In this document: one piece after another, positions 1-64,000 of the stretch
Numbering within the stretch: position 1 is the stretch's first letter
How the letters are laid out: each line of letters opens with the position of its first letter
Assembly (NCBI RefSeq): GCF_010550675.1
Contig: NZ_JAAGOA010000004.1
Span: 186,001-250,000 of the forward strand
Direction of reading: 5' to 3'
DNA: 64,000 nt
From: Phytoactinopolyspora halotolerans
GTDB taxonomy: Bacteria; Actinomycetota; Actinomycetes; Jiangellales; Jiangellaceae
Made by a program: the position numbers and the translations under genes
The notes under the pieces: model-generated
Databases searched by the model: none
Told to the model about the DNA's origin: nothing
Seen by the model: only the letters and a program-made list of their open reading frames with translations

Positions 1-1
1 A

Positions 2-1393
2 ATCCGCTCCGCAGGCGACGTCGACGTGCTGGTCTTCGACGACGGCGGGCTCGACCACCTGCGCGATGCCGGCGGAGCGGACGACGGTGCAGCGGGCGAC
101 GGCGGAGCGGACCACGGCGCCGAGGCCGATCGCCGTGCGGAGGCGCTCGCCCCCGACGACGTCGCGACGGTGGTCTACACATCGGGGACGACCGGGCGGC
201 CCAAGGGCTGTGTGCTCACGCACCGCAACCTTGCCTGGACGACCACGCAGGTCCGTCGCCACCTGGATGCGGTCCTGTCCGACGACGGTTCGCTGCTGCA
301 ACTGTTGCCGTTGGCGCACATCTTCGCCCGGTTGATCCACTATGTCTGCCTGGACAGCGGGGTGACGGTGGGGTTCGCCCGCGACACGCGGGACCCGCGG
401 GGCGACGTGCGCGCATACCGGCCCAGCCTGTTCGTCGGGGTGCCGCGCGCATTCGAGAAGGTGTACGAAGCGGCTCGGGCGCAGGCCGAAGGCCCGGTGC
501 GGCGGCGGATCTTCGCCGCGGCCGAGTCCGCCGCGCGAGACTGGTCCACCGCCGGTGGACGACCGGGCGTGCCCCTGCGCGCTCGGCACCTGCTCGCGGA
601 TCGGTTGGTGTTCCGCCGGCTGCGGGAGGCGATGGGCGGCCGGGTGCGTCACGCCGTCTCCGGTGGGGCACCACTGGCCGAGGACGTGGTGCACTTCTTC
701 CGCGGGGCCGGGCTCCCGATCCTGGAAGGGTACGGCCTCACCGAAACCACCGGTCCGGCCACCGCCAACGCTCCCGAGGCGACCCGGGTGGGCTCGGTGG
801 GAACGCCGTTGCCCGGGGTCGGCGTCCGCATTGCCGACGGCGAGATCCTCGTCAGGGGCGGCAACGTGTTCCAGCGCTACCACCACGAGGACGCACGCGG
901 CGACGATTTCGACGGGGAGTGGTTCCACACCGGGGATCTGGGTGAGCTCGACTCCGACGGATTCCTCTACGTCACCGACCGGAAGAAAGAACTGATCACC
1001 ACGGCGGCCGGCAAGAACGTGGCGCCTGCCCCGCTGGAGAACCGCGCCAATCGGCACCCGCTCGTGTCGCAGACGATGGTCGTCGGGGACCGGCGGCGTT
1101 TCGTCGCCGCGCTGGTCACTCTCGACGAGCAGGAGTTGAGCCGGTTCGCTGAGGAGCATGGGGTCGATCTCGACGACAGGAGTCCTAACGACGACGAGAC
1201 GGTCCGGGCAGAGGTGCAGAAAGCCATCGACGCCGCCAACGAACTGGTGGCCCGCTCCGAGTCGATCCGTGAGTTCGCGATCGTCGACCGCGAGTTCACC
1301 GAGGAAGCGGGGGAACTGACGCCGACGCTGAAGCTCCGCCGCCGGGACGTCGCGGAACACTTCGCCGACGTGATCGAGTCGATCTACGCGTGA
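2..1393 (+). CDS. Long-chain fatty-acid--CoA ligase (AMP-binding), 5' truncated by window edge
   Basis: The reading frame is open from base 2, so the start lies upstream of the window; 463 residues are visible. The adenylate-forming core is clear: the P-loop motif YTSGTTGRPKG (about bases 176-208), the GYGLTETTG motif (about 730-756), the ATP-binding WFHTGDLGELD segment (about 922-954) and the hinge/C-terminal region TDRKKELIT followed by KNVAPAPLE. The spacing matches the FAA1/FadD15 long-chain acyl-CoA synthetase group, which activates fatty acids to acyl-CoA through an acyl-adenylate at the cytoplasmic side of the membrane. The stop TGA at 1391-1393 faces the stop of dnaG, so the two genes converge with 21 bp between them. 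Family assignment is firm; chain-length preference cannot be read from sequence. Confidence 0.93.
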   Translation: MRSAGDVDVLVFDDGGLDHLRDAGGADDGAAGDGGADHGAEADRRAEALAPDDVATVVYTSGTTGRPKGCVLTHRNLAWTTTQVRRHLDAVLSDDGSLLQLLPLAHIFARLIHYVCLDSGVTVGFARDTRDPRGDVRAYRPSLFVGVPRAFEKVYEAARAQAEGPVRRRIFAAAESAARDWSTAGGRPGVPLRARHLLADRLVFRRLREAMGGRVRHAVSGGAPLAEDVVHFFRGAGLPILEGYGLTETTGPATANAPEATRVGSVGTPLPGVGVRIADGEILVRGGNVFQRYHHEDARGDDFDGEWFHTGDLGELDSDGFLYVTDRKKELITTAAGKNVAPAPLENRANRHPLVSQTMVVGDRRRFVAALVTLDEQELSRFAEEHGVDLDDRSPNDDETVRAEVQKAIDAANELVARSESIREFAIVDREFTEEAGELTPTLKLRRRDVAEHFADVIESIYA

Positions 1394-1414
1394 CCGCTGC
1401 CGACTCGCATCCGG

Positions 1415-3325
1415 CTACGCCACCCCGATGCCGCGTTCGCGCAAGTCCCGGCGGTGCGCTTCGAGCGTCATGAGTTCGCCGAAGAGCCGGTTGTACACCT
1501 CGACCTCGGCGGACGGATCGGTCCGCTGCAGCCGCGCCTTCAGCGCTACCAGCCGTCGCGAGACCCACACCTCGGTCAGCCGGAGCACGATCGACTCGGC
1601 GTAGCGGGGCATGCTCGCGTCGTCGGTGGGGATGGTCTCCATGGCGAGCTCGGACAGCACGTGCCGGGTGACGTCGTCCTTCGCTGCGGCGAGCAACGCG
1701 TCCATCCAGGCCGCACCACCGCCTTGGGTGGCGCACCCGCCGGCCTGCGCGATCGCCTCCCGTGCGGCGCGGAAGACGGGCGAAAGGAACGCCTCCGGTT
1801 CGATCGCGTCGAAGGCCGGTCCGGCGAACGCGGGACGCTGCACGGCGACGCGCAGCACCTCCCGCTCGAGCGCCAGCGTCTGCGGATCGACATTGCCGTG
1901 GCTGGGCACGCTGAGCGCCTGCTGGTCGGCCGGTGCCGTGGCGCCGTTGCCGGCGGGCGAGCGGCGCGGGCCGCGATCCGGGGCTCCGGCGGCGCCACGC
2001 ACCCGGCGGACGACGGACATCTCGTCGGGGGCACCGACCCAGCCGGCCACCCGTCGCGCGTACTCGTCCCGCAGCGCACGGTCGCGGATACGGGCCACCA
2101 GCGGAACGGCCTTCTCCAGCGCGCGCGTCCGTCCCTCCGGGTGGTCGAGGTCGAAGTCGTCCACCAGGCTGCGGATGGCGAACTCGAACAGCGGCCGGTG
2201 CCGGGCGATCAGCTCGCGGACCGCCGCGTCGCCGGATTTCAGCCGCAGATCACACGGGTCCATCCCGTTCGGCTCGATGGCGACGTAGGTCTGCCCGACG
2301 AAGCGCTGGTCGCCCTCGAACGCACGCATCGCCGCCTTCTTGCCGGCCTCGTCGCCGTCGAAGGTGAAGATGACCTGGCCGCGGTACTCGTCCTGGTCCC
2401 GTAGCAGCCGACGCAGGATCCGGGTGTGGTCTTCGCCGAACGCGGTTCCGCAAGTGGCCACGGCCGTCGTCACCCCGGCCAGGTGACAGGCCATCACGTC
2501 GGTGTATCCCTCGACCACCACGGCCTGAGCGCTGCGCGCGATGTCCCGCTTGGCGAAGGTGACGCCGTAGAGCAGGTGGCTTTTCTTGTAAATGACCGTC
2601 TCAGGGGTGTTGAGGTATTTCGCCTCGATCCGGTCGTCGTCGTACAGTCGGCGGGCGCCGAACCCGACGACGTCGCCCAGCAGGTCGTGGATGGGCCAGA
2701 TGAGCCGGCCGCGGAAGCGGTCGTACGGCGTGCTCCGGCCTTGGGCGACCAGTCCGGCGGCGATCAGCTCGGCGTCGCTGAAGCCTTTCTGCCGCAGGTG
2801 TTTGCGCAGCGCCTCGCCCTCCTTGGGGGCGTATCCGACGCCGAACTGCTCGGCCGCAGCGCGGTCGAACCCACGCTCGTCGAGGAACTGCCGCCCGGGT
2901 ACGGCCTCGGGTGAGGACGCCAGCATGTCGGCGTAGTACTCGGCGGCCAGCCGGTGTGCCTCGATCAGGCGCGTGCGCTGTTCCCGGTTCTGCCTCGGTC
3001 CGGTGCTTGAGCCGCGGCCGGTGTCCTCGTAGCGCAGCTGGATGCCGACCTTGTCCGCGAGCCGCTCGACCGCCTCGGCGAACGAGAGCTGCTCGTGCTT
3101 CTGCAGGAACGAGATGACGTCGCCGCCCTCCCCGCAACCGAAGCAGTGGAAGAGGTTGACCTGCGGACGGACGTTGAACGACGGCGTCTTCTCGTCGTGA
3201 AACGGGCACAGGCCTTTGAGCGAGCCTCCACCGGCCGGGCGGAGCGTGACGTACTGGGAGACGATGTCATCGATGCGGGCACGCTCGCGGACTGCGGCGA
3301 TGTCTTCGTCACGGATGCGGGCCAC
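1415..3325 (-). CDS. dnaG: DNA primase DnaG
   Basis: Synthesises RNA primers for lagging-strand replication. Read from the GTG at 3325 the protein is 636 aa, normal for DnaG. The N-terminal CHC2 zinc ribbon has C40, H43, C61 and C64. The TOPRIM catalytic domain shows EGYTD at residues 272-276 and DGD at 323-325. The C-terminal 200 residues are the variable DnaB-binding region. The frame is open to 3364, but the protein family starts at MARIRDEDI, which fits GTG 3325. A TAGACT hexamer (complement of 3333-3338) ends 7 nt before this GTG, suggesting a leaderless transcript. The sigma factor gene often found near dnaG lies about 3.7 kb away (7066) on the opposite strand. Confidence 0.97.
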   Translation of the reverse strand: MARIRDEDIAAVRERARIDDIVSQYVTLRPAGGGSLKGLCPFHDEKTPSFNVRPQVNLFHCFGCGEGGDVISFLQKHEQLSFAEAVERLADKVGIQLRYEDTGRGSSTGPRQNREQRTRLIEAHRLAAEYYADMLASSPEAVPGRQFLDERGFDRAAAEQFGVGYAPKEGEALRKHLRQKGFSDAELIAAGLVAQGRSTPYDRFRGRLIWPIHDLLGDVVGFGARRLYDDDRIEAKYLNTPETVIYKKSHLLYGVTFAKRDIARSAQAVVVEGYTDVMACHLAGVTTAVATCGTAFGEDHTRILRRLLRDQDEYRGQVIFTFDGDEAGKKAAMRAFEGDQRFVGQTYVAIEPNGMDPCDLRLKSGDAAVRELIARHRPLFEFAIRSLVDDFDLDHPEGRTRALEKAVPLVARIRDRALRDEYARRVAGWVGAPDEMSVVRRVRGAAGAPDRGPRRSPAGNGATAPADQQALSVPSHGNVDPQTLALEREVLRVAVQRPAFAGPAFDAIEPEAFLSPVFRAAREAIAQAGGCATQGGGAAWMDALLAAAKDDVTRHVLSELAMETIPTDDASMPRYAESIVLRLTEVWVSRRLVALKARLQRTDPSAEVEVYNRLFGELMTLEAHRRDLRERGIGVA

Positions 3326-3332
3326 GCGGCCG

Positions 3333-3338
3333 AGTCTA
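3333..3338 (-). promoter_or_regulatory. Putative -10 hexamer of leaderless dnaG promoter
   Basis: TAGACT on the minus strand ends 7 nt upstream of the dnaG GTG at 3325. No ribosome binding site lies between them, and no strong -35 is visible at 16-18 nt. The geometry matches the actinobacterial leaderless class. Confidence 0.45.
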
Positions 3339-3506
3339 GTCAACCTCGATGGCAGCTCTGTCACGCGTGGCGGCGTGAATCTCGGCCGCGTTTCGGAGGG
3401 CCGTGCGCGTCGGCCGTAACGTCCGCCGATGACTGTTCATTCTCTCGACGTTGTCCATACCCTGGCCTCGATAATGTCGCGAGGTACACGCGTCGCCGAG
3501 CCGGTT

Positions 3507-4109
3507 TCAACTCACCAGGAGACCGGCGGCGAGCGCGAACATGACGACGGCGATGCTGCCGTCCAGCACCCGCCAGGACGCCGGCCGGGCGAAGAGTGAG
3601 CTCAGCGCCCGGGCGCCGTAGCCGAGGGCGACGAACCACGTGACGCTGGCGCACGAGGCCCCGATGACGAACAGCCAGCGGCCGTCGTCGCCGTGCTGAT
3701 TGCCGAGTGAGCCGAGGACCACCACGGTGTCCAGGTAGACGTGCGGGTTGAGGAACGTGAACCCGAGGCAGGTGAGCAGTACCGCGGTCCGGGTGCTCGG
3801 CGCGAGTTCGCTGGCGGCCATCCCATGCGGATTCATCGCCCGCCGCGCTGCGAACGCGCCGTAGACCGCCAGGAAGGCGGCGCCGCCGTACCTGGCGACC
3901 TCGGCCGCGGCGGGGTAGGCGGTCAGCAGCGTTCCCAGGCCCGCGACACCGGCCGTGATGAGCAGGGCGTCGGCCGCCGCGCAGAGCGCCACCACGGCCA
4001 GCACGTGTTCCCGGCGCAGCCCTTGACGGAGAACGAACGCGTTCTGCGCCCCGATGGCGACGATCAACGTGAGGCCGGTGACGAATCCGGTTCCGAGGCT
4101 GGTCAGCAC
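3507..4109 (-). CDS. lysE: LysE/ArgO-family amino acid exporter
   Basis: A 200-aa integral membrane protein with about six hydrophobic segments. It has the LysE signature near the N-terminus (IVAIGAQNAFVLRQGL) and the conserved FLNPHVYLD segment in the middle. Members export L-lysine and/or L-arginine out of the cytoplasm. The start is GTG at 4109. It is divergent from a LysG/ArgP-type LysR regulator at 4184, the classical arrangement in which the regulator senses basic amino acids and activates the exporter. A 31-bp interrupted palindrome lies in the shared 74-bp spacer. The substrate is inferred from family and context. Confidence 0.93.
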   Translation of the reverse strand: MLTSLGTGFVTGLTLIVAIGAQNAFVLRQGLRREHVLAVVALCAAADALLITAGVAGLGTLLTAYPAAAEVARYGGAAFLAVYGAFAARRAMNPHGMAASELAPSTRTAVLLTCLGFTFLNPHVYLDTVVVLGSLGNQHGDDGRWLFVIGASCASVTWFVALGYGARALSSLFARPASWRVLDGSIAVVMFALAAGLLVS

Positions 4110-4131
4110 GGTTACAGAGGCTAGGTGCGCA

Positions 4132-4162
4132 GTGAAGATAAGACCAGCTAATCTTTCTTCAC
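4132..4162. promoter_or_regulatory. Candidate LysG operator (inverted repeat)
   Basis: GTGAAGATAAGA and ATCTTTCTTCAC flank a 7-bp centre; the outer GTGAAGA/TCTTCAC halves are perfectly complementary. The site lies between divergent lysE (start 4109) and the LysR-type gene (start 4184). This is where LysG/ArgP proteins bind in characterised systems. Confidence 0.6.
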
Positions 4163-4183
4163 TTGAGTTAGAGTTGCTTCATT

Positions 4184-5137
4184 ATGGCTATTGACCTGGC
4201 GAATCTGGCGGCGTTTGCGGCCGTCGTCGATGAGGGCAGTTTCGAGCTCGCCGCACGCCGCCTGCATGTCACGCCGTCGGCGGTGAGCCAGCGCGTCAAG
4301 GCGCTGGAGTCGCGCATGGGGCGGATCCTGGTGCGGCGCACCCGGCCCTGCCGCCCCACCGACGCCGGGGAAGTGCTGGTCCGGCTGGCCGGCCAGATCG
4401 CGCTGCTGGAGGACGAGGCGGTCGCCGAGGTGGCCGGTGAGATTCCCGGTGACGCGGACGATGCCGGCCGCGACGACGGCGCCCTCGCCGGCCGGCGGCC
4501 GCTGCGGATGCCGGTGGCGGTGAACGCGGACTCACTGGCCACGTGGTTCCTGCCGGCGCTGGCGACGCTGGCGGAAAGACACTGGGTGTCCTTCGACATC
4601 CGGCAGGAAGATCAGGACCATTCGGTGGCGCTTCTCCGGGACGGCTCGGTGATGGCCGCGGTCACCGCGGAGGCGCGAGCGGTGCAGGGCTGCCGGGTGG
4701 AGGAGCTGGGAGCGATGCGCTATGTGGCCGTCGCCTCACCGGCGTTCCGCCGCCGGTACTTCGAGCGGGAGGAACGGCCCGGAGCCGGGTTGGCCGGAGG
4801 GTTCGAATCGGCGCCGATGCTCGTGTTCAACCGCAAGGATGCGTTGCAGGAACGGTTCGCGACCATGGTGTGCGGCCGGCGGGTGGATCCGCCGAGGACG
4901 TACCTGCCGTCGTCGCGTGGGTTCGCCGACGCGGCCCGGCTCGGGCTGGCGTGGGGGATGGTGCCCGAACAGATGGCTGCGCAGGCCCTCGCCGCCGGTG
5001 AGCTGGTGGAGATCGTCGAGGGGCGGTGGCTGGACGTCCCGCTGTTCTGGCAGCGGTGGCGGCTGGAATCGCAAGGGCTGGCGGCGCTCACCGCCGCGGT
5101 GCGAGCGGCGGCGGCGAGCGCGTTGTACCGGTCCTGA
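4184..5137 (+). CDS. lysG: LysR-family regulator, LysG/ArgP type
   Basis: A 317-aa LysR-type regulator. Residues 1-60 form the winged helix-turn-helix (NLAAFAAVVDEGSFELAARR, then LHVTPSAVSQRVKALE), followed by the periplasmic-binding-protein-like effector domain. The DNA-binding helix and the adjacent divergent lysE place it in the LysG/ArgP (IciA) group, which activates the exporter gene when lysine or arginine is high. The central domain carries an unusual acidic, Gly/Asp-rich stretch (about residues 84-104, after EIPGDADDAGRDDG) not needed for the fold. The stop at 5135-5137 directly abuts the stop of the convergent VOC gene. Confidence 0.92.
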   Translation: MAIDLANLAAFAAVVDEGSFELAARRLHVTPSAVSQRVKALESRMGRILVRRTRPCRPTDAGEVLVRLAGQIALLEDEAVAEVAGEIPGDADDAGRDDGALAGRRPLRMPVAVNADSLATWFLPALATLAERHWVSFDIRQEDQDHSVALLRDGSVMAAVTAEARAVQGCRVEELGAMRYVAVASPAFRRRYFEREERPGAGLAGGFESAPMLVFNRKDALQERFATMVCGRRVDPPRTYLPSSRGFADAARLGLAWGMVPEQMAAQALAAGELVEIVEGRWLDVPLFWQRWRLESQGLAALTAAVRAAAASALYRS

Positions 5138-5488
5138 TCAGCCGGCCGCCGGGCGCTGGTCGAAGACGTGGATGGTGTTGCCCGCCGGATCGGTGAACGT
5201 CGCGCCGCGACCGTCCGGAAGGTCGAACACGTCGCCGACCCAGGTGATGTTCGGGTGTTCCTTGACGAACGTGTCGACGTCGGGAACCTCGCAGAACATC
5301 CCGGACTTCCAGCCGGGGCCGCCGTCCGGCGGGACGTCGAGCATGAGCTGCACCGGGGAGCCCGGCAGATCGAACGCGACGGTGCTCTCGCCTTCCCGCC
5401 AGGACTCGTCCAGGCCGAGCTCGTCCCGGTAGAAGGCCAGTGCGGCCGGCAGATCGTCGACCGCTTGATAGATGAACGTCAGCTTCAT
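5138..5488 (-). CDS. VOC-superfamily (glyoxalase/bleomycin-resistance-like) protein
   Basis: A 116-aa protein that is a single vicinal-oxygen-chelate fold. It starts MKLTFIYQAVDDLPAALAFY, has the middle strand VQLMLDVP, and ends with the FTDPAGNTIHVFD motif typical of the last beta-alpha-beta-beta-beta unit. VOC proteins include glyoxalases, dioxygenases and antibiotic-binding proteins; the substrate cannot be called. It is convergent with the LysR gene and divergent from a TetR-type regulator at 5633. A perfect 6-3-6 palindrome (5499-5513) lies 11 bp upstream of its ATG, so regulation by that TetR protein is likely. Confidence 0.85.
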   Translation of the reverse strand: MKLTFIYQAVDDLPAALAFYRDELGLDESWREGESTVAFDLPGSPVQLMLDVPPDGGPGWKSGMFCEVPDVDTFVKEHPNITWVGDVFDLPDGRGATFTDPAGNTIHVFDQRPAAG

Positions 5489-5498
5489 GGACGACGAG

Positions 5499-5513
5499 CG
5501 TAATTCGATTACG
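5499..5513. promoter_or_regulatory. Candidate TetR operator
   Basis: CGTAAT-TCG-ATTACG is a perfect 15-bp palindrome in the spacer between the divergent VOC and TetR genes. It overlaps a possible -35 (TTACGG, 5509-5514) that precedes TATGCT (5531-5536) by 16 bp, directed toward the TetR gene. Confidence 0.5.
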
Positions 5514-5632
5514 GAACCCCGTCAACCGGTTATGCTAGAGCCGGTGTTGATCGGTATCTGAGCCGAGTGCCGAGTAGGTCGCAGCCCGGCGACGACGCTT
5601 CGCGGAGGCGACCGTCCGGAACGGAGGAAGAG

Positions 5633-6136
5633 ATGCGAGAGTGGATCCCGGTTCCAGGTTCGGCCAAGGCGCGCCTGATCGAAGCGGCGTTGTACGAGTT
5701 CGAGCGCACCGGCTACGAGGGATGCAACGTGAGCGACCTCGCGGCCAAGGCCGGAGTCACCACCGGTTCGCTCTATCACCACTTCGGCTCCAAGCTCGGG
5801 CTGTACACCGTGGTGCGCGGCGACATGGAGAAGCGGATCACCGATCGGATGGAGGGCGCCGCGGCGGCGGTGACGGACGGGATCGGCGCCCGGGCCGCGC
5901 TGCTGGTCGCATTCGATGCGGCCGTTCGGTTCGACGCGTGCCGCCTGCTGGGTGAACCGGCGCCGCTCGACACGGCCGATCCGGTCGAGGCCACCATCCG
6001 GGCGTTGCTCCCCGATCACCTGCGCGTCGCGGGGGTGGTGCTGGCGGCCGCCTGGCGTGCGGCCCTGCTCAGCGTCGCGGATGGTGCGCCGGCGGAGTCG
6101 GCCCGCGGCGCCCTCGAATACGTCCTGCAAGAGTGA
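5633..6136 (+). CDS. TetR/AcrR-family transcriptional regulator
   Basis: A 167-aa regulator. Residues 10-55 are the TetR DNA-binding domain (AKARLIEAALYEFERTGYEG, then SDLAAKAGVTTGSLYHHFGS); the rest is a helical ligand domain. I start it at ATG 5633 because GGAGGA sits 6-7 nt upstream; a GTG at 5567 in the same frame would add 22 residues but has no ribosome site. It is divergent from the VOC gene and probably controls it and itself through the palindrome at 5499-5513. Its ligand is unknown. Confidence 0.9.
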   Translation: MREWIPVPGSAKARLIEAALYEFERTGYEGCNVSDLAAKAGVTTGSLYHHFGSKLGLYTVVRGDMEKRITDRMEGAAAAVTDGIGARAALLVAFDAAVRFDACRLLGEPAPLDTADPVEATIRALLPDHLRVAGVVLAAAWRAALLSVADGAPAESARGALEYVLQE

Positions 6137-6189
6137 GCCGGCGCCCCGGCGGCGAGCGTGCCCGACCGGGGCCGTGGCAGGATCGGCGG

Positions 6190-6849
6190 ATGGCGAGAGC
6201 GCAAGAGTACATCTCCCTGTCCGGGACCGGCGCTGCGCTCGCGGAGCTGGCCGCGCGGGCGCACCGTCCAGGCCGCCGCCGGCTGATCGGCGTCGCCGGC
6301 GTCCCCGGTGCTGGAAAGTCGACGTTCGCGGTGGCTCTGGCCCGGGCCATCGGTCCTGCGGCGGTGCAGGTGCCGATGGACGGATTCCATCTGGCCGACG
6401 TCGAACTCGAGCGGCTCGGCCGGCGGGATCGCAAGGGCGCGCCCGACACGTTCGACGCCTACGGGTACGCGTCGCTGCTGTCCAGGATCCAGGCGCGGCC
6501 GTCGCACGTGGTGTACGCCCCCGGGTTCGAGCGGGACCTCGAGCAGCCGATCGCGGCGTCGTTGCCGGTCGGGCCCGAGCCGGAGGTGGTCGTCACGGAA
6601 GGCAATTACCTGCTGCTGGACCAGCCGGGGTGGCGAGAGGCGCGTGCGTGCCTGGACGAGGTCTGGTACGTCGAGACCGACGACGAGGTGCGCTCGCAAC
6701 GGTTGGTCGAGCGGCACATCCGGTTCGGCAAGAGTCCCGACGAGGCGGCCGTGTGGGTACAGGCGGTTGACTCGGAGAATGCTCGATTGGTGGAGAAGAC
6801 GCGCTTACGCGCCGATCTTCGGATCGATCTCTCTGCTTTCCAGCTCTGA
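6190..6849 (+). CDS. Nucleoside/nucleotide kinase family protein (uridine kinase/phosphoribulokinase-like)
   Basis: A 219-aa P-loop kinase. Walker A is GVPGAGKST (residues 37-45), followed by VPMDGFHLAD, which in this family carries the base following the P-loop. FDAYGYASLL and VVTEGNYLLLD complete the pattern of the PanK/uridine kinase/phosphoribulokinase-like group. The small substrate is not predictable. I prefer ATG 6190, preceded by AGGATCGGCGG. A GTG at 6133 overlaps the stop of the TetR gene (GTGA) and would add a 19-residue Arg-rich extension, so coupling with that gene is possible. Confidence 0.87.
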   Translation: MARAQEYISLSGTGAALAELAARAHRPGRRRLIGVAGVPGAGKSTFAVALARAIGPAAVQVPMDGFHLADVELERLGRRDRKGAPDTFDAYGYASLLSRIQARPSHVVYAPGFERDLEQPIAASLPVGPEPEVVVTEGNYLLLDQPGWREARACLDEVWYVETDDEVRSQRLVERHIRFGKSPDEAAVWVQAVDSENARLVEKTRLRADLRIDLSAFQL

Positions 6850-7065
6850 TCCGCGCTCCGGGTGCCGAATCGTTCAAACCGGTGCCGACCTGCACAGATG
6901 GCGACATGTCGGATGCGCCGACCGGGGTCAACATGGATGTCGCGCGTCGTTGACGGCCAAATCATCTACCTGTCAAGGGCTAGAAAGGTAGGGCAAATCA
7001 CGGCAGACTAAGACACGCCCCAAGGGTAGACGCCCAGGGTCGGAACCCGACCGGAGGTGGTGCCG

Positions 7066-8130
7066 GTGGCGTTCACTACCGCCGCGCGTACAGCTGTGCC
7101 AACGCAGAGACGGCCGGTGGGCGGGGAACACTCCGCCGCAGGTACGTCGACAAGGCCGGGACCGGAGCTGGAGACCGACGACGGCGGCACCGTCGTCACT
7201 CTCCGTGAGAGCGAGGCCATCGGCGCAAGCCAGGACCTCGTCCGCCGGTACCTGGACGAGATCGGGCGCGTCCCACTGCTGACAGCAGAGGAAGAGGTCT
7301 CCCTGGCCCGTGCCATCGAGGCCGGCGTGCTCGCCGAAGAGCGGATCGCGACGAACGGGCCCGGCGATCCCGACTACCACGATCTCAACGAACTGGTCCG
7401 CATCGGGCGAGCGGCCAAGCGGCGGCTGATCGAGTCGAACCTGCGGTTGGTCGTCTCCGTCGCTCGGCGTTATGCCAGGCGCGGGATGTCGCTGCTCGAT
7501 CTGGTCCAGGAGGGCAACGTGGGCCTGATGCGGGCGGTCGAAAGGTTCGACTACGCCCGCGGCTTCAAATTCTCCACGTACGCGACCTGGTGGATCCGGC
7601 AGGCGATCGGTCGTGCGCTCGCCGAGCAGAGCCGGACCATCCGGTTGCCGGTGCACGTGGTGGACGAGCTCAACCGGATCCTGCGGGCGCGCCGCGTGAT
7701 GTGGCAGACCGACGCGCGCGAGCCCACCAATGAGGAGCTGGCCGAGTTGTCCGGGGTGACCTCGGATCGGATCACCGAGCTGCTGGCCTTCGTCGACGAG
7801 CCGATCAGCCTGCAGACGCCGGTGGGTGAGAAGGCTGAGCAGTCGTTCGGGGAGCTGGTGGAGGACACCGACGAGTTGTCCCCGGCCGAGATCGTGGCGC
7901 AGGCGATGCTGCGAGACCAGGTCATGACCGCGCTATCGTGCCTGAGCGAACGCGAGCGCTGCGTGGTCCGGTTGCGATACGGGCTGGACGACGGCCGCGT
8001 GCGCACCCTGGAGGAGGTCGGGCGCGTGCTGGGCGTGACCAGGGAACGGATCCGGCAGATCGAGCGGCGCACCCTCACCAAGTTGCGACAGGAGGAGTCG
8101 ACCGTCGAGCTCCGCGAATACCTGCGCTGA
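7066..8130 (+). CDS. RNA polymerase sigma factor, sigma-70 group 2 (SigB/HrdD-like)
   Basis: A 354-aa sigma-70 family protein. Region 1.2 ([20 protein letters not shown]), region 2 ([20 protein letters not shown], then [19 protein letters not shown]), region 3 and region 4 ([20 protein letters not shown]) are all present. It is too short at the N-terminus to be the primary sigma A, which has a long acidic extension, so it fits the non-essential principal-like group 2. The GTG at 7066 is chosen because GGAGGT (7053-7058) lies 7 nt upstream; GTGs at 7057 and 7060 overlap the ribosome site. No anti-sigma factor gene is adjacent. Confidence 0.92.
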
Positions 8131-8162
8131 TCCCGGGTACCCGGTGCAGTGTCACCGCACCA

Positions 8163-8168
8163 TACAGT
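8163..8168 (+). promoter_or_regulatory. Putative -10 hexamer of a leaderless promoter
   Basis: TACAGT ends 6 nt before the GTG at 8175. There is no Shine-Dalgarno sequence in between. Confidence 0.4.
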
Positions 8169-8174
8169 GGTGGC

Positions 8175-8648
8175 GTGTTGCGACGTCGACGTCAGGTTCC
8201 GGCGATGGAAGGCTTGGAGAACGACGAGCGAGTTCTCGCTCACGCGGAAGGTGCCGACGGCCGGATCGTCGCGACTCAGCGGAGGCTGATCTGGCCGTCC
8301 GGGTCCATCGCGTGGCACGAGATCGAGCGAGCGTCCTGGGACAGCGACGAGCAACGCCTGCGGATCGAGCCGGTGGTGCGCAAGCGTCGTGGTGACGCGC
8401 ACCTGATCCCGCTCACCGATCCGGGGCGGCTGGTGGATGTGGTTCGTGAGCTCGTGACGGCCAGCGTCGTCATCACCCGGCATGTGGCGATCGACGGCCG
8501 GCGCGGCGTCCAGGTGACCGGTCGGCGCAAGTCCGACGGAGATCTGGTGTGGAACGCTGTGGTCGATCCGGGGCTGGACCCCGACGACGAGCACACGCGT
8601 CCCCGGCTCGAGACCGCGGTAGCGGCGGTGCGCCGCGAGGTCGAGTGA
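8175..8648 (+). CDS. Conserved hypothetical protein
   Basis: A 157-aa soluble protein of unknown function. Its frame is open far upstream inside the sigma factor gene, but good coding character begins at VLRRRRQVPAMEGLENDERV. GTG 8175 has a TACAGT box 6 nt upstream, as in other leaderless genes here. The middle reads like a small beta-rich (PH-like) module: ADGRIVATQRRLIWP, then AWHEIERASWD, followed by basic RKRRGDAH, then VTASVVITRHVAIDG. No catalytic motif or membrane segment is visible. It lies 44 bp after the sigma factor gene and converges on a membrane protein gene. Confidence 0.75.
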   Translation: MLRRRRQVPAMEGLENDERVLAHAEGADGRIVATQRRLIWPSGSIAWHEIERASWDSDEQRLRIEPVVRKRRGDAHLIPLTDPGRLVDVVRELVTASVVITRHVAIDGRRGVQVTGRRKSDGDLVWNAVVDPGLDPDDEHTRPRLETAVAAVRREVE

Positions 8649-8658
8649 GGCGCCGGGG

Positions 8659-9243
8659 TCAGGCTCGGTTCAGGAAGCCGATCACCGTCGCGCCCCACCA
8701 GCTGATCTGGGAAGCGAGGGCGAGCACGATACCGGCCCGGACCAACCCGCGGGAGCGTCGGAACGCCGGCTGCGCCGACATCCTGCGCTGCACCCCGTTG
8801 GCGAGCACCCCGACCAGACCAGCGATGGCGACGAAGACCATCTTCGCTCGGGTAGCCGGCTGGGAGAGATCCGGCTCGAGGAATATCCCGGACAGCAGCA
8901 GGCCGCACAGCCCGAACCAAATCGGAATCGCCAGCGCACCGGCCGTGGCGACGACGTTCTCCAGGGACGTGTGGCCGAGCTGCCAGCGCAGCCCGAACCA
9001 GTCGACCACCAGCACACTGCCCAGCCCGGCGACCACACAGACTAGATGGACGAAGAGCGCGACGTCGCGGAGCGTCTCCGAGACGGGGACGACCTGACTG
9101 ACATAGACGACGGCGCCCACCGCGGCCAGCACGGCGACGCAGAGGAGGACGTCGGTGCGGGCCCGCGTCACCGGTGTGGTGTGTACCGATGTGGGCTGAC
9201 TACGAGCCGGCTCCAGGGCAAGCGGGGGCTTGTTCCAACTCAT
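8659..9243 (-). CDS. Uncharacterised integral membrane protein
   Basis: A 194-aa protein with about four to five hydrophobic helices (VLLCVAVLAAVGAVVYVSQV; VALFVHLVCVVAGLGSVLVV; TAGALAIPIWFGLCGLLLSG; MVFVAIAGLVGVLANGV; IVLALASQISWWGATVIGFL). I do not recognise a named family. The ATG at 9243 sits inside the end of the upstream gene (stop at 9200), a 44-bp overlap, with GAGG 8 nt before the ATG, so translation is probably coupled. That links it functionally to the membrane-anchored acidic protein encoded upstream. Confidence 0.8.
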   Translation of the reverse strand: MSWNKPPLALEPARSQPTSVHTTPVTRARTDVLLCVAVLAAVGAVVYVSQVVPVSETLRDVALFVHLVCVVAGLGSVLVVDWFGLRWQLGHTSLENVVATAGALAIPIWFGLCGLLLSGIFLEPDLSQPATRAKMVFVAIAGLVGVLANGVQRRMSAQPAFRRSRGLVRAGIVLALASQISWWGATVIGFLNRA

Positions 9244-10054
9244 CACGGGCCTCGTCGAAAGCGTTGATGTTGGTTGGTGCGTTCTCCCACGCCTCGACCC
9301 ACTTGTCTTGGGCCTCGTCCGCGGTCATGTGGCCGTCCGCGTGGTCGGCCATGGCGTGCAGGTGATCTTCCCAGTCGCCGATGGCGTCGCGAGCGGCGGC
9401 GACGGCCGCTTCGGTGCGTTCCGCCCGGACCAGGCACTGCTCGGCGTCGGCGGCCAGGTCCTGTGGAACGTCGGCCGCGGCGAGGTCGTCACATCCGGCC
9501 GTTCGCTCGTAGGTGGTGTGGACGGCGTCGAAACGCTCCAGGTCGTCCGGTCCGGCGAGGCGGGTGCGCTTCCATATCGCCCGGGTCTCTTCCTCGGTGT
9601 TCCGGCCGGCGAGCAGGTCGGTTCGGGCGTCGATGTGCTCGGTCCAATGCCCGACGCCGGTCTTCGCCTCGCTGACCACGGCCTCGCCGGCGGAGAGCTC
9701 GTCGGTACAGGCCTCGATCGCCTGCCTGGCTGCGCTGTCTGCGTTGTGGTCGGGCGTGGGATCGGTCGTCGGTTCCGCGGTGGTCTGCGTGTCGACGCCC
9801 TCATCGGCCTCCGCGGTTCCGTCGTTGTGGGCATGCTCCGCGTCGTCGTCGGCGGCGCCGTCGCCAGCGGCCCCGTCGTCGGTCGGCATGGTCGCCGCGG
9901 GCGGCTCGTCGTCGGTGGAGTCGTCGTTCGAGACCATGGCGATGGCCGTCCACCCCAGCAGCGGTATCGCGATGGCCATGGCGGAGATGGCGACGAGCCG
10001 CCCGGTGTTGGATCGGCGGCGTCGTCTGTGCCGACGGTGTCGGTTCCTGGGCAA
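9200..10054 (-). CDS. Hypothetical membrane-anchored acidic protein
   Basis: I do not recognise this protein. Read from TTG 10054 (GGAGGGGGG about 6-8 nt upstream) it has 284 aa. Residues 1-18 are a very basic Arg/His cytoplasmic stub. Residues 20-41 are one transmembrane helix, followed by an acidic Asp/Thr/Ala-rich linker (about 42-100). The rest is a charged alpha-helical domain with four cysteines (EACTDEL, AGCDDLA, AEQCLVR, PACPGAG). The cysteines could form disulfides outside the cell. ATGs at 10084 and 10123 are in frame but lack ribosome sites. It overlaps the downstream membrane protein gene by 44 bp. Confidence 0.7.
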   Translation of the reverse strand: MPRNRHRRHRRRRRSNTGRLVAISAMAIAIPLLGWTAIAMVSNDDSTDDEPPAATMPTDDGAAGDGAADDDAEHAHNDGTAEADEGVDTQTTAEPTTDPTPDHNADSAARQAIEACTDELSAGEAVVSEAKTGVGHWTEHIDARTDLLAGRNTEEETRAIWKRTRLAGPDDLERFDAVHTTYERTAGCDDLAAADVPQDLAADAEQCLVRAERTEAAVAAARDAIGDWEDHLHAMADHADGHMTADEAQDKWVEAWENAPTNINAFDEARDELEQAPACPGAGS

Positions 10055-10186
10055 GGTCCCCCCTCCCTGCGTGGTCCGGGGCATTCTTGCACAAACACGT
10101 AAATACTGGAAGAAAACGATCATCTCAGACACGTGCGTCGGCCATGCCGCGCGGAAACCGACTGGTGGCCCGGCCTCGGCATGCGC

Positions 10187-10192
10187 TAGACA
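10187..10192 (+). promoter_or_regulatory. Putative -10 hexamer of a leaderless promoter
   Basis: TAGACA ends 6 nt before the GTG at 10199. The start has no ribosome binding site. Confidence 0.45.
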
Positions 10193-10198
10193 GGGACG

Positions 10199-11428
10199 GT
10201 GGCAAACGATCTGAGCCTGCGTACCTGTACCCCTGATGACCTGCCCGAACTCCTGTCGCTGGTCTCGGCTGGATTCCTTCGCGACGCGCCGGACGACGAC
10301 GCGATCGAGGCCCGGCGCGACATCTTCGAGCCAGAACGTGTTCACGTAACCGTCGACCGGGACCGGCTCGTCGGTACGGCGGGTGTCTTGACCCGTGAGA
10401 TGACAATTCCGGGAGCGGTGACGCCGGCGGCGCACGTGACGGCCGTGGTCGTCGCGCCCACGCACCGACGGCGCGGAGTGCTGAGCCGCATGATGGCCGA
10501 GCAACTGCGTGCGGTGCGGGAGCGCGGCGACGAGCCGTTCGCCACGTTATGGGCGAGCGAGGGAGGCATCTACGGCCGCTTCGGTTACGGACTCGCCTCG
10601 TGGAACGTCGCGTATGAGATCGCCCCGCTGCAGACCGGCTTCCACGGCGACGCGCCGGCCGGGCGGCTCCGCCAGGGGGTGCCGGCGGAGCTGCGCAAGA
10701 CGCTCGCCGACATCCATGATCGCGCTCGGCCGCTGCGACCGGGTATCTCATCTCTGTCCGACGCGTGGTGGCGATACCGCACCCGGGATCCGGAGAACCG
10801 TCGGCAGGGGATGACGGCATCGCAGGCCGTGGTGTACGAGGGGGAGTCCGGTGCCGAAGGCTACGCGCTATGGCGGACCAAGGCCAGGTGGGCCGAGCGC
10901 GGTCCGGATGGTGAGGCGCACGTGGCCGAGGTGGTGGCCGCCACCGACGAGGCGTACCGGGCGTTGTGGCGGTTTGTGCTCTCGCTCGATCTGGTGCGCA
11001 CCGTGCGGTGTGACTTCGCCGCCGTGGATGAACCGCTGGCGCACCTCGTCACCAACTCGTACGCGCTCGGCGCATCGGTCCGTCCCGGCCTGTGGGTCCG
11101 GCTCGTCGACGTGCCGGCCGCGCTCGCCGCTCGCCGTTACGCGGCCCCGCTGGACGTGGTGGTGGAGGTCACCGATGACATGCTGCCGGAGAACGCCGGA
11201 CGATGGCGTCTCACGGGTGACCGTACATCAGCCTCCTGTGAGCCGACGACGGCCGGACCCGACCTCACGCTGGACGTCCGCGAACTCGGCGCGATCTACC
11301 TGGGTGGCACGCCACTGCATTCGCTCGCGGTGACCAGGAAGATCGTCGAGCATCGCCCTGGCGCGGCCGCGGCGGTGTCCGCCGCTTTCGGCTGGGACCG
11401 CGCTCCCTGGTCGCACGAGATGTTCTAG
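10199..11428 (+). CDS. eis: Eis-family GNAT N-acetyltransferase
   Basis: A 409-aa protein with the three-part Eis layout. An N-terminal GNAT domain has the acetyl-CoA loop VVVAPTHRRRGVLSRMM and the GRFGYGLASW segment. A second GNAT-like domain follows, then a C-terminal SCP2-like sterol-carrier fold (from about residue 300, including LDVRELGAIYLGG). The chain ends in Phe, as Eis proteins do; that terminal carboxylate acts in catalysis. Eis enzymes acetylate amines of aminoglycosides and of lysine side chains. The GTG start has TAGACA 6 nt upstream, indicating a leaderless mRNA. Whether it gives antibiotic resistance cannot be told. Confidence 0.93.
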   Translation: MANDLSLRTCTPDDLPELLSLVSAGFLRDAPDDDAIEARRDIFEPERVHVTVDRDRLVGTAGVLTREMTIPGAVTPAAHVTAVVVAPTHRRRGVLSRMMAEQLRAVRERGDEPFATLWASEGGIYGRFGYGLASWNVAYEIAPLQTGFHGDAPAGRLRQGVPAELRKTLADIHDRARPLRPGISSLSDAWWRYRTRDPENRRQGMTASQAVVYEGESGAEGYALWRTKARWAERGPDGEAHVAEVVAATDEAYRALWRFVLSLDLVRTVRCDFAAVDEPLAHLVTNSYALGASVRPGLWVRLVDVPAALAARRYAAPLDVVVEVTDDMLPENAGRWRLTGDRTSASCEPTTAGPDLTLDVRELGAIYLGGTPLHSLAVTRKIVEHRPGAAAAVSAAFGWDRAPWSHEMF

Positions 11429-11440
11429 CACACTAGGCCC

Positions 11441-11902
11441 GTGAACACGGTGGCAGAGTGGGGAACCGACGAGGCGCCGGCGTCGAGTCCTCCCGCTGGA
11501 GACGATTGGGTGGAGGCGCCGGATGCGCCGATGTGGGTCTTTCTTCCGGCTGTCTGGCCCCGCTCGCATCGCACCTGGGTTCGTCGGGAGCGGGACAGAG
11601 TTGTCACAACGTATGAGATGGATATCGACGGAAATGTCATCTCGAAGCGGGTGACATCGTGGACCGACGAGGACTACGCAGTTGAGGAAGAAGACAGCAA
11701 CGTGGCGCTCGCGGACGCTGGCCTTCCGGCACGACCCCCGGACCGAACGTGGTACCTGCGCTCACCGAGCGGGGTCGAGCAGCTCGACGACGTTCTCCGC
11801 CGGCTCATAGATGACGCGGACGCCAACAGCATCGAGCCATGGTGCAATTCAGAGTTCGTAGCTTTCGTCTCAAGACGGCTTCGCGAGACCTACCCATGGT
11901 GA
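11441..11902 (+). CDS. Hypothetical protein
   Basis: A 153-aa soluble protein that I do not recognise. It is Trp-rich (PMWVFLPAVWPRSHRTWVRR) and acidic, with a central strand-like pattern RVVTTYEMDIDGNVISKRVT and a helical C-terminus EFVAFVSRRLRETYPW. No signal peptide, membrane helix or known catalytic motif is evident. It begins 12 bp after the Eis-like gene on the same strand. A CACACT hexamer lies 6 nt before the GTG, so it may also be transcribed on its own as a leaderless message. Codon bias is similar to the neighbours. Confidence 0.65.
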   Translation: MNTVAEWGTDEAPASSPPAGDDWVEAPDAPMWVFLPAVWPRSHRTWVRRERDRVVTTYEMDIDGNVISKRVTSWTDEDYAVEEEDSNVALADAGLPARPPDRTWYLRSPSGVEQLDDVLRRLIDDADANSIEPWCNSEFVAFVSRRLRETYPW

Positions 11903-11986
11903 GAGATACGCCGGCGCTGACGGTCATCGCGATGGATTCGTCACCGAACGTGGTCGCGGGAGCGGCTCATGATGGCCGCCCGAAAC

Positions 11987-12391
11987 CTATACGGGTGCGG
12001 AGTCGGCGACCTTCGACGGCACGTCGTCGGCGCGCGTGACATCCCGGTACCACTGGATCTTGTTGCTGATGCGCTGCTGCTGCGTATTGAGGTGCGCGAT
12101 CTTCTCCTGCACCGTCGCGTCGTGCTGTTCCAGCAGCGCGATCCGCTCTGGGATGGTGTCGTCGCCGTTGCGGCACAGCTCGGCGAACCGCAGCATATCC
12201 GCGATCGGCATGCCCGTGTCCCGCAGGCACTGCACCATGCCGAGCCAGCCCAGGTCATCGTCGTCGTAGGTACGACGTCCGCCGGAGGTACGGGCGATGT
12301 CCCCGAGCAGACCGATGCGCTCGTAATACCGCAAGGTGTCCAGGCTGAAGCCGGTCTTGGCTGCCACCTGCGAAGGCGTGTATGTGGCCAT
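11987..12391 (-). CDS. MerR-family transcriptional regulator (AdhR/NmlR-like)
   Basis: A 134-aa protein. Residues 3-70 are the MerR winged helix (YTPSQVAAKTGFSLDTLRYY, then ERIGLLG and GRRTYDDDDLGWL), followed by a long dimerisation coiled coil (about 80-118). Cys55 in MVQCLRDTGMPI and Cys73 could serve in thiol sensing as in AdhR/NmlR-type regulators; this is inference. The ATG at 12391 is 7 nt from a -10 of a promoter with a 19-bp spacer holding the palindrome ACCTGGAG/CTCCAGGT, so it should autoregulate. The same promoter precedes the aldo/keto reductase gene at 13776. Confidence 0.92.
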   Translation of the reverse strand: MATYTPSQVAAKTGFSLDTLRYYERIGLLGDIARTSGGRRTYDDDDLGWLGMVQCLRDTGMPIADMLRFAELCRNGDDTIPERIALLEQHDATVQEKIAHLNTQQQRISNKIQWYRDVTRADDVPSKVADSAPV

Positions 12392-12398
12392 GGCGACC

Positions 12399-12429
12399 AG
12401 CTTGCCACCTGGAGTGCGCTCCAGGTCAA
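12399..12429 (-). promoter_or_regulatory. MerR-type promoter of the merR-like gene
   Basis: On the minus strand, -35 TTGACC (12424-12429) and -10 CAAGCT (12399-12404) are separated by 19 bp, the over-long spacer typical of MerR-regulated promoters. The spacer carries the dyad ACCTGGAG/CTCCAGGT (12407-12426). The -10 lies 7 nt before the ATG at 12391, so the message would be leaderless. Confidence 0.7.
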
Positions 12430-12555
12430 GGTCCAGTCCACGGGCAACGACGGAGTATCGGACGGTGCGGCCGCAATCGGGTGCTGGTGGCGGGGACGCG
12501 ACAGCCGTGCCGGCACCGCCCCTCGACGGAAAGCACCTGCAGTGCGCCACAGACC

Positions 12556-13077
12556 TCATGGCAGCGGGCACTCGAACACGCGCCAACAGATGTCGTTCCG
12601 TCGCCGTTGGTCCTCGATGACCACGTCACGGATCGCTTCGGGGAGCTGCTCGCGTTGCCACGCACACTCGAGGCGACCGGCACAATCCTCAGCCTCCGCG
12701 GCCCCAGCGCGAGCCGCCTTGATGGCGTAAGCTGCCGCTCCGAGGTTGTGCTCGGCGACGTGCGCCACGCATGCGGCTTGACCTGCGGCGTAGGCGGCAT
12801 GCCGAGCCGCTCCCGTCAACTCCCGCGCCGCCCCCATCGCATGGCCACCCGCCGCACGGGAGGCCATCATCGTCATCGACCCTTGCGCCCAGGCACGAAT
12901 CGACTCGATCGCTTCACGAGGTCTCGTGTCCGAAGGGCATTCAGCCTCGAAGAAGTGCAACACGTGTTCGGCACACGCCGCTGCCCATAGCCCATGCAGG
13001 CGATGGTCGGCGTCGGTGAGCAGGCCTCCTCTGCGAATCGTGATGAGGCGAGGGTCGCGCTCCCTGGGGAGGATCAC
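12556..13077 (-). CDS. Imm5-like putative immunity protein
   Basis: A 173-aa all-alpha, Ala/His-rich protein that resembles the actinobacterial Imm5-like 'putative immunity protein' family. It shares the N-terminal HRLHGLWAAACAEHVLHFFE, then RPREAIESIRAWAQG, MASRAAGGHAMGAARE, an Ala-rich region containing AGQAACVAHVAEHNLGAAAY, and the ending WQREQLPEAIRDVV. The family name comes from linkage to polymorphic toxins, but no toxin gene is near this copy, so its role here is open. The GTG at 13077 has TACCCT (complement of 13084-13089) 6 nt upstream, suggesting leaderless expression. Confidence 0.75.
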   Translation of the reverse strand: MILPRERDPRLITIRRGGLLTDADHRLHGLWAAACAEHVLHFFEAECPSDTRPREAIESIRAWAQGSMTMMASRAAGGHAMGAARELTGAARHAAYAAGQAACVAHVAEHNLGAAAYAIKAARAGAAEAEDCAGRLECAWQREQLPEAIRDVVIEDQRRRNDICWRVFECPLP

Positions 13078-13083
13078 GATCCA

Positions 13084-13089
13084 AGGGTA
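13084..13089 (-). promoter_or_regulatory. Putative -10 hexamer of a leaderless promoter
   Basis: TACCCT on the minus strand ends 6 nt before the GTG at 13077 of the Imm5-like gene. Confidence 0.4.
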
Positions 13090-13700
13090 GGGCGCGTCGG
13101 CGGGTGCTCCGAGAGTGCTGTCCGCCGAACGAAGGGTGCGGGAGCGACGTCATCGAAAGAGCACAACCGCGACTGGAAAGCGACGGGCCGCTCGAATGTC
13201 GGCAAGAGATCTGCACCCGTCCGCTGGGCGTCCAGACCTTCGACCGCGCGCATGACGGGAGAGGGGTGGTTGATGGTGACGGTGGTGTGCACACGGCCAG
13301 CAGGCGATGGCGGCGGTGTGGATCTCGGACGAACGTAGCCAAGGCGCGGAGGTGGGCAGAGGTCAGGCGGGGGTGGGCAGAACGAGACCGACTGTGTGAT
13401 CTGTCGTGGGGGTTCTGGTGGGTGCGACGGCTTGCGTGTGCGGTCGTGGTGGTTCTGGCCGCACAGAGCGGCTGGGAGTCGCACGAGTGATCGCACGACC
13501 TGCCAGGGCGTGGTTTCTGCGGTCGGCATTCACGCGGCCGTTGGCACGACCGCGATGAAGCTGGCTCATCCTCACATGACCGTCCACACGAGCCGACGGA
13601 ATCGGCTCGTTGTCACACGACAACCCGCACGGCGGCCGGGAGTCGATCCGTCACGGCCGGGCTCGGGAGCGTGCAGGGGCGAGCGGAGGGAGAGATTCCC
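13090..13700. other. Long intergenic region without a convincing gene
   Basis: About 0.6 kb with several open frames on both strands, but none shows actinobacterial coding bias, a family match or a ribosome site. The right half (13479-13640) is rich in GCACGAC/CACACGAC motifs. It resembles, in order and spacing, the spacer at 24150-24310, suggesting a diverged non-coding repeat. Confidence 0.5.
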
Positions 13701-13708
13701 ATGCTGGC

Positions 13709-13739
13709 TTGACCTGGAGCGCACTCCAGCAACGAAGCT
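13709..13739 (+). promoter_or_regulatory. MerR-type promoter of the aldo/keto reductase gene
   Basis: -35 TTGACC (13709-13714) and -10 GAAGCT (13734-13739) have a 19-bp spacer containing TGGAG/CTCCA dyad symmetry. The stretch from -35 through TGGAGCGCACTCCAG is identical to the promoter of the merR-like gene at 12391, strong evidence of a shared regulator. A 36-nt leader with GAGGAGGA follows. Confidence 0.7.
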
Positions 13740-13775
13740 AATGCTGACCCACGCAGACCATCGAGGAGGACAGAC

Positions 13776-14720
13776 GTGGAGAAGCTCAACGTGGCGCTGG
13801 GGACGATGCACTTCGGCACCAAAGTGCCCGAGGACGAGTCGCGTGATCTGCTCGACCGGTTCGTCGACGCGGGCGGCACAATGCTCGACACCGCCGACTG
13901 CTACTCGTTCTGGCAGAGCGAGACGGGGTTCGGAGGCCAGAGCGAGGAGGTGATCGGCCGCTGGCTGGCCGACCGCCCGGGCATGCGCGAGCGCGTGTAC
14001 ATCAGCACCAAGGTGGGCGCCGAGCCGACCGTCGTCGGCGGGTTCCCCGAGCACAAACAGGGCCTCTCGGCGGACAGCATCGCCCGCGGGATCGAAGGCA
14101 GCCTGAAGCGGCTCGGCGTGGATCGGGTCGACCTGTACTGGGCGCACATGGAGGACCGGTCCGCGGACCTGGCCGAGACGGTGGACGCGTTCGGCGAGCT
14201 GGTCCGCGCCGGAACCGTGGACCGGCTGGGGGTGTCGAACCACCCGCTGTGGATGGTGGAGCGTGCGCGGCAGCTTGCCCGGGCGCACGGCCAGGCCGGA
14301 TACACCGCCATCCAGCACAGCTACTCGTACCTTCAGCAGCGCCCTGGCACCAGGATCGAGGGCAAGGTTCACCGCTTCGGCAACCTCACCGACGACATGC
14401 TCGATTACGTCGACAGCCACGACGACATGTGGGCGTGGGCCTACACGCCGCTGCTGGAGGGCGCTTACAGCAAGCCGGAACGCCTGCACGAGGTGTACGA
14501 CCACCCGGGCACGACGCGGCGACTCGCCGCGCTGGACGAGGTGGCGGCCGAACTCGGTGCCACCCGCAACCAGGTGGTGCTCGCCTGGCTGATCGGCGGC
14601 ACGCCGTCGATCACGCCGATCGTCGGGGTCAGCAACGCCGCGCAGCTCGACGAGGCGATGGCCGGTGTGTCGCTGACGCTCAGCGCGGATCAGCGGGCAC
14701 GGCTGGACGCCGCCGGCTGA
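13776..14720 (+). CDS. Aldo/keto reductase
   Basis: A 314-aa (beta/alpha)8 NADPH-dependent oxidoreductase of the aldo/keto reductase superfamily, reducing carbonyls to alcohols in the cytoplasm. The catalytic tetrad is visible: Asp and Tyr in LDTADCYSFW (residues 37-46), Lys in YISTKVG and His in LYWAHMED. The cofactor-binding C-terminal part includes GVSNAAQLDEAM. The GTG start is preceded by GAGGAGGA. The upstream MerR-type promoter suggests induction by a reactive aldehyde or similar electrophile through the MerR protein encoded at 11987-12391; the actual substrate is unknown. Confidence 0.93.
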   Translation: MEKLNVALGTMHFGTKVPEDESRDLLDRFVDAGGTMLDTADCYSFWQSETGFGGQSEEVIGRWLADRPGMRERVYISTKVGAEPTVVGGFPEHKQGLSADSIARGIEGSLKRLGVDRVDLYWAHMEDRSADLAETVDAFGELVRAGTVDRLGVSNHPLWMVERARQLARAHGQAGYTAIQHSYSYLQQRPGTRIEGKVHRFGNLTDDMLDYVDSHDDMWAWAYTPLLEGAYSKPERLHEVYDHPGTTRRLAALDEVAAELGATRNQVVLAWLIGGTPSITPIVGVSNAAQLDEAMAGVSLTLSADQRARLDAAG

Positions 14721-14799
14721 CGGGTCGTGCCCGGTGCGGGCCGCGGGCCGGTCGGGCGCGCCAAGGTCCGCGGTGATGATCGACAAGCCGGACATGGTC

Positions 14800-14805
14800 T
14801 AGCGT
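14800..14805 (+). promoter_or_regulatory. Putative -10 hexamer of a leaderless promoter
   Basis: TAGCGT ends 6 nt before the ATG at 14812. Confidence 0.4.
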
Positions 14806-14811
14806 AGGTGC

Positions 14812-15681
14812 ATGTCGTCCATCCTGGTCCCCTATCACCTCGATGAGTACCGGCCCACGCTTGACGTGCCGATCGAGCCGGACACCACCGTCACGGTCGA
14901 CTTCAGCGTCGCCGAGGAGGACACCTGGGCCCGGATGGGCCTGTTGTACCAGCGCGTCGCGGACGCTGTGGCGGCCGACGTCCAGGCGGGCGGGCGCGCG
15001 ACCGTGCTCTCCGGCGACTGCACCACGTCACTCGGGGTGGTCGCCGGGCTGCAACGCACCGGGCTCGATCCGGCGATCGTCTGGTTCGACGGCCACGGCG
15101 ACGTGCAGACCTTGGAGACCACCACATCCGGGTATCTCGGCGGGATGCCGTTGCGCATGCTGATGGGTTACCGGCCCGAGCTCATCGCGGACGAGCTCGG
15201 GCTGCGGCCGGTCGCCGAGGACCGCGTCGTCCTGGTCGACGCGCGGGATCTGGACCATGCGGAGATCGAGTACCTGCACGAGTCGGCTGTCGCCCGGCGC
15301 GGCGTGTATGACTTCGCCATCCACTCGTTCGGCGGTGGCGGCGATGACGGCGTGGACAGCGGAGGCAGCGGAGGCAGCGGAGGCAGCGGAGACGGCCACG
15401 CAGTCGCCGCCGCCGATCCGGCCGAGTTGCTCCCGGACGGGCCGATCTACCTCCACCTCGACCTCGACGTCGTCGACCCGAGCGACCTGCCTGATCTGTT
15501 GTTTCCAGCCCCGGGTGGCCCGGGGCTGGACGCGGTGCTCTCGGCGGTGCACCGGATCGTGGAGGTCGGCCAGGTGGTGGGGATCGGTATCGGTTGCACC
15601 TGGCAGCCGAACCATGGCAGCGCGGAGCGGATCGGGACGCGGCTGTCCGAGGCGCTCGACCTCGAGCATCGGGCGGGCTGA
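14812..15681 (+). CDS. Arginase-fold (ureohydrolase) family protein
   Basis: A 289-aa protein with the arginase/agmatinase fold. Metal-site motifs are WFDGHGDVQT (the DxHxD site) and LHLDLDVVDPSDLP (DxD site). The first motif, normally GGDHS, reads SGDCTTS, so the usual His ligand is Cys, as in an uncharacterised actinobacterial subgroup. True arginase activity is therefore doubtful. A Gly/Ser linker with three exact GGAGGCAGC repeats (15361-15387) interrupts the region before the second metal motif. It stands alone, 91 bp after the aldo/keto reductase gene, with its own likely leaderless promoter. Confidence 0.85.
   Translation: MSSILVPYHLDEYRPTLDVPIEPDTTVTVDFSVAEEDTWARMGLLYQRVADAVAADVQAGGRATVLSGDCTTSLGVVAGLQRTGLDPAIVWFDGHGDVQTLETTTSGYLGGMPLRMLMGYRPELIADELGLRPVAEDRVVLVDARDLDHAEIEYLHESAVARRGVYDFAIHSFGGGGDDGVDSGGSGGSGGSGDGHAVAAADPAELLPDGPIYLHLDLDVVDPSDLPDLLFPAPGGPGLDAVLSAVHRIVEVGQVVGIGIGCTWQPNHGSAERIGTRLSEALDLEHRAG
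15361..15387 (+). repeat. Tandem repeat, 9 bp x 3 (GGAGGCAGC)
   Basis: Three exact in-frame copies encode Gly-Gly-Ser units in the arginase-fold gene. The likely result is a flexible loop on the protein surface with slippage-prone length. Confidence 0.85.
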
Positions 15682-15702
15682 ACGCGTCGACGGCGCGGGA
15701 CC

Positions 15703-16725
15703 TCACGCGAGCGTGCGGGCCGGCAGCATCGCCTCGATTCGGCTGTGGGTGTTGGCGCCGACCAAACGGGGGAGTGCCGCGGTCAGACTCAGCCGCGCCT
15801 GATGCTGCTGGGCCGTGAACCGTGCCGAGAGCTCCCCCATCGCCAGCAGCGTCGCGGCCGGCGGCGGGTCGTCGTCGAGCATCTGCTGTGCGAATGAGCG
15901 CAATGCCGCGCTCTGGACTTCGCCGTCCTGGAAGTCGCCGAGCACGTCCTGGACCCGCTTGAGTCTCTTGACGACGGACCGATGCTTGCCGGGTGCGCAG
16001 ACCGGCTCGAACACCTCCAGGATGTATCGCAGCTCCTTGCAGCGTTTGCGGAGGGCATGGATCTGTTCGGCGGGGGAGTCCGGGGTGATGACCTGGGCCC
16101 GGCGGAGCACCCGTTTGTAGGCGTGGCGGACCCGGTCGGCGGCGAGGTGCTCGACCGTCACCGGCGCCGACCGTGACCGCTGGCCGGCCGGGTCCGCCGA
16201 CGCGTCCATGCCGGCCCGACCGTCGACCACAGCGGTCAGTGCCGTGCGCCAGTTGCGGCACAAGGAGCTGAACCGCTGGGAGCGTAGTCCACGCACCAGC
16301 GACCGTCGGCTCTTGCTGCGTTGCCGGCGCACGTGCTCGGCGAACGGGTCCAGGTCGTCTCCTTCGGCTCCGACCAGCCACTCCGCCAGGTCGTTCAGCC
16401 GCAGCAGGTAGACGTCGAGGTCACGGGTCGGGGTGGTGAGATCGCCCAGCCACTTGAACCGGGGCGCATAGCGTTCGGCGAGCGGCGCCGGGAGCACATC
16501 TCCGGCGAGTTTGATCAGCGATCGGGTGCGCCGCACCGCGACTCTCAGATCGTGCAGGAACTCTGGGTCGCGATCCTCGATCGTTCCCGGCACGTTGTGC
16601 TCGATCGTGTCGAGAAACCCGAGCAGGGCGGTGGCGACGGCGACGTCCGCGGTCATGCCGGGCGTGATCCGGCGGACCGGCACGTCGCCTTCGGGCGACT
16701 GCGCCGGCGCGATGGGCGTGGTCAT
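15703..16725 (-). CDS. CHAD domain-containing protein
   Basis: A 340-aa alpha-helical protein. The CHAD signature is a set of regularly placed basic and histidine residues: EFLHDLRVAVRRTRSLIKLA, then RDLDVYLLRL in the first helical half, and HALRKRCKELRYILEVFEPV, then RVQDVLGDFQDGEVQ in the second. CHAD domains bind inorganic polyphosphate, so association with polyphosphate granules is the likely role. The start is ATG 16725 (MTTPIAPAQ); the frame is open to 16797 but the extra 24 residues look non-coding. Its stop at 15703 faces the stop of the arginase-fold gene. Confidence 0.9.
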   Translation of the reverse strand: MTTPIAPAQSPEGDVPVRRITPGMTADVAVATALLGFLDTIEHNVPGTIEDRDPEFLHDLRVAVRRTRSLIKLAGDVLPAPLAERYAPRFKWLGDLTTPTRDLDVYLLRLNDLAEWLVGAEGDDLDPFAEHVRRQRSKSRRSLVRGLRSQRFSSLCRNWRTALTAVVDGRAGMDASADPAGQRSRSAPVTVEHLAADRVRHAYKRVLRRAQVITPDSPAEQIHALRKRCKELRYILEVFEPVCAPGKHRSVVKRLKRVQDVLGDFQDGEVQSAALRSFAQQMLDDDPPPAATLLAMGELSARFTAQQHQARLSLTAALPRLVGANTHSRIEAMLPARTLA

Positions 16726-16896
16726 GACGGCAACTTCCGGCTGGTCGACTGCAGAGTCAGGCCCCCCGGAACTCCGACGGAGCCCGGCGTTCGGCACCCC
16801 CGATACCTGAGCCTCAAACCAGTCTAAGTCACCCGAATGACACTGATCGTTCGCCTATCGTTCATCTTTCCGTACGGTTTGCTCCATCAACAGAAT

Positions 16897-16940
16897 CGAC
16901 CGGCGTCATCGCAGCATGTGTGCTGCGATGACGCCGGTCG
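16897..16940. terminator. Strong hairpin, 20-bp perfect stem
   Basis: Arms 16897-16916 and 16921-16940 are perfectly complementary around a TGTG loop. It lies downstream of the GDPD gene on the minus strand and upstream of the CHAD gene. There is no U-tract, as is common in high-GC genomes. Confidence 0.7.
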
Positions 16941-16949
16941 TGGCGGGTT

Positions 16950-16985
16950 CTCGGACCCGACTTCGGCCCGAGTTTCGGGTCCGAG
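16950..16985 (-). terminator. Second hairpin after the GDPD gene
   Basis: CTCGGACCC (16950-16958) pairs with GGGTCCGAG (16977-16985). It lies 14 bp beyond the stop codon of the GDPD gene and precedes the larger hairpin at 16897-16940, forming a tandem terminator. Confidence 0.55.
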
Positions 16986-16998
16986 CCCCTCGATCCGC

Positions 16999-18258
16999 TC
17001 AGTAGGCGTAGATGTCGACCAGGGTGTCGTCCGGCGTGAACAGCGCGACGCTGTCGCCACCGTTGTTCAGTACCGCGCGACCGAAGTCGTTGTAGAACCG
17101 GCTATCGCCCGGCTTGCGGACGTTGGTGCCGGGGCCGGTGTAGACACGCAGCTCACCGCCGGCAGGAATGAGGTAGCCGCGGCCCACCACCAGGGTGTTG
17201 ATGACGGCATCGTTGATGTAATACCCGCCGACGTTGACCGGCCGGTCGGTGGTGTTGGTGAGGACGACGTGTTCACCGTGCTCGGGCTGGAGGTCGTCGC
17301 CGGGCGCGTCGCCTACGGCGTCGGAGATGACGACGCCGTTGGCGTCCGGGATCGGCTCCGCACCGGCCAGCAGGTCCACCAGCACGCCGGGGAAGTCGGT
17401 GGTGACCATGTCCACACCGAGGTCGATGACGTACTCCATGTGCGCCGGGCTGTTCACCGTGTACACGTTGAGCAGCAGGCCGGCCTCATGCACGCGGTCG
17501 ACGTCGGCCGGGTCGAGGGTGCGGTAGTTCGTGCCCCACGACGTGGCCCATTCGGCGATCGCCTCGAGCTCCGCATCCGACTGTGGCACGCCGCCCAGCC
17601 CCATCACCGGGATGTCCGGCCGGAGCTCGTGGAAGTCGCGGACGGCGTCGAGGTCGAACGAGATCGCGGTCAACCGGCCGTCCGCGGCGAGTTCGTTCCA
17701 CCGCGGGTCAGAGTTGAGCTCATCGACGACGACGTCGACCAAGCCGGGCGAGTCCGCCGGGTTCTTGAGCTCGATGACGATGCCGAGATCCGGGTGGTAG
17801 CCGTGGTCGAGGATCTCGCCCAGGGTCGGGATCCTCTCGCCCGCGAACCGCTCGCTGAACCACGCGCCGGCGTCCAGCTGCTGCAGCTCGGCGTAGGTGA
17901 AGTCGTTCACCAGGTCACCCTCGCGGCCGGGGAAGACCTCCTCGACGTCGGTGGTGCGGGCGAGCGTCGCGTCGTGCATCATCACCGGCACGCCGTCCGA
18001 GGAAAGCTGGACGTCGATCTCGAACAGGTCGGGGCCCTGCTCCTTGACCAGTTCCACGGCGGCGAGCGTGTTCTCCGGCGCGAGACCGGCACTCGCCCGG
18101 TGGCCGATGGTGATCGGGTCCGTCGTCGCATCGCTGAGCTGCTCGGCGCCGGCCGAGCCGGCGAACAGCGCGACGGTCATGCCGGCGGCAAGCGCGATGG
18201 ACGTCCCCACGGTGCGGGCCTGGCGCCGCGCCATGCCGGACGGATGGCCTGTCTTCAT
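16999..18258 (-). CDS. Secreted glycerophosphodiester phosphodiesterase with C-terminal lamin-tail domain
   Basis: A 419-aa exported protein. Residues 1-38 are a signal peptide with an Arg-rich n-region, ending GSAGAEQ. The GDPD TIM barrel starts at ITIGHRASAGLAPENT (the catalytic His-Arg and Glu-Asn pairs), continues with LFEIDVQLSSDGVPVMMHD (metal and second catalytic His) and runs to about residue 300. Residues about 310-419 form a lamin-tail (LTD) beta domain (HVVLTNTTDRPVNVGGYY). GDPDs cleave glycerophosphodiesters; the LTD is thought to bind surfaces or nucleic acid. GGAGGAG precedes the ATG. It is divergent from a second secreted phosphoesterase. Confidence 0.93.
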   Translation of the reverse strand: MKTGHPSGMARRQARTVGTSIALAAGMTVALFAGSAGAEQLSDATTDPITIGHRASAGLAPENTLAAVELVKEQGPDLFEIDVQLSSDGVPVMMHDATLARTTDVEEVFPGREGDLVNDFTYAELQQLDAGAWFSERFAGERIPTLGEILDHGYHPDLGIVIELKNPADSPGLVDVVVDELNSDPRWNELAADGRLTAISFDLDAVRDFHELRPDIPVMGLGGVPQSDAELEAIAEWATSWGTNYRTLDPADVDRVHEAGLLLNVYTVNSPAHMEYVIDLGVDMVTTDFPGVLVDLLAGAEPIPDANGVVISDAVGDAPGDDLQPEHGEHVVLTNTTDRPVNVGGYYINDAVINTLVVGRGYLIPAGGELRVYTGPGTNVRKPGDSRFYNDFGRAVLNNGGDSVALFTPDDTLVDIYAY

Positions 18259-18355
18259 CTCTGACTCCTCCTTCGCGGCCGGTCACACATCCCCTCTGGG
18301 CGATCTCTCCCAGGGTCCGGCCTCGTCGTGTTCCGGGAACGGTACAGAGACGCCC

Positions 18356-18393
18356 GGTGAGCGAACATTGCGGGTCGCTGAACGAAGGCTGAA
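18356..18393. promoter_or_regulatory. Possible Pho-box-like direct repeats
   Basis: GCTGAA occurs at 18377-18382 and 18388-18393, exactly 11 bp apart (TTCAGC on the minus strand), with GGTGAG at 18356-18361. The 11-bp phasing resembles PhoP boxes of actinobacteria. The site lies between two divergent secreted phosphoesterase genes. The match is incomplete. Confidence 0.3.
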
Positions 18394-18517
18394 GATCGCG
18401 CGACGATTGCGCTAGAGCGCAGGCGCGCTCGGCGGCAATGTCGCGTGCGCGAAATCGGGGGGAGAGGTTCACCGAGAAGTCTTCCCGGCTTCACCGCGAC
18501 CGGTGACGATCTCGGGC

Positions 18518-19426
18518 ATGAAACTCACTCGTGTCTTCAGGGCCATGGCGGCTGCCGTGCTGGCGACCGCCTTCATCGCACCAGGCGCCACCGCGGCGAC
18601 GTCGCCGGTGTCCGCGTCGTCGACGTCCTCCACGTCATCCGTCGGACCGGCCGCGAATCCCGTCGCTCGCGAGATCCGCGCGATGAGCTTCAACATCCAT
18701 CACGGCGTCGGCGTAGACGGGCGGTTGGACCTGCAACGGGTCGCCGACCTGATCGAGGCCGAGGACGCCGACGTCGTCGGCCTGCAGGAGGTCGATCGGC
18801 ACTGGTCCGAGCGCAGCGACTTCGTCGACCAGGCCGACTGGCTGGCCAAGGAACTGAACATGCACGTGGTCTACGGCGCCAACCTCGACCGGGACCCGTT
18901 CAACCCCGGTGAGCCGCGTCGTCAATACGGCACCGCGATCCTGAGCCGGTCGCCGATCATCAGCTGGGACAACACGTTCCTGCCGAAGTATGAAGGGCAC
19001 GAACAGCGTGGGCTGCTGCGCGCGCGGATCGTCGTCCGGGGCGTGCCGGTCCAGGTGTACAACACGCATCTGCAGCACAACGACGCCGCCGAGCGCCTCG
19101 AACAGGCCGAGGCGATCAAGGAACTGATCGGGACACCGAAGGACTCGGTGGTCCTGGTGGGCGACCTGAACGCCACACCGCAGGCGCCGGAGATCAAGAC
19201 GCTGGTGGACGACCTGATCGACGCCTGGGAGGAGGCCGGCGTGGGCGAGGGATACACGTATCCGGTCGAGGACCCGAACCGCCGTATCGACTACGTGATG
19301 ACCTCCGACGACGTCGTCGCCCGGTCGGCCGCGGTGGTGACCACGGATGCGTCGGACCACCTGCCGGTCCACGCCGACCTGCTGCTGCCCGGCAGCCGCG
19401 TGGGCGTCGGCCCGAGCAACGGCTGA
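18518..19426 (+). CDS. Secreted endonuclease/exonuclease/phosphatase family protein
   Basis: A 302-aa exported phosphodiesterase of the DNase I/sphingomyelinase-like fold. Residues 1-28 are a signal peptide (MKLTRVFRAMAAAVLATAFI). The catalytic motifs follow: MSFNIHHGVGVDG (Asn), VVGLQEVDRHW (metal Glu), YNTHLQHN, VVLVGDLNATPQAPEI (Asp-Asn pair) and ATDASDHLPV-type SDHLPVHADL (catalytic Asp-His). The family includes nucleases, inositol-polyphosphate and lipid phosphatases, so the substrate is open. Divergence from the GDPD gene suggests joint scavenging of phosphate from phospholipids or nucleic acids outside the cell. An in-frame GTG at 18503 is a weaker start. Confidence 0.92.
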   Translation: MKLTRVFRAMAAAVLATAFIAPGATAATSPVSASSTSSTSSVGPAANPVAREIRAMSFNIHHGVGVDGRLDLQRVADLIEAEDADVVGLQEVDRHWSERSDFVDQADWLAKELNMHVVYGANLDRDPFNPGEPRRQYGTAILSRSPIISWDNTFLPKYEGHEQRGLLRARIVVRGVPVQVYNTHLQHNDAAERLEQAEAIKELIGTPKDSVVLVGDLNATPQAPEIKTLVDDLIDAWEEAGVGEGYTYPVEDPNRRIDYVMTSDDVVARSAAVVTTDASDHLPVHADLLLPGSRVGVGPSNG

Positions 19427-19500
19427 CAACCGGGCGCGGAGCCGGGGCAGCCACCCGGGGCACACTCGGGGCAGGTGCGTCTCCGCGCACGGACGCCAGG

Positions 19501-19543
19501 ACGGCGGGCTGAAGGGCCGGGCGACGGGCCTTCAGCCCGCCGT
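19501..19543 (+). terminator. Intrinsic terminator-like hairpin
   Basis: A 15-bp perfect stem (19501-19515 with 19529-19543) around a GC-rich loop lies 75 bp after the phosphoesterase gene and before the KTSC gene. Confidence 0.7.
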
Positions 19544-19598
19544 CGTGCGCTCGTAACATTGCCGGTAGGGCAGCGCCCACCTGGCTTTCCGGAGGAGC

Positions 19599-19826
19599 GT
19601 GCGTGACGTGCGGCGACAGCGGGTCTCGTCGAAGGCGATCGCGTCGGTCGGGTTCGACGGCGCCACGAACATCCTGGAGGTGGAGTACCGCTCGGGTGCG
19701 GTGTACCGGTACTTCCAGGTTCCGCGGTCTGAGGTGGATGGGCTGCTGAGCGCGGACAGCATGGGGCGCTACGTCAACACACGCATCAAGCCCCGCTACA
19801 GCTACGTGTGCATCCAGGCGTCCTGA
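19599..19826 (+). CDS. KTSC domain-containing protein
   Basis: A 75-aa protein that is a single KTSC domain: SSKAIASVGFDGATNILEVE, then YRSGAVYRYFQVPRSEV and GRYVNTRIKPRYSYV. KTSC domains are named for the Lys-Thr-Ser-Cys pattern of some members and are linked to nucleic-acid-related proteins, but their function is unknown. GGAGGA at 19591-19596 is only 2 nt from GTG 19599, so GTG 19608 (11 nt away), giving 72 residues, may be the actual start. It is flanked upstream by a terminator and stands alone. Confidence 0.85.
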   Translation: MRDVRRQRVSSKAIASVGFDGATNILEVEYRSGAVYRYFQVPRSEVDGLLSADSMGRYVNTRIKPRYSYVCIQAS

Positions 19827-19950
19827 TCGCCCGCACCACCGTTTGCGGCGGAATGCGCACGCCGGCGGCGGCGATCGTGGTGCGCCACCAGATCGCAGAC
19901 GCGCGGCCTGGCGTCGGCGTCAAGACCCATCGACACCTGCCGTCTCCGGG

Positions 19951-20418
19951 TCACGTGTGTGTGCCGTGGCCGCGCGTCGACTTCATGATCGATGCGGAGT
20001 TCTCGCGGAGCCGGTCGAGGGTGTCGCGCAGGCGGTCGATGTCCTCGTCCGGGATGCCCTGGCGCAGTTTGCGGTCGTAATCGAGCGCGGCGTCGCGCAT
20101 GCGCTGGAACGCAGCCTCGCCCCGATCGGTCAGCTCCACCAGATGCACCCGTCGGTTGGCGGGGTCACGGCGCCGGGTCAGCAGTCCGTCCGCCTCCATG
20201 GCGGTGAGGTGGTGGGTCAAGGTGGCGCCTTGGATCCCGACGGTGGCGGCGATCTCGCGTTGACTGGCGACGGGGTCGGCCTTCAGCGCGAGCAGGATGA
20301 ACCACATCGGCCGCGAACCGCCGACGCTGCTGAGCGCCAGGTCGAACGCCCGTCCGGTCTCGTTCACCGTCTTCCACAGCACCATCCCGATGGGGCGCTT
20401 CTCCGGAGGTCCCTGCAC
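19951..20418 (-). CDS. MarR-family transcriptional regulator
   Basis: A 155-aa MarR protein. The winged helix spans about residues 45-110 (PVASQREIAATVGIQGATLT, HHLTAMEADGLLTRRRDPAN, then RRVHLVELTDRG) with dimerisation helices at both ends. It starts with GTG 20418 and is divergent from a BBE-type FAD oxidase gene (20616). Two overlapping palindromes (ATCTAA-CTT-TTAGAT and TAGATATCTA, 20464-20483) occupy the AT-rich spacer, so it very likely represses itself and/or the oxidase gene. The inducer is unknown. Confidence 0.92.
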   Translation of the reverse strand: MQGPPEKRPIGMVLWKTVNETGRAFDLALSSVGGSRPMWFILLALKADPVASQREIAATVGIQGATLTHHLTAMEADGLLTRRRDPANRRVHLVELTDRGEAAFQRMRDAALDYDRKLRQGIPDEDIDRLRDTLDRLRENSASIMKSTRGHGTHT

Positions 20419-20463
20419 GGGCTGAGGCTATCCCATCATTCTTCGACCCACCAATCGTTTGAC

Positions 20464-20483
20464 ATCTAACTTTTAGATATCTA
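20464..20483. promoter_or_regulatory. Candidate MarR operators
   Basis: ATCTAA-CTT-TTAGAT (20464-20478) is a perfect 6-3-6 palindrome. It overlaps the 10-bp palindrome TAGATATCTA (20474-20483). Both lie in a locally AT-rich patch between the divergent MarR and FAD oxidase genes. Confidence 0.65.
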
Positions 20484-20615
20484 TCGTTTTTTCCACGCTC
20501 GGGTGTCACGTCGAGGCGTCTTCGTTCGACATATCAGTGAGCCGCTAAGTGGTCGGCGGCTCCGGCACTGTCGGTGGCAAGCCGTAGTGTCGCAGGGGCT
20601 TGAAAGGGAGAACCG

Positions 20616-22007
20616 ATGGAAACAATCACGCAGAGTGCGGAGCCGCTGGTCGCGCGTCTTCGCGAGGAGTTCGCGAATCGAGTCGTCACGCCAGAGCATG
20701 ATGACTACGAACAGGCGCGTCTGGTCTTCAGTGCCAGGGTCGACCGGCGGCCCGTGGCGATCGTCCGCCCTGGAGACACCGCACAGGTGTCCCGGCTCGT
20801 CACTCTGGTCAGGGAGGCCGGGCTGGAGCTCGCCGTCCGCGGCGGCGGCCACAGCGGCGCCGGACACGGTGTGTGCGACGGCGTCGTCCTCGACCTGTCC
20901 GGGATGAAGGGCATCGAGATCGACGCCGAGGGCCGTACGGCGTGGGCGCAGACCGGGCTCACGGCGGGCGAGTACACGGCGGCGGTGGGGGAGCATGGGC
21001 TGGCCACCGGTTTCGGAGACACGGGTGTGGTCGGCATCGGCGGCATCACGCTCGGAGGCGGCATCGGCTATTTGAGCCGCAAGTACGGCCTGACCATCGA
21101 CGATGTCCTCGCCGCCGAGGTGGTGACCGCCGACGGTCAGATCCTGCACGTGGACGCGGAGAACCATCCCGACCTGTTCTGGGCGATCCGCGGCGGTGGC
21201 GGCAACTTCGGGGTCGTGACCCGGATCAAGTACCGGCTGCACGAACTGGACGGTGTGGTGGGCGGCCTGCTTGTCCTGCCCGCGTCGGCTGACGTGCTGC
21301 ACCAGGCAGTGGCCATCGCCGAGGCGGCGCCGGACGAGCTGTCCACGATCATCAACGTGATGGTGGCGCCGCCGATGCCGTTCCTGCCGGCCGAGGTCCA
21401 TGGGCAGTTGATCATCATGGTCATGCTCTGCTACGCCGGACCCGCCGAGGACGGAGAGCAGATCGTCGCGCCGTTCCGGGAGCTGGCGACGCCCATCGTC
21501 GACATGGTGCGCCCGATGAGCTACCCGGAGATGTTCCCGCCCGAGCACCCTCCGCGGATGGGCGCGGTGTCGCGGATGGTCTATCTGGACGGTCTGAGCG
21601 CGGAGTCCGCCGAGTTGATCACGGATCGGCTGACGTGGTCGCCCGCGCCGATGCGGGCCGTACAGCTGCGCGTGCTCGGCGGTGCGATCGCTCGAACCGC
21701 CGACGACGCGACGGCGTACGCGCACCGCGGACGCCGGCTGATGGGCAACGTGGCGGCGATGTCGCCCGATCCTGCCGCCGTCGCGGAGTACGAGCCCTGG
21801 GTGGACAAGGTTGCGGGGAAGCTGAAGGAGGCTGTGCCTGGCACGTACGTCAACTTTCTCGGCGATGAAGGACCCGAGCGAGTCCGCGAGGCGTACCCAG
21901 GGAAGACCGGGGACCGGCTCGCCGAAGTGAAGCGAGTCTACGACCCGGCGAACTTCTTCCGCCTGAACCAGAACGTGCTGCCGGCCGGTGTCGGCGACGG
22001 CGTGTAA
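20616..22007 (+). CDS. FAD-binding oxidoreductase, berberine-bridge-enzyme-like
   Basis: A 463-aa flavoprotein of the PCMH-type FAD family with a C-terminal BBE module. The FAD-binding part includes ELAVRGGGHSGAGHGVCDGV (the His is the usual site of covalent 8-alpha attachment), GLATGFGDTGVVGIGGITLG and WAIRGGGGNFGVVTRI. The BBE motif near the end reads YVNFLGDEG followed by YDPANFFRLNQNV. The Cys that makes the second covalent link in bicovalent members is replaced: the motif here reads GFGDTGVVGIG, so attachment is probably by His alone. A ribosome site GGGAG precedes the ATG. The substrate, typically a sugar or an aromatic alcohol, is unknown; MarR control is likely. Confidence 0.93.
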   Translation: METITQSAEPLVARLREEFANRVVTPEHDDYEQARLVFSARVDRRPVAIVRPGDTAQVSRLVTLVREAGLELAVRGGGHSGAGHGVCDGVVLDLSGMKGIEIDAEGRTAWAQTGLTAGEYTAAVGEHGLATGFGDTGVVGIGGITLGGGIGYLSRKYGLTIDDVLAAEVVTADGQILHVDAENHPDLFWAIRGGGGNFGVVTRIKYRLHELDGVVGGLLVLPASADVLHQAVAIAEAAPDELSTIINVMVAPPMPFLPAEVHGQLIIMVMLCYAGPAEDGEQIVAPFRELATPIVDMVRPMSYPEMFPPEHPPRMGAVSRMVYLDGLSAESAELITDRLTWSPAPMRAVQLRVLGGAIARTADDATAYAHRGRRLMGNVAAMSPDPAAVAEYEPWVDKVAGKLKEAVPGTYVNFLGDEGPERVREAYPGKTGDRLAEVKRVYDPANFFRLNQNVLPAGVGDGV

Positions 22008-22052
22008 CTTCGCCGACAACATGTCGAGCATGTAGCGCAATCACGACCGTGG

Positions 22053-22088
22053 CCGTGTCCGGGCGAGTTCCACGACGCCCGGACACGG
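22053..22088 (+). terminator. Intrinsic terminator-like hairpin
   Basis: CCGTGTCCGGGC (22053-22064) pairs perfectly with GCCCGGACACGG (22077-22088) around a 12-nt loop, 45 bp after the FAD oxidase stop. Confidence 0.7.
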
Positions 22089-22126
22089 GCACGCCCGGTC
22101 TGATCAACCGAGGCAGGGGTCGCTAC

Positions 22127-22174
22127 ATTAGTCCGCAAATAACTATTTGCAAAGAAGTGTTTGCGGATTAGTCT
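22127..22174 (+). promoter_or_regulatory. ArsR-type operator with overlapping promoter
   Basis: An extended imperfect palindrome centred on TTTGCAAA: CCGCAAATA on the left mirrors TGTTTGCGG on the right, and symmetry continues into the TTAGT/ATTAG flanks. It overlaps a promoter with -35 TTGCAA (22147-22152), a 16-bp spacer and -10 TAGTCT (22169-22174), which ends 6 nt before the ATG at 22181. Autorepression of the ArsR-like gene is expected. Confidence 0.65.
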
Positions 22175-22180
22175 GTCGGC

Positions 22181-22906
22181 ATGGCACATGAGAAACGGCA
22201 ACCGTGGCCGATCGAACCGGACCCGCACCGTGACGTCCTGCTCGGTTCCCGGTCGTTGCGGGCCGTTGCGCATCCGGTTCGGCTGCGCATCCTTGGCCTG
22301 CTGCGCGTGGAAGGGCCGGCCACAGCGACGACGCTCGCCGTGAAGCTCGGGTTGAACTCGGGAGCCACCAGCTATCACCTGCGCCAGCTCGCCGCGGGTG
22401 GATTGATTGCCGAGGATGAGGAACGCGGCACCGGGCGTGACCGCTGGTGGCGTGCGGTGCACCGATCGTCGGTCCTCAAGGTCGACGAACTGGAAGAAGA
22501 TGACCGGGATGCCGGCGCCGCCTATCTGCGGGCGATCGCGCTGGTCTACGCGGAGAAGATGCAGCGCGCGGCGGAAGAGCGGCCCATGTTGCCGCGGCGC
22601 TGGCGCGAAGCGGCGACGTTCAGTGACTTCCCGTTCCTGCTGACGCCGGACGAAGCGACGCAACTGCTCCGCGAGATCCAGCAGGTGGTGGCGCGCTACA
22701 GGCCGTTGGGCGACCCGGCTGCACAGCGCTCGGCCGATGTGCCCGCCGACGCACGCCCCTTCCACCTCCAGATGCAGGCGTTCCTGCAGCCTGGGCAGGA
22801 CGTCGTCGGTGACGCGGACGAGCCTTTCGGCGACGTAGACGAGCCCGTCGACGGCCGGGACGATGAGGACGTCGGCAGCGCGCGGGACGGGCAGGATGGC
22901 GGCTGA
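22181..22906 (+). CDS. ArsR-like winged-helix transcriptional regulator
   Basis: A 241-aa regulator. Residues 25-95 form an ArsR-type winged helix (LGSRSLRAVAHPVRLRILGL, then LAVKLGLNSGATSYHLRQLA and GRDRWWRAVHR), followed by a helical region containing PMLPRRWREAATFSDFPFLL. The C-terminal 40 residues are Asp/Gly-rich and probably disordered. No metal-binding Cys cluster of classical ArsR sensors is present. The gene has a leaderless promoter under its own operator. Its 3' end overlaps the downstream MFS gene (ATG 22896), the usual regulator-exporter pairing for this family. Confidence 0.9.
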   Translation: MAHEKRQPWPIEPDPHRDVLLGSRSLRAVAHPVRLRILGLLRVEGPATATTLAVKLGLNSGATSYHLRQLAAGGLIAEDEERGTGRDRWWRAVHRSSVLKVDELEEDDRDAGAAYLRAIALVYAEKMQRAAEERPMLPRRWREAATFSDFPFLLTPDEATQLLREIQQVVARYRPLGDPAAQRSADVPADARPFHLQMQAFLQPGQDVVGDADEPFGDVDEPVDGRDDEDVGSARDGQDGG

Positions 22907-24140
22907 GCCGCCCGCACGCTCATGGCGTGGGCTGGTCGGTGTCCTCTCCGCGCAGGCCGTGGCCTGGACGGGTACCCGGCTATCGGCCATCGCGCTTCCG
23001 TGGTTTGTGCTGACCACCACGGGCAGCGCGGCGCAGACCGGCGTCGTCGTCTTCGCCGAGTTGACCCCATACGTCATCGCGCAAGTCATCTCTGGCCCAT
23101 TGATCGATCACGTCGGGCCGCGCCGGATCAGCATCGTTGGTGACCTGGTGAGCATGGGCGCGGCGGCAGTGATCCCGCTGCTGTACGCCGCCGACGCGAT
23201 GAGCCTCGGGCTGCTCCTGCCGTTGGTCGCCGTGATCGGGGCGTTCCGCGGGCCGGCCGACGCCTCGAAGGGTGTCTTCATCCCGGCGATGACCGAGGCC
23301 GCCCGAGTCCCGCTCGAACGCGGCACCGGTCTGTCCGGCACGATCGAACGACTGGCCTCCACAGTCGGTCCCGCCGTGGCCGGCGTCGTCGTGGCGGCAG
23401 TCGGGGGCGCCTACGCGCTCGCCGTCACTGCGAGTCTGTTCGGGCTCGGCGCGGCGATCATCACGGCCACCACCCCACGCCGTGAGCCATCGCCAGGTGG
23501 TGAGCCGACGGAGGGTTACCTGGCGCGGCTACGCAGCGGCGCCGATTTCCTTCGCAAGGAGCGGTTGCTGCGCTCGATCGCAGGCATGGTCGCCGTGACC
23601 AACCTGCTCGACGCCGCATGGGGATCGATACTACTGCCGGTCTGGGCGAGGGAGAGCGGCCAGGGCCCGGCCACCATCGGACTCGTCGTCGGTGTGATGA
23701 GCGGGTTCTCCGCGCTTTCCAGCTTGGCGGCCGCGGCGATCGCGCATCGCCTTCCGCGTCGGCCGATCTACCTGGTCGGGTTCTTCATCGGTGGTGCGCC
23801 GCGGTTCGTCGTGCTCGCGCTCGAAACGCCGACCTGGGTGGTCATCGGTGTCTATGCTGTGTCTGGTCTCGGAACTGGCTTCCTCAACCCCATCATCGGC
23901 GCTATCCAGTTCGAGCGCGTTCCACCGGAGATGTATGGCCGAGTGCGGACGATGGTCGTCGCGGTGGCCTGGTCGGGGATGCCGTTCGGCGGCGTCGTCG
24001 GCGGCGGCCTGATCGCGCTGGCCGGACTGTCTCCGGCCCTGCTGATATGCGGCGCCGTGTACCTGATCACGACGACGCTGCCGGGGTTGCAGAAGGAGTG
24101 GTCCGAGATGGATCGAAAGCGACGACGGGTCACACGGTGA
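22896..24140 (+). CDS. MFS transporter
   Basis: A 414-aa major facilitator with about 12 hydrophobic segments. It begins WRGLVGVLSAQAVAWTGTRL, followed by LPWFVLTTTGSAAQTGVVVF, a layout typical of the macrolide-efflux-like (MefA/enterobactin-exporter-like) group often found behind ArsR-type regulators. The motif A-like loop GPLIDHVGPRRISIVGD is present. The ATG overlaps the last 11 bp of the regulator gene, so the two are co-translated. Efflux of a small toxic compound is inferred; the substrate is not known. Confidence 0.9.
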   Translation: MAAEPPARSWRGLVGVLSAQAVAWTGTRLSAIALPWFVLTTTGSAAQTGVVVFAELTPYVIAQVISGPLIDHVGPRRISIVGDLVSMGAAAVIPLLYAADAMSLGLLLPLVAVIGAFRGPADASKGVFIPAMTEAARVPLERGTGLSGTIERLASTVGPAVAGVVVAAVGGAYALAVTASLFGLGAAIITATTPRREPSPGGEPTEGYLARLRSGADFLRKERLLRSIAGMVAVTNLLDAAWGSILLPVWARESGQGPATIGLVVGVMSGFSALSSLAAAAIAHRLPRRPIYLVGFFIGGAPRFVVLALETPTWVVIGVYAVSGLGTGFLNPIIGAIQFERVPPEMYGRVRTMVVAVAWSGMPFGGVVGGGLIALAGLSPALLICGAVYLITTTLPGLQKEWSEMDRKRRRVTR

Positions 24141-24493
24141 TGCCGACCCGTAGCACGACGCCAGGTTCGCCATCGCACGACAGACCGCACAGTCGGGTAC
24201 ACGGGCCGCCTCTGGCACGACCGATGACACGGTCGGGTGGTGACCGGCTGCTTCTCACACGACACCACCCACAACTGCGTCGTGCGGGTTGCCGTGTGCC
24301 AACCGACCGGTCCAAGCACGGTTGTGCGCTCGGCCGTGTGAAGATCAGCCGCTCAAATAGGGGTTCCGTGAGTCGCGTGAATCATCGTGGGAGTTCTGGC
24401 CGCTGCCAGGGGTCCGAACTCCCACGACCGGGGACACGACCCTGCTGGGCGGACGAAACTCCCACGACTCACCACACAGCGGAGCGCGAGCAG

Positions 24494-24533
24494 CTCGAAC
24501 GCCCCACGGGTGCCTCGAACGCCCCACGGGTGC
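24494..24533. repeat. Perfect 20-bp tandem duplication
   Basis: CTCGAACGCCCCACGGGTGC occurs twice back to back, followed by one more C. It lies in non-coding DNA between the MFS and DoxX genes. Confidence 0.85.
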
Positions 24534-24613
24534 CATGACGCCCGCCGGATACGGCACCAAGTCCACCGCCGAGGAAGGCCTCGGCGATGGCACATGCTCG
24601 CGCTGCCACAAGT

Positions 24614-24666
24614 GACGGTGCTCGTCCCGGGTGGCTCAGGGCCACCGTGCCGGGACGAGCACCGTC
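24614..24666 (-). terminator. Terminator-like hairpin for the DoxX gene
   Basis: A 17-bp perfect stem (24614-24630 with 24650-24666) encloses a smaller GTGGC/GCCAC stem. It lies 27 bp past the DoxX stop codon on the minus strand. Confidence 0.7.
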
Positions 24667-24692
24667 GATGGTTGGGAGGAGCGCGTCTGCGG

Positions 24693-25226
24693 TCAGTGCG
24701 CGCTCCGTCCGTCGTCGGTCACCATGCGGGCGCCCAGGGCGCGTGCCGCGACCACCAGACCGGCCGCGACCAGAATGATGTCCTTCAGCACGTACTGCGC
24801 CGCCAGCGTCGGTGCGCCGTCCGGGAACATCTCGCCGAAGAACAGCACCAGCGGTGACATGATCGCCACCAGCGAGCCACCCAGGATGACCAGGCCGGTC
24901 TTCAGCATCCGGCCGGTGGTCAACGTGACTCCGATGGCCATCTCGACGAGCGCGGTCATCAGAAGCGCCGCGTCGCCGGAGACCATTCCGAGCGTCAGAG
25001 TGTCGACGGTGCGCACGGCGAGATCCTCAGCGGGGCTGACACCGGCGAGCTTGATGGCGCCGAATGCCAGGAAGACCAGGCCCAGGCTCACCCGTAAGAG
25101 GGTGATGCTGTGGTGCGCCAGCCAGCCGGTGCCGCGCTCGATCCAACGGTCGAATCTGGTCGGTGGAACGTGGCGTCGGGAGGGCTCGGTCGCTGGGGCG
25201 GTGTGCAGGTTCGTCAGGGTGGACAT
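24693..25226 (-). CDS. DoxX-family membrane protein
   Basis: A 177-aa protein with four predicted transmembrane helices (ITLLRVSLGLVFLAFGAIKL; MVSGDAALLMTALVEMAIGV; LVILGGSLVAIMSPLVLFFG; YVLKDIILVAAGLVVAARAL). The conserved DoxX pattern of a Gly-rich first helix with a buried Lys and a late QYVLKD motif is present. DoxX proteins are linked to quinol or thiol redox functions; the precise role is unknown. The ATG at 25226 has GAGGAG 7 nt upstream. It is divergent from the histidine kinase gene and may be its target. Confidence 0.88.
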   Translation of the reverse strand: MSTLTNLHTAPATEPSRRHVPPTRFDRWIERGTGWLAHHSITLLRVSLGLVFLAFGAIKLAGVSPAEDLAVRTVDTLTLGMVSGDAALLMTALVEMAIGVTLTTGRMLKTGLVILGGSLVAIMSPLVLFFGEMFPDGAPTLAAQYVLKDIILVAAGLVVAARALGARMVTDDGRSAH

Positions 25227-25463
25227 GAGGGCTCCTCGGGGTGTGTCGGGCGGCGCCGTGTGGGTCGGTGCCGAGTGCTTCACAGCCTCCGGGAATCGGC
25301 GTTCCTGAACATCCGCCCGAGAGCGACACATCCATGGGTCGGCTCGCGTACATTGAGGCGGGCGGGCTGCGCCTATCGCTGCGCCGCGTACGTCCCCGGA
25401 CGTACTCCGGTCACCGCCTGTGGGCCGATGCGCGCGCGGGCGAGCGCGAACATGCTGGAGGGC

Positions 25464-26738
25464 ATGGACAACGTGAGATCACTGGCACCGGCCAGGCGGC
25501 GGGAGCAGCTGATCGACGCTGCGCTGGCGGCGTTCCTGGTGGTGCTCGGCCTCGTCGTGACGTCGGCCTTCGACAACTGGGAGGTGGACGTCGATCGGCC
25601 GATCGACGGCGTCGGCTACGCGCTCATCGTCGTCACCGGCGGGGTGCTCGCCGTGCGTCGTCGTTGGCCGGTGGCGGTGCTGGCGGTCGCCGCGCTGGCG
25701 ATCTCGTCCTACCTCGCCGCCGGTTATCCGTACGGGCCGATCTTCTTCTCGTTCTTCGTCGCCGTGTACACCGTCGCGCGGTACCGACCCACGCAGCTGG
25801 CGGCCTGGGCGTCGGCGGCGACCCTTCCGCCGCTACTGGTCCATCTGTTCACCAACGACGTGGCTCTGCCGGGCGCGCTCGGGATCATCCCCGCTTCCGC
25901 GTGGGTCGTCGTTCCGTGCGCGCTGGGTATCACGGTCCGGGTGAGCCGCGAGGCGGCAGCACAGGCGCGGGCCGATGCGCTGCGCCAGCATCTCGACGAC
26001 GAGCGCCTCCGGGTCGCGCAGGACGTGCACGACGTCGTCGGGCACGGACTCGCGGCAATCAAGATGCAGGCCGACGTCGCCCTGCATGTGTTGGCGAAAC
26101 GGCCGGAGCATGCCGAAGAGGCGCTCCGCACCATCAGCCGGACCAGTAGCGACGCGCTGGACGAGCTGCGCGCCACACTGACCGTTGTGCGACGGTCAGC
26201 CCAGGAGGCCGCCCGTGCGCCGGTGCACGGGCCCGACAGCATCCGCGAGCTGTGCGACCGGATGCGCGACGCCGGATTGGACGTGGACGTAGAGATGGCC
26301 GGCGAGAACCGCGACCTGCCCGCCGCCGTCGCCACGGCCGCATACCGCGTCGTGCAGGAGTCGCTGACCAACGTCCTCAAACACGGCGGGGTCAAGGTTG
26401 CCGCCGTCCGTGTCGCGTATCAGACTGACGCCGTGATGATCGTCGTGTCTAATCCAGTGACGGACCGCGTTGTCGACGGCGCCTCCGGGCAGAGCCGTAT
26501 GAGTGAGCGGGCCGCGGGTGAGTCGGTTGCGGCTGAGCTGGCTGATGGCGGGCCGGGTGCGGGTGGGCCGGGTGCGGGTGGGCCGGGGCAGGGCGGCCGA
26601 CCGGACGACGGCGCCGGACTGGGCATCTCCGGGATGCGCCGGCGGGTGACCGCGCTCGGCGGCACGCTCGACGCGGAAGCCGACGGTGCCGGACGGTTCG
26701 TCGTGCGCGCTTCGATTCCCCTCGGGGGTGACCGGTGA
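25464..26738 (+). CDS. Sensor histidine kinase, NarL/DesK-type (HisKA_3)
   Basis: About 424 aa. Four to five N-terminal membrane helices (from LIDAALAAFLVVLGLVVTSA) are followed by the dimerisation domain RVAQDVHDVVGHGLAAIKMQ with the phospho-accepting His in DVHDVVGH, and a HATPase domain (AAYRVVQESLTNVLKHG N-box; GAGLGISGMRRR G-box). Between the N- and G-boxes lies an unusual Gly/Pro-rich insertion with GPGAG repeats (DNA repeats 26550-26579). Start choice is uncertain: ATG 25452, ATG 25464 and GTG 25473 are in frame, and GGAGGG (25457-25462) suits the last best. Overlaps the response regulator gene by GTGA. Confidence 0.92.
   Translation: MDNVRSLAPARRREQLIDAALAAFLVVLGLVVTSAFDNWEVDVDRPIDGVGYALIVVTGGVLAVRRRWPVAVLAVAALAISSYLAAGYPYGPIFFSFFVAVYTVARYRPTQLAAWASAATLPPLLVHLFTNDVALPGALGIIPASAWVVVPCALGITVRVSREAAAQARADALRQHLDDERLRVAQDVHDVVGHGLAAIKMQADVALHVLAKRPEHAEEALRTISRTSSDALDELRATLTVVRRSAQEAARAPVHGPDSIRELCDRMRDAGLDVDVEMAGENRDLPAAVATAAYRVVQESLTNVLKHGGVKVAAVRVAYQTDAVMIVVSNPVTDRVVDGASGQSRMSERAAGESVAAELADGGPGAGGPGAGGPGQGGRPDDGAGLGISGMRRRVTALGGTLDAEADGAGRFVVRASIPLGGDR
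26550..26579 (+). repeat. Tandem repeat, 15 bp x 2 plus partial third
   Basis: GGGCCGGGTGCGGGT is repeated exactly twice and a degenerate third copy follows. In frame it encodes Gly-Pro-Gly-Ala-Gly in the ATPase domain of the histidine kinase. Confidence 0.85.
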
Positions 26739-27388
26739 TCTCGGTGCTGATCGCGGACGATCAGGATGTAGTGCGGCTCGGATTGCGCACACTCATCGAG
26801 CATGAGGACGGTTTCACCGTGGCGGGTGAGGCCGGCGACGGGCTGGCAGCGGTGGCGGCGGCGCGCCAGCAGCGGCCCGACGTCGTACTGATGGACATCC
26901 GGATGCCGGGTGTCGACGGACTCGAGGCGACGCGGCGCATCGTCGCCGATCCCGACCTCGGCGACACCAAGGTGATCGTCCTGACGACGTTCGAGCACGA
27001 CGAGTATGTCTTCGACGCACTGCGGTTCGGTGCGAGCGGGTTCCTGCTGAAGGACACCTCCCCGGCGGACCTGTTGCAGGCGATCAGCCTGGTGGCGGCC
27101 GGCGAGGCGTTGCTCTCGCCGTCGGTCACGCGGACGCTGATCCGGGAGTTCGTGACCGGCGCAAAGCGGCCCGCGAAGCCGCATCCGAACCTCGACGAGC
27201 TGACCGGACGTGAGCGTGAGGTCGTCGCCCTGGTGGCCGAAGGGCTGACCAACGACGAGATCGGCGAGCGATTGGTGCTCAGCCCGGCGACGGCCCGCAC
27301 CCACGTCAGCCGCGCGATGATCAAGCTTGGCGCCCGGGATCGGGCACAGCTCGTGGTGTTCGCGTACCAGTCGGGCCTCGCGGGCTGA
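26735..27388 (+). CDS. LuxR/NarL-family response regulator
   Basis: A 217-aa two-domain regulator. The receiver domain (residues 1-120) has the acidic pocket DDQD, the phospho-acceptor Asp in VVLMDIRMPG (about residue 52), and the conserved Thr and Lys (VLTTFEHD, FLLKDTS). The C-terminal LuxR helix-turn-helix reads LTGREREVVALVAEGLTNDE, then LSPATARTHVSRAM. GTG 26735 overlaps the stop of the kinase gene, so the pair is translationally coupled. The stimulus and regulon are unknown; the divergent DoxX gene and the downstream TetR-MMPL genes are candidates. Confidence 0.95.
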   Translation: MISVLIADDQDVVRLGLRTLIEHEDGFTVAGEAGDGLAAVAAARQQRPDVVLMDIRMPGVDGLEATRRIVADPDLGDTKVIVLTTFEHDEYVFDALRFGASGFLLKDTSPADLLQAISLVAAGEALLSPSVTRTLIREFVTGAKRPAKPHPNLDELTGREREVVALVAEGLTNDEIGERLVLSPATARTHVSRAMIKLGARDRAQLVVFAYQSGLAG

Positions 27389-27444
27389 AGCCACGTCGCA
27401 CGCCCGCGCGTGATCGGCTGACCCTCGGATGTCTTGCTGAGCAC

Positions 27445-27485
27445 GGTAACGGAAAAGACGCCCCAACCGGGGCTCAAACGTTACC
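27445..27485 (+). terminator. Hairpin after the response regulator gene
   Basis: Outer arms GGTAACG (27445-27451) and CGTTACC (27479-27485) enclose GCCCC-AACC-GGGGC (27460-27473). It lies 57 bp past the stop. Confidence 0.55.
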
Positions 27486-27520
27486 TGCCCTCAGGAAGTG
27501 GCGTGCCGGGTCCGGTGTGA

Positions 27521-27598
27521 TGCAAGTCACTATCAGAGTGCGCAGTCTGAAAGATTGCTGAGAAGGCATTTTGCAAGTAACTGTCAGCCGGATAGCGT
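27521..27598 (+). promoter_or_regulatory. Promoter and direct repeats upstream of the TetR gene
   Basis: TGCAAGTCACTATCAG (27521-27536) and TGCAAGTAACTGTCAG (27572-27587) are direct repeats with two mismatches, 51 bp apart. The second overlaps -35 TTGCAA (27571-27576) and a 16-bp spacer to -10 TAGCGT (27593-27598), which ends 7 nt before GTG 27606. This is a likely autorepression site. Confidence 0.6.
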
Positions 27599-27605
27599 GA
27601 CTGCC

Positions 27606-28226
27606 GTGCGGATGGAACTGGGATTGCGTGAGCGCAAGAAGGCGGCCACCCGGCGGGCCCTCGGGCGGTCGGCGCTCGGCCTTGCGATGGAGCACGGTGT
27701 GGAAGCCGTTACGGCGGACGCGATCGCCGCGGCGGCGGATGTGTCGCCACGCACGTTCCACAACTACTTCTCCAGCAAGGAGGAGGCGATCGTCAGTGTC
27801 ATCGCCGACCGTATCGACGACTCGGTGGAGGCACTCCGGTCGCGCCCAGCCGAGGAGTCCATCTGGGACGCGCTGCAGGCGGTGATGATCGAGGACGTCA
27901 TGGGTGAGTCGGATCGCGGCCGTGAGTTCCTTGCCCAGTTCGCTTTCGTCCAAGAGAACGCGGCGCTGCTCAGTCAGGAACTGACGGTCGTGAAATGTGC
28001 GATCGACAGGTTCTCGGAGGTCGTGGCGGATCGCTCCGGGACCCGCGCAGCTCACGACATGTATCCGCATCTGCAGGCGGGGGCGGCGATGCTCTGTGCC
28101 AGGGCCGCGCTGACGGCGTGGTTGGCCGCACCGGCTGAGCGTGACGTCGTCGAGTTGATCAAGCAGGCGTTCACGCAGATGCGGGCCGGCTTGCCGGAAC
28201 CGTGGCGAGATCCCGACGCCGGCTGA
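27606..28226 (+). CDS. TetR-family transcriptional regulator
   Basis: A 206-aa TetR protein. The DNA-binding domain is near the N-terminus (LRERKKAATRRALGRSALGL, then ADAIAAAADVSPRTFHNYFS, SKEEAI), followed by a helical ligand domain. GTG 27606 follows a -10 box by 7 nt; ATG 27612 is the alternative. The next gene on the same strand, 264 bp away, encodes an MMPL exporter, which is the probable target; TetR-MMPL pairs are common in actinobacteria. The ligand is unknown. Confidence 0.92.
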   Translation: MRMELGLRERKKAATRRALGRSALGLAMEHGVEAVTADAIAAAADVSPRTFHNYFSSKEEAIVSVIADRIDDSVEALRSRPAEESIWDALQAVMIEDVMGESDRGREFLAQFAFVQENAALLSQELTVVKCAIDRFSEVVADRSGTRAAHDMYPHLQAGAAMLCARAALTAWLAAPAERDVVELIKQAFTQMRAGLPEPWRDPDAG

Positions 28227-28490
28227 GCCGGGGTGCTCAGGCAACCCAGGGTCGGTTCCGGGAGGCGTCAGGGACATCCCCGATGGTGACAGACGACCAG
28301 GCACAACAGGATGGAGACGTGTTCAACGCCAGACCGGGACCGGTGGTTCGGACGCCGCGCGTCATAAGCCGCGGCACACGGCGTCCAGCAAGACGAGGGC
28401 GTCAGCAGCGCGTCCCGAGCTCTCAGGCGGCTCACAGCAAGACCGTGCTGTTCTTTGGATGGCTTGAAATGACTCGAGTGGAGTAAATCG

Positions 28491-30704
28491 GTGGCAACAT
28501 TCCTCTACCGGCTAGGCCGGACCTCTTATCGGCGACGAGGCATAGTCGCCTTAACGTGGCTGGTGCTTTTCGTACTTGCTGGTGTCGGAGCATCGACGCT
28601 CTCGGGTGACACCAACGACTCATTCGAGATCCCCGGAACTGAGTCTCAGGAAGCGTTCGACCTGCTCGAGGAGCGCTTCCCCGAGATGCCGGACAGCGAC
28701 AACACCGCGGCGCGGGTCGTCTTCGCAGCTCCAGAGGGTGAGACCCTGACCGATCCGGAGAACCAGGCCGTCGTCGACGACGTGGTGGCCGCGCTCAGCC
28801 AGGCGCCGCAGGTGGCCGCCGTCGCCGATCCCTTCGAAGCCGGGACCGTCGCGGAAGGCAACGACATCGCCTATGCCGACGTCGATTACGGCGTCGAATG
28901 GGGCGACCTGTCCGAGGAGTCCAAAGAGGCGCTCAAGGACATCGCGCAGGACGGCCGCGACGCGGGTCTGACCGTGGAGCTCAGCGGTGAGGCTGTCGAA
29001 GAGTGGGAAGCCGAGAGCATGTCCAGCGAGCTCATCGGTATCGCGGTGGCCGCTGTGGTCCTGGTGATCACCTTCGGCTCGCTGACCGCGGCTGGGCTTC
29101 CGTTGCTCAACGCCATCATCGGTGTGGGTATCGCCATCTCCGCCATCACGGCCGCGACCGGGTTCATCGACATGGGCGCGGACACCTCGATTCTCGCCAC
29201 CATGCTGGGGCTGGCCGTCGCGATCGACTACGCGCTGTTCATCGTCTCGCGGTACCGGCATGAGCTCGCCATGGGCCGGGAGGGAAGCGAGGCCGCCGGA
29301 CGTGCGCTCGGCACCGCCGGCTCGGCCGTGGTGTTCGCCGGCTTGACGGTCATGATCGCGCTGAGTGGTCTGTTCGTCGTCGGGATCCCGATGCTGACGG
29401 AGATGGGTCTCGCGGCGGCGTTCGCTGTCGGAATCGCCGTCCTGATCGCGCTGTCGCTGCTGCCGGCGATGCTGGGCTTCGCCAAGCACCGTGTGCTGGG
29501 CGGGCGGATCCCGGGCCTGCGGGCGCGTGACCCGGAGTCGGACGACACCGGCGGCAAGCCGAGTGCGGGGCGGCGCTGGGCGACGTTCGTGACGCGTCGG
29601 CCGAAGGCCGTGGCAGCGGTCGCGGTCGTGGCGATGATCGGCATCGCGGCGCCCGTGATGGACATGCGCCTCGGGCTGCCCGGGGAAGAGTCGATGTCCG
29701 AGGACACCACCCAGCGTCAGGCGTATGACCTGGTGTCCGAGGGATTCGGCGAGGGCTACAACGCACAGCTGACGGCCATCGTCGACGCCTCGGGCAGCGA
29801 CAACCCGCAGGGCGCGTTCGACCAGGCGGTCGAGTCGCTGTCCGGTCTCGGCAACGTCGTCGCCGTCTCGGAGCCGTTCCCGAACGAGGCCGGCGACACC
29901 GCCATCCTCAGCATCATCCCGGAGAACGGTCCGTCCAGCGCGGAGACCGAGGATCTGGTCAGCGATGCCCGTGACCTCAGTGACCAGCTCGCCTCCGACA
30001 CGGGCGCGACCCTGTCGGTCACCGGCAACACCGCGGTCGTGATCGACTTCAACCAGAAGATCGCCGACGCCATGGCTCCGTACCTGGCGATCGTGGTCGG
30101 GCTGTCGTTCATCCTGCTGATGCTGGTGTTCCGTTCCATTCTGGTGCCGCTCAAGGCCGGGCTGGGCTTCCTGGTGACCATGGGTGCGACCTTCGGCCTG
30201 TTGGTCGCCGTCTTCCAGTGGGGTTGGTTCGGCATCGCCGAGAACACCGGACCGATCATCAGCATGCTGCCGATCTTCTTGATCGGCGTGGTGTTCGGGC
30301 TCGCGATGGACTACGAGGTGTTCCTGGTCACCCGGATGCGGGAGGAATACGTGCACGGCGCGGCTCCGACCCAGTCGGTGGTCACCGGGTTCCAGCACGG
30401 TAGCCGAGTCGTCACCGCGGCCGCGATCATCATGATGAGCGTGTTCGGCGCGTTCATGCTGGGCGGTGAGGACTTCATCATGCAGGTCGGCATGGCGCTG
30501 GCGGCGGCGGTCGCGTTCGATGCCTTCGTGGTGCGAATGACGATCGTGCCGGCGATCCTCACGCTGCTCGGGCGCAGGGCGTGGTGGCTGCCGCGCTGGC
30601 TGGACCGCCTGCTGCCGAACGTCGACGTCGAGGGCGAGAAGCTGGCGAAGTACCTCAACGAGGACGGACGGAAGGACCGCGAGCCGGCAGCCGTCGGCAG
30701 CTGA
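28491..30704 (+). CDS. MMPL-family transporter (RND superfamily)
   Basis: A 737-aa membrane protein with the duplicated RND/MMPL layout. Helix 1 (RGIVALTWLVLFVLAGVGAS) is followed by an external domain of about 130 residues, five clustered helices including IVSRYRHELAMGREGSEAAG, a cytoplasmic loop, and a second set of the same order including LGLAVAIDYALF in half 1 and IGVVFGLAMDYEVFLVTRMR in half 2. The intramembrane Asp-Tyr pairs serve the proton relay. The members export lipids or hydrophobic compounds to the envelope. GGAG lies 7-8 nt before GTG 28491. The C-terminal tail is short and acidic/basic mixed. Confidence 0.94.
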   Translation: MATFLYRLGRTSYRRRGIVALTWLVLFVLAGVGASTLSGDTNDSFEIPGTESQEAFDLLEERFPEMPDSDNTAARVVFAAPEGETLTDPENQAVVDDVVAALSQAPQVAAVADPFEAGTVAEGNDIAYADVDYGVEWGDLSEESKEALKDIAQDGRDAGLTVELSGEAVEEWEAESMSSELIGIAVAAVVLVITFGSLTAAGLPLLNAIIGVGIAISAITAATGFIDMGADTSILATMLGLAVAIDYALFIVSRYRHELAMGREGSEAAGRALGTAGSAVVFAGLTVMIALSGLFVVGIPMLTEMGLAAAFAVGIAVLIALSLLPAMLGFAKHRVLGGRIPGLRARDPESDDTGGKPSAGRRWATFVTRRPKAVAAVAVVAMIGIAAPVMDMRLGLPGEESMSEDTTQRQAYDLVSEGFGEGYNAQLTAIVDASGSDNPQGAFDQAVESLSGLGNVVAVSEPFPNEAGDTAILSIIPENGPSSAETEDLVSDARDLSDQLASDTGATLSVTGNTAVVIDFNQKIADAMAPYLAIVVGLSFILLMLVFRSILVPLKAGLGFLVTMGATFGLLVAVFQWGWFGIAENTGPIISMLPIFLIGVVFGLAMDYEVFLVTRMREEYVHGAAPTQSVVTGFQHGSRVVTAAAIIMMSVFGAFMLGGEDFIMQVGMALAAAVAFDAFVVRMTIVPAILTLLGRRAWWLPRWLDRLLPNVDVEGEKLAKYLNEDGRKDREPAAVGS

Positions 30705-30718
30705 CCAACTCCCCACAA

Positions 30719-30751
30719 GGGCGGCCGGTGGAGTGCTCCCACCGGCCGCCC
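30719..30751 (+). terminator. Strong intrinsic terminator of the MMPL gene
   Basis: A 13-bp perfect GC stem (30719-30731 with 30739-30751) has a 7-nt loop and is followed by a T-containing run (CTCTTTCG), 14 bp after the stop codon. Confidence 0.85.
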
Positions 30752-30759
30752 CTCTTTCG

Positions 30760-30853
30760 CCTAAATGATCATGTGAAGTGGGTTTTCTCGCGCACCCCCA
30801 TGCCTGCAGACCTGTTACGGCACGAGAAAACCCACTTCACATGATCATTTAGG
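30760..30853. repeat. 94-bp palindromic element, copy 1
   Basis: Perfect 31-bp inverted arms (30760-30790 and 30823-30853) begin CCTAAATGATCATGTGAAGT and flank a 32-nt loop. A second copy of the same length lies at 61179-61272 with matching arms and a related loop (both contain CACCCCCATG and CTGCAG). The right tip provides the TAA stop codon of the adjacent ABC ATPase gene. It has no coding capacity. TCG flanks it on both sides, which may be a short target duplication or chance. Confidence 0.9.
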
Positions 30854-31970
30854 TCGTGGCGGTGGACATGGTGCGGGCGTAATGGCAGGCGATGTGGTCG
30901 GTGCCGAGGGCGACGTCGCTCCGGCGGCATTCGTCGTCGACGCCGGCCTGCTCGGCCAGCCCGCCGGCCAGCACCTGGCAGCGCGGGTGGAACCGGCAGC
31001 CGCCGGGGACGGCGGTGGCGTCGGGCGGCTCGCCGGTGAGTACGACGGGCTCGGGCAACGGTGAGTTCGGCAGCACCGACACCAGCGCCTGGGTGTACGG
31101 ATGCCGCGGTTCGGTGAGCACCCGGTCCACCGGCCCTTCTTCGACGATCCGCCCGAGATACATCACCGCGATCCGGTCCGCGATGTTCCACGCCAGCCCC
31201 AGATCATGGGTGACGACGATGGCGGCCAGCCCTAGCTCGTCACGCAGCCGCAGCAGCAGCGCGAGGATCTCGCCGCGGACCGACGCGTCGAGCGACGCCA
31301 CCGGCTCGTCAGCGATGATGACCTGCGGCTCCAGAACCAGCGCGCCCGCGATGACGACGCGCTGCCGCTGGCCACCGGAGAGCTCGTGCGGGTAGGTGAG
31401 GAAGAACTTCTCCGGCGGGCGGAGACCGGCTCGGGAGAGCGCATCGGCGACCCGCTCACGTTCATTGTCATGGATGCCGTGGATCCGCAGGCCTTCGGCG
31501 ACGGCGTCGTAGACGGTGTGCCGAGGGTTCAACGCGCCGGACGGGTCCTGCAGGACCAACTGCACGGCCCGGCGATATGCCTTCAACGCCCTGGTGGAAT
31601 AGCGCAGCGGGCTGCCGCCGAAGGCAACCGTTCCCTCGCTCGGCCGCTCCAGCCCCAGCAGCGTGCGCGCCAACGTCGTCTTGCCGCAGCCGGACTCGCC
31701 GGCCAAGGCCAGGATCTCGCCCGGAGCCAGATCGATGTCCACGCCGTCCACCGCGCGTGCGACCCGCCCGCCGGGGGCGTTGAACCGGACCGCGAGGTCG
31801 CGTGCGCTCAGCAGCGGTTTCGCATCATGATTCATGGTGCCCGTACGCGCTCCGTTCCGTGTGTCGCTCATGTTGTCCGGTCGCGCTCCGCTCCTCGTTT
31901 GCTCCGCGGACGACTGCGCTCGTTCCTCGCTGCGTCGGCCGCTCTGCGCACTCGTCCCGTCGCCGCTCAT
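30849..31970 (-). CDS. Oligopeptide/dipeptide ABC transporter ATP-binding protein (OppF/DppF-like)
   Basis: A 373-aa cytoplasmic ATPase. Walker A is GESGCGKTT, the ABC signature LSGGQRQRV, Walker B VIIADEP and the switch His VVTHDLGL. The C-terminal oligopeptide-transporter extension has the Cys motif GGCRFHPRCQ that marks Opp/Dpp ATPases. The ATG at 31970 overlaps the upstream gene's stop (ATGA) and has GAGGAGG about 6 nt before it. The resulting first 46 residues are a low-complexity Ser/Arg/Glu leader; later ATGs (31871, 31835) lack ribosome sites. The stop codon lies in the 94-bp palindromic element. Confidence 0.93.
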   Translation of the reverse strand: MSGDGTSAQSGRRSEERAQSSAEQTRSGARPDNMSDTRNGARTGTMNHDAKPLLSARDLAVRFNAPGGRVARAVDGVDIDLAPGEILALAGESGCGKTTLARTLLGLERPSEGTVAFGGSPLRYSTRALKAYRRAVQLVLQDPSGALNPRHTVYDAVAEGLRIHGIHDNERERVADALSRAGLRPPEKFFLTYPHELSGGQRQRVVIAGALVLEPQVIIADEPVASLDASVRGEILALLLRLRDELGLAAIVVTHDLGLAWNIADRIAVMYLGRIVEEGPVDRVLTEPRHPYTQALVSVLPNSPLPEPVVLTGEPPDATAVPGGCRFHPRCQVLAGGLAEQAGVDDECRRSDVALGTDHIACHYARTMSTATT

Positions 31971-32935
31971 GCGACCTCCTCGACGCGCAGACACGCGGCC
32001 CGCCAGTCGTCGCGCGCGCGGCGCAGCTCGACGCTGGTGGAGGCGCAATCGTCTCGCACCACCGGGCAGCGCGGGTGGAACGAACAGCCCGTGGGCAGGT
32101 TCGACGGGTCGGGCGGGTCACCGGCCAGGCCGTGCGGATTGCGTCGCTCGGCCGGATCGCCGACGGTCGGGAACGCTGCCGACAACGCCTGTGCGTACGG
32201 GTGCCGAGCCGCGGCGAAGACCTCGTGTGACGGCCCGTCCTCCACCAGCTTGCCGGCGTACATGACGGCCAGCCGATCACAGGTGTCCGCCAGAACGGAC
32301 AGGTCGTGGCTGATCATGACCAGGGCGATGTTCCGCTCCGCGACCAACCGCTTGATCAGCGCCAGCACCTGGGCCTGGATCATCACGTCCAGCGCGGTGG
32401 TCGCCTCGTCGGCGATGATCAACTGTGGTGAGCACGCCAGCGCCATCGCGATCATGACCCGCTGGCGCTGACCGCCGGAGAGCTGGTGCGGGTAACTGCT
32501 CGCGCGCCAGGCCGGCAGGCCGACCTGGGCCATCAACTCGACGGCGCGCTTTTCGGCGGCATCCGAGGAGAGACCTTCGTGTAGGACGATCGGCTCGGCG
32601 ATCTGACGGGCTATCCGATGCACCGGGTTCAACGAGTGCATCGCGCCCTGGAAGACGATCGACGCGCCGGCCCAGCGCACCGCACGGAGCTTGCCGAAAG
32701 ACATGGTGAGCACGTCGTCACCGTCGAGCACGATCCGGCCGGTCACCTGCGTCTCGCGCGGAAGCAGGCGCAGGATGGCTCCGGCGACGGTGGACTTGCC
32801 GCAGCCGGACTCACCCGCGAGTCCGAGCGTGTCTCCCGGCTCCAGGCTCATCGAGATGCCGCGCACCGCGGGCACCTCACCACGAGACCCGCGGTAGGTG
32901 ATCCGCAGATCATCGATTTCCAGTACCGGAGTCAC
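31967..32935 (-). CDS. Oligopeptide/dipeptide ABC transporter ATP-binding protein (OppD/DppD-like)
   Basis: A 322-aa ATPase, partner of the OppF-like protein. Walker A is GESGCGKST, the signature LSGGQRQRVM, Walker B LIIADEATTAL and the switch His VMISHDLSVL. It also carries the C-terminal Cys motif PTGCSFHPRCP of the peptide-transport subfamily. GTG 32935 is preceded by AGGAAGG. The frame is open to 33196 inside the permease gene, but that part is antisense-like. It is separated from the upstream permease gene by 10 bp and overlaps the downstream ATPase gene by 4 bp. Confidence 0.94.
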   Translation of the reverse strand: MTPVLEIDDLRITYRGSRGEVPAVRGISMSLEPGDTLGLAGESGCGKSTVAGAILRLLPRETQVTGRIVLDGDDVLTMSFGKLRAVRWAGASIVFQGAMHSLNPVHRIARQIAEPIVLHEGLSSDAAEKRAVELMAQVGLPAWRASSYPHQLSGGQRQRVMIAMALACSPQLIIADEATTALDVMIQAQVLALIKRLVAERNIALVMISHDLSVLADTCDRLAVMYAGKLVEDGPSHEVFAAARHPYAQALSAAFPTVGDPAERRNPHGLAGDPPDPSNLPTGCSFHPRCPVVRDDCASTSVELRRARDDWRAACLRVEEVA

Positions 32936-32945
32936 GGCCTTCCTC

Positions 32946-33896
32946 TCACTGGTTGCCTCGCAGCCGCGGGTTGAGCACGACCTCCATCGCCCGCCCACAC
33001 AGGGTGAAGGCGAGCACCACCAACAGGATCGCGAGCCCGGGCGGGAGCATGTACCACCATGCGCCTGCCGAGATGGCCCCGGCGTCGAAGGCCCGTTCCA
33101 GGATGCCACCCCAGGAGAACGCGCTCGGATCCCCGAGGCCGAGGAAGGACAGCGACGCCTCGGCGAGGATCGCGCTGGAGACCTGCAGCGTGGCACTGGC
33201 CAGAACCAGCGGCATCAGATTCGGCAGCACGTGCCGGGTCATCTGGTGCCAGTTACCGGCGCCGAGCGCCCGCGCCCGCTCCAGGTACGGTCGTCCCTCG
33301 ATCGCCATCGTCTGGGCCCGGACCAGCCTGGCGGTACCGGCCCATGACGTGAGCGCGATCGCGATGATGATCGTCAGCTTGCTCGGGCCGAGCGCGATGA
33401 CCAGCGCGATCGCCAGCACCAGGCTGGGCAGCACGATGAACCAGTCCGTCAGCCGCATCAGCGCCCATGAGATCCAGCCGCCGAAGTGCGCGGCGGCCAT
33501 GCCGATCACGGTGCCGAGCGTCACGGCCAGCACCGCGGCGACGAGCCCGACCTGCAGCGAGACGCGCGCTCCCCAGATCACCATGGTCAGTATCGGACGC
33601 CCGATCTGATCGGTGCCGAACCAGAACTCGGTGCTCGGTGACTCCATCCGTCCGCCGGGCGCATTCGCCGCGTTGAGCTCGCTCTCGTCCGTGTACCACG
33701 GCGCCAGCACGGTCAGCAGCGTGATGACGACGAGGATCGCCAGCCCGACCATGCCGGCGCGTTGGCGCCGGTACAACCGCCAGAAGTCCGCCAGCGACGC
33801 GCGTCGCCGCGCCCACACGATCGACCGTGGCGACTTCAGCTCGGTCGTGACGTTGGTGCTACCGCTCATGCTGCCTGGTTGCGGTTCGGTCCTCAT
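32946..33896 (-). CDS. Peptide ABC transporter permease (OppC/DppC-like)
   Basis: A 316-aa membrane permease with six helices. The first helix (MVGLAILVVITLLTVLAPWY) is followed by the DppC-type HFGTDQIGRP-like segment (WFGTDQIGRPILTMVIWGAR) and the EAA loop RARALGAGNWHQMTRHVLPN, which docks on the ATPases. The ATG at 33896 overlaps the stop of the DppB-like gene (ATGA), showing translational coupling. With the B-type permease it forms the channel of the importer. Confidence 0.94.
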   Translation of the reverse strand: MRTEPQPGSMSGSTNVTTELKSPRSIVWARRRASLADFWRLYRRQRAGMVGLAILVVITLLTVLAPWYTDESELNAANAPGGRMESPSTEFWFGTDQIGRPILTMVIWGARVSLQVGLVAAVLAVTLGTVIGMAAAHFGGWISWALMRLTDWFIVLPSLVLAIALVIALGPSKLTIIIAIALTSWAGTARLVRAQTMAIEGRPYLERARALGAGNWHQMTRHVLPNLMPLVLASATLQVSSAILAEASLSFLGLGDPSAFSWGGILERAFDAGAISAGAWWYMLPPGLAILLVVLAFTLCGRAMEVVLNPRLRGNQ

Positions 33897-34993
33897 GCTG
33901 ACCTCCGCACTCGCGGGTCGAGGAAGCGGTAGATGATGTCCGCCAGCATGTTGGCGAGGATCGTCGTACCTGCGAAGAAGATGAACAACACCTGCAGCAG
34001 CGGGATGTCCGGGATCTTGATCGCCTGGTAGAACAGCAGACCGAGGCCGGGCCAGCTGAAGATCGTCTCGGTCAGCAGCGCACCGTTGAAGATCGCGCCG
34101 AACTGCAGCGCGATCAGCGTGACGGTCGGGAGCAACGCGTTCGGCACCGCGTGCCGCCGACGGACGACGTCGTCGCGGAGTCCCTTCGCCTTGGCGACGG
34201 TGAGGTAGTCGTTACCGCGCTCCTCCAGGATCGACGAGCGCATGATCAGCACATACTGCGCGTAGATCACCGCGGCCATGGTGCAGGCGGGGAGCACGAG
34301 GTGATGCGCCACGTCGAGCAGGTCCGGCAGGAAATCCTGGTCGCCGCCGCGTGCGGAACGCATGCCGTTGACCGGGAACAGGTCCAGCCGGACCGAGAAG
34401 ACGATGATCACGATCATGCCGAGCCAGAAGGTCGGCGCCGACCACAGCGTCAGCGAGATGCCGACCTGGGTCTTCTCAAAAGTGCTGCCCTGCCTCCAGC
34501 CGGCCCGGGCGCCGATCCAGACCCCCAGGCCCGCGGCCAGGATCAGGGCGGTTCCGGTGAGCAGCAGCGTGTTCGGCAGCCGGTCCCACATCAGGTCGGT
34601 CACCTGTGCGCTGGAGACGTACGACTGCCCCCAGTCCAGGGTGAAGACATCCTTGACGTACTCCCAGAACTGGACCCTGAGCGGTTCGTTGAGCCCGAGC
34701 CGCTCTTCGATCTCCGCGCGCTGCTCCGGGGTCATCGGCGAGTCCCCGCCCACCGCCCGGACCGGGTCGCCTCCGATGACGCGGAAGATGAAGAAGGCGC
34801 TGAGCAGCACCAGGAGCATCGAGACCACCGCGCCGGACACCCGCCCGGCGAGGAAGCGCCAGAGTTCTCGCCGGGCGGCGGAACGATGCACGCCGCCCGG
34901 CGGAGTCGTGCCGGCCGAATAGCCGGCGTCGTCGCCACCGCCGGCGCCGCCCGAAGGCGACACCGACGGCGGCGTGGTGGAGAGGTTGCCCAT
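33893..34993 (-). CDS. Peptide ABC transporter permease (OppB/DppB-like)
   Basis: A 366-aa membrane permease. After a 40-residue Gly/Ser/Pro-rich cytoplasmic leader comes helix 1 (VVSMLLVLLSAFFIFRVIGG), the DppB-type extracytoplasmic region starting PVRAVGGDSPMTPEQRAEIE, and five further helices. The EAA loop reads VAKAKGLRDDVVRRRHAVPN. The C-terminus IIYRFLDPRVR is the usual end of this family. It follows the binding-protein gene after 37 bp, so the five genes form one operon. Confidence 0.94.
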   Translation of the reverse strand: MGNLSTTPPSVSPSGGAGGGDDAGYSAGTTPPGGVHRSAARRELWRFLAGRVSGAVVSMLLVLLSAFFIFRVIGGDPVRAVGGDSPMTPEQRAEIEERLGLNEPLRVQFWEYVKDVFTLDWGQSYVSSAQVTDLMWDRLPNTLLLTGTALILAAGLGVWIGARAGWRQGSTFEKTQVGISLTLWSAPTFWLGMIVIIVFSVRLDLFPVNGMRSARGGDQDFLPDLLDVAHHLVLPACTMAAVIYAQYVLIMRSSILEERGNDYLTVAKAKGLRDDVVRRRHAVPNALLPTVTLIALQFGAIFNGALLTETIFSWPGLGLLFYQAIKIPDIPLLQVLFIFFAGTTILANMLADIIYRFLDPRVRRSA

Positions 34994-35030
34994 CGTGAAG
35001 GCCGTGTCCCTTGCGTGGTCGCGTTGCCGG

Positions 35031-36938
35031 CTACTCTCGCTCTTCCGCGGTAGACCTGCGGCGCATCAGGAAGACGACACCGCCGATGACGACCACAGCG
35101 GCGATGACGATCCCGACGATCAGGCCGGTGTTGGAACCGCCGTCATCGTCGGAGGAAGCCGCCGCGTCGTCGCCGTCGGCCCCCGCACCGCCGTCGTCGC
35201 CGGCGGCGTCACCCTCGTCGTCACCGCTCGACTCGTCCGCGGCGTCGGCCGGGACGGCCTGAGCGTATCCGTAGGCTGCCTGCTGCTTGGCAATCGCACC
35301 ACCGGAGGAGGGCAGCATGCCGAATCCGGTCCAGTCGTTGGAGTAGGCCTCGATCGCGTGGTCGTAGTACAGGATGATCTGCGGGCTGTCCTGGTAGACG
35401 ATCCGCTGGATCTCCTTGACGGCCTCGGCCCGCTCCGCCGGGTCGGTTGCCTGCAGCTGCTGCAGCCACAGCGCGTCGACCTCGTCGTTGCAGTAGAAGT
35501 CGAAGGTGAGGTCGGTCGGCTCGGGCTCGTCCGGCAGCCGGTCGCAGGTGAGGTAGGCGAGGTCCTGGCTCGGGTCCGGGCCGTAGTTCCAGCCGCCGAA
35601 CGCGATGTCGTAGTTGCCGGCGTCGGTCTCCTCGTTGAGCGGCGTCGTCTCCATCGGGATCGGCTCCAGCTCGATGTCCAGCTCAGCGACCCATTCGACG
35701 AGGAAGTCCTGGATGTCGGCGTAGGTGGGCCGGTCCGAGTGGTAGAAGAGCCGGAAGCTCAGCGGCTCGCCGCTCTCCGGGTCGATCCGGATCCCAGCGT
35801 CGGTCCGCTCGGTGTAGCCGGCGTCGTCCAGCAGCTGGTTGCCGGCATCGGCACTGACCTCGAAGGCGTCCTCGCCCGGGTCCCAGAAGTGCTCGGTGAA
35901 AATCGGCGCGACCCAGCTGACGCCGGGCGTCCCGTTGCCGTCCAGGATGACGTCGACGAGGCGCTGCTTGTCGACGACGTGGTGGATCGCCTGGCGCACG
36001 GCGGGGTCCTGGAGGGCCGGGTGGCCGTCGCCGAACTCCTGGCCGTCCTTGGTCCGGGCCCCCATGTTGAAGCTGATGTTCTCCAGGTGCCGGCTCGGTT
36101 GGACGCTGACGGTGATGTCCTCGTTCTGCTCCAGAGCACCGGCCTGTTCGGGGTTGAGGCCGTCCAGGAAGTCGATCTCGCCCTGCTGCAGAGCCTGGAC
36201 GGCGGCCTCGGTGGTCTCATAGCTCTGGAAGATGAGTTCGTCGTAGGCGACGGGGCCGTCCCAGTAGTCCGGGTTGGCGGTCAGCACCACGCGCTGGCCC
36301 GGGCTGTACTCGGCGAGCTCGAACGGGCCCGAGGTCGGCTGGCCCGGCTCCCCGGTGTACTCGTCCGGGTTTTCCATCTCGCCCCACACGTGCTCAGGCA
36401 TGATGGGGATGTTGTTCATGTGGTTCAGGATGGCGTTGGGCTCTTCGGTGGTGATCACCAGAGTCTGCTCGTCGGGCGCCTCGATGGAGGTCATCAGATC
36501 CACGAGGTCGCCGTGCCGGGAGTTGAAGAGCTCGTTGGTCTGCAGCAGCTCGAACGTGAACTTGGCGTCGTTCGCCGTGACCGGCTGCCCGTCGGACCAG
36601 GTGGCGTCCGGGTCGATGTGGTAGGTCCAGGTCAGCTCGTCGTCGGAGACCTCCCAGCTCTCGGCGAGGCCGGGCGCCGGGACATAGTCCTCCTGGCCCC
36701 AGCGGATCAGCGGGTCGTACATCAAGTTGTTGAACTCGCCCTGCACGACCCAACCCGAGTCCAGCGGGTTCATGTGCGGGATGTCGTTCAGACCCACCTT
36801 GCCTACGACGAGCGTGGTCGATCCGTCGTCGCTCGCGTGCGCGCCGGGCACCGAAATGGCGGCCGCGGGGAGCGCCAGGGCGACGGCGGCGGCCGCGAGT
36901 CGCCGATAGCGTCGCGGTGGTGGTGTAGTGGTGGTCAT
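35031..36938 (-). CDS. Peptide ABC transporter substrate-binding protein (family 5) with C-terminal membrane anchor
   Basis: A 635-aa extracytoplasmic solute-binding protein, first gene of the importer operon. Residues 1-35 are a signal peptide with AHAS cleavage context and no lipobox Cys. The SBP_bac_5 domain (about 40-560) shows PLIRWGQEDYVPAPGLAESW and WTYHIDPDATWSDGQPVTAN, the family signature. An acidic Gly/Asp/Ser linker follows, then a transmembrane helix (GLIVGIVIAAVVVIGGVVFL) and a basic stop-transfer MRRRSTAEERE. It is thus held to the membrane at its C-terminus rather than by lipid. GAGG precedes the ATG. Di- or oligopeptide ligands are inferred from family. Confidence 0.93.
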   Translation of the reverse strand: MTTTTPPPRRYRRLAAAAVALALPAAAISVPGAHASDDGSTTLVVGKVGLNDIPHMNPLDSGWVVQGEFNNLMYDPLIRWGQEDYVPAPGLAESWEVSDDELTWTYHIDPDATWSDGQPVTANDAKFTFELLQTNELFNSRHGDLVDLMTSIEAPDEQTLVITTEEPNAILNHMNNIPIMPEHVWGEMENPDEYTGEPGQPTSGPFELAEYSPGQRVVLTANPDYWDGPVAYDELIFQSYETTEAAVQALQQGEIDFLDGLNPEQAGALEQNEDITVSVQPSRHLENISFNMGARTKDGQEFGDGHPALQDPAVRQAIHHVVDKQRLVDVILDGNGTPGVSWVAPIFTEHFWDPGEDAFEVSADAGNQLLDDAGYTERTDAGIRIDPESGEPLSFRLFYHSDRPTYADIQDFLVEWVAELDIELEPIPMETTPLNEETDAGNYDIAFGGWNYGPDPSQDLAYLTCDRLPDEPEPTDLTFDFYCNDEVDALWLQQLQATDPAERAEAVKEIQRIVYQDSPQIILYYDHAIEAYSNDWTGFGMLPSSGGAIAKQQAAYGYAQAVPADAADESSGDDEGDAAGDDGGAGADGDDAAASSDDDGGSNTGLIVGIVIAAVVVIGGVVFLMRRRSTAEERE

Positions 36939-37521
36939 GGTGCCGTACCTCGCATTCGATCGAGGAGTGCCTGTCGTCGTGTGGTCTAGATGTCCTCTGT
37001 GCGGAGGGCGTAAGTCTGCCAGCCGGTCGTCTGTGGCCGGTCAACAGGCCTGGAGTGAACGTTTATGGACGGATGACTATCACTGCCGTATCGGCCCGTC
37101 AATGGTCTGGACCTCTCCGTCGGCGGAACGGCCAGCGCTCTATATCGAATCGAGATCTGGCCGCAAATCATTCGGCATTGCGTCTCAATTGGCGGATAAT
37201 CTGCAAAACATGGCCACAATGTCCGTGGGATGTTGGCGACATGTCACGTGAGTGCGCAAAGTGCAAGCGTCCATCGGCGGCGATACGGGAACGCTCGCTG
37301 GGCCCCCGGGATCACGGCGGTGCTACGACCTGTGTGCCGTCGGTCAAGGGCCGCTCGACGGGTGTGCGGCAGGCGCGTAGGTGACCAGGCTACCCGGTAG
37401 CGTCGCGGGCGAATGGCCTTTGTCAGGTCCGTCTGAGAGGATTGTTCCTGGCAGGTTCATGCCGGCGTTGCCGTGACCCGCGCCCCCGCGTCGTCGTCAT
37501 CGCAGAGAGGGCTGTGCGTCC
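36939..37521. other. Intergenic region between the peptide importer and an MFS gene
   Basis: 583 bp, divergent promoters expected. The middle (about 37040-37240) is less GC-rich than the surroundings. Short open frames are present on both strands but none has a ribosome site plus coding bias. I see no clear hairpin, repeat or RNA gene. Confidence 0.5.
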
Positions 37522-38892
37522 ATGCCGGCACACGTCCGTCAGTCGGAAGAGACCAACCGTTCGCTGAACCCACCCCCGCCGCAGTCGCCCGGCCGTGGTG
37601 CGATGCTCCGCACGGTACTGGTTCTGGGTGCGCTGACCGCGCTTCCTCCGCTGACCATCGACATGTACCTGCCGGCCTTCCCGTCCATCTCTTCCGACCT
37701 CGCAGCCTCCGAATCGTTCGTCCAGCTGACCCTCACCGGCACGCTCATCGGCGTAGCGCTCGGCCAGCTCATCATCGGGCCGACGTCGGACCGCCTCGGC
37801 CGCCGGCGGCCGCTCATCGCGGCCGTCGTCCTGCACGTCGTCGCCTCGGTCCTGTGCGCCGTCGCCCCGAACGTGGCCGCACTCGGCGCGCTGCGCGTGC
37901 TCCAGGGGATGGCGGCGGCAGCCGGAGCCGTCGTCTCCATGGCGGTGGTGCGGGATATGTACACAGGCCTGCCCGCCGTCCGCATGCTGTCGCGGCTCAT
38001 GCTGGTCATGGGCGTCGCGCCGGTTCTCGCGCCGACGCTCGGCGGCCAGGTTCTGCGGTTCACCACGTGGCGCGGGGTCTTCTGGACGCTGGCGCTCGTC
38101 GGTGCTGCGCTCATCGCCGTCGTCGTGATCGGTCTGCGCGAGACGCTCCCGCCGGAGAACCGCCATGGCGGGATGCGGGAGAGCGTCCGGGCGTACGGGC
38201 CGATCCTGCGGGACCGCACGTTCGTCGGGCTCATGCTCACCGGCGGGCTGATGATGGCGGCGTTGTTCGCCTACGTGTCGGGCTCCTCGTTCGTGTTTCA
38301 GGACGTCTATGGCCTCTCCGAGCAACAGTTCGCGGTGATGTTCGGCGTCAACTCGGTCGGGCTGATCACCGCGACACAGATCAACCCGAGAGCGGTGCGC
38401 CGGTTCGGACCGCAACGGGTGCTCGCCGTCGCTGTGCCGGCGGCCGCGGCCATCTGCCTGGTGATGTTCGCGATGGCCGCCACCGGGACGTTCGGGCTGC
38501 CCGGCGTGGCGGTGCCACTCGTCTTCATGCTGGCCACCATCGGGTTCACGTTGCCGAACATCCCTGCGCTCGCGCTGGCCGAGCACGGCCGGTCGGCGGG
38601 GACGGCCGCGTCGCTCCTCGGCTCGATGAATTTCGGCCTGGGCGCGGTGATCGCACCCGTGGTCGGTGCTTTCGACGCCGGCTCGGCCGCCCCGATGGCG
38701 GGCGTGATGGCGGCCATGGCCATGCTGGCGGTCCTGGTCGTCTTCGTCGTCGTGCGGCCAGGTCGGCTGGTGAACCCGTACCAGACGTCGGCGGGAGAGC
38801 AGCCGGCGGCGACGATGGAGCTGGAGCCGTCTCCGGCCGGAACGGATCCGTCGGATGGTAGGACGGGCCAGGCGGCGCGCGGCCGGCGGTAG
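37522..38892 (+). CDS. Bcr/CflA-family multidrug efflux MFS transporter
   Basis: A 456-aa 12-helix transporter. The Bcr/CflA signature is clear: [20 protein letters not shown] at helix 1, [20 protein letters not shown], motif [15 protein letters not shown], and [15 protein letters not shown] in helix 4 (motif C region). Members pump out bicyclomycin, chloramphenicol or similar drugs by proton antiport. The C-terminal tail is hydrophilic. It runs in the same direction as dxr, 110 bp further on, but is unlikely to share its function. Confidence 0.92.
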
Positions 38893-39002
38893 CGGCCGTT
38901 TCGCCGGGGATCGCTGTGGTGATCACCCCACTGATCCTCGGCAATCATCGACGGAGCTGGGAGGGGCCGGGGTGGAAACGGCTGGGTGGGCCGGAGTGGA
39001 GA

Positions 39003-40232
39003 ATGGATGGCGTGAGCGCAGACGCCGCCGGGCATAGCCGTGACGTGATCATCCTCGGTTCCACCGGCTCCATCGGGACGCAGGCGATCGACGTGGTGCG
39101 GCGCAACCCGGACCGGTTCCGGGTCACCGGGCTGTCCGCGGGCGGTTCGGATCCGGCGGCGCTGGCCGCGCAGGCACTGGAGCTGGGCGTCGAGGTCGTG
39201 GCGGTCGCGCGCGCCGGTGTCACGGAGGATCTGCTGCTCGCCTTCTACGCCGAGGCGCAGCAGCGCGGCTACAGCTCCGGCGACTACGCGCTGCCGAAGA
39301 TTCTCACCGGGCCGGACGCGGCGACGCAGCTGGCGGCGATGCCATGCGACGTGGTCCTCAACGGCATCACCGGGTCGATCGGGCTGGCGCCGACGCTGGC
39401 CGCGCTGGAGGCGGGCCGGACGCTGGCGTTGGCGAACAAGGAGTCGCTGATCGCCGGAGGTCCGCTGGTCAAGGCGGCGGCAGCGCCCGGCCAGATCGTC
39501 CCGGTGGACAGCGAACACAGCGCGCTCGCGCAGAGCCTGCGCGGTGGCCGCCGGGACGAGGTCCGGCGCCTCATCGTCACCGCCAGCGGCGGACCGTTCC
39601 GCGGCCGCAGCCGGGAGGAGCTGGCGAAGGTCACCCCGGAGCAGGCGCTGGCCCACCCGACGTGGAACATGGGTCGCGTGATCACCACCAACTCCGCCAC
39701 CCTGGTCAACAAGGGCCTGGAGGTGATCGAGGCACATCTGCTGTTCGACGTGCCGATCGATGCGATCGAGGTGGTGGTGCATCCGCAGTCGATCGTCCAC
39801 TCCATGGTGGAGTTCGTCGACGGATCCACCCTGGCGCAGGCCAGCCCGCCGGACATGCGCCTGGCCATTGGGCTGGGGCTGTCCTGGCCGGATCGGCTGC
39901 CCGACGTCGCACCCGCCTGCGACTGGAGCACCGCCTCCAGCTGGGAGTTCTACCCGCTCGACGACGAGGCGTTCCCGGCCGTCGCGCTGGCGCGGGATGC
40001 GGCCGATCGAGGCGGCACCGCACCTGCGGTCTACAACGCCGCGAACGAGGAATGCGTCGACGCCTTTCATGATCATCGGTTGGCGTTCACCGGCATCGTC
40101 GATACCGTTGCGGCCGTGCTCAGCGAGTATTCTGGAGGGAACGTCACAAGCGTCGAAGACGTTCTCGACGCGGAGCGGTGGGCGCGCGCCCGTGCCCAGG
40201 AGATCATCAGCGCATCGGAAGGACATCAGTGA
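39003..40232 (+). CDS. dxr: 1-deoxy-D-xylulose 5-phosphate reductoisomerase
   Basis: A 409-aa enzyme converting DXP to 2-C-methyl-D-erythritol 4-phosphate with NADPH, the committed step of the non-mevalonate isoprenoid pathway. The nucleotide-binding N-terminus reads [15 protein letters not shown]. Metal and substrate residues lie in [19 protein letters not shown] and [10 protein letters not shown]. The C-terminal part has [14 protein letters not shown]. Start ATG 39003 has GGAG upstream; the frame is open further to 38916 but that segment lacks family similarity. It leads the dxr-rseP-ispG cluster conserved in actinobacteria. Confidence 0.97.
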
Positions 40233-40318
40233 GCCTAGGCCAGATCGCGTCGGTCCCGGCCGGCGTCCACGCGGCGACTCCGGGGCGCGGCACGGGGCGA
40301 GCGAAGGTGAGGCGGTAG

Positions 40319-41635
40319 GTGGACCTGCTCGTCATCGCCGGGATCCTGCTGTTCTTCGTGGGGCTGATGGTCTCCATCGCGCTGCACGAGATCGGGCACC
40401 TCGTCCCGGCCAAGCTGTTCGGCATCAAGGTCACCCAGTACATGGTGGGCTTCGGCCGGACCGTGTGGTCACGGAAACGGGGCGAGACCGAGTACGGCTT
40501 CAAGGCCGTGCCGCTCGGTGGGTTCATCCGGATGATCGGGATGTTTCCACCGGAGCCGGGCGGCGACCCGTCGCGGCTGCGCAAAGCCAGCACCGGCCCG
40601 TTCCAGGCGCTGGTCGAGGACGCGCGGCGCGGCGTGAAGGAGGAGATCCAGCCGGGTGACGAGGATCGTGTCTTCTACCGCAAGGCCTGGTGGAAGAAGC
40701 TGATCGTCATGCTCGGCGGTCCGGCCATGAATGTGGTGCTGGCGTTGCTGCTGGCCGGCGGCGTGCTGATGACGTTCGGCAACCCGGAGAAGCCGGTGCT
40801 GGCGCCAACCGTCAGCCAGGTCAGCGAGTGTGTCATCCCGGCCTCCGAGGAGCGCCTGGAGTGTCAGCCGGACGATCAGCCGGCGCCGGCGGCGGCCGCC
40901 GGTGTCCAGCCCGGCGACGAGATCGTGTCGTTCAACGGCACGCCGGTGGAGTCCTGGGAGCAGGTGTCCGCCGAGATCCGCGCCGCCGGAGCCGGTCAGG
41001 TGCAGCTCGGCGTCGTCCGGGACGGCGAGCAGGTCACGCTGACGCCGGACCTCATCATGGCGGAGCGGCACACCGAGGACAGCACCGTCGACGATCCGCA
41101 GTACTCGGAGGTGGGTTTCCTCGGCGTCAGCCCGATCATCGACGGGTATGAGAAGGAAGACGTCGTCGGCGTCGTCGGGTGGAGCGGCGAGTTCATCACT
41201 CGCATGCTGGACGCGATGGCGAACATCCCGGAGCGGATGGTCAACGTCTGGGACGCGGCGTTCGGCGGCGGGGAGCGCGAGGCGGACACCCCGGTGAGCA
41301 TCGTCGGGGCGGGTCGCATCGGGGGTGAGATCGTCTCCGAGCTTGCGGGCGCCGAGCGGATCATGACATTCGTGATGCTGCTGGCCACCTTCAACATGGC
41401 GATCGCCATCTTCAACCTGGTGCCGCTGTTGCCGCTGGACGGCGGGCACGCGGCGGGTGCGATCTGGGAGGGCATCAAACGTGCGTTCGCCAAGGTGACC
41501 CGGCGGCCGGCGCCTCGGCCGGTGGATGTCGCGAAGGCGCTGCCGGTCGCGTATGGCGTGGCGTTTGTGCTGATCGGCATGGCGGTCTTGCTGATCTACG
41601 CGGATATCGTGAATCCGATACGTCTGTTCGGCTGA
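40319..41635 (+). CDS. rseP: Site-2 intramembrane metalloprotease (RseP/Rip1-like, M50)
   Basis: A 438-aa membrane zinc protease. HEIGH in the first helix (residues 22-26) and the LDGGH motif near residue 373 form the active site. A PDZ domain lies between (about 190-260, with PGDEIVSFNGTPVESWEQV). In actinobacteria the ortholog (Rip1) cleaves anti-sigma factors and other membrane proteins to relay envelope stress. The GTG start follows dxr by 86 bp and ispG follows by 23 bp, so the cluster is probably one transcript. The PDZ region is a single copy, as in Rip1, not two as in E. coli RseP. Confidence 0.96.
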   Translation: MDLLVIAGILLFFVGLMVSIALHEIGHLVPAKLFGIKVTQYMVGFGRTVWSRKRGETEYGFKAVPLGGFIRMIGMFPPEPGGDPSRLRKASTGPFQALVEDARRGVKEEIQPGDEDRVFYRKAWWKKLIVMLGGPAMNVVLALLLAGGVLMTFGNPEKPVLAPTVSQVSECVIPASEERLECQPDDQPAPAAAAGVQPGDEIVSFNGTPVESWEQVSAEIRAAGAGQVQLGVVRDGEQVTLTPDLIMAERHTEDSTVDDPQYSEVGFLGVSPIIDGYEKEDVVGVVGWSGEFITRMLDAMANIPERMVNVWDAAFGGGEREADTPVSIVGAGRIGGEIVSELAGAERIMTFVMLLATFNMAIAIFNLVPLLPLDGGHAAGAIWEGIKRAFAKVTRRPAPRPVDVAKALPVAYGVAFVLIGMAVLLIYADIVNPIRLFG

Positions 41636-41658
41636 GCTGAAGTGGGACAATCGAGACG

Positions 41659-42807
41659 ATGAGCATTTCGTTGGGTATGCCTGGTATGCCGCCGCCCGTG
41701 CTGGCGGAGCGGCGCAAGTCGCGCAAGATCAAGGTCGGCAAGGTCGACGTCGGCGGCGACGCTCCGGTCAGCGTGCAATCGATGACGACGACGCCGACGA
41801 CGGACATCAACGCCACGCTGCAGCAGATCGCGGAGCTGACCGCGTCCGGCTGCGACATCGTGCGGGTGGCCGTTCCGAGCGCGGACGACGCCGAGGCGTT
41901 GCCGGCCATCGCGCAGAAGTCGCAGATCCCGGTGATCGCCGACATCCACTTCCAGCCGAAGTACGTCTTCGCTGCGATCGACGCCGGATGTGCGGGCGTG
42001 CGGGTCAATCCCGGGAACATCAAGAAGTTCGACGACAAGGTCGGCGAGATCGCCAAGGCCGCCAAGGACGCCGGGGTCTCGCTGCGGATCGGGGTGAACG
42101 CCGGCTCGCTGGACCCCCGGCTGCTGGAGAAGTACGGCAAACCCACGGCGGAGGCGCTGGTCGAGTCCGCGGTGTGGGAGGCGTCGCTGTTCGAGGAGCA
42201 CGACTTCCACGACTTCAAGATCTCGGTCAAGCATCACGACCCGGTGGTGATGGTGCAGGCGTACGAGCTGCTGGCCGAGCGTGGCGACTGGCCGCTGCAT
42301 CTGGGCGTGACTGAGGCGGGGCCGGCCTTTCAGGGCACGATCAAGTCGGCGGTGGCGTTCGGGACGCTGCTGTCCAGAGGGATCGGCGACACCATTCGGG
42401 TTTCGCTGTCGGCGCCGCCGGTCGAAGAGGTCAAGGTCGGCATCCAGATTCTGCAGTCGCTCAACCTCCGTGAACGCAAGCTGGAGATCGTCTCCTGCCC
42501 GTCCTGCGGTCGCGCGCAGGTGGACGTCTACTCGCTGGCGGACCGGGTGACCGCTGGGCTGGAAGGCATGGAGGTGCCGCTGCGCGTCGCCGTCATGGGT
42601 TGCGTGGTGAACGGCCCGGGCGAGGCGCGGGAGGCGGACCTCGGCGTGGCCTCGGGCAACGGCAAGGGACAGATCTTCGTCAAGGGCGAGGTCATCAAGA
42701 CCGTCCCGGAGTCCGAGATCGTGGAGACGCTGATCGAGGAGGCCATGCGGATCGCGGAGAGCATGGAGGGCGACGCGGAGGGCGAGCCCACCGTTACGGT
42801 CGGCTGA
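41659..42807 (+). CDS. ispG: 4-hydroxy-3-methylbut-2-en-1-yl diphosphate synthase
   Basis: A 382-aa iron-sulfur enzyme (GcpE) converting MEcPP to HMBPP in the non-mevalonate pathway. The TIM-barrel part begins [20 protein letters not shown], which is a family signature. The 4Fe-4S ligands are Cys280 and Cys283 (SCPSCGRAQ) and Cys315 ([10 protein letters not shown]), with the following Glu completing the site. It is the third gene of the dxr-rseP-ispG cluster. A long AT-rich palindrome lies 53 bp after its stop. Confidence 0.97.
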
Positions 42808-43120
42808 TCTGACGGCCCTGGTCGGCGCGCGCATCCGGCGAAGGACAACGCCCGGAGTGCCTTTGCAATGCACACATATACGCAACACCTCACCCGGTGC
42901 GTATATGTGTGCATTGCAAAGCCTCGGTGGAAGGAGATGGCGGGGGCGCGCAGGACCGCGTTCTTGCGCGGAATGTGTGCAAGTACGCGGTAGAGCTGCT
43001 TCACTTGTTCGCAGAAACGTACGCGCGTCGCCCGGCACGGCCCGGATAACCGGCTGCCGGATCGTGACGCGGTGAGGCGCGGCCAGGCCAAGGGGACGGC
43101 CGGAAAGGGGGTCGATCTCG
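42808..43120. other. Intergenic region after ispG
   Basis: 313 bp. Apart from the palindrome at 42861-42921 I see no gene or other structure. Confidence 0.5.
42861..42921. repeat. AT-rich palindrome with 24-bp perfect arms
   Basis: Arms 42861-42884 and 42898-42921 match perfectly around a 13-nt loop. The arm reads CTTTGCAATGCACACATATA and continues CGCA. It is much more AT-rich than surrounding DNA and unlike the GC-rich terminators elsewhere here. It may end the ispG transcript, bind a protein, or be a dispersed palindromic element. Confidence 0.85.
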
Positions 43121-43966
43121 GTGCTCGACAGCATGGCCGCGGTGCGCGTGCTCGGCCCCGAGGACTTCCCGACAGTGAGCCGCCTGGTGGACCGCAATCC
43201 TGTGGTGGATGTCTTCGTCGGCGCGCGGGTCCATGCGTCCAAGCTCGCACCGGGTCGTCTCGGCGGCGAGCTCTGGGGCTACTACGAGAGCGGCGAGCTA
43301 CTGTCCTGCTGCTATGCCGGCGCGAACGTCATTCCGGTACACGCCACACCGGCGGCCGCCCGCACCTTCGCCGACATGGCGGCGCGGCGTGGCCGGCGCT
43401 GTTCGTCGTTGGTCGGCCCGGCCGACGCCGTGCTGACCATGTGGGACCTGCTGCGCCCGGAGTGGGGACCGGCGCGGGAGGTGCGTGCTTCGCAGCCGGT
43501 GATGGCGATGTCGCAGACGCCGACGGTGCCGGCCGACTCGCTGGTGCGCCGGGTCCGCCCGGATGAGGTGGACATTCTGCATCCGGCCGCGGTGGCCATG
43601 TTCACCGAGGAGGTCGGGGTCTCGCCGAACGGCAGCGACGGCGGCGCGTATTACCGCGCTCGCCTCACCGAACTGGTGCGTGCCGGCCGCGCCTTCGCCC
43701 GGTTCGAGAACGGCGAAGTGGTGTTCAAGGCGGAGATCGGCGCGGTCACCCCGAAGGCCTGCCAGATCCAGGGCGTCTGGGTCCGGCCGGAGCGTCGCGG
43801 CGAAGGGCTGGCCGTCGGCGGCGTCGCAGCAGTGGTGACGTGTGCGCTGCAAGAGATCGCGCCTTCCGTCTCGCTCTACGTGAACGATTACAACCGTGCC
43901 GCCGTCGAAACGTATCGGCGGGTCGGATTCTTCGACGTGGGGCGTTTCGCCACGGTCATGTTCTGA
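43121..43966 (+). CDS. GNAT-family N-acetyltransferase with N-terminal DUF4081
   Basis: A 281-aa protein. The N-terminal half (about 1-120) is the DUF4081 extension (ELWGYYESGELLSCCYAGAN); the C-terminal half is a GNAT fold with the acetyl-CoA loop VWVRPERRGEGLAVGG and VNDYNRAAVETYRRVGF. It corresponds to the conserved gene that follows ispG in mycobacteria and other actinobacteria (the Rv2867c position), whose substrate is unknown. GTG 43121 has a G-rich site upstream; ATG 43133 is the alternative start. Confidence 0.93.
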   Translation: MLDSMAAVRVLGPEDFPTVSRLVDRNPVVDVFVGARVHASKLAPGRLGGELWGYYESGELLSCCYAGANVIPVHATPAAARTFADMAARRGRRCSSLVGPADAVLTMWDLLRPEWGPAREVRASQPVMAMSQTPTVPADSLVRRVRPDEVDILHPAAVAMFTEEVGVSPNGSDGGAYYRARLTELVRAGRAFARFENGEVVFKAEIGAVTPKACQIQGVWVRPERRGEGLAVGGVAAVVTCALQEIAPSVSLYVNDYNRAAVETYRRVGFFDVGRFATVMF

Positions 43967-44114
43967 CCGACCACCTGTCGGCGACGCCACAGGTCACAGC
44001 CGATCATGCCGGGCGTCGGTGACGTGGTTTCGCACCACCGCGCGGCTGCCGACTCGGCGTGCGGTGAGCGAAATCTCCAACGCCGCCGGGTAGCGCGTCC
44101 GGGCGGACTCTGTG

Positions 44115-44120
44115 CAGACT
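44115..44120 (+). promoter_or_regulatory. Putative -10 hexamer of a leaderless promoter
   Basis: CAGACT ends 6 nt before GTG 44127 of the CapA gene. The identical hexamer with the same spacing precedes the AraC gene at 48125. Confidence 0.4.
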
Positions 44121-44126
44121 GGCCCT

Positions 44127-45347
44127 GTGAGTCGGGCGGGGCTTCTTGTGTCGATGGTCGTCGGTGGGGCGCTGACGTTGACGGCATGCGCCGGCGAGGG
44201 TGAGCCCGAGTCGCAGTCCACCACGACGAACCCGCCGGTGATGAGCAACCCGGAACCGACCTTCACCCAGACGCCGACGCCTACCCCGGACCCTGAGCCG
44301 CGCGAGTTCACCGTGGTCGCCACCGGCGACATCCTGCTGCATGAACGGCTGTGGGCGCAGGCCGAGCGGGATGCCGACGACGACGGGACGTGGAACTTCG
44401 CGCCGCAACTGGCGAACATCACGCCGGTGGTGGAGGAGGCCGGCCTGGCGATCTGTCACCTGGAGGTCCCGCTGGCCCCGGAGGACGGGCCGTATCAGGG
44501 TTACCCGTATTTCTCCGGTCCGCCGCAGATTGTGCCCGCGCTGGCCGAGACGGGATACGACGCCTGCACGACAGCCTCCAACCACACGTTCGATCAGGGT
44601 GCGGAGGGGATCGAGCGGACCCTGGACACGCTGGATCGTGCCGGCATGGCGCACGCCGGCTCCGCGCGGACCAAAGACGAGGGCCGACGGCCGACAGTGA
44701 TCAGCGTCGACACGCCGGACGGGCCGGTACAGGTCGGGTTGTTGTCATACACGTATGGGTTCAACGGCATCCCATATCCCGACGGCGACGAGTGGCGCGG
44801 CAACGAGATCGACGAGGACACGATTCTTGCCGAGGCGGCGGCCGCCCGCGAGGACGGCGCGGAGGTCGTCATCGCCGCACTGCACTGGGGCAACGAGTAC
44901 GTTCACGAACCGAACGAACAGCAGCTCGAGCTGGCGCCGCGGCTGATCGAAGCTCCGGAGATCGATCTGCTGCTCGGGCATCACGCGCATGTGGTGCAGC
45001 CGCTCGAGCAGATCGACGGGGAATGGGTCGTCTACGGGATGGGCAACCTGATGGCCAACCATGCCGAGCCGGAAGGTCCGAAGTCGGAGGGACTGCTGAC
45101 ACGGTTCACCTTCACCGAGGACCTGGCCAGCGGAACGTTCAGCACCACCGCGGCGGAATACCTTCCGCTCTACCAGACCTATACGCCTCCGGTGGAGGTG
45201 CTGCATGTGCCGGCGGCATTGGACAGCGGCGCCACCGGAACGGCGAGTGAGTCGCGGTTGGAGCGCGCGCTGGAACGCACCGTCGAGGTGGTGGAGAGCC
45301 GGGGTGGCGCGGACGACGGCCTGACCATGATCGGCGCCGGCGAATAG
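44127..45347 (+). CDS. CapA-family lipoprotein (poly-gamma-glutamate capsule protein-like phosphoesterase)
   Basis: A 406-aa exported protein. A lipoprotein signal ends LTLTACAG (Cys at residue 21), followed by a Thr/Pro-rich linker (TFTQTPTPTPDPEP). The CapA metallophosphoesterase-like domain begins VVATGDILLH and continues with EVPLAPEDG, TTASNHTFDQGAEGI, VVIAALHWGNEY and LLGHHAHVVQPLE; the Asp/His/Asn residues in these motifs bind metals. CapA proteins act in poly-gamma-glutamate synthesis, but no CapB/CapC genes are near, so the actual role is probably different. GTG 44127 appears leaderless. Confidence 0.92.
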   Translation: MSRAGLLVSMVVGGALTLTACAGEGEPESQSTTTNPPVMSNPEPTFTQTPTPTPDPEPREFTVVATGDILLHERLWAQAERDADDDGTWNFAPQLANITPVVEEAGLAICHLEVPLAPEDGPYQGYPYFSGPPQIVPALAETGYDACTTASNHTFDQGAEGIERTLDTLDRAGMAHAGSARTKDEGRRPTVISVDTPDGPVQVGLLSYTYGFNGIPYPDGDEWRGNEIDEDTILAEAAAAREDGAEVVIAALHWGNEYVHEPNEQQLELAPRLIEAPEIDLLLGHHAHVVQPLEQIDGEWVVYGMGNLMANHAEPEGPKSEGLLTRFTFTEDLASGTFSTTAAEYLPLYQTYTPPVEVLHVPAALDSGATGTASESRLERALERTVEVVESRGGADDGLTMIGAGE

Positions 45348-45576
45348 GTGCGAGCGAGTGGGCGCGGCCGGGTACGCGCGGCCGAGCAGGTGCGGCCGGG
45401 TTGGCGGGACGCGGGTGATGCGGCGGACCCGGCGACGACTATCCTCGTCGGGTCGGTGCCGACGGTGCGCCACGGGTTAATCCCTGTGACGCGGGCGAGT
45501 CGCGAGCGATACTGTCGGTACCGTCGAGCCCGGATGGGCTCGAGGCTGGAATCCGCTACCAACAGGAGTGCACCCC

Positions 45577-47340
45577 GTGGTCATGCGCATGTCGACCCTG
45601 TTCCTCCGTACCCTGCGGGAGGATCCTGTCGATGCCGAGGTGATCAGCCACAAGCTGCTGGTCCGCGCCGGGTACGTCCGGCGCGCCGCGCCCGGCATCT
45701 ACAGCTGGCTGCCGCTGGGATACCGGGTGCTGCGCAACGTCGAGGAGATCGTCCGCGAGGAGATGGACGCGATCGGCGCGCAGGAGGTGCACTTCCCGGC
45801 GCTGCTTCCGCGGGAGCCGTACGAGGCGACCAACCGGTGGGAGGAGTACGGTCCGAACCTCTTCCGGCTGAAGGACCGCAGGGAGGGTGACTACCTGCTC
45901 GGTCCGACGCATGAGGAGATGTTCACCCTGCTGGTGAAGGATCTCTACTCCTCGTACAAGGACCTGCCGCTGTCGCTGTATCAGATCCAGCACAAGTACC
46001 GTGACGAGGCTCGTCCGCGCGCCGGTATCCTGCGTGGCCGTGAGTTCGTGATGAAGGACTCGTACTCCTTCGACGTCGACGACGAGGCGTTCAAGCGCTC
46101 CTACGACGCGCACCGCGAGGCCTACATCAAGATCTTCGACCGGCTCGGGCTCGACTACAGGATCGTGGCCGCGATGTCGGGGGCGATGGGCGGCTCGGCC
46201 AGCGAGGAGTTCCTCGCCAACGCGACCAGCGGCGAGGACACGTACGTCCGGTCCCCGGGCGGCTATGCGGCCAACGTCGAGGCCGTCGTCACTCCGGCTC
46301 CGCCGCCGGTGCCGTACGACGACGCGCCGGCCGCGCACGTGGAGGACACACCGGACACTCCGACCATCGAGACCCTCGTCAATCACCTGAACGAGCACTT
46401 CCCGCGCCAGGACGGCGACTGGACGGCTGCCGACACGCTGAAGAACGTGCTGGTCATGCTCCGGCAACCGGATGGCACACGGGAGCCGCTGGCGGTCGGG
46501 GTGCCCGGCGACCGGGACGTGGACGAGAAGCGGCTGCAGGCACAGGTGGAGCCGGCCGAGCTCGAGGCCTTCACCGATGCCGATTTCGAGGCCTTCCCGA
46601 TGCTGGCCAAGGGCTATATCGGCCCGGGCGTGCTGGGGGAGAAGAACGCGTCCGGCATCCGGTACCTGGTGGATCCGCGCGTCGTCGAAGGAACCCGCTG
46701 GGTGACCGGCGCCGACCAGTCCGGCAAGCACGTCCTCGACCTGGTCACCGGCCGGGACTTCACGCCGGACGGCACAATCGAGGCGGCCGAGGTGCGTGCG
46801 GGAGACCCGGCACCGGACGGGTCCGGGCCGCTTGAGCTGGCGCGTGGCCTCGAGCTGGGACACATCTTCCAGCTCGGCCGGAAGTACTCGGAGGCGCTCG
46901 GCCTGCAGGTCCAGGACGAAAGCGGCAGGCTGGTGACGCCGACGATGGGCTCGTACGGCATCGGTGTCTCCCGTGCGGTGGCGGCGATCGTGGAGAACTC
47001 TCATGACGGCGACGGCATCATCTGGCCGCGCGAGGTCTCGCCCGCCGACGTCCACGTGGTCGCCACCGGCAAGGATGAGACGGTCTTCACCGCCGCCGAC
47101 GAGTTGGTCGATGAGATGGAGCGCTCCGGCGTGTCGGTGCTCTACGACGACCGTCGCGGTGTGAGCCCGGGCGTGAAGTTCAAGGACTCGGAGTTGATCG
47201 GGGTGCCGACCATCGTCGTCGTCGGGCGTGGCCTGGCCGACGGCGTCGTGGAGGTGAAGGACCGTCGTTCGGGGGAGCGGACCGAGGTTCCGCTCGCCAA
47301 CGTGGTCGCGCACCTGCGCTCACTTCTCCGCGACTCCTGA
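45577..47340 (+). CDS. proS: Prolyl-tRNA synthetase
   Basis: About 587 aa, class II aminoacyl-tRNA synthetase of the bacterial type. Motif 1 and surrounding sequence [20 protein letters not shown], motif 2 [20 protein letters not shown], and motif 3 [16 protein letters not shown] are present. The editing (INS) domain sits between motifs 2 and 3 (about residues 225-400), and the anticodon-binding domain ends the chain. AGGAG (45564-45568) is 8 nt from GTG 45577, which I use; ATG 45583 gives two residues fewer. The position before the ferritin-like pair and rimP-nusA matches mycobacterial gene order, though accessory genes intervene. Confidence 0.97.
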
Positions 47341-47344
47341 CCCG

Positions 47345-47402
47345 CCCGTGATCATCAATCGTTGGCCACACCATGACCGGTCTCACGGTTGATGATCACG
47401 GG
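47345..47402. repeat. 58-bp palindromic element containing a start codon
   Basis: Arms 47345-47362 and 47385-47402 are complementary with one mismatch (CCCGTGATCATCAA with TTGATGATCACGGG at the tips). The ATG of the next gene (47373) is in the loop. Like the 94-bp elements it has a TGATCA core near its ends and lies between genes. Confidence 0.85.
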
Positions 47403-48077
47403 GAGTCGCTGCCGCATGGGTACACCAACCACACGCGGGGCGACGGCGACGTCGTCGTCAAACGGTATGAAGGGCCGGATGCGGCCGACCGTGCCCGGCG
47501 CGAGCGGACAGCCCTGCGCGCCCTCCGCTGCCGCCTGCCGGTGCCCGACGTACTGAACAGCGACGGTGACGAGGGCGAGCTGCGGATGCGGCACGTTGCG
47601 GGTATACACGGCCAGGAGCTGATCGACGCCGGCGAAGCCGGCGCGGTCCTGCGCGCCTGTGGTGCCCTGCTCCGCGGGATCCAGGAGATCGATGTGGCGG
47701 CGGTGGCACCGGATCTCGGCCCGTGTACCGGGACGGTACTGGTCCACGGCGATTTCGGCCCGAACAACGTGTTGCTCGACCCGGCGCGGGTGGCGGTGAC
47801 GGCGGTGTTGGACTGGGAGTGGGTGCACGGCGGCGACGCGGTCGAGGACGCGGCATGGTGCGAGTGGATCGTTCGCATGCACCATCCCGCGCACGTTGAC
47901 GCCCTCGACGAGTTCTTCCAGGCGTACGGCACGCGTCCAGCGTGGAGCCGACGCCAGGACGCCATGGTCGAACGGTGCCGGGAACTGCTTCAGATGTGCC
48001 ACCGGTGGGATGCCGACGGCGCGGGTGTGCAGCTGTGGCGGCAGCGGCTCGAACGCACGACCGCATGGGTTGAGTAG
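47373..48077 (+). CDS. Aminoglycoside phosphotransferase/kinase-like family protein
   Basis: A 234-aa protein of the APH/choline-kinase-like fold. An N-lobe nucleotide site (DVVVKRYEGPDAADRARRER) is followed by LVHGDFGPNNVLLD with the catalytic HGD and metal Asn, and VTAVLDWEWVHGGDAVEDAA with the second metal Asp. It is shorter than typical APH enzymes. The substrate is unknown and antibiotic resistance should not be assumed. The only in-frame start near the domain is ATG 47373, which lies inside a palindromic element, so the first ten residues (MTGLTVDDHG) come from repeat DNA. Confidence 0.85.
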   Translation: MTGLTVDDHGESLPHGYTNHTRGDGDVVVKRYEGPDAADRARRERTALRALRCRLPVPDVLNSDGDEGELRMRHVAGIHGQELIDAGEAGAVLRACGALLRGIQEIDVAAVAPDLGPCTGTVLVHGDFGPNNVLLDPARVAVTAVLDWEWVHGGDAVEDAAWCEWIVRMHHPAHVDALDEFFQAYGTRPAWSRRQDAMVERCRELLQMCHRWDADGAGVQLWRQRLERTTAWVE

Positions 48078-48112
48078 CCGCTGCGGCGTGGACGCTCGGT
48101 GGTGGTGGGCGT

Positions 48113-48118
48113 CAGACT
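48113..48118 (+). promoter_or_regulatory. Putative -10 hexamer of a leaderless promoter
   Basis: CAGACT ends 6 nt before GTG 48125. This spacing favours that GTG over the ATG at 48122 as the start of the AraC gene. Confidence 0.4.
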
Positions 48119-48124
48119 GGCATG

Positions 48125-48970
48125 GTGAACGTGGATCCGTGGGCACGTGGCGTGACGACCGCGCGGCACGAGGCTCCTGACGCGTCGTGGGCGCTCGCCA
48201 CATGCGCCCCGCATCCGGCGCTCGCCGCCGACGTGGTGGGCTACACGGGCTACGCCGAGCGGGCGATCCGCTCGGTGCGTCGAAGGGAGGTGCCGCGTGC
48301 GCAGGTGCCGGTCATCGTCAGCTTCGGCGACACCCTCCAGGTTCAGACGGATGGCCGTCTCAGCGTGCCGCCGGTGCGGCTGACGTCGTTCGTCGCGGGC
48401 TTTGACGATGCGCACGCGATTACGGAGTACGTCGGCTCGCAGCGTGGGCTGCAGATCAACCTGACGCCACTCGGCGCCTACCGGTTGCTCGGTCTCACCG
48501 GGGATGAGATCCGCGGGGGAGCGCCCGAACTCGATGACGTCCTCGGCGTCGACGGACCGAGGCTGGTGGACAAGCTGGTCTCCGCGCCGGACTGGCCGGC
48601 TCGGTTCGACATCGCCGACGGTTTCCTGCTGCGCCGCGCTGCGTCCGCCAGAGTCGTGGACCCGGCCATCGCCTGGTGCTGGTCGCAGCTGCTGCGGAGC
48701 GACGGCCGGGTCTCCGTCGGTGCGCTGGCCGATGAGGTCGGGTGGAGCCGGAAGCATCTCGGTCAGCGGTTCCGCCGGTATGTCGGGCTCGGACCGAAGC
48801 CGGCCGCCCGGGTGTTGCGGTTCGCGCGCGCCACGACGCTGCTCGACGGCTCCCGGTCGATCAGTGAGGTCGCGGCCGAATGCGGCTACGCCGACCACAG
48901 CCATCTGGTGCGGGATGTGCGGGCGATGGCCGGCTGCACGCCGTCGGAGCTGATCGCGGAACGCGCCTGA
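48125..48970 (+). CDS. AraC-family transcriptional regulator
   Basis: A 281-aa regulator. The N-terminal 170 residues resemble the cupin-like sensor of short AraC proteins (VPVIVSFGDTLQVQTDG, then YVGSQRGLQINLTPLGAYRL). The C-terminal pair of helix-turn-helix motifs reads ALADEVGWSRKHLGQRFRRY, then ISEVAAECGYADHSHLVRDV. It is followed 63 bp later by a VOC gene on the same strand. AraC-VOC pairs are common and suggest that the regulator controls that gene. Its inducer is unknown. Confidence 0.93.
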   Translation: MNVDPWARGVTTARHEAPDASWALATCAPHPALAADVVGYTGYAERAIRSVRRREVPRAQVPVIVSFGDTLQVQTDGRLSVPPVRLTSFVAGFDDAHAITEYVGSQRGLQINLTPLGAYRLLGLTGDEIRGGAPELDDVLGVDGPRLVDKLVSAPDWPARFDIADGFLLRRAASARVVDPAIAWCWSQLLRSDGRVSVGALADEVGWSRKHLGQRFRRYVGLGPKPAARVLRFARATTLLDGSRSISEVAAECGYADHSHLVRDVRAMAGCTPSELIAERA

Positions 48971-49021
48971 TCGCGCGGGCCGAGGTGACATTTGTCCAAG
49001 CCATGGTCTCCGGGGTTCGCC

Positions 49022-49027
49022 TACCGT
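49022..49027 (+). promoter_or_regulatory. Putative -10 hexamer of a leaderless promoter
   Basis: TACCGT ends 6 nt before the ATG at 49034 of the VOC gene. Confidence 0.4.
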
Positions 49028-49033
49028 GATCGC

Positions 49034-49426
49034 ATGAACGACACAACACGTCGGCAGTCGATCTTTCCGAGTCTCCGCTATCGCGACCCCCGCGCGGCTC
49101 TGCGTTTCCTCACCGAGGCTTTCGGATTCACCGAGGAACAGGTGCATGAGCAGGACGGCCAGATCGTGCATGCGGAGATGAGCTACGACGGCGACATGAT
49201 CGGCTTCGGCACCGTCGGCGTCGGTGACCCGTTGTTCGACATCACGCCGTCCTGCGTGTACGTCGCGGTGGACGACATCGACGCGCACCACGCCCGGGCC
49301 GTCGCCGCCGGTGCGGAGATCGTGATGGAGCCGACCGATCAGGAGTACGGCTCCCGTGACTTCGCCGTCCGCGATCCCGAGGGAAACGTGTGGGCGTTCG
49401 GGACGTACCGCCCCGGCCCGGCATGA
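49034..49426 (+). CDS. VOC-superfamily protein (glyoxalase/bleomycin-resistance-like)
   Basis: A 130-aa protein with two VOC modules: IFPSLRYRDPRAALRFLTEA, then FGFTEEQ in the first half, and CVYVAVDDIDAHHARAVAAG, RDFAVRDPEGNVWAFGTY in the second. The pattern is that of PhnB/bleomycin-resistance-type proteins, whose substrate cannot be told from sequence. The upstream AraC gene is a probable regulator. The ATG has no ribosome site but a TACCGT box 6 nt upstream. Confidence 0.9.
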   Translation: MNDTTRRQSIFPSLRYRDPRAALRFLTEAFGFTEEQVHEQDGQIVHAEMSYDGDMIGFGTVGVGDPLFDITPSCVYVAVDDIDAHHARAVAAGAEIVMEPTDQEYGSRDFAVRDPEGNVWAFGTYRPGPA

Positions 49427-49776
49427 GTGGGTGAAAGACCGGTGGGCGTCCGCCCCGCCGATCTATCATGATCAGCCCATCCGGCCCGCCGTGCCGTATC
49501 GTGGTGCTCGTGCACCGGCTCTTCCCGATCACTCCTCCGCCGCGCGCCTGACGGGTCGCGCGGATCTGCGGTGCCCGCACGGATGTGCGGGTGCCGTCGT
49601 GCGCGACCCCTGAGCGGGGCGCGTCTTCACTCCTTGCCGGCCTGATGCCGGTCATCACCTCACCCTCCGCGTAGCCGCCGTCGTGCGTGCGTCGCCGAGC
49701 CAGACGTCGATGTGTGGCGCCGCGTCCCGCTCCCGCGATCGTTCATGTCCTTCACGTCATCGCAGGAGTTGTGCAC
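49427..49776. other. Intergenic region before the EamA gene
   Basis: 350 bp with no convincing gene. It holds one hairpin, CCCGCAC-GGAT-GTGCGGG (about 49575-49592), which may end the VOC transcript. Confidence 0.45.
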
Positions 49777-50805
49777 ATGGAAGGCATTTCGGAGTGCGGC
49801 GCGGGCGGATCGGCCGGCGCCGACGGTCGTGCGGCCGGGTACCGAGCGACGCCCGCGGCCGGGTATGGAACGGCGCCCGCGGCCGGGTATGGAACGGCGC
49901 CCGCAGCCCAGGAGCGAGGCGGTCTCCCCGCTGTCGTGGCGGCCGGCGTCTTGTGGGGCACGGGCGGTGTGGCCGGGTCCGCGCTCGGGGACGTCGCCGA
50001 CGTCGGATCCACCACGGTCGCCGGTTACCGGCTGGCCGTCGGCGGTGTGCTCATCGTCGGCTGGATGCTGCTGACGGGGCGGCTGCGTACGTTGCGTCCC
50101 GGCCGGCGCGGCGTGCGACGGCTGCTCACCGTCGGCCTGATCACGGCGTGGTACCAGAACTGGTACTTCGCCGCCATCGAGTTGAGTTCCGTGGGACTGG
50201 CGACACTGCTGACCCTCGGGGCGGCCCCCATCATGGTCGTCGTCGCCGAGAGTGTCATCGCCGGACGGCGGCCTGCCCGGCGGGCCATCGTGGCCATCGC
50301 GATCGCGACGTCCGGACTGGCGCTGCTCGTGGGGGTGCCGGGCGGAGACAGCTCGAGTTCCGCGGTGGCCGGAGGCCTGTGCGCGCTGGCGTCGGCGGCC
50401 GGTTTCGCCGCTATCACCATGCTCGCGGCCCGTCCCGTGGCCGGGCTGACCGCATTGTCCACGGTCGGCATCGCGTTCTGCGCCGGGGGTGCGATCACGT
50501 TCGCGCTGGCCGCGCTGGCCGGTGACGTCGTGATCGTCGTCCGTGCGGAGACGATCGCGCTGGTTCTGTACCTCGGTCTGGTCCCGACGGCGATCGCCTA
50601 CGTGTCGTACTTCGTCGGGCTGCATGGCGTCACGGCCGGGACAGCGGTGCTGATGTCGTTGCTGGAGCCACTCACCGCGGCCGTTCTGGGCATCGTGTTG
50701 CTGGGCGAGCGGCTGGGTGCGTTCGGCGTGGCCGGCGCCGTGCTGATCGGCACCGCCCTGATGGTCGCGTCGTCGCCGGGCACGAGCGGATTCAACGGGC
50801 CGTGA
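49777..50805 (+). CDS. EamA-family (DMT) transporter
   Basis: A 342-aa membrane protein with ten helices in two EamA repeats. The first starts GGLPAVVAAGVLWGTGGVAG and has WYFAAIELSSVGLATLLTLG; the second ends with VPTAIAYVSYFVGLHGVTAG, LLEPLTAAVLGIVLLGE. These are drug/metabolite exporters; the substrate is unknown. The ATG has AGGAG 8 nt upstream. Its N-terminal cytoplasmic stretch contains repeated AAGYGTAP units encoded by a 24-bp tandem repeat (49851-49898). Confidence 0.9.
   Translation: MEGISECGAGGSAGADGRAAGYRATPAAGYGTAPAAGYGTAPAAQERGGLPAVVAAGVLWGTGGVAGSALGDVADVGSTTVAGYRLAVGGVLIVGWMLLTGRLRTLRPGRRGVRRLLTVGLITAWYQNWYFAAIELSSVGLATLLTLGAAPIMVVVAESVIAGRRPARRAIVAIAIATSGLALLVGVPGGDSSSSAVAGGLCALASAAGFAAITMLAARPVAGLTALSTVGIAFCAGGAITFALAALAGDVVIVVRAETIALVLYLGLVPTAIAYVSYFVGLHGVTAGTAVLMSLLEPLTAAVLGIVLLGERLGAFGVAGAVLIGTALMVASSPGTSGFNGP
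49851..49898 (+). repeat. Tandem repeat, 24 bp x 2
   Basis: Two exact 24-bp copies beginning GCCCGCGGCCGGGTATGG, with diverged partial copies on each side, encode AAGYGTAP units at the N-terminus of the EamA transporter. Confidence 0.85.
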
Positions 50806-50820
50806 ATATCGTCACGATAT
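50806..50820. promoter_or_regulatory. Perfect palindrome upstream of sthA
   Basis: ATATCG-TCA-CGATAT is a perfect 15-bp palindrome, 85 bp before the sthA GTG and immediately after the EamA stop codon. Its size and AT-rich half-sites are typical of a small dimeric repressor operator. Confidence 0.45.
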
Positions 50821-50905
50821 CCGTCGACGGGTTGGCGGCGCGGGCCGAGTGCGCCACGCTTAGACCCAAGACGCTCCAGCTCGTGGTGCGGGTGACGGTA
50901 GGGAA

Positions 50906-52324
50906 GTGACGTTGGGCGAGGCGGAGTACGACTACGACCTGCTGGTGATCGGGTCCGGACCGGGCGGGCAGAAGGCCGCGATCAGCGCCGCGAAGCTCGG
51001 CAAACGCGTCTGCGTCGTGGAACGACGGGACATGGTCGGCGGGGTCAGCGCACACACCGGGACCATCCCGTCCAAGACGCTGCGTGAAGCGGTTCTGTAC
51101 CTCACGGGCCTGTCGATGCGCGAGGTCTACGGGCAGTCGTACCGGGTCAAGCAGGACATCACCATCCACGATCTGATGGCTCGCACGCAGCACGTGATCG
51201 GCCGGGAGATCGAGGTGGTCCGGGCGCAGCTGCTGCGCAACCACGTGGAGCTCATCATCGGCACCGGGCGGTTCCTCGACCCGCACACCGTCGGCATCGA
51301 AGGCGGCGGCGAGCGGCGCCAGGTCACGGCGGCGAACATCGTCATCGCGACCGGCACCCGTCCGGCGCGGCCGCCGCAGGTCGAGTTCGACGACGGCCGG
51401 GTGATCGACTCCGACGGCATCCTCTCCCTGGAGCGCATCCCGGAATCGATGGTGGTGGTCGGGGCCGGCGTCATCGGGATCGAGTACGCCTCGATGTTCG
51501 CCGCTCTCGGCTCCCGGGTGACCGTCGTCGAACGGCGACCCCGGATGCTGGACTTCTGCGACCCGGAGGTGGTCGAGTCGCTCAAGTTCCACCTGCGGGA
51601 CCTGTCGGTGACGTTCCGGTTCGGTGAAGATGTGGAGAAGGTCGAGGTCGGACGGAACGGCACGGTGACGACGCTGGCCAGCGGGAAACGGATCCCGGCA
51701 CAGACGGTCATGTACTCGGCCGGCCGGCAGGGCGTCACCGATCGGCTGGGGCTGGAGAAGGCGGGGCTCAGCGCCGACGATCGTGGCCGGATCTCGGTCG
51801 ACGGACAGTACCGCACCGATGTGCCGCACATCTTCGCGGTCGGCGACGTGATCGGTTTTCCGGCGCTTGCGGCCACCAGCATGGAGCAGGGACGGCTGGC
51901 GTCCTTGCACGCGTTCGGTGAGCCGGCGAACGAGCTCCGCGCCATCCAGCCGTTCGGCATCTACACCATCCCGGAGATCTCCTTCTGCGGCCGCACGGAG
52001 GAGGAGCTCACTGGAGAATCGGTGCCCTACGAGGTCGGCGTCTCGCGGTACCGGGAGCTGGCGCGCGGCCAGATCGAGGGCGACTCGTACGGGATGCTCA
52101 AGCTGCTGGTCTCCCCGTCGACGCGGCAGCTGCTCGGCGTGCACGTCTTCGGCACGGGTGCCGCGGACCTGGTCCATGTCGGCCAGGCGGTGATGGGCTG
52201 CGGCGGGACCGTCGACTATCTGGTGGACACCGTGTTCAACTTTCCCACCCTGTCCGAGGCGTACAAGGTGGCCGCGCTCGACGCGACGAACAAGCTGCGG
52301 GCGCTGGATCGCTTCGACATGTGA
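50906..52324 (+). CDS. sthA: Soluble pyridine nucleotide transhydrogenase (Si-specific NAD(P)+ transhydrogenase)
   Basis: A 472-aa flavoprotein of the dihydrolipoamide-dehydrogenase fold that moves hydride between NADPH and NAD. The FAD site reads [20 protein letters not shown], the NAD site [20 protein letters not shown], and the second FAD segment [20 protein letters not shown]. The redox-active Cys pair of related disulfide reductases is absent: the position reads [14 protein letters not shown], as expected for SthA-type enzymes. The dimerisation domain ends the chain. GTG 50906 has only a weak GGGAA site. It converges on the DUF4439 gene. Confidence 0.95.
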
Positions 52325-52328
52325 CGGG

Positions 52329-52820
52329 TCAACGGCCGTCCAGGCCGGGGAACGCCGGGATGTCGTCCGTCCAGCGCAGTCGTGCCCGGGCGGCCGCGAT
52401 CACCGAGTCGGCGGCGAGTGAGCGCAGCTCCTCGGCTGACGCGGTGGCGACCAGATCGACGTAGACGGCAGCGAGCCGTTCCTCCAGCACGGCGGCGAGT
52501 TCCCGGGCCGACGACGCGTCGTCCACCTGGAACGGAAGCGCGTACGACGGCAGTGCCGCCTCGGGACTGGCCTCCAGCGCGACGACCTGGTCGTATAGCG
52601 CGTCGCGCTGCGCCTCGTGCGTCTCCAGGGCGCGCTGCGCCGCCGCCTGCTCGTCGCCGTCGAGGAACGCACCGACGACGCCGTACCCGTACACGCAGGC
52701 ATGTTCGCCGGCCAGGGCCGCTTGGACAGCGGCCAGCACCGTATCGGCCGGGTCGGGTTCGCCGTCCGGCGCAGGCGTGTCCGGTGGCGTCATGCCTGGT
52801 GGTGTCGTGCCCGCATTCAT
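52329..52820 (-). CDS. Ferritin-like DUF4439 protein
   Basis: A 163-aa all-alpha protein with the ferritin-like DUF4439 pattern: VLAAVQAALAGEHACVYGYG, LETHEAQRDALYDQVVALEA, and VVALEASPEAALPSYALPFQ. Glu and His residues of the four-helix bundle (EHACVYGYG, ETHEAQRD) could bind metal. The ATG overlaps the stop of the upstream lipoprotein gene. The pair occupies the place of Rv2843/Rv2844 between proS and rimP in mycobacteria. Function unknown. Confidence 0.85.
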   Translation of the reverse strand: MNAGTTPPGMTPPDTPAPDGEPDPADTVLAAVQAALAGEHACVYGYGVVGAFLDGDEQAAAQRALETHEAQRDALYDQVVALEASPEAALPSYALPFQVDDASSARELAAVLEERLAAVYVDLVATASAEELRSLAADSVIAAARARLRWTDDIPAFPGLDGR

Positions 52821-53371
52821 GCGCGCTCCAGAGCGGTCTCGTGGGTGGCCTCCGCGGCGGCGATCGACGACAGGAGCGCCGCGAGATCAGGCCCGGCCGC
52901 GCGCAGGCAGCTCGCCAGATGCGCTTCCGATGCGGACCGCTCGGCATCGACGAGCGCCGCGAGCGCGCCGGCTGCCGCGGAGGCGACGTCGGGCAGCTCC
53001 AGCGTGCCGACGCTCAGCTCGAACACGTCGTCGGCGCTGCTCGGATCGATCTCCGGGCGGAGCAAGAACGGCAGCGGCCCGTCGTCGAGCAGCGCCTCGA
53101 GGTGACGACGGTGGTGCTCGGCGAAGGGCGCGATCCGGTCCCGCAGCCGATCATGCCGGCTGACCGTGGCGATATGCACGGCGAGCAGCCGCTCCTCGGT
53201 GCGGACCGCCCGCCAACGGACGCCGGCGTCCGGATCCGCGTCCGCGCGGTCGTCACCGAGGCGTTTGCCGATGGTGTCGCTGGAGCAGCCGGTGAGTGTC
53301 GCACCGAGCAGGGGCGCAGCTGCGGCGGCCAGCAGCACGGGCCGGCGTCGTACGCGCGCGCTGTCGTTCAC
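52817..53371 (-). CDS. Putative lipoprotein, partner of the DUF4439 protein
   Basis: A 184-aa exported protein. The lipoprotein signal (RRRPVLLAAAAAPLLGATLT, then GC) places the lipid Cys at residue 29. The mature part is helical with His- and Glu-rich stretches (FAEHHRRHLEALLDDG; EATHETALE) and may share the ferritin-like architecture of its neighbour. The stop overlaps the next gene's ATG, so the two are made together. It is divergent from rimP. Function unknown. Confidence 0.83.
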   Translation of the reverse strand: MNDSARVRRRPVLLAAAAAPLLGATLTGCSSDTIGKRLGDDRADADPDAGVRWRAVRTEERLLAVHIATVSRHDRLRDRIAPFAEHHRRHLEALLDDGPLPFLLRPEIDPSSADDVFELSVGTLELPDVASAAAGALAALVDAERSASEAHLASCLRAAGPDLAALLSSIAAAEATHETALERA

Positions 53372-53567
53372 TGGGGAACTTTAACTTTCCGCCCATTCCG
53401 GATCAGTGGCGGGTGGCACGGGTCCCGTGGGTGGCGCGGTGTGGCGTCGTCGCCGCGACACCACCGGTGTTCCCTCACTCCTCACCTGGGTCCTACATGT
53501 ATCGTTGGAAAGCACCAGATGACCGGCGCGGTTCGCGCCAGAAAACTTGAGAGTGAGGAGGGTGCGT

Positions 53568-54059
53568 GTGAGTCCGGCAGATCGTGGCCTCCTACAGCGG
53601 ATCGTTGAGCCCGTGGTCGAGCGGGAAGGGCTGGATCTCGAAGAGCTCAGGGTCTCCCAGGCCGGGCGCCGGAGCCGGCTGCAGATCGTCGTGGACGCCG
53701 ACGGCGGGGTCGACCTTGACCGATGCGCGGAGGCCTCTCGCCAGATTTCCGAGGCGCTTGACGAGTCGGACGTGATGGGCGACGCGCCCTACACCCTGGA
53801 AGTGAGCTCGCCCGGCGTCTCCCGGCCGCTGACCCTGCCGCGGCACTGGTCGCGAGCCGAGGGACGGCTGGTCAAGGTCACGCTGACCGAGGGAGGCAGC
53901 GTGACCGGGCGCGTCGCGGACGCCGGAGAGACCTCGGTCGTGCTGGACGTCGACGGTGCCGCCCGGGACATCGCCTATGGTCAGGTTGCGAAGGCACGCG
54001 TGCAGGTCGAGTTCAACCGTGGCGATGACGCGGACGCCGACGACGCGGAGACGGGGTGA
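53568..54059 (+). CDS. rimP: Ribosome maturation factor RimP
   Basis: A 163-aa protein needed for 30S subunit maturation. The N-terminal alpha/beta domain ([20 protein letters not shown], then [16 protein letters not shown]) and the SPGVSRPL motif are family hallmarks; the C-terminal SH3-like barrel and an acidic tail (DDADADDAE) follow. GTG 53568 has GAGGAGG 6 nt before it. It starts the rimP-nusA-ylxR-infB-ylxP-rbfA-truB run. Confidence 0.94.
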
Positions 54060-54066
54060 GCTTGAC

Positions 54067-55071
54067 ATGGACATCGATCTTGCATTGCTGCGTGCGCTCG
54101 AGCGGGAGAAGGACATTCCGTTCGACCGGGTCGTGGAGGCCATCGAGCGTGCACTCCTGCTGGCCTACCAGCGCACCAGTGAGTCCCAGCCGCGGGCGCG
54201 CGTGGTGCTCGACCGGCAGTCGGGGCATGTGACGGTCTGGGCTCAGGAGTTCGACGACGAAGGAAACGTCGTACGGGAGTGGGACGACACGCCGGAGGGC
54301 TTCGGCCGGATCGCGGCGACCACCGCCAAGCAGGAGATCCTGCAGCGCATCCGGGACGCGGAGGACGAGGCCACGTACGGCGAGTTCCAGGCGAAAGAGG
54401 GGGACATCGTCTCGGGGACCATCCAGCAGGGCACGGACCCGCGGACGGTCCAGGTGGACCTGGGGCGTCTCGAGGCCACGTTGCCGGCGGCCGAGCAGGT
54501 ACCGGGGGAGAAGTACGAGCACGGCAGCCGGCTGCGCTGTTATGTGCTGCAGGTGCGTAAGGGCTTCCGCGGACCGACCGTGACCGTGTCCCGCACCCAC
54601 CCGAACCTGGTCAAGAAGCTCTTCGCGCTCGAGGTGCCGGAGATCGCCGACGGTTCGGTGGAGATCGCCGCGATCGCCCGCGAGGCGGGGCATCGAAGCA
54701 AGATCGCCGTCCACTCGAAGGTGCCGGGCCTCAACGCCAAGGGCGCGTGTATCGGTCCGATGGGTGCCCGGGTCCGCTCGGTGATGACCGAGCTGAACGG
54801 TGAGAAGATCGACATCGTCGACTGGTCTGAGGATCCGGCTGAGCTTGTCGCGCACGCGCTGTCGCCGGCCCGGGTGCAGAGCGTGGAGATCGTCGACGAG
54901 TTCGCCAAGACAGCGCGTGTGATCGTCCCGGATTTCCAACTCTCGCTGGCGATCGGCCGCGAAGGTCAGAACGCACGGCTGGCTGCGCGGCTCACCGGGT
55001 GGCGGATCGACATCCGGCCTGACACGCAGCCGGAGGAATCGGTCACGACCATGCGGCCCGAGGATGCCTGA
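54067..55071 (+). CDS. nusA: Transcription termination/antitermination factor NusA
   Basis: A 334-aa RNA polymerase-binding elongation factor. Domains in order: N-terminal RNAP-binding domain ([20 protein letters not shown]), S1 domain (about 135-200, [20 protein letters not shown]), KH1 (about 230-275) and KH2 (with the [20 protein letters not shown] motif). It lacks the C-terminal acidic repeats, as usual in actinobacteria. It begins 7 bp after rimP. Confidence 0.97.
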
Positions 55072-55166
55072 CCTGTAGAGACGTCCGGCGACGGCTGGTC
55101 GGCCGGGGGCGGTTTCGCGGGTGTGACGGGCCGGGCTTCATGAACAGGCGAGGTAGACGGTAAACT

Positions 55167-55463
55167 ATGACGGCGGAAGACCGCGCGCGTCGACGGGTTC
55201 CTATACGTACTTGTGTGGGTTGCCGTTCACGCGCGGAGAAATCCGCACTGCTTCGAGTCGTCGTCGAAGGTTCCGGTCCAGACATGGGACTGGTGCCCGA
55301 CCCCGACGGAAAGCGTCCCGGGCGAGGTGCCTACATTCACCCCAGCACGGGATGTCTGGACGCCGCCGAACGCCGGCGGGCCTTCACTCGGTCGTTTCGC
55401 CGGGGCGGGCCGCTGGACGTTACGCTGGTCCGGCGATGGCTGGAAGCAGTGGAGCGAGCCTGA
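55167..55463 (+). CDS. YlxR-family (DUF448) RNA-binding protein
   Basis: A 98-aa protein with the YlxR signature RTCVGCRSRAEKSALLRVVV and GRGAYIHPSTGCLDAAERRR. It is always found between nusA and infB. YlxR proteins bind nucleic acid and have been implicated in RNase P activity and in regulation. TAGACG (55154-55159) lies 7 nt before the ATG, so an internal leaderless promoter is possible. Confidence 0.93.
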   Translation: MTAEDRARRRVPIRTCVGCRSRAEKSALLRVVVEGSGPDMGLVPDPDGKRPGRGAYIHPSTGCLDAAERRRAFTRSFRRGGPLDVTLVRRWLEAVERA

Positions 55464-55621
55464 CAAGGGCTCTGAGACCGACTTGGAAGTTCCAGGCAGG
55501 TCTGGCCAGGAAAGAAGGAGACACGACGTGACTCTCATGAGCGTTCGATGAGCACGCAACGATGAGCACGCACAACACCTAGCCGGTCCGAGCCCGCAAG
55601 CCCGGACCGATAAGGAGAGCA

Positions 55622-58600
55622 GTGGCAAAGGTCCGGGTACATGAGCTTGCCAAGGAGCTCGGTGTGTCGAGCAAGGACGTTCTCGGCAAGCTGAGCGACC
55701 TCGGTGAGTACGTCAAGTCGGCGTCCTCCACGGTAGAGGCGCCGGTAGTTCGCAAACTTCGGGAAGCGTTCGCCAACCAGGCATCCGCGCAAGGCGGTCC
55801 GGCCAGGAAGAAGGCATCGCCCGCCGACGCGGCCAGGAAGGCTGCACCGAGCGCTCCCACCCCCCCGACACCGTCCGACGTCGCGCCGAGCGCGCCGGCC
55901 AGGCCGGAGGCTCCGGAAACTCCGGCTGCGCCCGAGGGCACGGCCGCGCAGCGTCCAGCCGCGCAGAGCCCGGCGGCGGAGAGCCCGGCGGCGGAGAGTC
56001 CGGCTGCTGCCGGTTCGGCCGCCGAGAGTCCCGCGGCCGAGCGCGAGTCGACTGATAGCCCGGCCGCTGAGCGCCCCGCGTCGCCGAGGCCGGGGCCGCG
56101 CCCAGGGCCGGCGGCACCCAAGCCCGGTCCCGCGGCGGCGCGGCCTGCGCCGCCGCGCGGTGCACCGAGCGGCGGTCCCGGTGGCGGGAAGCCCAAGCCG
56201 GGCGGCCCTTCGGGCAAACCGGGACGCCCGGGCAGGTCCGAGCGTCCCACCGAGTCGGGCCGCTCCAGCGATTCCGGTGCGCCCAAGCCAGGCCAGTCGC
56301 GGCCCAGCGGATCGCGTCCCGGTAACAATCCGTTCGGTGGCGACAGCACCGGCATGGGTCAGCGTCCGACGCCGCGCCCGCCGGCTGGTCCGCGTCCGGG
56401 CAACAACCCGTTCAGCTCCGGTGGCTCGACCGGTATGCAGCGACAGGGCCGTCGTGACTCCGGCGGCGGAGGCGGCGGTGGTCGTGACTCCGGCGGCGGA
56501 GGCGGCCGTTCTGGCGGCGGTGGCGGTGCCGGCGGCCCGCGTCCCAACCCGGGCATGATGCCCGCCCGCCCACCGCGTTCCGCACCCGGCGGTGGCCGTC
56601 CTGGCGGCGGCGGTGGCGGCGGTGGCCGTCCAGGTGGCGGCGGTGGTGGTGGCCGTCCAGGTGGTGGCGGCGGCGGTGGCCGTCCTGGCGGCGGTGGTGG
56701 TGGCGCCGGCGCAGGTCGTCCCGGTGGTGGCGGCGGCTTCGGTGCCCGCCCCGGCGGTGGTCCTGGGGGCCCCGGTGGCCGTCCCGGTCCTGGTGGCCGC
56801 GGCCGCGGTGGCGGCACCGCCGGTGCGTTCGGCCGGCCCGGTGGCAAGCCCGCGAAGAGCCGCAAGAGCAAGCGCCAGAAGCGGCAGGAGCTCGACAACA
56901 TGCAGGCACCCACCATCGGTGGTGTGCGCCTGCCGCGTGGCAACGGCCAGACCATCCGGCTGCCGCGAGGCGCGTCGCTGGCGGACTTCGCCGAGCGGAT
57001 CGACGTCGACCCTGCTCAGCTGGTACAGGTGCTGTTCGGCCTGGGCGAGATGGTCACGGCCACCCAGTCGGTGGACGAGGACACGTTCCAGCTGCTCGGT
57101 GGTGAGCTGGGCTTCGAGGTCCAGCTGGTGTCGCCGGAAGACGAGGACCGCGAGCTGCTGGAGTCGTTCGACATCGACTTCGCCGATGAGGGCGACGGCG
57201 GTGTGTTCGGTGCCCGGCCGCCGGTGGTCACCGTCATGGGCCACGTCGACCACGGTAAGACGAAGCTGCTGGACGCCATCCGGAACGCCAACGTGGTCAG
57301 CGGCGAGTCCGGTGGCATCACGCAGCACATCGGTGCCTACCAGGTGCACGTCGATCACGAGGACGAGGACCGGGCGATCACCTTCATCGACACCCCGGGT
57401 CACGAGGCGTTCACCGCCATGCGTGCGCGAGGTGCGCAGGTGACGGACATCGCCATCCTGGTGGTCGCCGCTGACGACGGCGTGATGCCGCAGACCATCG
57501 AGGCGCTGAACCACGCGCAGGCGGCGGACGTGCCGATCGTGGTCGCGGTCAACAAGGTGGACAAGGAAGGCGCGAACCCGGACAAGATCCGGCAGCAGCT
57601 GACCGAGTACAACCTGGTGGCCGAGGAGTACGGCGGCGACACCATGTTCGTCGACATCTCGGCGCTGCAGCGCAAGGGCATCGACAAGCTGCTCGAAGCG
57701 GTCCTGTTGACCGCGGACGCGGCGTTGGACCTGAAGGCCAACGCGGAGATGGCCGCGCGCGGCGTCGCGATCGAGGGTCACCTCGACAAGGGGCGCGGCC
57801 CGGTCGCGACCGTGCTGGTGCAGCGCGGGACGCTGCGTCCGGGGGATGCGATCGTCACCGGTCAGTCCTACGGTCGTGTGCGTGCCATGCTCGACGAGTA
57901 CGGCAAGCAGGTCGAGGAGGCCGGTCCGTCGCGGCCGGTGCTGGTGCTCGGCTTGACCGCCGTCCCGGGTGCAGGGGACAAGTTCCTCGTCGCCGACGAC
58001 GACCGCACCGCACGTCAGATCGCCGAGAAGCGTGAGGCGATGGAGCGGAACGCGGCCCTGGCGAAGGCACGCAAGCGGGTCACGCTGGAGAGCTTCCTGG
58101 CCGAGAGCAAGGTGCAGACGCTCAACCTGATCCTCAAGGGTGACGTCTCGGGCTCGGTCGAGGCACTCGAGGATGCGCTGCTCAAGATCGATGTGGGCGA
58201 AGAGGTCGACCTGAGGATCATCCACCGCGGTGTGGGTGCGATCACGGCCAACGACGTCAACCTCGCTTCGATCGACGAGGGCATCATCATCGGCTTCAAC
58301 GTGCGGCCGCAGAACCGGGCCGTCGAGGACCTCGCCGACCGCGAAGGCGTCGAGATCCGGTACTACTCGGTCATCTACTCGGCGATCGAGGAGATCGAGG
58401 CGGCCCTGAAGGGCATGCTCAAGCCGGAGTACGAGGAAGTCCAGCTGGGGACGGCGGAGATCCGTGAGGTCTTCCGCTCGTCCAAGGTCGGCAACATCGC
58501 CGGCTGCATGGTGACCAGCGGGATCATGCGTCGCAACGCGTCGGCGCGGCTGCTCCGGGACGGCGTCGTCGTGGCCGACAAGGTGACCGTGGCGTCGCTG

Positions 58601-58732
58601 CGTCGGGTGAAGGACGACGTCACCGAGGTTCGTGACGGTTTCGAGTGCGGTATCAGCCTGGGCTCGTACAACGACATCCAGGTCGGCGACGTGATCGAGA
58701 CCTATGAGATGAAGGAGAAGCCGCGCGCCTGA
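55622..58732 (+). CDS. infB: Translation initiation factor IF-2
   Basis: A 1036-aa GTPase that brings initiator tRNA to the ribosome. The N-terminal IF2_N domain ([20 protein letters not shown]) is followed by a long Ala/Pro-rich, then Gly/Arg-rich linker (about residues 60-420, with GGG repeats between 56450 and 56860), a second IF2_N module, the G domain (GHVDHGKT near residue 540, [13 protein letters not shown]) and C-terminal domains II-IV. The linker is low complexity and longer than in E. coli, as in other actinobacteria. The stop overlaps the ylxP start (TGATG). Confidence 0.97.
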
Positions 58733-59055
58733 TGTTCGTCGGGACGCTCAGCCTGGACCTCCTGCTGGGTGACGTCCGGTCACTCAAGCAGAAGCGCGCC
58801 GTCGTACGTCCGATCATCGCGGAGGTACGACGGCGCCACGAGGTCTCGGTGGCCGAAGTGGGTCATGTCGACCTGTACCGCCGCGCCGAGATCGGCGTGG
58901 CGGTGGTGGCCGGTGAAGCCGCGCATTGCCGGACGGTGCTGGACAGCATCGAACGGTTGGTCGCGGCGCGTCCCGAGATCGAGCTTCTGTCCGCGCACCG
59001 CCGGTTGCGGTCGGACGAGGACGACACGCTCCCGTCGTCGGGCGTGAGCACCTAG
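58732..59055 (+). CDS. YlxP-family (DUF503) protein
   Basis: A 107-aa protein with the DUF503 pattern [40 protein letters not shown]. It is conserved between infB and rbfA in Gram-positive bacteria. The function is not established; a role in ribosome assembly is assumed from position. Its ATG shares a base with the infB stop, so translation is coupled. Confidence 0.93.
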   Translation: MFVGTLSLDLLLGDVRSLKQKRAVVRPIIAEVRRRHEVSVAEVGHVDLYRRAEIGVAVVAGEAAHCRTVLDSIERLVAARPEIELLSAHRRLRSDEDDTLPSSGVST

Positions 59056-59129
59056 ACGTCGCACCGGCGACACACCACATGAGCGACGGCGACCGCCGGA
59101 CGACCATAGAGCACAACAAGGAGAACGAC

Positions 59130-59678
59130 ATGGCTGACCCGGGTCGCGCGCGTAAGCTGGCCGACCGGATCCGTGAGATCGCGGCGGAGACGTTGGAGCG
59201 GCGGGTGAAGGATCCCCGGCTGGGATTCGTCACGGTGACCGACGCCCGGGTGACCGGGGACCTTCGTGAGGCGACCGTCTTCTACACGGTGTACGGCGAC
59301 GACAGCGACCGCGCCGCGACGGCGGTGGCGCTGGAACGGGTCCGTGGCCTGGTGCGTTCCGAGGTGGGGCGGCAGACCGGTATCCGGTTCACCCCGACCG
59401 TCGATTTCGTCGCCGATGCGATCCCGCAGAACGCGGCGCACATCGAAGACCTGCTGCGGTCGGCTCGCGCCTCCGATGAGCAGGTGGCCCAGGCGGCGGC
59501 TGCTGCCGAATACGCCGGAGACCCGGATCCGTACCGGGTTCGTGAGGACGACGAGGACGACGACGCGGAGTCTGCGGCGGGCGGGTCCGTCGTGGATGGG
59601 TCTGCTGCTGATGAGTCCGATGCCGACGCCTCCGCTGCCGGCCGGCCCACCTCCGGGGAGACCGACGACCGCGCATGA
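59130..59678 (+). CDS. rbfA: Ribosome-binding factor A
   Basis: A 182-aa protein assisting maturation of the 30S subunit. The KH-like RbfA domain covers residues 1-125 (MADPGRARKLADRIREIAAE, then RVKDPRLGFVTVTDARVTGD and VGRQTGIRFTPTVDFVADAI). The C-terminal 55 residues are an acidic, Asp/Ser/Ala-rich tail, probably disordered. AAGGAG lies 6-7 nt before the ATG; the frame is open upstream inside ylxP. Confidence 0.95.
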   Translation: MADPGRARKLADRIREIAAETLERRVKDPRLGFVTVTDARVTGDLREATVFYTVYGDDSDRAATAVALERVRGLVRSEVGRQTGIRFTPTVDFVADAIPQNAAHIEDLLRSARASDEQVAQAAAAAEYAGDPDPYRVREDDEDDDAESAAGGSVVDGSAADESDADASAAGRPTSGETDDRA

Positions 59679-59778
59679 CGAGGCTTCCCACGCGTGCGTC
59701 TGGCACCGAGTGGCCTGAAGCGCTCATGATGCCGGACGTCACACCGGACGGAGCGACGAGAGACGAGGTGGGCGAGCC

Positions 59779-60678
59779 ATGGGTGGCAAGACCAGGAAGC
59801 CGTCGGAGTACGGTGACGGCTTGGTGGTGGTCGACAAGCCCGGGGACATGACGTCGCACAGCGTCGTCGCCCGGATCCGGCGGCTGGCGGACACCCGGCG
59901 GGTCGGCCACGCCGGCACGCTTGACCCGATGGCCACGGGGGTGCTGGTGGTCGGGGTGGGACGCGCGACCCGGCTGCTCGGCCATCTCGCGCTCACCGAC
60001 AAGACGTATGAGGCGACGATGCGGCTGGGCGCCCGCACCGTGACCGACGACGCCGACGGGGAAGTGGTGGACCAGACCGACGCCTCCGGTGTTGACGACG
60101 CCGCCATCCGCACCGAGATGGCGGTGCTGACCGGCGAGATCCGCCAGGTGCCCAGTGCGGTGTCGGCGGTGAAGGTGGACGGGGTCCGCTCTTACCAGCG
60201 GGTCCGCACGGGCGAAGAGGTGGAGCTGAAGGCTCGCACCGTCACGGTCAGCCGGTTCGACCTGCTCGACGTGCGCCGCAGTGGCGGGTACGTCGACCTC
60301 GACGTGCTGGTGGAATGCTCGTCGGGGACGTATATCCGGGCGCTCGCCCGGGATATCGGTGCGGCGCTGGGTGTCGGCGGGCATCTGACCAGGCTGCGCC
60401 GCACGCGCGTCGGCGCCTACACGGTGGAGCAGACGCGCACGCTCGAGCAACTGGAGGAGAAGTTCGAGCTGATTCCGCTGGAGGAGGCGGCGGCGGTGGC
60501 GTTCCCGAGGCTGGACGTCGACGCCGCCACCGCACGCCAGGTCGCGCATGGTGCGCCGATGCCGCGGACCGAGCGGGGACCCGGTCCGGTCGCGGTCTTC
60601 GGACCGGACGGTACGCTTCTTTCTCTCGTGGAAGATCGTGGTCCGCGAGCCAAGTATCTTGCGGTGTTCGTCGGATAG
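59779..60678 (+). CDS. truB: tRNA pseudouridine(55) synthase
   Basis: A 299-aa enzyme forming pseudouridine 55 in the T-loop of tRNAs. The TruB motifs are VVDKPGDMTSHSVVARIRRL, RVGHAGTLDPMATGVLVVGV (catalytic Asp in GTLDP), YEATMRLGARTVTDDADGE and SSGTYIRALARDIGAALGVG. A C-terminal PUA-like module follows. In most actinobacteria ribF comes next; here two marR genes and an exporter intervene before ribF at 63759. Confidence 0.96.
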   Translation: MGGKTRKPSEYGDGLVVVDKPGDMTSHSVVARIRRLADTRRVGHAGTLDPMATGVLVVGVGRATRLLGHLALTDKTYEATMRLGARTVTDDADGEVVDQTDASGVDDAAIRTEMAVLTGEIRQVPSAVSAVKVDGVRSYQRVRTGEEVELKARTVTVSRFDLLDVRRSGGYVDLDVLVECSSGTYIRALARDIGAALGVGGHLTRLRRTRVGAYTVEQTRTLEQLEEKFELIPLEEAAAVAFPRLDVDAATARQVAHGAPMPRTERGPGPVAVFGPDGTLLSLVEDRGPRAKYLAVFVG

Positions 60679-60689
60679 GACCGGGGCAT

Positions 60690-61148
60690 ATGAGCGAAGG
60701 GGACCGCAGGCAGCCGCACGAGCAGCTGGACACCGAGCTTTCGCTGCTCGCGAGGCGGTCGCGGTGGATGTGGGTCACGCTGGCGCGCGAGGCCGAGGAG
60801 GGTCTTGAGGCCGCCGCCTACGGTCTGCTCGCCGCTCTGTACGACGCCGACGACGACCTGCGCGGCGGCGACTTGGCGGATAAGTTCGGGCTGGACAAGT
60901 CCACGGTGAGCCGCCAGATCGCGCAGATGGAGAGCCTGGGCCTGTTGAAGCGTGTGCCGGACCCGCAAGACGGGCGGGCACGGTTGCTCCGCATCACCGA
61001 TGACGGCCGGTCGCGTGTCCGCCGGCTGCGTGAACGGCGTGCCCGTTGGCTGGAGCGCGCGTTGCGGGACTGGCCCGGCGACGACGTGCAGGAACTGGTC
61101 GGCCTGCTGCAACGACTGAACTCCTCCCTGGAGAGCCCCGACCGCTGA
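60690..61148 (+). CDS. MarR-family transcriptional regulator
   Basis: A 152-aa MarR protein. Its winged helix is YGLLAALYDADDDLRGGDLA, then KFGLDKSTVSRQIAQMESLG and KRVPDPQDGRARLLRITDDG. It starts 12 bp after the truB stop, on the same strand, so it could be read with the core operon. Its targets are unknown. A 94-bp palindromic element follows 30 bp after the stop. This gene begins the 3-kb stretch that separates truB from ribF. Confidence 0.92.
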   Translation: MSEGDRRQPHEQLDTELSLLARRSRWMWVTLAREAEEGLEAAAYGLLAALYDADDDLRGGDLADKFGLDKSTVSRQIAQMESLGLLKRVPDPQDGRARLLRITDDGRSRVRRLRERRARWLERALRDWPGDDVQELVGLLQRLNSSLESPDR

Positions 61149-61178
61149 CCCTCTCCACCACCCCCCCGGCGCCCCCGC

Positions 61179-61272
61179 CCTAAATGATCATGTGAAGTGG
61201 GTTTTCTCGTGCACCCCCATGTCTGCAGGCCAGGTAGAGCACGATAAAACCCACTTCACATGATCATTTAGG
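61179..61272. repeat. 94-bp palindromic element, copy 2
   Basis: Arms 61179-61212 and 61239-61272 (34 bp, one mismatch) begin CCTAAATGATCATGTGAAGT and enclose a loop related to that of copy 1 (30760-30853). Both copies are exactly 94 bp. It lies between two marR genes and may act as a terminator for the first. Confidence 0.9.
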
Positions 61273-61300
61273 CTGCGCTCGGATTGGCGGAACGGTTGTG

Positions 61301-61335
61301 GAATACAATCAATATTTATATGGTTGTATCAACCA
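61301..61335 (+). promoter_or_regulatory. Candidate MarR operator and promoter region
   Basis: TGGTTG-TAT-CAACCA (61321-61335) is a perfect 6-3-6 palindrome. ATACAA (from 61303) and TTGTAT (61324-61329) form a second, wider dyad across an unusually AT-rich patch that probably contains the -10. It lies 33 bp before the ATG of the second marR gene. Confidence 0.6.
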
Positions 61336-61367
61336 ACTGTAGTGCTGGATGTGAATGGAGCCTCGCC

Positions 61368-61892
61368 ATGGCCGAGGACGTCTACGAGTCGATCGTCGAT
61401 CATCTGCGCTGCCTCGTGCGGCTGAGCAGGACCGTCGCGCACCGGCACGTCGCCGTGTACGAAGGGCTGTCGGTCGGGGTGGCCGGCGCCTTGGGCGTGC
61501 TCGCCCGGGAAGGCGCGATGCGCCTCACGACGCTGGCGGAACGGCAGGCGATCGACACGTCCGTCGCCAGCCGGCAGGTCGCTGAACTGGTCGCGATCGG
61601 CCTGGTCGAGCGGGTGCCGGACCCCGACGACGCGCGCGCCCAGCTACTGGTGTCCACGAGCGACGGCGCCGCGATGGCCGAACGCATCCGGTGCCGCCAG
61701 GTCGAGATCGTCGCCGATGTCCTGCGCCCCTGGACCCGCGACGACGCGATCGCGCTCGAAGCAGGGCTGGCGCGACTGAAAGCCGGCTTGCGCGAGTTGG
61801 TGAACCGGCCCGCGGGGCCAGCGCCGGAGCAGCCACCGGAGCAGCCACCGGAGCGCGCGCCGGAGCCGGGCCGTCAGCCGACGCCGACGTGA
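61368..61892 (+). CDS. MarR-family transcriptional regulator (of the adjacent exporter)
   Basis: A 174-aa MarR protein with a winged helix (VAGALGVLAREGAMRLTTLA, then RQAIDTSVASRQVAELVAIG, RVPDPDDARAQLLVSTSDG) and a Pro/Glu-rich C-terminal tail (repeated EQPPE). ATG 61368 has GGAG 7 nt upstream. It precedes an EmrB/QacA-type exporter gene by 62 bp and likely represses both through the palindrome at 61321-61335. Inducers of such systems are often lipophilic drugs; the one here is unknown. Confidence 0.92.
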   Translation: MAEDVYESIVDHLRCLVRLSRTVAHRHVAVYEGLSVGVAGALGVLAREGAMRLTTLAERQAIDTSVASRQVAELVAIGLVERVPDPDDARAQLLVSTSDGAAMAERIRCRQVEIVADVLRPWTRDDAIALEAGLARLKAGLRELVNRPAGPAPEQPPEQPPERAPEPGRQPTPT

Positions 61893-61954
61893 CAGCGGGC
61901 AGGCGAGACGGACGCACACCTGCCCGAGTACAAGAGACGGAAAGGACACGCACG

Positions 61955-63646
61955 ATGACGACCGCCATGGCCGAAGAGGCTGAACGCCCCGGTGAGGGCT
62001 CCCGCGAGATGAGTCACCGGGAGGTGCTGCAGGCACTGTCGGGCCTGTTCATGGCGATGTTCGTGGCCATGCTATCGGCAACGATCGTGGCCAACGCGCT
62101 GCCGCGCATCATCGCCGAGCTCGGCGGCAACCAGAGCCAGTACACGTGGGTGGTGACCGCCACCCTGCTGGCGGCGACCGCGACCACTCCGATCTGGGGC
62201 AAGCTCGCCGACCGGATGAGCAAGAAGCTGCTGGTGCAGTCGTCCATCGTGATCTTCGTGACCGGGTCGGTGCTCGCCGGGTTCTCGCAGAACACCGAGA
62301 CACTGATCGGCTTCCGCGTCCTGCAGGGCCTCGGCATGGGAGGTCTTCAGGCGCTGGTGCAGATCGTGCTGGGGTCGGTGGTCAGTCCGCGCCAGCGCGG
62401 TCGGTATATGGGCTACATCGGGGCGGTGATGGCGGTGGCCACGGTCGGCGGCCCACTGCTCGGCGGACTGATCGTCGACGCGTCGTTCCTCGGTTGGCGC
62501 TGGTGCTTCTGGGTGGGCGTGCCGATCGCCGTCGTCGCTCTGGTCCTGTTGCAGAAGACGCTGCAACTGCCGGTGGTGAAGGTGAACACGTCGATCGACT
62601 GGCTGGGAGCGATGCTCATCCCGGGCGGGATCACGGTACTGCTGCTGTGGGTGACCTTCGCCGGCGACGCGTTCGCGTGGCTGTCCTGGCAGACGGCGGT
62701 GCTCATGGCCGCGGCGGTCGTCCTGCTCGCGGTGGCGGTCGTCGTCGAGCGTCGGGTCAGCGATCCGGTGGTGCCGCCGCGGCTGTTGCGAGCGCGCACG
62801 ATGGTGCTGGCGATCATCGCCAGCGCGGCGATCGGCATCGCCATGTTCGGCGGTCCGGTCTTCTTCGGGCAGTACTTCCAGATCGCCCGCGGGTACTCAC
62901 CCACCGAAGCGGGTCTGCTGACCGTTCCCATGGTCGGCGGCCTGATGATCGCTACCACCGTCTCCGGCCAGCTGATCAGCCGTACCGGGCGCTGGAAGAG
63001 GTTCCTGGTGGCGGGCACAGCGCTCACGGTGACCGGGCTGGCGCTGCTCGGCACCATCGATCACGCGACCTCGTTGTGGCTGGTCGGCGCGTACATGGCG
63101 ATCCTCGGTGTCGGGGTGGGCTCGACGATGCAGAACCTGGTGCTGGCGGTGCAGAACGGCCTGGACTACCGCGATCTGGGCGCCGGTACCTCGACGGTGA
63201 CGTTTTTCCGCAGCCTGGGTGGTGCGGCCGGCGTGTCCGTGGTGGGTGCCGTGCTCGCTGCGCACGTGACCGATCTGATCAATGAAGGACTGGCCGGCCG
63301 GGGCGGCGCCGGTGCGACGCAGAGCGGCGGCTCCACCTCGCTGGACTTGTCGGAGCTCCCGCCGTCGGTGCGGGTCGTCGTCGAGCAGGCCTACGGCGAC
63401 GGGACGGCCCTGGTGTTCCTTATCGGCGCGGCGGTCGCCGCGATCGCGTTCGTCGCGGTCCTGTTCCTGCGCGAGACCACTCTGCGTACCACCGTCGGCC
63501 AGCAGGAGACGGCCGACGACGAGACGCGGGCCGACGACGAGACGCCGGGCGACGACGAGACGCCGGGCGACGACGAGACGCGGGCCGACGGCGAGGCTCC
63601 GGGCGGGGAGGGGACGGCGCGCGCAGACGTGGTGGTGCGGTCGTAA
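61955..63646 (+). CDS. DHA2-family (EmrB/QacA-type) MFS drug exporter
   Basis: A 563-aa transporter with about 14 helices. The DHA2 signature occurs in helix 1 (LFMAMFVAMLSATIVANALP), motif A (GKLADRMSKKLLVQSS) and motif C in helix 5 (YMGYIGAVMAVATVGGPLLG, the GxxxGPxxGG type). GGAAAGGA precedes the ATG at 61955; the longer open frame to 61691 overlaps the marR gene and is not coding. The cytoplasmic C-terminal tail is acidic and built from DDETPG/DDETRA repeats. It is co-directional with the marR gene. Confidence 0.93.
   Translation: MTTAMAEEAERPGEGSREMSHREVLQALSGLFMAMFVAMLSATIVANALPRIIAELGGNQSQYTWVVTATLLAATATTPIWGKLADRMSKKLLVQSSIVIFVTGSVLAGFSQNTETLIGFRVLQGLGMGGLQALVQIVLGSVVSPRQRGRYMGYIGAVMAVATVGGPLLGGLIVDASFLGWRWCFWVGVPIAVVALVLLQKTLQLPVVKVNTSIDWLGAMLIPGGITVLLLWVTFAGDAFAWLSWQTAVLMAAAVVLLAVAVVVERRVSDPVVPPRLLRARTMVLAIIASAAIGIAMFGGPVFFGQYFQIARGYSPTEAGLLTVPMVGGLMIATTVSGQLISRTGRWKRFLVAGTALTVTGLALLGTIDHATSLWLVGAYMAILGVGVGSTMQNLVLAVQNGLDYRDLGAGTSTVTFFRSLGGAAGVSVVGAVLAAHVTDLINEGLAGRGGAGATQSGGSTSLDLSELPPSVRVVVEQAYGDGTALVFLIGAAVAAIAFVAVLFLRETTLRTTVGQQETADDETRADDETPGDDETPGDDETRADGEAPGGEGTARADVVVRS
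63515..63586 (+). repeat. Tandem repeat, 18 bp x 4
   Basis: Four 18-bp units starting GACGACGAGACG (two end CGGGCC, two end CCGGGC) encode DDETRA/DDETPG at the C-terminus of the DHA2 exporter. Length is probably variable between strains. Confidence 0.85.
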
Positions 63647-63758
63647 CATCACACAGTCCGGTGGGACTACGTGGCCGGACGGAGGCGTTGTCGGGGAGAA
63701 TGGCACGCTGGGTTGCTGAGAGGGATCGGCAACATCACCGACAAACTTCGGAGGGCAC

Positions 63759-64000
63759 GTGCACCGCTGGACCGATCTCGGCCAGATCCCGCCCGGGTTC
63801 GGGCCGTCGGTCGTCACCATTGGCAACTTCGACGGCGTCCACCGTGGCCACCAGAGCGTTCTGGGGCGCATGGTCGCCGACGCGCGGCGGGTCGGCGCCC
63901 AGTCCGTCGCGGTGACGTTCGATCCCCATCCGAGTACGCTGCACCAGCCCGGGCGTGCGCCCGAGCTGATCACCGGCGTGTCCGATCGCCTGGAGTTGAT
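63759..64000 (+). CDS. ribF: Bifunctional riboflavin kinase/FAD synthetase, 3' truncated by window edge
   Basis: About 80 codons are visible before the window ends. GTG 63759 follows CGGAGGG by 4-5 nt. The N-terminal FAD synthetase nucleotidyl-transferase domain is clear: VVTIGNFDGVHRGHQSVL (the HxGH-type motif) and VAVTFDPHPSTLH. RibF makes FMN and FAD from riboflavin. The gene belongs to the truB-ribF pair of the conserved block but stands about 3 kb downstream of truB. Confidence 0.95.
   Translation, partial: MHRWTDLGQIPPGFGPSVVTIGNFDGVHRGHQSVLGRMVADARRVGAQSVAVTFDPHPSTLHQPGRAPELITGVSDRLEL

Follow-up and report, generated by a model that had tools for sequence, protein, structure and literature searches.

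An NmlR/AdhR-like MerR regulator and the long-spacer promoters of its own gene and two aldo/keto reductase genes in Phytoactinopolyspora halotolerans: a likely detoxification regulon

Regulators of the MerR family have been described as acting through distortion of promoters with spacers of 19–20 bp (PMC9909328). In the promoters governed by CueR, CadR, SoxR and BmrR the binding site lies inside such a 19–20 bp spacer between the -35 and -10 boxes (PMC9909328, PMC5045206); these proteins, however, are metal, redox-cluster or drug sensors, and the half-site presented here is TGGAG/CTCCA. Closer likenesses are offered by NmlR of Haemophilus and Neisseria, with its divergent nmlR-adhC-estD layout, and by AdhR (YraB) of Bacillus subtilis, a carbonyl-responsive MerR protein with a conserved Cys52 that regulates several enzyme genes; conserved Cys54 and Cys52 are required for the formaldehyde response in NmlR and AdhR, respectively (all according to PMC4776306). 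NmlR targets adhC and estD, and AdhR targets adhA, yraC and yraA, whereas the genes considered below encode aldo/keto reductases (AKRs). A description of an NmlR-like regulon controlling AKRs in actinobacteria was not found in the literature searched, which is weak evidence of absence, since subscription journals lay mostly outside the search.

In the present study a stretch of 64,000 nucleotides from P. halotolerans (the window) was analysed, for which a sequence-only reading had proposed a MerR gene and an AKR gene behind promoters of the same pattern. Both open reading frames were recovered as that reading gave them (134 aa with Cys55, and 314 aa). The merR-like gene occupies 11987-12391 on the minus strand (ATG at 12391, stop at 11987), and its product has an N-terminal MerR winged helix-turn-helix (PF13411, 62 bits; PF00376, 44.7 bits; PF09278 likewise above cut-off), is short, lacks a separate C-terminal sensor or ligand domain and contains only two cysteines, Cys55 and Cys73. 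The best profile match among solved structures is HI_0186 (5e01), which we take to be NmlR and whose cysteine aligns with Cys55; this and the missing sensor domain are points of likeness to NmlR. The top NCBIfam profile is NmlR as well, but the score against this equivalog (NF041849) is 99.7 bits with a cut-off of 175, and hence the actinobacterial regulator is not filed as NmlR itself. The AKR gene of the window, AKR1, lies at 13776-14720 on the plus strand, starts with GTG and matches PF00248 (E 1.2e-54); its candidate catalytic tetrad, Asp38, Tyr43, Lys79 and His124, is matched by D, Y, K and H in an alignment with the solved AKR 8xr2. A second gene outside the window, akr2, matches PF00248 with E 2.1e-58, so that both products can be assigned to the aldo/keto reductase superfamily by sequence, the Asp-Tyr-Lys-His tetrad being aligned for AKR1 alone. 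All five site-bearing genes first named by eye or BLAST kept their names in Pfam.

The two 31-bp sites were found where they had been placed. The merR promoter/operator (12399-12429, minus strand) reads TTGACC TGGAGCGCACTCCAGGTGG CAAGCT, with the -35 box at 12429-12424, a 19-bp spacer and the -10 box at 12404-12399, and holds the dyad ACCTGGAG-CGCA-CTCCAGGT (12426-12407). The AKR1 promoter/operator (13709-13739, plus strand) reads TTGACC TGGAGCGCACTCCAGCAAC GAAGCT, with the -35 box at 13709-13714, again a 19-bp spacer, the -10 box at 13734-13739 and the dyad CTGGAG-CGCA-CTCCAG (13714-13729). The spacers had been called identical, which holds for the first 15 of 19 bases, while the last four differ. 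With up to three mismatches the 31-mer pattern matched only twice in the window, as against no match in 100 dinucleotide shuffles. The merR mRNA is probably leaderless, since the -10 box ends just 7 nt before the ATG, whereas the AKR1 mRNA is probably leadered, judged from a Shine-Dalgarno-like AGGAGG (13764-13769, plus strand) that precedes the GTG by 6 nt. A distance of 1.3 kb between regulator and target is a further difference from NmlR. An Imm5-like gene, absent from the sequence-only reading, is situated between the two sites.

A scan of the whole genome, suggested by that reading as a way to further targets, retrieved exactly three sites without mismatch, located directly upstream of merR, AKR1 and akr2, the last on contig C4, outside the window. 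As the third site fronts akr2, the regulon comprises at least three promoters and not the two genes first proposed. The reversed control pattern gave no match at up to one mismatch and one at up to two. Only two sites with two mismatches were present, compared with the single control match: one on contig C12 before a paralogous MerR-AKR pair, with the half-site TAGAG/CTCTA, and one on contig C9 before a luciferase-like oxidoreductase gene; because their half-sites differ, both were treated as separate circuits. None of the three exact sites precedes adhC or adhA (thiol-dependent formaldehyde dehydrogenase), the targets being merR and two AKR genes.

Absence of the sites before orthologous genes had been named beforehand as grounds for abandoning the idea, which outlived this comparison. 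Own genome included, the site precedes merR in all six close family orthologs (one mismatch in G001), AKR1 in both same-genus orthologs and akr2 in all four orthologs (one mismatch in G002); the order-level search covered the same 22 genomes as the family-level search. In G002 the AKR1 site has drifted to TTGATC, CATT and CAGGCT with dyad and 19-bp spacing intact, and both sites are syntenic with the window although the intervening sequence is unrelated. In the genome of the window and its nearest relative, different, unrelated genes separate merR from AKR1, yet both sites are kept. In other actinobacterial families the corresponding merR and AKR genes are direct neighbours read in opposite directions, with one or two sites, a layout resembling that of nmlR-adhC-estD, and AKR1 of the window was grouped in a set mostly of AKRs from such divergent site-bearing pairs (25 rows, 100/98). 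In one genus (g22) the site was missing from the 160 nt upstream of all five MerR orthologs (L073, L076, L077, L080, L082), and no half-site was detected in the loci gathered for the AKR1-like genes of G012 and G015 (57 and 56%). Named relatives of MerR, of which a single-sequence search returned none, were obtained by an alignment-based search using the peptide pattern CLRDTGMP; among the best 80 of 584, a relaxed pattern found no site near the MerR gene in 26.

The geometry proved to be strictly conserved. Among 118 unique TTGAC-N-TGGAG-N4-CTCCA sites in the gathered loci (site tables for L025-L044 and L045-L092), collected with patterns devoid of a -10 box except for the own-genome scan and one further scan, an nAnnnT -10 box occurred exactly 19 bp past the -35 box in 111; none was seen at 15-18 bp and 0-3 at each other spacing in the range 13-26. 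All three exact sites of the own genome show 19 bp as well, with the dyad inside the spacer. An ATG or GTG follows the -10 box at 6 or 7 nt in 50 and 55 sites, respectively (105 of 118), resembling leaderless mRNAs and departing from NmlR. In a survey of 393 genomes, of which the reversed control pattern matched three, a site was present somewhere in 32 of 40 genomes with a close MerR and in 34 of 353 without one (Fisher p 2.3e-21, kinship ignored). The claim of a long-spacer, dyad-centred promoter fronting both the regulator's own gene and an AKR gene is supported.

With the sites, their exact 19-bp geometry, their conservation across species, the third target, the gene families and the aligned cysteine computed here, we regard it as likely that an NmlR/AdhR-like MerR protein drives merR, AKR1 and akr2 by distortion of the dyad. 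A short MerR dimer would sit on TGGAG-N4-CTCCA within the spacer of all three promoters, which would be nearly silent or repressed, because 19 bp would put the -35 and -10 boxes out of phase; the modified or liganded protein would kink the dyad, restore a spacing equivalent to 17 bp and allow RNA polymerase to start. Induction would most likely come from an electrophile, such as a reactive carbonyl, that acts at Cys55, and carbonyls would be reduced by the AKRs with NAD(P)H.

For the proposed electrophile- or aldehyde-responsive switch at Cys55 the evidence is divided. Of 40 close orthologs found, 30 were examined, and every one of these carries the residue, as does each of the 14 rows of alignment A1; two relatives farther off, L063 and L068 (43-44%), also possess it, and it aligns with the cysteine reported as essential in NmlR and AdhR (PMC4776306). 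However, 25 site loci, drawn from 30 loci retrieved for 105 places, contained 21 MerR genes with 12 Arg, one Met and eight Cys at position 55, and the Arg and Met relatives (39-45% identity) have similar sites and mostly an AKR in the same locus. Arg was further found in six of the best 80 of the 584 named relatives (45-49% identity), four of them with a site; Cys55 in the other 74 was set aside as evidence, since the search pattern CLRDTGMP biases this count. Cys55 is hence not needed for the promoter/regulator architecture, and cysteine-based electrophile sensing by MerR is plausible but unproven, as distant relatives beside similar sites often have Arg. These substitutions favour the same circuit and distortion with a bound small molecule as signal (e.g., an AKR substrate, an aromatic or a quinone) and Cys55 as a lineage trait; against the invariance among close orthologs and the short protein without a ligand domain, we consider this a rather improbable, though serious, competitor.

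That MerR is mainly a repressor or autoregulator of promoters never strongly activated, or that a paralog governs one of the sites, appears quite unlikely: simple repression would not demand the strictly conserved spacing, and although the genome holds 18 other MerR-like matches, a dyad of matching geometry was found near one only, the C12 paralog (41% identical), whose differing half-site and own AKR point to separated specificities. A metal-responsive regulator of the CueR/CadR/ZntR type, with the AKR genes within a metal-stress response, is less probable still. Metal-sensing MerR proteins as a rule have a C-terminal pair of metal-binding cysteines, which is missing here, as Cys55 and Cys73 are the sole cysteines and Cys73 is kept in just 8 of 30 close orthologs; profile likenesses to CueR (52 bits) and CadR-PbrR (44 bits) are family-wide and far below cut-offs, structure matches to CadR and CueR are weaker than to HI_0186, and no metal transporter follows any of the three exact sites. 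Chance was ruled out by shuffles, genome scan, reversed controls, ortholog conservation and geometry, and a recent functionless repeat, suggested by 21 contiguous identical bases in the window sites, is extremely improbable given the G002 synteny and drift and the geometry common to 111 of 118 sites.

NmlR-like MerR proteins and activation by DNA distortion are known; the regulon is better defined than first proposed, and a two-site guess has become testable, with three sites and a shared geometry in 111 of 118 promoters. From its sequence, a putatively self-activating MerR with two reductase genes appears to be a widely conserved, ordinary-looking detoxification circuit. Only tentatively can it be extended to an undescribed, widespread actinobacterial thiol-switch regulon, in which an NmlR-like MerR with invariant Cys55 would act through near-leaderless 19-bp-spacer promoters on AKRs, in some species on a luciferase-like, perhaps F420-type, oxidoreductase; carbonyl stress would then be met by NAD(P)H-dependent reductases in addition to the mycothiol pathway, and the half-sites TGGAG, TAGAG and TCGAG would keep paralogous circuits separate. 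Relatives with Cys55 and with Arg55 on similar operators offer a natural contrast for the role of the cysteine as sensor in NmlR-like proteins.

Two promoter-like 31-mers, each composed of a -35 box, a 19-bp spacer with the dyad TGGAG-N4-CTCCA and a -10 box, were confirmed in the window, one upstream of the MerR gene (12399-12429, minus strand) and one upstream of the aldo/keto reductase (AKR) gene AKR1 (13709-13739, plus strand). They are the only window matches to the 31-bp pattern with up to three mismatches allowed, and 100 shuffles of the window sequence gave none. The sequence-only reading had described both promoters as identical, which holds for TTGACC and spacer bases 1-15 of 19, but not for the last four. 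Pfam recovered MerR domains in the regulator and Aldo_ket_red in AKR1. For the MerR gene the most likely start is ATG 12391, and as this codon sits 7 nt past the -10 box, the merR mRNA is probably leaderless; AKR1 starts at GTG 13776, preceded by AGGAGG at 13764-13769. Between both genes Pfam placed a gene for an Imm5-like putative immunity protein (PF21805; 12556-13077, minus strand), separated from the AKR1 site by about 630 bp (13078-13708), where no listed ORF looked convincing.

A regulon of two genes, as originally proposed, was not borne out by the genome scan for further targets which the same reading had recommended. A third site, TTGACC TGGAGCGCGCTCCAGTTCA TAGCGT, whose boxes are likewise 19 bp apart, was found on contig C4 (G000:C4:25198-25228) directly upstream of a second aldo/keto reductase gene, akr2 (L005:5263-6270, 335 aa, PF00248), with about 40% identity to AKR1. 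Sites matching TTGANN-TGGAG-N4-CTCCA-N6-A-N3-T without mismatch occur only three times in the 7.3 Mb genome, before merR, AKR1 and akr2, and the regulon therefore appears to comprise at least three promoters. Two additional sites emerged at two mismatches; a reversed control pattern gave one match in this genome at up to two mismatches and none at up to one. On C4, the stop codon of a gene for a 7-bladed beta-propeller lactonase (PF10282; L005:4117-5202) runs into the beginning of the akr2 promoter site (L005:5199).

The patterns used for fetching loci left out the -10 box, except in two scans of the own genome and family with full geometry. Among the 118 unique TTGAC-N-TGGAG-N4-CTCCA sites in all fetched loci, nAnnnT followed at 19-bp spacing in 111, at 15 to 18 bp in none and at each remaining spacing between 13 and 26 in 0 to 3, counts which are not independent events, as the sites are related by descent; a slightly wider earlier pattern gave 55 of 59 sites at 19 bp. 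A candidate start ATG/GTG lies 6 nt after the -10 box in 50 and 7 nt after it in 55 of the 118 sites, the background rate being 1.5% per position. Passages in PMC9909328 and PMC5045206 describe 19-20 bp spacers for MerR-family promoters, in which activation makes the protein kink the dyad, whereupon the boxes act as at 17 bp. The present promoters closely fit such distortion promoters, and MerR would bind and activate them in this manner; what computation establishes are the sites with their spacing and conservation, the third target and the protein families.

A close MerR (E <= 6.2e-51; next best match 2.5e-21) was present in six of 22 family genomes, five of the genus, own included, and G021, and in all six the site lies just upstream of merR, the copy of G001 with one mismatch. 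The single other AKR1 ortholog in the genus (G002, 83% identity) is preceded by TTGATC TGGAGTGCACTCCAGCATT CAGGCT with spacing and dyad unchanged, and counting the own genome all four akr2 orthologs (also G001, G002 with one mismatch, and G004) carry the site. The site is hence kept before orthologs of all three genes, conservation on which the sequence-only reading had made its proposal depend. Counting against this, the half-site is absent from the fetched loci of two AKR1-like genes (G012, 57% identical; G015, 56%). Within the family, sites also stand before additional AKRs (G003, G004, G021) and a luciferase-like oxidoreductase (G021).

Across the class, a close MerR (E <= 1e-30) was detected in 40 and the site in 66 of 393 genomes, the reversed control pattern in three (G222, G260, G263). 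Of these genomes, 32 carried both, eight MerR alone, 34 the site alone and 319 neither (Fisher p 2.3e-21, without phylogenetic correction). Four of the eight MerR genomes lacking an exact site possess close variants upstream of merR (L085, L088, L089, L091); the 160 nt upstream of merR held no site in the other four (L076, L077, L080, L082) or in L073 of G298, all five of genus g22, and G298 has an exact site on the merR contig, far from merR. In 21 of 25 site loci examined (of 30 loci returned for 105 places), the sequence retrieved also included a MerR relative.

In other families MerR and an AKR1 homolog (~50-59% identical) are adjacent and divergent, and the stretch between the two genes carries one or two sites. 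For the 80 top-ranking named relatives of 584 matches, spanning Streptosporangiaceae, Microbacteriaceae, Micromonosporaceae, Glycomycetaceae and others, the relaxed pattern occurred near MerR in 54 and not in 26, a divergent AKR homolog upstream in 37, and both in 27. A maximum-likelihood tree of 91 AKRs placed AKR1 in a set of 25 (100/98), mainly MerR-linked AKRs, which also includes the unlinked AKRs of G012 and G015; akr2 orthologs cluster with a Plantactinospora AKR, itself divergent to a MerR with site. The merR-AKR1 pair is split by the unrelated Imm5-like gene in the own genome and by unrelated RibD_C, AHSA1-like and ArsR-like genes in G002, the nearest relative (L093:6650-8543, G002:C5), both promoters being retained despite the split, which we read as an originally divergent pair interrupted by insertion on two occasions. 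As Imm5-like relatives in G002 and G021 (88-90% identical) lie on contigs other than that of merR, this gene seems to have moved. Judged by ORF lists alone, the stretch beside merR differs again in G001, G003, G004 and G021, a variable spot.

The best NCBIfam model for MerR was NmlR, whose score of 99.7 bits lies below the cut-off of 175; metal-sensor models scored far lower. A profile of 14 MerR orthologs matched HI_0186 (5e01), which we take to be NmlR, best among solved structures (E 2.3e-34), and aligned Cys55 with its cysteine. For the NmlR clade, a review (PMC4776306) describes this cysteine (Cys54 / Cys52) as strictly invariant and reports that mutants lacking it no longer respond to formaldehyde. 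All 30 close orthologs examined, out of 40 found, retain Cys55, which agrees with the electrophile switch proposed earlier, but the 21 MerR genes of the 25 site loci have Cys in eight, Arg in 12 and Met in one. With Arg or Met in 13 of 21, the operator architecture is independent of the cysteine; electrophile sensing via Cys55 is plausible, and the inducer and the substrates of the AKRs are likewise putative.

The nearest MerR paralog in the genome (G000:C12:94647-95065; L007, L119) shares 41% identity and comes with a separate AKR downstream and a separate site of 19-bp spacing, TTGACT TAGAGTGCACTCTAAGCTC TAGCGT, with half-sites TAGAG/CTCTA, apparently an insulated second circuit. On C9 (G000:C9:101723-101753, L118) a TCGAG/CTCGA version precedes a luciferase-like oxidoreductase gene, and a luciferase-like oxidoreductase gene of G021 (L038) carries the TGGAG/CTCCA version. 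The differing half-sites suggest that the specificities may be insulated. The chief corrections to the sequence-only reading are three promoters instead of two, a probably leaderless merR start and less support for Cys55 as the sensor than that reading gave it; the observation itself is real, conserved and well delimited, yet of a known kind.
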